From positions 1 to 25,747 of the IMG/VR virus record IMGVR_UViG_3300006735_000213: a stretch of DNA of 25,747 nucleotides; one strand, 5' to 3'. Below the pieces are notes generated by a model, which did not search any database, had not been told where the DNA came from, and saw nothing but the letters and a program-made list of their open reading frames with translations. This DNA is from a virus. Both the position numbers and the translations under genes were made by a program. Within the stretch, counting starts at the first letter, position 1. Every line of letters begins with the position of its first letter. Positions 1-25,747 of the stretch are shown here, piece after piece.

Positions 1-8900: not shown

Positions 8901-9190
8901 GTCACATATGCTAAATATCTTTTACCAACTTCAACATTTACATACGGCGAGAAAATCGTAATATTATTAGCCGATGTTGTCGTAAACTTTATAGAGCTCC
9001 CAAAATAAGTTCCAGAGTAGTCTATTCCGGGTTTATTAGGAACATACTTATTATATGGTGCCAATTTATACTTAAAATGTGTGCTTGCCGCACCGGACCC
9101 AACAGTCCAACCACCAAAGTCTGTTGCTGTAGGAGACGCACCAAAGTTAGCCTGAGTATCCGAAAGAAGGTTTACAGTTCTATACGCCAT
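5906..9190 (-). CDS. gpI-like baseplate/tail protein with carbohydrate-binding-like and LamG-like domains (1094 aa)
   Basis: Starts at ATG 9190 after AGGAAG, 11 bases after the baseplate J stop. Three parts are visible. Residues about 20-185 look like a jelly-roll carbohydrate-binding domain, ending ASLFLFDPIISDD. Residues about 200-400 resemble P2 gpI-like tail proteins: LPAFMQLDDQNINDVQSLNQ, then a helical Arg/Asp-rich part, a Trp-rich middle and a GIHAGRPDTIVNFVRTML segment. The position directly after J fits gpI. Residues about 400-940 are beta-rich and not assigned. Residues about 950-1094 resemble a LamG/concanavalin-like fold (GEWHLIVVRRDPTNGFQLFV, then an NGTLRS turn and ALAEFGFFKRSLTDIEIALL). 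gpI of P2 is under 200 residues, so this is a large fusion that may link the baseplate directly to glycan binding. The gpI assignment is moderate; the LamG-like end is clearer. Confidence 0.7.
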   Translation of the reverse strand: MAYRTVNLLSDTQANFGASPTATDFGGWTVGSGAASTHFKYKLAPYNKYVPNKPGIDYSGTYFGSSIKFTTTSANNITIFSPYVNVEVGKRYLAYVTSAMSTAGKIKLDVEFYSDTSSTTPIANSNYASGLSAHSVAALTQYGPNWNFTAPVGATAARMKITAEGSSGALASGASLFLFDPIISDDAHASWGPTTSQVYNDLPAFMQLDDQNINDVQSLNQRDAPLQRFVETLCYKMDQVTDAVQGFDYTRATEGTESKSKLTDPLTADANYLLWLACVTGSTLLASGSGFTPWAALESYDGGDAGTIPGEWSDYESLSTWLGLQDHDPEFFDTVDSFRNQINTGFTGIHAGRPDTIVNFVRTMLDTSNPTDHTVVVMSDDMDNDFRSEILVDSTVDPDPTGNLIINAVNNGLPAGAQAVKTANVMESGDGSYDMSTIMGGTHSNANAEGVDKIAQSFISDRDGYARHVLMNSSTSANYPEIGGGIGNAHFSTGSAYYYGEVDASVEGRLEIATSALADLGGSTTGWDIILQVTDLTTPTAAVGTAGSGTPLSWLFREKRHLISGQHNGGATNDWALYIVSGLTFEPDTQSRLLFVEGYNTANATNYAYSDPIDLASFDKDICFRVSKPAGSGEKTISFFAQSSLYEDWSSNAIGSGAITGVTSSAGANAYIQVLGELTASGTWSDASPASCAVKRAMVFNAPISFTGSSSTSSSAHAVLDGSEVSDFGAFAYQPTVDIDVSSASVYGGSFNAATWNGSTAGTLSVTVQKSAASDIDFKMITGKTKSGTALWYFGESQDTLAVSGSNFSGSTSYDVKTTVVDVSDGSTSEKIFTPAASSGVVTITTSTDADGTGGTTLFGGQTITKIEVYDSTNGSASGSRVAYFLPTTIGASATAGTDADSQTWTLTRTFPAVGTAYSPSQYVNKNMLHAYEGTPTMHNPPKLEDYSNFSVVMQSRRFWTGSEGAATYEVLNIKNASNQGLRIFYDGPKIKATYTDGSTTEAVEWTEAPAYGEWHLIVVRRDPTNGFQLFVNGTLRSTATFAVTGAFTTATTTATFSEGAADEYNPRFALAEFGFFKRSLTDIEIALLGTQIT

Positions 9191-9201
9191 ATAACTTCCT
9201 A

Positions 9202-10782
9202 CTAACTTACCGTAATGTTAAGGGTCCCGAATGTTACCAAAGTTCCTAAATTTTTAACCAACAAGTCATTCGATACCAAAGCTCCGCTTAGTGCAGTAAA
9301 CTGTGAAGTATCATCAGTACCGCCAGAGATTGCAGTAGCAGTAGCGGTGCCACCAGTATCACCTGCAGAACCAACAAATCCTGAAGTTCCCGCAGGAATA
9401 ACTCCAGAATTACTATCATCATTAAAGCTAACACCATTTGAAATAGCTTGATAAGCATCACCAGACGAAGCCCCACCACCAGATACTGTGACATCGGAAG
9501 TATTAACAAACGTATACACCGTAGGGTTATCAGGGTCTGTCGTGGAGTCCACGTAATAAAATGCGGCGTTGCCCGCAGTATAAGTACCGGGTGTTGCACC
9601 AGCGATAGTCAAAGTAGTTGTGGCTTTTGACCCACCCGATGTAGTCATATGACCAATATTGTTAGTACCAATCAGTGTGTTACCACTCATCGTTAAAGAC
9701 GAAACATAGTCTACGTTTGCAACAGCATCAATCAAAGAAATAATTTCGTTCCTTCTAATGTATTGTTGCGACCAATCCCAAACGTTCGCATCAAGGTAAG
9801 CTTTTAAAGCTGTTTCAATTGCAGTCTTTACCGTCGACGCAGTAGCACCTTCTTGCTTAACTACCGTAGCAGTAACATCAACTGATGCTAATTCAGCACT
9901 CATTACATCAATAGTCAAACCTGCTGGCGTTCTTTCAGCTAATGAAGTATGCAAATCTGAAAGATTAGTAGAAGACACCACTAATTCAGTTGATGCAGAC
10001 GCTGCAGTATTAACCGTTCCGCCAACAGCTACAAGTATTGAACCATCATGCGTGCCGTAAGAAGATGCAGTTGTATCTCTGTCTCTATACTTTCTTCTGT
10101 TGTACACTTCTACTCTGTTAGCATATGTTGATTTATTTCCAGTTATATAATACTTTATCTGTGATGCAGTTGTTGACCCACTAGTGTAGCTAGCCAAAAG
10201 ACTAGCTCCCCTTGTGAAATAATTCTCATCAGTTTCAGCATCAGCTCCACCAAGAACATTTGTCGTAAAAACTGCTGATTGAAAATAAGATGCCGTTGAA
10301 AGCAAGTTTAAGGACTCGCCATTAGCGGTTTGATTAAAAGCACTTCCTACAGACTCAGCAGTTACGGTAGCCGAGCCAGAAGAAGTTGCAGTAAAATCAG
10401 CGGTAAGCTCATAAATATACGCAGTCCCTGATGACGCATTTCGATACAAAAACTGTGTGCCTGATGGCAAGGTGTGAGAAACAGCATCGTTAAAAGTTAT
10501 AGTCACAGTAGCTGTAGCTTTAGTACCATCATTTCTAGTCAATCCAAAAAGCTGAAACAAAACTTCAGCTGTAGCAGAAGGTAAGCGATTAACTGCCGCT
10601 ATCACTTGCGAAGTTCTTTGAGCAAACGCCTCTGCAAGCACTGTCTCTATCTGCCCTGCCTGAGGAGTCCATGTTGGCAGCAAACCTTTTCCAGCTTTTA
10701 GTATCTCATTAAGAGCTGCAATAGGATCACTATCAAAAACAGTAAGATCAATATATTGTTTTACATCAGGTGAATTAGCCAT
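9202..10782 (-). CDS. Baseplate J-like wedge protein (526 aa)
   Basis: A structural component of the contractile-tail baseplate wedge. Residues about 1-75 match the J-family N-terminus (DPIAALNEILKAGKGLLPTW, then ETVLAEAFAQRTSQVIAAVN). A LPSGTQFLYRN beta segment follows at about 104-114, and the core ends in GADAETDENYFTRGASLLAS (about 183-200), the hallmark Asp/Glu-rich motif of J proteins. The later core includes AERTPAGLTIDVMSAELASV, and TVKTAIETALKAYLDANVWD around residue 320, followed by IRRNEIISLIDAVANVDYVS. The last 150 residues are Gly/Ser/Thr-rich and poorly defined. The gene follows the gp25-like gene by 7 nt and precedes the gpI-like gene, the conserved W-J-I order of P2-like baseplates. 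Start is ATG at 10782 with a weak GTGAG site, so translational coupling is likely. Confidence 0.9.
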   Translation of the reverse strand: MANSPDVKQYIDLTVFDSDPIAALNEILKAGKGLLPTWTPQAGQIETVLAEAFAQRTSQVIAAVNRLPSATAEVLFQLFGLTRNDGTKATATVTITFNDAVSHTLPSGTQFLYRNASSGTAYIYELTADFTATSSGSATVTAESVGSAFNQTANGESLNLLSTASYFQSAVFTTNVLGGADAETDENYFTRGASLLASYTSGSTTASQIKYYITGNKSTYANRVEVYNRRKYRDRDTTASSYGTHDGSILVAVGGTVNTAASASTELVVSSTNLSDLHTSLAERTPAGLTIDVMSAELASVDVTATVVKQEGATASTVKTAIETALKAYLDANVWDWSQQYIRRNEIISLIDAVANVDYVSSLTMSGNTLIGTNNIGHMTTSGGSKATTTLTIAGATPGTYTAGNAAFYYVDSTTDPDNPTVYTFVNTSDVTVSGGGASSGDAYQAISNGVSFNDDSNSGVIPAGTSGFVGSAGDTGGTATATAISGGTDDTSQFTALSGALVSNDLLVKNLGTLVTFGTLNITVS

Positions 10783-10789
10783 AATTATC

Positions 10790-11095
10790 TCACTTAAAAG
10801 TTATTCGTATGTCTGACAATACTCCGGCTGCTTTTGTAATCTCTATTTCTTCAATTGAAATATCTGTATTAGGGTAAAACTCTACAAAATTTTGATAAAA
10901 AGTTGAAGAATCAAAATCCGCAAATGTAGGGTCTTCTGTACCAAACGAAGCAAAGATCGCTCTTTCCCCCAAAACAGTTTTTAAAAAAGCATTTATCTGC
11001 TCAGCCTTATAAGTATCAGTATCTGTTCGTACAGTTGCAAACCTAGGAGCCTCTGTACTTACTCTAAACGGATATGAAAGAACATTTTCTGCCAT
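10790..11095 (-). CDS. gp25/W-like baseplate wedge protein (101 aa)
   Basis: Starts at ATG 11095 with GGAGG four to five bases upstream. At 101 residues it has the size of gp25-like/P2 W proteins. It begins MAENVLSYPFRVSTEAPRFA, has a helical AEQINAFLKTVLGERAIFAS segment with the family-type GER turn, and ends in the strand order expected for the family (NTDISIEEIEITKAAG, then DIRITFK). Motif conservation is weaker than in typical gp25, which often has a longer early FG-containing segment. The position immediately before baseplate J is the strongest support. Product would join the wedge near the sheath attachment site. Confidence 0.75.
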   Translation of the reverse strand: MAENVLSYPFRVSTEAPRFATVRTDTDTYKAEQINAFLKTVLGERAIFASFGTEDPTFADFDSSTFYQNFVEFYPNTDISIEEIEITKAAGVLSDIRITFK

Positions 11096-11124
11096 TTTGC
11101 CTCCAAAAAAGCCTTCATATACAT

Positions 11125-11152
11125 TCTATAGAAATTCTCTATACCTAGACAA
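11125..11152 (-). promoter_or_regulatory. Possible sigma-70-type promoter before gp25-J-I-fibre genes
   Basis: In the 60-base gap after 11156 the minus strand reads TTGTCT (11147-11152), a 16-base spacer, and TATAGA (11125-11130), each four of six matches to consensus. A weak 6-bp inverted repeat (11127-11132 with 11138-11143) overlaps it. The leader to the ATG would be about 25 bases and contains GGAGG. Weak evidence; it could be read-through sequence. Confidence 0.3.
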
Positions 11153-11155
11153 CTA

Positions 11156-11494
11156 CTATGAATCAGCCTTTTGACTATCTAACCATTCTTGAAAGTTTGG
11201 GTCTTCCATGGGAATAATACGCACATCAGCTAAATCAGCATCCCACCTAGAGCCACTCATTGCCCAAGCTATCTCTATGCTTGCCGACGCAGGAACTACT
11301 CCAGAGTTTATTTCCAAACCATAAACATTTACAAAATGGTTCACTATACATCCATTTATACCTTCATGGTAGCACGGAGCATCTTCAGTCGCTCCATGCG
11401 GACATATACTAGGAGAAACATCTACGATAGCCTTATTTACAGTCAGCAGCATTCTGTGACCATCAGCGTTCCATAAAAATTCTTTAGTCGCCAT
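11156..11494 (-). CDS. Cys/His-rich small protein in baseplate operon (112 aa), possible metal binder
   Basis: The ATG at 11494 is chosen; a TTG six bases further upstream is possible but has no better ribosome site. The start lies within the last codons of the coiled-coil gene (11-nt overlap), which suggests translational coupling. The protein begins MATKEFLWNADGHRMLLTVN. Residues 31-53 contain Cys31, His33, Cys41, His43, Cys49 and His53 in a short loop (ICPHGATEDAPCYHEG), a pattern that could bind zinc or iron. The rest alternates beta strands (GLEINSGVVPASASIEIAWA) and ends with acidic residues. I do not recognise the family. Its place just before gp25 makes a small baseplate or spike component plausible. 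Confidence 0.6.
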   Translation of the reverse strand: MATKEFLWNADGHRMLLTVNKAIVDVSPSICPHGATEDAPCYHEGINGCIVNHFVNVYGLEINSGVVPASASIEIAWAMSGSRWDADLADVRIIPMEDPNFQEWLDSQKADS

Positions 11495-11657
11495 TATCAA
11501 ACTTAAGAGTCATGCTGTCTTCTATCTGCGCTTGCAAGTTTTCAACAACTTTTTCAGCCACTATAAGTTGGGACTTTAGATCAGCTATTTCTTTCTGAGA
11601 TTCAACATGCATCTTCCACAAAACATCAGAAAGCAATGATTCATCATATTGAAACAT
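11484..11657 (-). CDS. Short coiled-coil protein (57 aa)
   Basis: A 57-codon frame with stop TAA at 11486-11484, starting at ATG 11657, two bases after the stop of the Ig-like gene. The product begins MFQYDESLLSDVLWKMHVES and continues with an uninterrupted heptad-like helix (EIADLKSQLIVAEKVVENLQ). It ends LKFDNGD. An AGAGG site lies about 13 nt upstream, rather far, so coupling to the upstream stop is likelier. It fills a stretch that would otherwise be an empty gap and resembles in kind the 65-residue coiled-coil gene on the other side of the Ig-like gene. Function unknown; perhaps an oligomerisation or assembly factor for the Ig-like protein. Confidence 0.65.
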   Translation of the reverse strand: MFQYDESLLSDVLWKMHVESQKEIADLKSQLIVAEKVVENLQAQIEDSMTLKFDNGD

Positions 11658-11659
11658 AA

Positions 11660-12004
11660 TTAACGTGTAACCTCTAAAACTAAGGTAAAGTTTCCTTCAA
11701 CTAATCGCTCAACATCGCCACCTGAACTTATAAGCTCTAAATCATAAATTCCGCCATCTGACAGGCTAGCAGTATCTGTAGCCGAAATACTAAGCGCAAC
11801 TTGACCAGAAGAATTCAAAGATATTCTTCCGTTTTCAGTAGTTAATTCTATTAGCGTAGAAGAAGAGCTCTGCGTTCGCCTAACCTGCATTTTAGCAGTA
11901 TACGTGCTCAAATCTCTAGCAGCTCCAGAACTATCTTTCACTGTAAGCGTTCTAGAAAAAGTTGCTCCCTGCTCACAAGTTATATCATACGCACCAGCAG
12001 ACAT
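11660..12004 (-). CDS. Small Ig-like (BppU N-terminal-like) structural protein, copy 2 (114 aa)
   Basis: Starts at ATG 12004 with AAAGGA seven bases upstream. It begins MSAGAYDITCEQGATFSRTL and shares with the 2952-3293 protein the early Cys and turn, the TAKMQVRRTQSSSSTLIELT strand pair, an NGRI motif and the closing YDLELISSGGDVERLVEGNF. Both are about 114 residues and all-beta in pattern. The Ig-like comparison with the BppU N-terminal domain is by visible pattern and is not proven. It is flanked by two short coiled-coil genes and precedes the wedge genes. A TATAAT (12030-12035) lies upstream but no -35 is evident. Confidence 0.65.
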   Translation of the reverse strand: MSAGAYDITCEQGATFSRTLTVKDSSGAARDLSTYTAKMQVRRTQSSSSTLIELTTENGRISLNSSGQVALSISATDTASLSDGGIYDLELISSGGDVERLVEGNFTLVLEVTR

Positions 12005-12045
12005 AGTTAATCCTTTCAGTATCTCTAATATTATACTAAAATAGA

Positions 12046-12243
12046 TTACTTACTTTTTGATGTCTTGCTTGATGATTCTTGTGGCTCAGCTAGCTCTGAT
12101 TGAAGAGTAGCAATAATTGTTTGTGCTTGATTCAAGCCAGCTCTCAACATTTGAATTTCATAAGTCTTTTGACCTATTTCTTCAATAAGACCTGAGATAA
12201 CTGCTTGAACATCTATTTCTGTTTTCATGTCATTTGTACTCAT
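12046..12243 (-). CDS. Short coiled-coil protein (65 aa), first gene after a strong promoter
   Basis: Starts at ATG 12243. The nearest GGAG lies about 12 bases from the ATG, too far for an ideal Shine-Dalgarno, while a TATAAT ends exactly 6 nt before the ATG, so the message may be leaderless. The first part is MSTNDMKTEIDVQAVISGLI. Residues about 15-50 form one amphipathic helix with heptad spacing (EIQMLRAGLNQAQTIIATLQ), and the tail is a Ser/Lys-rich disordered end (ESSSKTSKSK). No membrane segment. It is the head gene of the small-protein and baseplate block after the sigma factor gene. Function unknown. Confidence 0.65.
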   Translation of the reverse strand: MSTNDMKTEIDVQAVISGLIEEIGQKTYEIQMLRAGLNQAQTIIATLQSELAEPQESSSKTSKSK

Positions 12244-12249
12244 AATATA

Positions 12250-12278
12250 ATTATACTCCTATGTGTAAATATAGTCAA
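12250..12278 (-). promoter_or_regulatory. Near-consensus sigma-70-type promoter, likely leaderless
   Basis: On the minus strand TTGACT (12273-12278, five of six to TTGACA) is followed by a 17-base spacer and TATAAT (12250-12255, six of six). The ATG of the 65-residue protein starts 6 nt after TATAAT, so a transcript starting about 7 nt after the -10 box would begin at the A of the start codon. The promoter sits in the 45-base gap after the sigma factor gene and would drive the baseplate block. The transcription start is inferred, not measured. Confidence 0.7.
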
Positions 12279-12288
12279 CTGATACCAT

Positions 12289-13215
12289 TTAGAAATCAGC
12301 ATGTTGCTCATTAAAAGCCCACGCCACTCCAGACGAAGGATGCCTCAAGCGTGCAATTGCTTTAGCTTCTAACTGACGTACTCTTTCTCGTGTAAGACCC
12401 ATCTTGTCACCTATTTCTTGTAGGGTTAACGGGGTTTCATAATCCGATAAACCGTGGTGCATGATGAGAACTTCATACTCTCTTTCAGGTAAAACGCTTA
12501 ATGCTTTCAAAATATCTGAAGCAAAACTAGAAGCAATACCTAAATCTTCAACCTCAGGTTGATTTTTATCAACTAAAGTATCTGAGTGCGATACAAGACT
12601 ATCCTCAGAAAGATTGTTGTCTAAAGACTCCAATCGAGTATTCTCCATATGCGACCAAATGTCATCAAGTTTTTCATCGTCCCATCCAAGATAGTCAGCT
12701 ATTTCATATCTACTGAAATCGCTGTTAGACGACTCTAAATCTTCTAGAACTGCAGAGAGCTTTCGGACATCTGCTTCAATATGCATAGGGATACGTATAG
12801 CTCTACCTAAGTTAGCTATCGCCCGCTGGCATGCTTGCCTACACCACCAAGTTGCATAGGTAGAAAACTTAAAGCCTCTCTCAGGGTCAAACTTGTCTAC
12901 AGCACGCATCAAACCAATAGTTGCCTCTTGTATCAAATCTTCGTACTCTATTCTTGATTGTGACCTAGAATATCTAGCTGCAGTGTCCATAGCCAACCGT
13001 AAGTTGTGCTCAACAAAAGTGTTTTTAGCATCTTTAGCTGCCTCAACTGCCGCATTCAAAGCTCTTCTTTCAGAGTAGTCTAGCTTTATTCCCTCTATGT
13101 GCGCTTCATTTAATTCTTTAGCTGCCTTTTGACCTGCTACGACAGTTCTTCCCAAAACAACTTCTTCTTCTCTTGTTAAGATTCTATGCTTTGAACTATT
13201 TACATAACCTGACAT
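12289..13215 (-). CDS. Phage-encoded sigma-70 family RNA polymerase sigma factor (308 aa)
   Basis: Directs host RNA polymerase to promoters. Starts at ATG 13215 with AAGGAG 8 nt upstream, sharing the A of the upstream TAA (TAATG). Layout: a region 1.2-like part about 9-40 (RILTREEEVVLGRTVVAGQK), region 2 about 61-134 with EYEDLIQEATIGLMRAVDKF-type residues and KFSTYATWWCRQACQRAIA (region 2.3/2.4 with the melting aromatics), the 2.4/3.0 junction RAIRIPMHIE, region 3 about 145-195, and region 4 about 228-292 with LPEREYEVLIMHHGL and the helix-turn-helix EIGDKMGLTRERVRQLEAKA. There is no region 1.1 or NCR, so it is a compact primary-like or group 2-like factor, longer than ECF or T4 gp55-type factors. 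Which promoters it reads is unknown; the near-consensus promoter directly downstream is an obvious candidate. Confidence 0.95.
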   Translation of the reverse strand: MSGYVNSSKHRILTREEEVVLGRTVVAGQKAAKELNEAHIEGIKLDYSERRALNAAVEAAKDAKNTFVEHNLRLAMDTAARYSRSQSRIEYEDLIQEATIGLMRAVDKFDPERGFKFSTYATWWCRQACQRAIANLGRAIRIPMHIEADVRKLSAVLEDLESSNSDFSRYEIADYLGWDDEKLDDIWSHMENTRLESLDNNLSEDSLVSHSDTLVDKNQPEVEDLGIASSFASDILKALSVLPEREYEVLIMHHGLSDYETPLTLQEIGDKMGLTRERVRQLEAKAIARLRHPSSGVAWAFNEQHADF

Positions 13216-13349
13216 TAACTATTCTCCTTAGATTGTTTTTTGTAATTAGATGGATGCCTAAGAATAGCATCATCACGTTCTTGTTTTTGCTGTTCTTTCT
13301 CTATTTCTTTCCATTTATACCATAGTGGCATAAAAACCTCATGCTTCAT
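13215..13349 (-). CDS. 44-residue basic protein co-translated with the sigma factor
   Basis: A 45-codon frame from ATG 13349 to TAA 13217-13215; the stop overlaps the sigma ATG as TAATG. A textbook AAGGAG (13357-13362) lies 7 nt before its ATG, better than for most genes here. The protein begins MKHEVFMPLWYKWKEIEKEQ, is rich in Lys/Glu/Gln with two Trp, and is probably one helix followed by an HPSNYKK tail. No known family is recognised. As first gene of the sigma operon it could be a leader peptide that couples sigma translation, or a small partner of sigma or RNA polymerase. Both are inference. Confidence 0.7.
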   Translation of the reverse strand: MKHEVFMPLWYKWKEIEKEQQKQERDDAILRHPSNYKKQSKENS

Positions 13350-13362
13350 ATATACACTCCTT

Positions 13363-13381
13363 GCACCACATTTATAGGTGC
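13363..13381 (-). promoter_or_regulatory. Stem-loop abutting the Shine-Dalgarno of the sigma operon
   Basis: On the minus strand GCACC and GGTGC form a 5-bp stem around a 9-base loop (TATAAATGT); the very next bases are the AAGGAG site (13357-13362). Such placement could position or modulate ribosome entry. The stem is short, so chance is possible. Confidence 0.35.
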
Positions 13382-13440
13382 TGTTGATTATTGCATATCA
13401 TTTCTACCAACAAAATCAAAAAACAACAACCTTTTTCGTA

Positions 13441-13476
13441 ACTTTTGTTAAAAAATAAACACTTTTGTCAAAAAGT
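13441..13476. repeat. Two tandem 16-bp near-palindromic repeats, 20-bp period
   Basis: Minus-strand copies are ACTTTTTGACAAAAGT (13461-13476), whose 6-bp arms ACTTTT/AAAAGT are perfectly inverted, and ATTTTTTAACAAAAGT (13441-13456), which differs at three or fewer positions outside its conserved AAAAGT arm. The starts are exactly 20 bp apart, about two helical turns. This suggests an operator pair or iteron-like protein-binding sites upstream of the sigma operon. Confidence 0.5.
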
Positions 13477-13500
13477 TGTAAGTTTTGGTAGTAAATCTCA

Positions 13501-15426
13501 TCAAAATTTGAACTCTTTTTCGCCAAAAAGATGTTCAACTAAACTATCATCTCCATATTGTTTTCTATCGTCATCTGAAATCTCAACAATCTCGTGTTCG
13601 CCCTCTGTATATAACGTTCCCCATGAGCGTCCGCCTAAGTCAGGCTCTGTAGAAATATGAACATCTTTGAGTATCATCTCCATAGTAGCCCCTGCTTCTT
13701 TGCACAAATCCTTAGCGTTTTCTTCAGGAAATGAAAATAGTATCTCATCATGAATTGGTAAAACTGCATAGTCCCACAAGCCTGCTTCATGTATCTTTAT
13801 CATCGCTCTACCTAAAACATCTCTAGCCGTAGACTGAATACAGTAATTTAAGGCTGCATATGGTCGCTCAGAGTCCACAGGCAACTTCCGCCCAGTATGC
13901 GTTATCACATAATTACGCAAGCCTTTTTTAATAGGATGTGCTAACTGATGAGAAAAACGTGTAACTCCTTGATACGTGGAGTCGAATAGATCGCATACAT
14001 TCTGCGCCTCTTCAATAGATATACCAGATTGCCTTGAAAGCGTTTTCGGCCCAGCCCCATAAACTTTACCAAAATTTACAGTTTTTGCAATTTTTCTACT
14101 TACCCCAGTATTATCCGCTGTGGTTTGGTGCAAATCTCCACCTTGTGCAAAAACATCTAACATAACTTTATCTTGTGAAAGACCTGCTAGAACTCTTAGC
14201 TCAACTCCCGAAAAGTCAATAGATGCCATTCTACACCCTTCTTCAGCTAAAAACATTCGACGTATAGCATCTCCACCAGATGGCAACTGCTGAAGTGGAG
14301 GATTACTGATCGACATTCTCCCTGTTCTTGCTTGCAAGCTGTTAAGTTTAGGATGCACTCTACCCTTGTCATCCATGCTTTGTAAAGATGCAATAACATA
14401 GGCATCTCTCCACTTAGCGTTGTTCTTAGCGTTTGTGACGGCCTCAGCGAGCTTTCTAGCGTCCCCTAAGGACTCATCATTCGCAATATTACTTAATATA
14501 GTCTTATCAACCTTTAACTGCCCTGACGCTGTTGTTTCTATTAGCTTTACGCCTAAATTCTGTAATGCTTGTGCAACATCTCTTGTGGCATTGTGATTAT
14601 TAACCCCAAAAGATTTAACTACGGCAATATTATCAGCCTCATATGCAGTCATTTCTTCTGCCAGACTAACAGAATAATCAACGTCAATCAAAACACCCCT
14701 GCGCTCCATGGACGCAGTGAGCTTCAACAGATCATGCTCATATTTAACAAGATGATCCATCGTTTGCCGCTTTATCTCTTTTCTAAGCTTAGGGAAAAGT
14801 CTTGCAGTTAAAATTACGTCTACTCCTGCATAATGAACTAAAGTAGGATGATCGGCAGGGATATTTTTCCAACCCTGTTGAATACTCCACTTTTGACGTT
14901 TGAATAAATCTTTTAACGCACCATCTGAATCTGGTGCAGATTTATCAACATGAAAAGCAGCTAAGTTTTTTAAACCGTGCCCTACACCACCTTCAGCCCT
15001 GCTCCTTGGGTCTGCTAAATGCGCTAAGATTCGGGTATCAAAAGTTCTATCAAGTATTTCAAGAGCGTCAACATGCCCGTGCCTGTCTAAACCAAGTGCA
15101 TCAAAAGTAGCGTTATGTGCTAAAAGGCGATAATCAGTCTTCTCCATAACGATATCTATCGATTTTTGAAACCACGGCTCACCCCATATAAAAACAAATG
15201 CTTTAGATTGATCGCCCCACTGAATACTCTTTATCTCCCATTCTAAGGAATAAGTATCAAGCCCTGTAGCTTCTATATCATAAGCTAAAGGTCGGCGTCG
15301 CTCTAGTAGCCACTCTGCAAAATCTGAAAAATCATCGTCTGATCTAACCAGTACAACATCTTCCTCAGATTCACCTGTGCCATATGTGTCATGGAGCCAA
15401 TCATCCATTAATGTTAATGAGGTCAT
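13501..15426 (-). CDS. polA: Family A (Pol I-type) DNA polymerase with 3'-5' exonuclease domain (641 aa)
   Basis: Replicative phage DNA polymerase. The exonuclease domain (about 25-215) has all three motifs: Asp50/Glu52 (YDIEATG), Asn105/Asp109 (LAHNATFDA) and Tyr199/Asp203 (HYAGVD). The polymerase domain (about 225-610) has LQARTGRMSISNPPLQQLPS, motif A Asp404 to Glu409 (ASIDFSGVELRVLAGLSQDK), motif B Arg444, Lys448, Phe452, Tyr456 (RKIAKTVNFGKVYG) and motif C His559-Asp560-Glu561 (LPIHDEILF). There is no 5'-nuclease domain, as usual in phages. Phe452 corresponds to E. coli Phe762. Motif A has Gly where E. coli has Gln708. The acidic tail (about 612-641) is an extension. Start is ATG at 15426, 3 nt after the exonuclease stop, with coupled translation. 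No helicase or primase is in the window. Confidence 0.95.
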   Translation of the reverse strand: MTSLTLMDDWLHDTYGTGESEEDVVLVRSDDDFSDFAEWLLERRRPLAYDIEATGLDTYSLEWEIKSIQWGDQSKAFVFIWGEPWFQKSIDIVMEKTDYRLLAHNATFDALGLDRHGHVDALEILDRTFDTRILAHLADPRSRAEGGVGHGLKNLAAFHVDKSAPDSDGALKDLFKRQKWSIQQGWKNIPADHPTLVHYAGVDVILTARLFPKLRKEIKRQTMDHLVKYEHDLLKLTASMERRGVLIDVDYSVSLAEEMTAYEADNIAVVKSFGVNNHNATRDVAQALQNLGVKLIETTASGQLKVDKTILSNIANDESLGDARKLAEAVTNAKNNAKWRDAYVIASLQSMDDKGRVHPKLNSLQARTGRMSISNPPLQQLPSGGDAIRRMFLAEEGCRMASIDFSGVELRVLAGLSQDKVMLDVFAQGGDLHQTTADNTGVSRKIAKTVNFGKVYGAGPKTLSRQSGISIEEAQNVCDLFDSTYQGVTRFSHQLAHPIKKGLRNYVITHTGRKLPVDSERPYAALNYCIQSTARDVLGRAMIKIHEAGLWDYAVLPIHDEILFSFPEENAKDLCKEAGATMEMILKDVHISTEPDLGGRSWGTLYTEGEHEIVEISDDDRKQYGDDSLVEHLFGEKEFKF

Positions 15427-15429
15427 ACT

Positions 15430-16194
15430 TTACGGAACTATTGTAGGCTTTTCTATTTTGTTAGCTAAACGGCTTCTACTCCAAGATCTACAATCATTAC
15501 ATTGCCATTGCTGATAAGACGCAACCTTAGTGTATTTATACCCTCTTCTTTGAAGATTGATAGATCCACAAGTTGGACATGAATGATCGGAGACAGCATC
15601 ATAAACATTTAGATTTGGGTGATTCGTCATCCAAGGCCTTAACTGTAAATAAACATCTCTTAACAAAACAACATCTTGCTTTGCATACTTTATCATTGTC
15701 TTCCATGCCTTAATGTCCCCACGCATACAACCAGCCCAAGTTTCAAAACCGCCTGTAGACTCTTTTTGCCCAACACCAAGATAAGTGCCTAGCTCGTTTA
15801 ACTTATTACTGTTAAACATAAAGTACCTACGAGCTACCTTTAAAGTATCAACAGATTTAACTGGTGAAGCTGGTCCAAGACCATGCGCTATAAAACGTGC
15901 GTTTGCTTTTCTCATATCAAACCTGTCACCATTATGTGCTATAACAATGTCAGCTTCACTTATTAAATCCCAAAGCTTTTTTACAACGTGGTAGTCATTC
16001 TCAGGATCTTTTGCATAAGCATCTTTATAGTCTATCAAGGAGCATACGCTTGTTTTCTTCTGATGCTCCCATCGATAACCAAAACATAAAATGTACCACT
16101 GTCTTTCATGATCAATAACATTTTGTTCGTAGTGCCCCCAAACGTAACTTAGGTTAGGTGCTGTTTCTATATCGAAGTATAAGATTTTAGCCAT
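15430..16194 (-). CDS. DnaQ-like 3'-5' exonuclease with C-terminal zinc ribbon (254 aa)
   Basis: A DEDD-superfamily exonuclease. The start at ATG 16194 gives MAKILYFDIETAPNLSY, the canonical first strand with Asp8/Glu10; an in-frame ATG at 16251 would add 19 unrelated residues inside the upstream gene. Motif II is Asn88 to Asp93 (ADIVIAHNGDRFD) and motif III is Tyr170 to Asp174 (YAKQD). The C-terminus (about 204-238) has a zinc ribbon: Cys206, Cys209, Cys232, Cys235 (SCPTCG and CNDC). It lies 3 nt before the polymerase gene and 4 nt after the winged-helix gene, so it belongs with replication. Because the polymerase already has an intact exonuclease, this enzyme may do repair, recombination or RNA processing. 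No Shine-Dalgarno; TACATT ends 6 nt before the ATG. Confidence 0.85.
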   Translation of the reverse strand: MAKILYFDIETAPNLSYVWGHYEQNVIDHERQWYILCFGYRWEHQKKTSVCSLIDYKDAYAKDPENDYHVVKKLWDLISEADIVIAHNGDRFDMRKANARFIAHGLGPASPVKSVDTLKVARRYFMFNSNKLNELGTYLGVGQKESTGGFETWAGCMRGDIKAWKTMIKYAKQDVVLLRDVYLQLRPWMTNHPNLNVYDAVSDHSCPTCGSINLQRRGYKYTKVASYQQWQCNDCRSWSRSRLANKIEKPTIVP

Positions 16195-16198
16195 ATTG

Positions 16199-16459
16199 TT
16201 AATGTACCACACTTTCTGTAAATATACAAGATTGTAATCGTTTGATGTCATCTATTTTATACAAACCTTCATCAGGGTAAAAGAAGGTTCTTCTTCTATG
16301 TCTTTCTTTGCGAAGTATTCCTTCTTTAACTAAACGGTCTAGTGCCCTCCAAACATGTTGATATCGCATTCCAATTAGTTCTGCAATTTCTTTTTGTGTC
16401 ATATCTGGATTCTCTAAAACCGCTAGTAAAACTCTAGTGTTAGCTGTCAAAATTCTCAT
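16199..16459 (-). CDS. Winged helix-turn-helix DNA-binding protein (86 aa)
   Basis: A probable small transcription regulator. The fold is a winged helix of MarR-like or IclR-like type: helix 1 at TRVLLAVLENP (about 8-18), helix 2 TQKEIAELIG (about 21-30), recognition helix RYQHVWRALDRLVKEG (about 32-47), and a basic wing ILRKERHRRRTFFYPD (about 48-63). There is no ligand domain, and the last 20 residues are unrecognised. The ATG at 16459 overlaps the upstream gene by 20 bases; a later ATG (16402) would delete helix 1. It sits directly before the exonuclease and polymerase genes and so may control them. Targets cannot be seen from the sequence; the tandem repeats at 13441-13476 are one candidate site. 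Confidence 0.8.
   Translation of the reverse strand: MRILTANTRVLLAVLENPDMTQKEIAELIGMRYQHVWRALDRLVKEGILRKERHRRRTFFYPDEGLYKIDDIKRLQSCIFTESVVH
16201..16229 (-). promoter_or_regulatory. Possible leaderless promoter for the DnaQ-like exonuclease
   Basis: TACATT (16201-16206) ends 6 nt before the ATG at 16194. Seventeen bases further upstream is TTGTAT (16224-16229). This matches a TANNNT box and a TTG-type -35, in the spacing of leaderless promoters. It lies within the end of the winged-helix gene, and the boxes are weak individually. Confidence 0.4.
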
Positions 16460-16958
16460 CTGTGCTCATACTTTCTAGTACAGACAGGGATAGATCCATT
16501 TCATTAATTTTCGCTTCAAGCGATTGTGCACGATCCAAAGCTACGCTTAACTTAGCTGTTGATTCTGCTAGCAAACTAGTTAAATACGATATCTTCTCAT
16601 CTGTAGTATGCATCTGATCAATATTTTGAAAAACGTCAGTGTCAATGACATTAAACTCTTCAGCTTTAGAACGAACAAAAATTCGATAATCTTTAAGAAC
16701 AGTCAAAAACTTTTCACTAGTGCCAGATAAATGCAATAGTAAACTTTCTATGTTCACTCCAAGACTAATAGTAGCACCATCTCTATTTAAGTAGCCATCT
16801 CTGACTAGACTGTCTACTAGGTCGTGAAGCCATTTCTCTTCTGACCTAAATACACCATCTCTGGCGATAACCAAAGAAAGGACTCGGTGTAACGAGTCCA
16901 TTCCATCATCTTGCATTAAATTGCTAACAGCTTCGGATACAGTTTTTTCATTTGCCAT
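16440..16958 (-). CDS. Hypothetical helical protein (172 aa)
   Basis: Starts at ATG 16958 in the first position after a promoter-like gap. A first part (MANEKTVSEAVSNLMQDDGM to about 70) is helical, with LHDLVDSLVRDGYLNRDGAT recalling a small winged-helix or helical bundle but without a convincing family match. The last 60 residues (about 112-172) are a likely coiled coil (LLAESTAKLSVALDRAQSLE). It is acidic, with no membrane segment. It overlaps the winged-helix gene by 20 bases, so translation is probably coupled. It may be a partner of that regulator or a replication accessory; this is context inference. Confidence 0.6.
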   Translation of the reverse strand: MANEKTVSEAVSNLMQDDGMDSLHRVLSLVIARDGVFRSEEKWLHDLVDSLVRDGYLNRDGATISLGVNIESLLLHLSGTSEKFLTVLKDYRIFVRSKAEEFNVIDTDVFQNIDQMHTTDEKISYLTSLLAESTAKLSVALDRAQSLEAKINEMDLSLSVLESMSTDENFDS

Positions 16959-16964
16959 GACTTT

Positions 16965-16993
16965 ATCCTATAATTATAAAGTTGCCTTGTCAA
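16965..16993 (-). promoter_or_regulatory. Probable promoter before the 172-aa gene, leaderless type
   Basis: The 37-base gap after the nuclease gene holds TTGACA (16988-16993, perfect), a 17-base spacer and TAGGAT (16965-16970, four of six), ending 6 nt before the ATG at 16958. A TATAAT at 16973-16978 overlaps the spacer but is only 9 bases from TTGACA, so it would need another -35. Either way a start is expected within a few bases of the ATG. Confidence 0.55.
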
Positions 16994-16995
16994 GC

Positions 16996-17355
16996 CTATC
17001 TTTTGCCACCGAAGTATTCGACACCATTTCCAGATGTAATGATGTCATCATTGAGGCATTTACTTCTCTCTTCATCTAAGTAAATCTTACCTAAGATTCT
17101 TCCGTATTTGCCTCCAGCATCTTTAAATGTCTGAATATAAAAATGATCGCTCTTGCTCAACCAATTTTGAACAAAACCTTTAGCCTTAAAACCTAAAGCC
17201 TTTTCTTCTAAATCTTTAGTTCGTGTTTCTGGAGTATTCACACCATACAGACGGATGCGTGCTTTATGCAAAACATCAAAACCTAAATCGATTACAACAT
17301 CAACTGTATCCCCATCAATAATTCGGTCTAAAGAAACTTTATAAAAATATCTCAT
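16996..17355 (-). CDS. Staphylococcal nuclease-like (thermonuclease) protein (119 aa)
   Basis: Hydrolyses DNA and RNA with calcium in the known family. Motifs are RIIDGDTVDVVIDLG (about 11-25), IRLYGVNTPETR (34-45) and KYGRILGKIY (83-92). The catalytic residues are preserved as Arg35, Glu43 and Arg86. The family calcium-binding Asp of the VDTPE motif is Asn40 here (VNTPE), a substitution also seen in other homologues. There is no signal peptide, so it acts in the cytoplasm or virion, unlike the secreted enzyme. It begins at ATG 17355; GAGAGGA lies about 10 nt upstream, and TATAAT-like sequence at the lipoprotein stop may be a promoter. Host DNA breakdown is the likely role. Confidence 0.9.
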   Translation of the reverse strand: MRYFYKVSLDRIIDGDTVDVVIDLGFDVLHKARIRLYGVNTPETRTKDLEEKALGFKAKGFVQNWLSKSDHFYIQTFKDAGGKYGRILGKIYLDEERSKCLNDDIITSGNGVEYFGGKR

Positions 17356-17391
17356 AATGCAAAAGTCCTCTCAAGTTAATTCTTTATTATA

Positions 17392-18159
17392 TTATAGTCC
17401 CCAAGGGCTCCAGCCCCCTTCAGTGACCCATATATGGTAACCTGATCTCAAATTTACATAAGGATCGTATAAATCATCGCAAGTAGTAACACCACTGTCT
17501 CTAACCTGCAGATATCCATCAGGCCAGTAAACGTTTGAAGTACACCAGTATCGGTTTATCTGAATCAACCCCAAAGAGCCACCTATAGGGTCAGCCCCAT
17601 TGAAAGCGTTAGGATCACATCTTGACTCTCTATAGATGACATATGATAGCTTACGCAATTGATCTTCAGGCCATCCAGCGCTTCGTGCAACATCCATCCA
17701 CTCAGGACACTCCCAACCATCTTTAATAATACTACTACTTGGAGGAGTAGGGTAGCTCAAATTAATCAAGTCTAAGTCTACGGCGTGGGTTCTATGCGCT
17801 CCCCAAGTGCCTAAGCCATAAACTCCATCAGGGGTTACGCCAATGTATTGTTGCAAGAGTTTAACTCTAGGGCTATTTTCCATCCAGAAATAATCTAACT
17901 GCATTATTTCTTTCTCTACTGCAAGCCAATCTACTTCAGGAAATATGTACAAAGCATAGCTTGTAGTTTCGAATATCCTTGTTTCCTCTATAGGAGTAGG
18001 GGTAGGCGCAGGCGTTGGTTCTTCAATAACTTCTTCAACAACCACCTCTGAAGTGGTAGGAACACCGTGAGAAGCTACAAGGCTAGGTTCATCATCAGCA
18101 CAGCTTGATATTATAAAAAGTAAAATTATGGATGCTATTAATTTAGTAGGTAAATTCAT
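17392..18159 (-). CDS. Lipoprotein with peptidoglycan-binding and lytic-transglycosylase-like domains (255 aa)
   Basis: An envelope-targeted probable muramidase. Residues 1-20 are a lipoprotein signal: basic start, LIASIILLFIIS core and lipobox ISSC with Cys20. Residues about 30-58 are a Pro/Thr/Glu-rich spacer (PTPAPTPTPIEE). About 96-126 resembles a PG_binding_1 motif (RVKLLQQYIGVTPDGVYGLG). The C-terminal part (about 150-255) is SLT/lysozyme-like, with candidate catalytic Glu178 in YRESRCDPNAF, and GGSLGLIQINRYWC. Four Cys (151, 181, 206, 227) could make disulfides. It may act in lysis, or at the envelope in superinfection exclusion; the lipid anchor is unusual for an endolysin. It lacks a Shine-Dalgarno; TATATT lies 6 nt before ATG. 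Confidence 0.8.
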   Translation of the reverse strand: MNLPTKLIASIILLFIISSCADDEPSLVASHGVPTTSEVVVEEVIEEPTPAPTPTPIEETRIFETTSYALYIFPEVDWLAVEKEIMQLDYFWMENSPRVKLLQQYIGVTPDGVYGLGTWGAHRTHAVDLDLINLSYPTPPSSSIIKDGWECPEWMDVARSAGWPEDQLRKLSYVIYRESRCDPNAFNGADPIGGSLGLIQINRYWCTSNVYWPDGYLQVRDSGVTTCDDLYDPYVNLRSGYHIWVTEGGWSPWGL

Positions 18160-18165
18160 GCTTTT

Positions 18166-18194
18166 AATATATCAGTAGTTTGGTTAAAAACCTA
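18166..18194 (-). promoter_or_regulatory. Possible leaderless promoter for the lipoprotein gene
   Basis: TATATT (18166-18171, five of six) ends 6 nt before the ATG at 18159. The hexamer 17 bases upstream (TAGGTT, 18189-18194) is a poor -35. The gap to the S74 fibre stop is only 38 bases and also contains a short GGTT/AACC stem. Confidence 0.4.
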
Positions 18195-18197
18195 CTT

Positions 18198-20057
18198 TTA
18201 TCCTTCTAATACTTCAATGCGTGCTTTTAAGTCTTTAATAATTGCGATTAATGGTGCAGTTAAGTATTCGTAATAAACTGACCTTGGTGTTTCGCCCCAA
18301 TGCCCTTCGTCATACCTTACAGCGTATTCATAGCCAGCCTCATGCAAACTTTCAGCAGATAACCCAACCTCTAAAGGAACAGTCTCATCATCATCTACAC
18401 CTCGATACTTAATAACACGAGCATCAAGCACTTGATACGCTTCTGATAAAGGCAAATCCTCTATATCTTTTTTATAACGCTCACTTGAAACCAATTCCAT
18501 AACCTGACGGTCAGAGTCCCTAGAACGCAACGTGTAGTAACCGCCTGATGAGAATGTTGATGCTTGACCTAACCAGAATTTATTCCAAGTGTAAGACTGA
18601 CTTCCAAGATTAGTCCCTTCATCAGAGGATGGAGAAAATTCACTTGAAGTAAGACGAACCTCAGCGTTACCACTTACCCCCAAGAATAGAGTAGACGCTG
18701 AAGCATACATGTGATTACCACTAGCATTCATAGCGCCAATATCTATGTAACCATCACCAGATTCTATTCTTAACGTATTAGCCGAACCCTCTGAAAGTAT
18801 CGGACCTGTCGTTCCGCTACCAAGTATTAAACCAGCACTAGTTATCCTCGCCCTAATTGCAGGGTGTGTTGTATGGGTTGTTTCGTAATCATCATCGTAC
18901 TCAAATAAAATACCGTCATTCCCTATCTCAATTGAGCCTGCTTGAGGGTAACTATTGACATCCAAATGATGAAAAGCACTGTCAGTTCCACGTTCCCAGT
19001 TCCAAGACAAAGAAGTTCTATACCCACCTTGAGTACCTATACCACCAAAATCGCCTAACGCAATAGTTGAATCAGACCAAGGCTCTTGCGTAAATGATGT
19101 TTGCCCTGTCTGAACTTTCTGCTCTAAAAAGGAGTGACCTTCGACAAGCATGGAATCGGACGACTCATCCCATTTCCATTTATCGCCATCTGTAGCACCA
19201 TAGAAAATAACATCGTGTCCTGTGTTGTTAATTCCTACAGTCAAAGTAGCTTTCAACGTTGCGGCGCTACCGTCATAAGTAAAGTTTGAGTCAGCACCAA
19301 AGGAACCGCTGTTGTTAAATTGCACATCATGATCTGAACCAGCGGGGCTTGTTGTCGTGATGTCAGACGTAAACGCAACCGTTCCTGTCCCATCTTTGAA
19401 GGTAATTGTTCTATCAGCAGTAGGATCGGTAATTGCAAACGTGGTTTCGTGAGCGTCCGCAGTAGCCCCTTCGAATACAAGAGGGCTACCAGAACTGAAT
19501 GTAGCAGTAGCAATTGAAATATCATTATCTAAGTTAAGCGTAACGTCACCTGATGATCCACCACCGTTTAGGTTGGTGCCAGCAGTAACACTTGTAACGT
19601 CACCCTGTGGTGCAAGGTTAGCAATAGACTGAGCAGTAACATGCTTAGGATTATCGCTATCGCTCGTATCCGCTATAACCACTTTATCATCTGCAGCTAC
19701 CGTGACCGAAGACAACTCTGAAGGCGCAAAGTTCAACGTCACATCGCCTGAAGAACCCCCACCACTCAACGCAGTACCCGCTGTAACAGCAGTAATATCA
19801 CCGGAAGAAACAGTATCCAAACTAAAAGCCAAAGGATTTTTAGCTTTGCCCTCAATAAAACTAACCCAAACATAGTCATCAACCGAAGGAAGAAACCCAA
19901 CATACTTAATATTCTCATACACAGTCGTAGGTCCACTCAAGTTAGGAATCACTAAAGAAACCACTCCAGAGCCGACAGACTTAACAATACCACGATAAAA
20001 TCCGCTTATATGCAAGCTCGAGTTACTATTTGAATTATAACCTGATCGTATTGTCAT
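18198..20057 (-). CDS. Tail fibre/spike with OB-like N-terminus and S74 chaperone C-terminus (619 aa)
   Basis: The start is ATG at 20057, forming an ATGA overlap with the hub stop; an upstream in-frame ATG at 20078 has no ribosome site. Residues about 15-80 look like an OB-type beta barrel (YRGIVKSVGSGVVSLVIPNL, then VDDYVWVSFIEG), common where a spike or fibre joins the hub. Residues 86-233 are the module shared with the 723-aa fibre. A beta-rich shaft follows. The last 96 residues are a peptidase S74 intramolecular chaperone: SSERYKKDIEDL with Ser524 and Lys529 as the self-cleavage dyad, then YRG and EVGLSAESLHEAG motifs and a C-terminal helix. Self-cleavage is expected to release the chaperone after trimerisation. 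Receptor unknown. Confidence 0.85.
   Translation of the reverse strand: MTIRSGYNSNSNSSLHISGFYRGIVKSVGSGVVSLVIPNLSGPTTVYENIKYVGFLPSVDDYVWVSFIEGKAKNPLAFSLDTVSSGDITAVTAGTALSGGGSSGDVTLNFAPSELSSVTVAADDKVVIADTSDSDNPKHVTAQSIANLAPQGDVTSVTAGTNLNGGGSSGDVTLNLDNDISIATATFSSGSPLVFEGATADAHETTFAITDPTADRTITFKDGTGTVAFTSDITTTSPAGSDHDVQFNNSGSFGADSNFTYDGSAATLKATLTVGINNTGHDVIFYGATDGDKWKWDESSDSMLVEGHSFLEQKVQTGQTSFTQEPWSDSTIALGDFGGIGTQGGYRTSLSWNWERGTDSAFHHLDVNSYPQAGSIEIGNDGILFEYDDDYETTHTTHPAIRARITSAGLILGSGTTGPILSEGSANTLRIESGDGYIDIGAMNASGNHMYASASTLFLGVSGNAEVRLTSSEFSPSSDEGTNLGSQSYTWNKFWLGQASTFSSGGYYTLRSRDSDRQVMELVSSERYKKDIEDLPLSEAYQVLDARVIKYRGVDDDETVPLEVGLSAESLHEAGYEYAVRYDEGHWGETPRSVYYEYLTAPLIAIIKDLKARIEVLEG
19359..19802 (-). 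repeat. Fibre module shared with 1840-2283 (copy B)
   Basis: Encodes the 148-residue block from GDITAVTAGTALSGGGSSGD to TGTVAFTSDI. It aligns with copy A along its whole length apart from two single-residue shifts. The most divergent stretch is the middle (about 12 residues before SPLVFEG). It is placed between the OB-like part and the shaft. Confidence 0.85.
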
Positions 20058-21316
20058 AGCGACTCTATCTTTTCCCATGTAAATAAATCCACAATGCCTG
20101 TAACTGGAAGACCTTGTGTTTCTTGAAATACTTTAACCGCTTCCTCAGTGCGCTTATCAAAAACACCTGTAACTTGTAAATTAACATTTCTAGACTCGGT
20201 ATGGTAAATAACCTCTACATCAGGAAGAAACGGGCCTGAACTTCCTCCTGTAAGTTCCACTCTTTGATTCCCTATAACAACTCCTTTAGCCACTTTTTCG
20301 GTAACTTGGTAAGTGTAGCCAGAAGAAACTGCCTGCTGTATCCTCTTAACACAGTCGCCTTCATCTCCAAGCTGAAATACCTGTAAGGAGCAAGCAATAT
20401 CAGGGCTATCTTCAGGGGTCCTACCAGACACTGCAACCGTGCCTGAGCCAGTAGCATCATACGAAACTTTATCTACAAAAAACTTTCTATCGTAAAGATT
20501 AAAAAAGTCTCTAGCTGACTGTGGAACTGCAGAATCATATAAACCTGAAGATTCATCTTTCAGCAAAAACATTAAATCTACAATGTCTTCCCTACCATCA
20601 TAAAACCTTACGCTCATACCCGGAACAATTGTGACACTCGACTCATTCTTAATAAGGTTAGTTGTAAAAGTAGCACCTGACTTCTTACTATCAGCACTTC
20701 TCCTAAGATTCACTCTATTAGCATAAAACGAGTCAGTTTTTCCGGATGGAATTGAAATACCAAAGTTAGGTTGATTCTCGATCAAATACTTTTCTGAAGC
20801 AAAATAAAGAACGCCTCTACACTCAAAAAACCGCCACTTCAAATCCCTAGCCAAACGAACCATTAAATCATAGCTGCTCTCAACCTCGTCATCTTTTTCA
20901 TTACGAGTAATAACACCATCAACAGGTGCCTCCTCTTTAAAAATTTTTAAATCAAACCTAGACGCCATTATCTCAGCTACGTCAGAAGGAGAAATATACC
21001 CCAAATTAATGTTACCCCTGTCTCTACGCATTCTTTGCATAGCCTTAGTCCTCGCAGTAACCTGAACAGAATCTCTACTCTGATGCTCTATACTGACCGC
21101 AGCTATTTCCCACACCATGTCATCCCACTCAACTGTTCTACCAATCATAAAATAGTTAAGATGATGCATTTTAAAGCTAGGATCATGGACCTTAAAATTA
21201 AGCTCGCTAATAGCACCTGCAGATAAATCTACAGAAAGAGAAGTGATTGAGTTTTGTATTTCAACTTGTCTTCTACCAAGTTCACCTATTTTTAACTTAC
21301 CTACATAGTCTGGCAT
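20054..21316 (-). CDS. D-like baseplate hub protein with C-terminal peptidoglycan-binding domain (420 aa)
   Basis: Probably the tail hub (late control D / XkdQ-like). It starts at ATG 21316 behind AAAGGTAGG. Residues about 1-300 show the hub pattern: an early beta domain (ITSLSVDLSAGAISELNFKV), a gpD-like middle (SPSDVAEIMASRFDLKIFKE, then SSYDLMVRLARDLKWRFFEC) and a second beta domain ending GTVAVSGRTPED. Residues about 316-417 carry a PG_binding_1 fold in two pieces, LGDEGDCVKRIQQAV and VTGVFDKRTEEAVKVFQETQ, with about 50 inserted residues between them. It overlaps the S74 fibre by 4 nt. A hub that binds peptidoglycan fits local wall penetration at injection. The PG-binding part is well supported; the hub family is moderately so. 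Confidence 0.8.
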   Translation of the reverse strand: MPDYVGKLKIGELGRRQVEIQNSITSLSVDLSAGAISELNFKVHDPSFKMHHLNYFMIGRTVEWDDMVWEIAAVSIEHQSRDSVQVTARTKAMQRMRRDRGNINLGYISPSDVAEIMASRFDLKIFKEEAPVDGVITRNEKDDEVESSYDLMVRLARDLKWRFFECRGVLYFASEKYLIENQPNFGISIPSGKTDSFYANRVNLRRSADSKKSGATFTTNLIKNESSVTIVPGMSVRFYDGREDIVDLMFLLKDESSGLYDSAVPQSARDFFNLYDRKFFVDKVSYDATGSGTVAVSGRTPEDSPDIACSLQVFQLGDEGDCVKRIQQAVSSGYTYQVTEKVAKGVVIGNQRVELTGGSSGPFLPDVEVIYHTESRNVNLQVTGVFDKRTEEAVKVFQETQGLPVTGIVDLFTWEKIESL

Positions 21317-21328
21317 ACCAACCTACCT

Positions 21329-22054
21329 TTAACCTGTCATGGCAACAATCCAGTTCGCAGCTTGTTGATACTCGAATATGCCCAATTCCCCAGTGTAGTA
21401 TGTATCCGCTCCAAACTGCAACTCATCGGGTGGAGGGTCCGGTTCAGGCGGAGTAGCAGGCACAGGAGGAATATTAGTAAACGTCTCAGGCTCCACTGCA
21501 ACCGCCTGCAACTCTGTCAGATCCTGTACATCCATAGGATGCTCAGTAAGCTGCAAAGTAACAGAGTATCTAGTTGGTACACCAGATTCATTACGATACG
21601 ACTCAGTGAAGTTAAGCTGAGTTATTACAACAAAAAAATCTAAAGAATAAGTCCCATATGAAAATCTGCAAGGCAAAGCATTTTCAGAAATGTACTTTAG
21701 AATGTCCATGTAACGCTTTTCATTTTCAAGAGTTGCCATACCACCAGTGTTTTTATCAGCAAGTATAGCGTTAAAACTAAGCGTTCTAAGCTTTGCATTC
21801 TCTTTGAATAAAAGAGGTTTGCGTTGTGGTCGAGCTATTTCAACTATTTGAGGCGCAAACTGATCATACTTTAAGTTTATAGGACCAAAAGGAAAAGTCA
21901 ACTTATAAGGTAAGTTATCGTTATCAGGATTAAGACCTGAAAAATTAACAGGATCTAAAACAGCAGGCAAAGGCGCAGAAGACGTGCTTATTGCATTTGA
22001 TGGAATTAACGTCCCATCTATAGTTTGCCTCGAAAATTTCGTTGTTGCCGACAT
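21329..22054 (-). CDS. XkdP-like baseplate/tail protein (241 aa)
   Basis: Starts at ATG 22054 with AGGAGG six bases upstream, 12 bases before the hub. Residues about 45-180 (KLTFPFGPINLKYDQFAPQI, then RPQRKPLLFKENAKLRTLSF, YMDILKYISENALPCRFSYG, FFVVITQLNFTESYRNESG) match the pattern of N-terminal domains in XkdP-like or LysM-type baseplate proteins that sit between the tape measure and the hub. Residues about 195-209 are a Pro-rich hinge (PPVPATPPEPDPPPDE). The usual C-terminal LysM is not recognisable; the last 30 residues are YYTGELGIFEYQQAANWIV-like. The order tape measure, XkdP-like, hub supports it. Not a confident family match, since no catalytic or strict motif exists. Confidence 0.6.
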   Translation of the reverse strand: MSATTKFSRQTIDGTLIPSNAISTSSAPLPAVLDPVNFSGLNPDNDNLPYKLTFPFGPINLKYDQFAPQIVEIARPQRKPLLFKENAKLRTLSFNAILADKNTGGMATLENEKRYMDILKYISENALPCRFSYGTYSLDFFVVITQLNFTESYRNESGVPTRYSVTLQLTEHPMDVQDLTELQAVAVEPETFTNIPPVPATPPEPDPPPDELQFGADTYYTGELGIFEYQQAANWIVAMTG

Positions 22055-22096
22055 TTTGTCCTCCTAACTTATTGTATAAAATATTATAACTTACGT

Positions 22097-25000
22097 CTAT
22101 TCATGACTTACTGCCATTATGATGCTAGTTGACTCCCCTTCTTCAACCACACCATTTTCAGCAGTCCCACCAGTAATATCAAGATGAATTGTTCTTGTAG
22201 CTTCTAAGTTGTCTTTTAAGTTAGCATTAATCTCTCGCAATAATTGTTCTTCATCTTTAAGAGCATCAGGAAGTACTTGAAATAGTTGCTCAGAGTAGTT
22301 TTTATCAGAGTTCAGTACTGTCTCGAACATTCCGCTTATTCCGCCTCCGGTAACATCAGCTTGCATCATGCGGGCAAACTCTGCATCACTATAATATCCT
22401 GTTGACTTAACAAAGTCCATTTGTGCTTGCCTATCAAACGCACTAAATGCATCCATACCAACTAAAGTATCATACCGTTTTCTAGTAGTCATACCAGACG
22501 TGGCGTCAAGTGCCATTCGTTTAGTACCTTCATTTAGCATAAAGTCTTCAATTGCTTTACCACCCATCCCCATGTAACCCTCGGTTAACCCTAGCGTCTG
22601 TGCAGCAGCTCCGCCTCTTGCTCCTCCATGGAACATGTGTGTAAGCAACTCGGGGTCAACATTGTATTCGTCAGCAATAGTGTTTATATAGTTATCAAGA
22701 GCAAAATTAAGTGAATCTTTTGTAGCCGCCGTTGCACTGCCAAACCCTGTTGTATTCGCTTCACGCATTAGGCCTTCAATGGCTATTACGGTAGCCGCAA
22801 GTGGAGAAGCCCCTGCCATCATTTCATTTTGAGCTTGGGCGTTTATCAAGGCACGAAGAGAGTCTTCTCCGCCACCACCAGCTACTGCTTGCTTATGACC
22901 AATGATAGTTTCAGCTCTACTTAGCTTATCAGCGGCACTACCAGTAAAATCAACTTCATGGAAGTCAGTCATATTAATGGGGTTCATGGTAGCGATCATC
23001 ATTACCGAAGTTAAAACTCTATTCACAGAATTAAAGAAATCAACACCAATCGCATCAGCTAGCTCCTCAACCTTATCAACAGCCATACCAGTAATATCAG
23101 CAACTGATTGAACTTGACTTTTAAAAAGTCTGTCAGATTGCGCTATGAGCTTATCCACCTCACCTAAAGCATCGCCCGCAATAAGCTTATCAAGCATGTC
23201 ATCACGATGCACTTTAGTAGGGTCAATACCCTCATTCCTCAAAAAATCTTCCATAGCCTGAGTATCGCCATCACCAGACTCAATAGCAGCCTTAAGAAGC
23301 TCACTACGTCGGCGCATAGCATCTACACCAGATTTACCGCCCATATCACCAACAATACTGCCAGTAACATCACCAATAAAGTTTTGATACTCTTTTTCAG
23401 CAGCTTTTTTCAAACGCTTACTACGACGTATCGACATAAACGCACCAACAGCTATAGAACCAATCGCCCCAACTGCTGCACCTACAGGACCAGCTACAGC
23501 AAAACCAGCCATAGCACCACCCATACCAGTACTCAAAGTGTTCATGACGCCCATTCCTTCGGAACCCATGGATTGAATACCGCCATATGCTTGCATGGCG
23601 CCACCAACGCCCATCATCATCCTGTTACCGACACCCATGCCTCTAACGCCAGCCATACGTTTACTATCTTTGTTAAAGTAGCCAGCTTTTATAGGAGTAC
23701 CGGAACCGTGCTGCCTGAGACGGAAACCATCTTGGTGTATTAAACCTTTAGGGCCAAAGCCGCCTGCTCGTTCATTTCTAAATAAATTTGCTCGGCTAGT
23801 CTGGAATCTCTGACGTAGCCTACTACCCAAAGTGCTTGGACGCATATTTATGTCAGGATGATTAGGATCAGCATTTAAAGGAGATAAACTAGAGTCAACA
23901 AAGTTTGCTACGCCAAGTCCAAAGCTTGAGCCCATTCCAGCAAATCTACTTTGATTAATAATTCGTCCATCAGCCAGTTGATACATGCCAGCATTAGATA
24001 ACGCCTGTGGGTCCATAGGATCAAGGCGTCCCGCACGAGCACCTGCACTAGAAAAGAGTGCACTTTTACCGTCCCTTGCGTTTCTAATATTTCTTTTAAG
24101 CCCAGTACGACGGCCTCTAGCACCACTACCTGCAAACAGTGCACCACCACCCAACAAAGCCATACCCGTCATAGCAGGAGAAAAAGCACCAAGAGCGCCA
24201 AACAAAAGACCAACAACTTCAGCAAGAGTAGCAAGAACAGGCGCCACCATATTCAAAGCAGCAGCTATACCCTCAATAGCTTGAGGAATCTTATCTAAAA
24301 TAGGAGTAAGCGCATTAAGAATCTTACCAAACGCAGGTATAAGTTTCTTCGCAGCAACATCAAAACCCTTAGTTAATCGTTCAAGGTTGCCAAACATTCC
24401 TTCCTGACCACCCTTGAGCAAATCAAACAAAGCGCCAAAAACTCTACCAATAGAAGAACCAAACTCTTTAAAAGCATCAGCATTCTCAAGAATCAAATCA
24501 CTGAAGTTTCTAAAAAGTTTACGACCCCCACCAGTATTAGACATCGCCCTAAACATATCCAAAAGCACATTCGCAGCAGGCTCATAACTCCTGAAAAAGC
24601 CACCCAAGCGAGAAAAGAAACTACCTATAGCCTTAAAGAAGTTAACAAAGTTCTCACCAATCTCACTAATCCGAGACATATCTTTAATAACAATATCTCT
24701 AATAAATTTGCTAACCTTATCAACCGTTGTTTCAAGCGTGGGTAAAAACGAGTTAAGTCCAAAAGAATTTAGTGAACCTGACATACTCATCAGGTCTTCC
24801 CTAATAATCCTAGCTATGTTTACCATTGTATTTTGTGCTGGACCTAAGAAAACATCACCTAAGTCAGCAAATATTTGAACCAGAGAACCAAACTGTGTTT
24901 TCATCCTCCCAATGAAGGTGTCGGCCATTGCAGCACCAAGCCCTTTAAAATTTTCGGCAACAACTCCTCCGCTACCAATAGCTCCCATCAAACCAGACAT

Positions 25001-25747
25001 GCTTGTAACATTATCTAAAGATCCTTTTCTAAACCCAGATGCACCTGATATAGCTGCTTTAGCCTTTGCCAAATCACCGCCTCCTAATGCACCTGCCAAA
25101 GCTTGAACTGCTTTACCATCGCCACCGGATAAGTTAAACAACTGGCGTGCCAACACGTTTACATTTCCAGCACCAACACCCTTAACTTTAGACAAAGCAG
25201 CTAAAGTCCCACTTGATGCTTCTGAACCCATTAAACCACTTGTTTGAGAGCCCATAAAAGCACGAGTCATTCTAGTAGCCCTAACAACGCCACTTGGCCT
25301 TCCACCAGTTCCGGGTCCAAACCCACCCATGTTAGGTGCTAACTGAACAGACTGAAACTCACGCATAGCTGATGCCGCTATAGCAAGAGAAACTGCAACT
25401 GAAGAAGCAGCCACAGACAAACCACGCAAAGTAGCCTCATACGCTTTAACTGCAAACCTACCAGTTATCAAAGCAGCTTTGACACCCAAAAGACCTACCG
25501 TAAATAAAGCGACCTGACCAGCTAACGCAATAAAAGAAAACTTGGCTAATGTCTTAACCATTAATCCGATAGCTGATGTAACGCTCCTAAGCACCATTTT
25601 GAACTTATGCATGGAGCTCGTATTCTTATCTATACGCTTCCTCAGAAGGTCAGTTCTATCACCAGCTCTTTTTACAGCTTTATCAAGTCGATCAACATCA
25701 CGAGTTGTAGATGAGCTAGCTTTGCCAAGGTTTCTTAACCTAGACTC
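22097..25747 (-). CDS. Tail tape measure protein (5' end outside window; at least 1216 aa)
   Basis: Sets the tail length and carries DNA-ejection functions. The frame is open to the right edge. A Met codon at 25612 is internal, not the start: 45 further codons upstream are in frame and encode a charged coiled-coil stretch (RLDKAVKRAGDRTDLLRKRI). Hydrophobic segments lie at about residues 20-60, 465-510 and 710-755 (numbered from that Met), the last with AGPVGAAVGAIGSIAVGAFM. A Gly-rich part at about 85-230 is typical. The middle is rich in helical repeats (SFFSRLGGFFRSYEP region) and the end ends in HLDITGGTAENGVVE with a short tail. Length, composition and position before XkdP-like and hub genes all agree. 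The lower bound on length suggests a tail of about 180 nm or more, using the roughly 0.15 nm per residue rule. Confidence 0.9.
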   Translation of the reverse strand, partial: ESRLRNLGKASSSTTRDVDRLDKAVKRAGDRTDLLRKRIDKNTSSMHKFKMVLRSVTSAIGLMVKTLAKFSFIALAGQVALFTVGLLGVKAALITGRFAVKAYEATLRGLSVAASSVAVSLAIAASAMREFQSVQLAPNMGGFGPGTGGRPSGVVRATRMTRAFMGSQTSGLMGSEASSGTLAALSKVKGVGAGNVNVLARQLFNLSGGDGKAVQALAGALGGGDLAKAKAAISGASGFRKGSLDNVTSMSGLMGAIGSGGVVAENFKGLGAAMADTFIGRMKTQFGSLVQIFADLGDVFLGPAQNTMVNIARIIREDLMSMSGSLNSFGLNSFLPTLETTVDKVSKFIRDIVIKDMSRISEIGENFVNFFKAIGSFFSRLGGFFRSYEPAANVLLDMFRAMSNTGGGRKLFRNFSDLILENADAFKEFGSSIGRVFGALFDLLKGGQEGMFGNLERLTKGFDVAAKKLIPAFGKILNALTPILDKIPQAIEGIAAALNMVAPVLATLAEVVGLLFGALGAFSPAMTGMALLGGGALFAGSGARGRRTGLKRNIRNARDGKSALFSSAGARAGRLDPMDPQALSNAGMYQLADGRIINQSRFAGMGSSFGLGVANFVDSSLSPLNADPNHPDINMRPSTLGSRLRQRFQTSRANLFRNERAGGFGPKGLIHQDGFRLRQHGSGTPIKAGYFNKDSKRMAGVRGMGVGNRMMMGVGGAMQAYGGIQSMGSEGMGVMNTLSTGMGGAMAGFAVAGPVGAAVGAIGSIAVGAFMSIRRSKRLKKAAEKEYQNFIGDVTGSIVGDMGGKSGVDAMRRRSELLKAAIESGDGDTQAMEDFLRNEGIDPTKVHRDDMLDKLIAGDALGEVDKLIAQSDRLFKSQVQSVADITGMAVDKVEELADAIGVDFFNSVNRVLTSVMMIATMNPINMTDFHEVDFTGSAADKLSRAETIIGHKQAVAGGGGEDSLRALINAQAQNEMMAGASPLAATVIAIEGLMREANTTGFGSATAATKDSLNFALDNYINTIADEYNVDPELLTHMFHGGARGGAAAQTLGLTEGYMGMGGKAIEDFMLNEGTKRMALDATSGMTTRKRYDTLVGMDAFSAFDRQAQMDFVKSTGYYSDAEFARMMQADVTGGGISGMFETVLNSDKNYSEQLFQVLPDALKDEEQLLREINANLKDNLEATRTIHLDITGGTAENGVVEEGESTSIIMAVSHE

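Follow-up and report, generated by a model that had tools for sequence, protein, structure and literature searches.

Conserved promoter spacing points to leaderless genes in a group of actinobacterial phages

A group of actinobacterial phages very probably transcribes part of its genes without a 5′ leader. This reading is based on sequence, spacing, conservation, a pyrimidine at position -1 and a shortage of Shine-Dalgarno (SD) motifs, from which we infer both the transcript starts and the mechanism of translation. We propose that the hexamers upstream of the ATGs at 12243, 16194, 16958 and possibly 18159 of the window (the whole 25,747-nt stretch analysed, from IMG/VR record IMGVR_UViG_3300006735_000213) would be -10 boxes of sigma-70-type promoters, at which RNA polymerase would begin on the A of the ATG, thereby producing mRNAs without a 5′ leader. 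The ribosome of the actinobacterial host would then initiate directly on the 5′-terminal AUG, a mode it also uses for many host genes. In the phage group, about 11% of the genes are predicted to be translated in this way, with SD starts common among the rest.

Promoter sites in the window

The relevant features all lie on the minus strand:

12046..12243, minus: 65-aa gene, predicted leaderless, downstream of TTGACT-N17-TATAAT
12250..12278, minus: putative promoter TTGACT-N17-TATAAT; -10 (TATAAT, 12250-12255) ending 6 nt before the ATG at 12243
12289..13215, minus: SigA-like phage sigma factor of 308 aa, SD-led, conserved in the same phage group
15430..16194, minus: DNA polymerase exonuclease subunit (PHROG match, phrog_403), predicted leaderless
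16201..16229, minus: putative promoter TTGTAT-N17-TACATT; -10 (TACATT, 16201-16206) ending 6 nt before the ATG at 16194
16440..16958, minus: 172-aa gene with a conserved promoter, predicted leaderless in all relatives
16965..16993, minus: putative promoter TTGACA-N17-TAGGAT; -10 (TAGGAT, 16965-16970) ending 6 nt before the ATG at 16958, exactly 6 nt in 16/16 records
17392..18159, minus: putative lipoprotein with a lysozyme-like domain (SLT_3, domain match)
18166..18171, minus: -10-like TATATT, 6 nt before the ATG at 18159, without a -35 box; the weakest site

The four hexamers reported by the initial annotation are all present exactly 6 nt upstream of an ATG, as are the TTG-type -35 boxes 17 nt further upstream at three of them (TTGACT, TTGTAT and TTGACA). 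Site 18159, the weakest of the four, has TAGGTT at 17-nt spacing where a -35 would stand. The promoter before 16194 sits within the 3′ end of the upstream HTH gene, and a longer in-frame ORF for the exonuclease opens at 16251; its orthologues begin at the 16194 methionine. The claim that these genes have no well-spaced strong SD holds at 12243, where AGGAG lies 12 nt from the ATG and is too far for a usual SD, and needs qualifying at 16958, which has AGGA 7 nt from the ATG. This AGGA is located inside the gene's own -10, and we rejected it as an SD because it is not conserved in relatives, whereas the -10 is. All four spacings are kept in the nearest relative (L002) despite changed flanking bases.

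An AT-rich genome could supply TANNNT 6 nt before some ATGs by chance, and the one-box signal is modest in the window alone: 4/26 gene starts have TANNNT at distance 6 compared with 13/592 other minus-strand ATGs (binomial P = 0.0024 before correction for the choice of distance). However, TTGNNN-N17-TANNNT occurs 13 times on the minus (coding) strand of the window and three of these matches end 6 nt before a gene ATG, against 0.013 expected (P about 4e-7). Together with the unbiased recovery of a -35 box and the conservation across phages described below, this makes coincidence a negligible explanation; taken together, 12243, 16194 and 16958 refute it, and 18159 alone stands outside that refutation.

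Statistics across related phages

Using the exonuclease (15430-16194) as query retrieved 80 viral contigs, forming 38 groups with the window included. In one set of these groups, TTGAC-N17/18-TANNNT-N6-ATG precedes every orthologue of the 172-aa gene. Statistics were computed on the window and 15 IMG/VR relatives (16 records, 977 kb), with gene starts assigned by a simple script. Here 117 candidate starts have the end of a two-box promoter 6 nt upstream, compared with none at 5 nt, 20 at 7 nt, five at 8 nt and a mean of 6.8 over other distances. The initial annotation had named equal frequency at random ATG codons as an argument against leaderless starts; the control gave 0 of 3956 internal ATGs at this distance. 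Considering the -10 alone, a -10-like signal is enriched about 12 bp upstream of starts, with TANNNT at distance 6 in 184/2119 candidate starts where 50.7 would be expected (P about 3e-47). The surplus of about 133 corresponds to about 11% of the roughly 1,150-1,230 called genes.

When sites were chosen by TANNNT-N6-ATG only, TTGAC emerged unasked at -35 to -31, accompanied by G at -14 and -13, A at -6 (76%) and C or T at -1 (81%). Transcription usually starts on a purine that follows a pyrimidine, and here that start would fall on the A of the ATG. Among these starts, 6-7% have an SD motif of at least 5 nt compared with 34% of the others, the latter figure being a lower bound since that class includes some miscalled starts. 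GTG serves as start codon in 5% of them versus 22% of others, codons 2-6 are richer in A (0.42 versus 0.33) and the first 45 nt are less structured. Leaderless and leadered promoters of the same genomes are alike in the -35 and in a G-rich extended -10, and differ mainly in the A after the -10 (82% versus 44%); no separate motif for the two kinds was found in the 16-record group.

The 172-aa gene is preceded by TTGAC-N17/18-TANNNTA-N5-ATG in 16/16 records, with proteins 30-86% identical to that of the window. In pairwise comparisons of its promoter across these records, TTGAC, the T, A and T of the -10, and position -6 are invariant (identity 1.00), and identity falls to 0.30 for the spacer, to 0.33 between -5 and -1, and to 0.38 further upstream. 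In record G046, a more divergent orthologue likewise lies 6 nt from its -10. Searching with the single protein recovered two records and with an alignment 21. The protein has no Pfam, PHROG or NCBIfam match; its structural model (mean pLDDT 78) has a mixed helix-strand N-terminal domain and a long C-terminal helix, and a fold search gave no significant match.

Distribution among gene families

Predicted leaderless starts are fixed in some families and variable in others. They occur in 16/16 records for the 172-aa family and 9/9 for a 127-aa family (helicase-associated domain, weak HTH match), whereas 7/11 orthologues of the 65-aa gene at 12243 have the leaderless geometry, the family carrying either the 6-nt -10 or an SD-like start. 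The promoter lies 6-8 nt before the ATG in 10/16 exonuclease records, the DNA polymerase family is leaderless in 6/16, and the promoter of the lysozyme family (site 18159) is strong in 3/15 relatives. Further candidate families comprise RecA, thioredoxin, AhpC, a ParB-like protein and 2OG-Fe(II) oxygenases.

Some exonuclease and DNA polymerase orthologues keep the promoter with 7-16 nt to the ATG, corresponding to a leader of about 1-9 nt, and for this reason strict leaderlessness is not kept for every gene. It is therefore conceivable that the -10 boxes are real and the 6-nt spacing incidental, the genes having very short leaders (1-9 nt) and depending for translation either on 70S ribosomes that bind close to the 5′ end or on coupling to the gene before them. 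The exonuclease orthologues at 7-8 nt, the polymerase orthologues whose -10 and ATG are about 15 nt apart, and the location of both starts in dense operons are compatible with this explanation. We nevertheless consider it improbable given how sharply the counts peak at 6 nt (117, with 0 at 5 and 20 at 7), the unchanging distance in the 172-aa and 127-aa families and the -1 pyrimidine. That part of the genes is initiated leaderlessly, as first suggested from the window, is thus strongly supported by comparative sequence.

The promoter of the DNA polymerase gene is embedded in the final part of the exonuclease gene. In six records (G008 64867, G010 33001, G011 36572, G012 24723, G013 47520 and G014 11334) a similar promoter is found about 15 nt ahead of the ATG rather than 6, giving a predicted leader of about 9 nt, so this family shifts between leaderless and short-leader starts. 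In a family of 117-121 aa (G005 111198, G010 54726, G011 14857, G012 2916), a G+C-rich, terminator-like inverted repeat overlaps the leaderless -35 region; in G010-G012 it reads cggggtctggtc...ccggaccccg. Head-to-head leaderless promoters are predicted between recA and a gene of 118-121 aa, with start codons about 58 nt apart (G046 12556-12614 (L242); G005 20478-20535).

Among the families of the window, leaderless starts account for 34/117 non-structural and 10/258 structural members, a division that is our own and rests on PHROG hits and position; omitting the 172-aa family leaves 18/101 versus 10/258 (P = 3e-5). The proposal that two translation modes separate regulated classes of genes is only partly borne out, by this enrichment. 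However, some tail families also have leaderless starts, and leadered promoters in the same genomes have similar -35 and -10 boxes, which gives no evidence of a separate promoter class.

Host range and other phages

Leaderless genes are common in Actinobacteria. An actinobacterial host, which the initial annotation had considered, is supported for the window phage by gene content and protein matches. WhiB, an actinobacterial regulator, is encoded in 7/20 records of the group, the window fragment not being among them. The baseplate J protein matched 47 phage records, all of them actinophages (of Arthrobacter, Gordonia and Brevibacterium), and the best matches of the DNA polymerase are also actinophages. 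For the leaderless RecA of one relative, the top-scoring entries, fusion constructs aside, are ones we take to be mycobacterial RecA. A prophage-based host scan of genome contigs gave no close match, the best (55%) being to a contig labelled Planctomycetota.

The generalisation that all actinophages share the pattern is not supported, since several have no peak at distance 6: the peak is absent from Caron (Microbacterium), EagleEye (Mycobacterium) and Cantare (Brevibacterium; 50 kb covered). Sycamore (Streptomyces) and Prairie (Arthrobacter) have a handful of leaderless candidates, two of those in Prairie being located at annotated start codons (MW601223.1 5208 and 16213 (L260)). EagleEye has a single candidate, a Lsr2-like gene with a GTG at its annotated start codon (NC_023564.1 25247 (L174)). 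A 68-kb phage, G057 (L248-L251), encodes a distant sigma factor (33%) and no WhiB; it has alike promoters 6 nt before the ATGs at 37598, 40863 and 41183, with TTGACA and then AAAGCGTGTGCTATATT in two of the three, and is possibly a second leaderless lineage. In the first 160 kb of a 436-kb phage record (L203 / G051), TANNNT stands at 6 nt for 4% of starts compared with 0.9% at other distances.

A phage-encoded sigma factor

Phage-encoded sigma factors of the T4 gp55 type switch gene classes. The sigma factor of the window (12289-13215) spans regions 1.2-4, and its best solved relatives are SigA chains, which we take to be mycobacterial; it best matches SigA/RpoD/RpoS-type models, all below model cut-offs. 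It shares with the T4 gp55 type the ability, in principle, to steer the host polymerase, and differs in being SigA-like and in that no private promoter motif was found for it. The -35-reading motif TRERxRQ is kept, and a Q occupies, in all aligned phage copies, the position presumably equivalent to T440 of E. coli sigma-70, near the -12 base.

This sigma factor could be the main driver of the pattern, redirecting the host polymerase to TTGAC-N17-TANNNTA, with the leaderless genes as its regulon. Such an extension of leaderless transcription is worth considering, if doubtful. In its favour, the factor is present at 70% identity or more in 18/20 group records (window included), the two lacking it being a record of 16.7 kb and one of 34 kb near G018, which has it. 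It was found in none of 24 exonuclease-bearing phages outside the group, and these have no peak at distance 6 (5 at 6 nt against a background of 2.2); nor do the six WhiB-positive phages among them, all six records having been analysed. The kept TRERxRQ motif also fits. Against it, the sigma-positive phages look like one lineage, the leadered promoters of the same genomes have a similar motif, and host SigA is expected to read the same boxes. Since the sigma-negative WhiB phages have no peak, the leaderless habit is not simply an actinophage property and goes with the sigma-bearing lineage; because this is one lineage only, shared ancestry confounds the association, which may reflect a single evolutionary event and need not be causal.

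Comparison with known systems

To our knowledge, leaderless phage genes are known only as isolated cases, such as lambda cI and a small number of promoters predicted in mycobacteriophages. In many bacteria, leaderless genes are marked by TANNNT about 12 bp upstream of the start codon, with an average of about 19% of genes in Actinobacteria (Zheng et al. 2011, PMC3160421). The phages studied here have the same TANNNT, spacing and presumed mechanism, and differ from the bacterial genes (PMC3160421) in having a clear TTGAC -35 box and an A after the -10. In cluster O mycobacteriophages such as Corndog, three promoters are predicted to yield leaderless mRNAs (PMC4351075), and these are likewise SigA-like actinophage promoters whose +1 coincides with the start codon's first base. 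Unlike those three, the present set amounts to about 11% of genes, spans many divergent phages and keeps its geometry among them, and is a prediction as well.

Ca. Nanopelagicales and Ca. Actinomarinales phages are, like these, aquatic actinophages with WhiB; those of Nanopelagicales also carry a sigma-70 factor (PMC10202952, PMC7771536). The latter factor is assigned there to TIGR02943, whereas the sigma of the window group is nearest SigA/RpoD/RpoS-type models, below cut-offs. The available passages of PMC10202952 and PMC7771536 make no mention of leaderless starts, and no paper on clade-wide leaderless genes in phages was found in the open-licence literature. The mechanism is ordinary; its scale and conservation are unusual for phages, and the clade-wide scale appears to be new.

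Base-exact spacing is kept upstream of proteins that share as little as 30-50% identity, which points to strong selection for the leaderless start mode and offers a rule by which start codons of uncultured actinophages can be corrected from sequence. Quite speculatively, we suggest that this phage lineage may have built a leaderless programme under its own SigA-like sigma factor, in which promoters joined directly to start codons would place replication, recombination and redox genes outside SD initiation, perhaps at times when the host has little capacity for leadered starts. The pattern also allows a test of whether leaderless translation and a phage sigma factor act as one programme.
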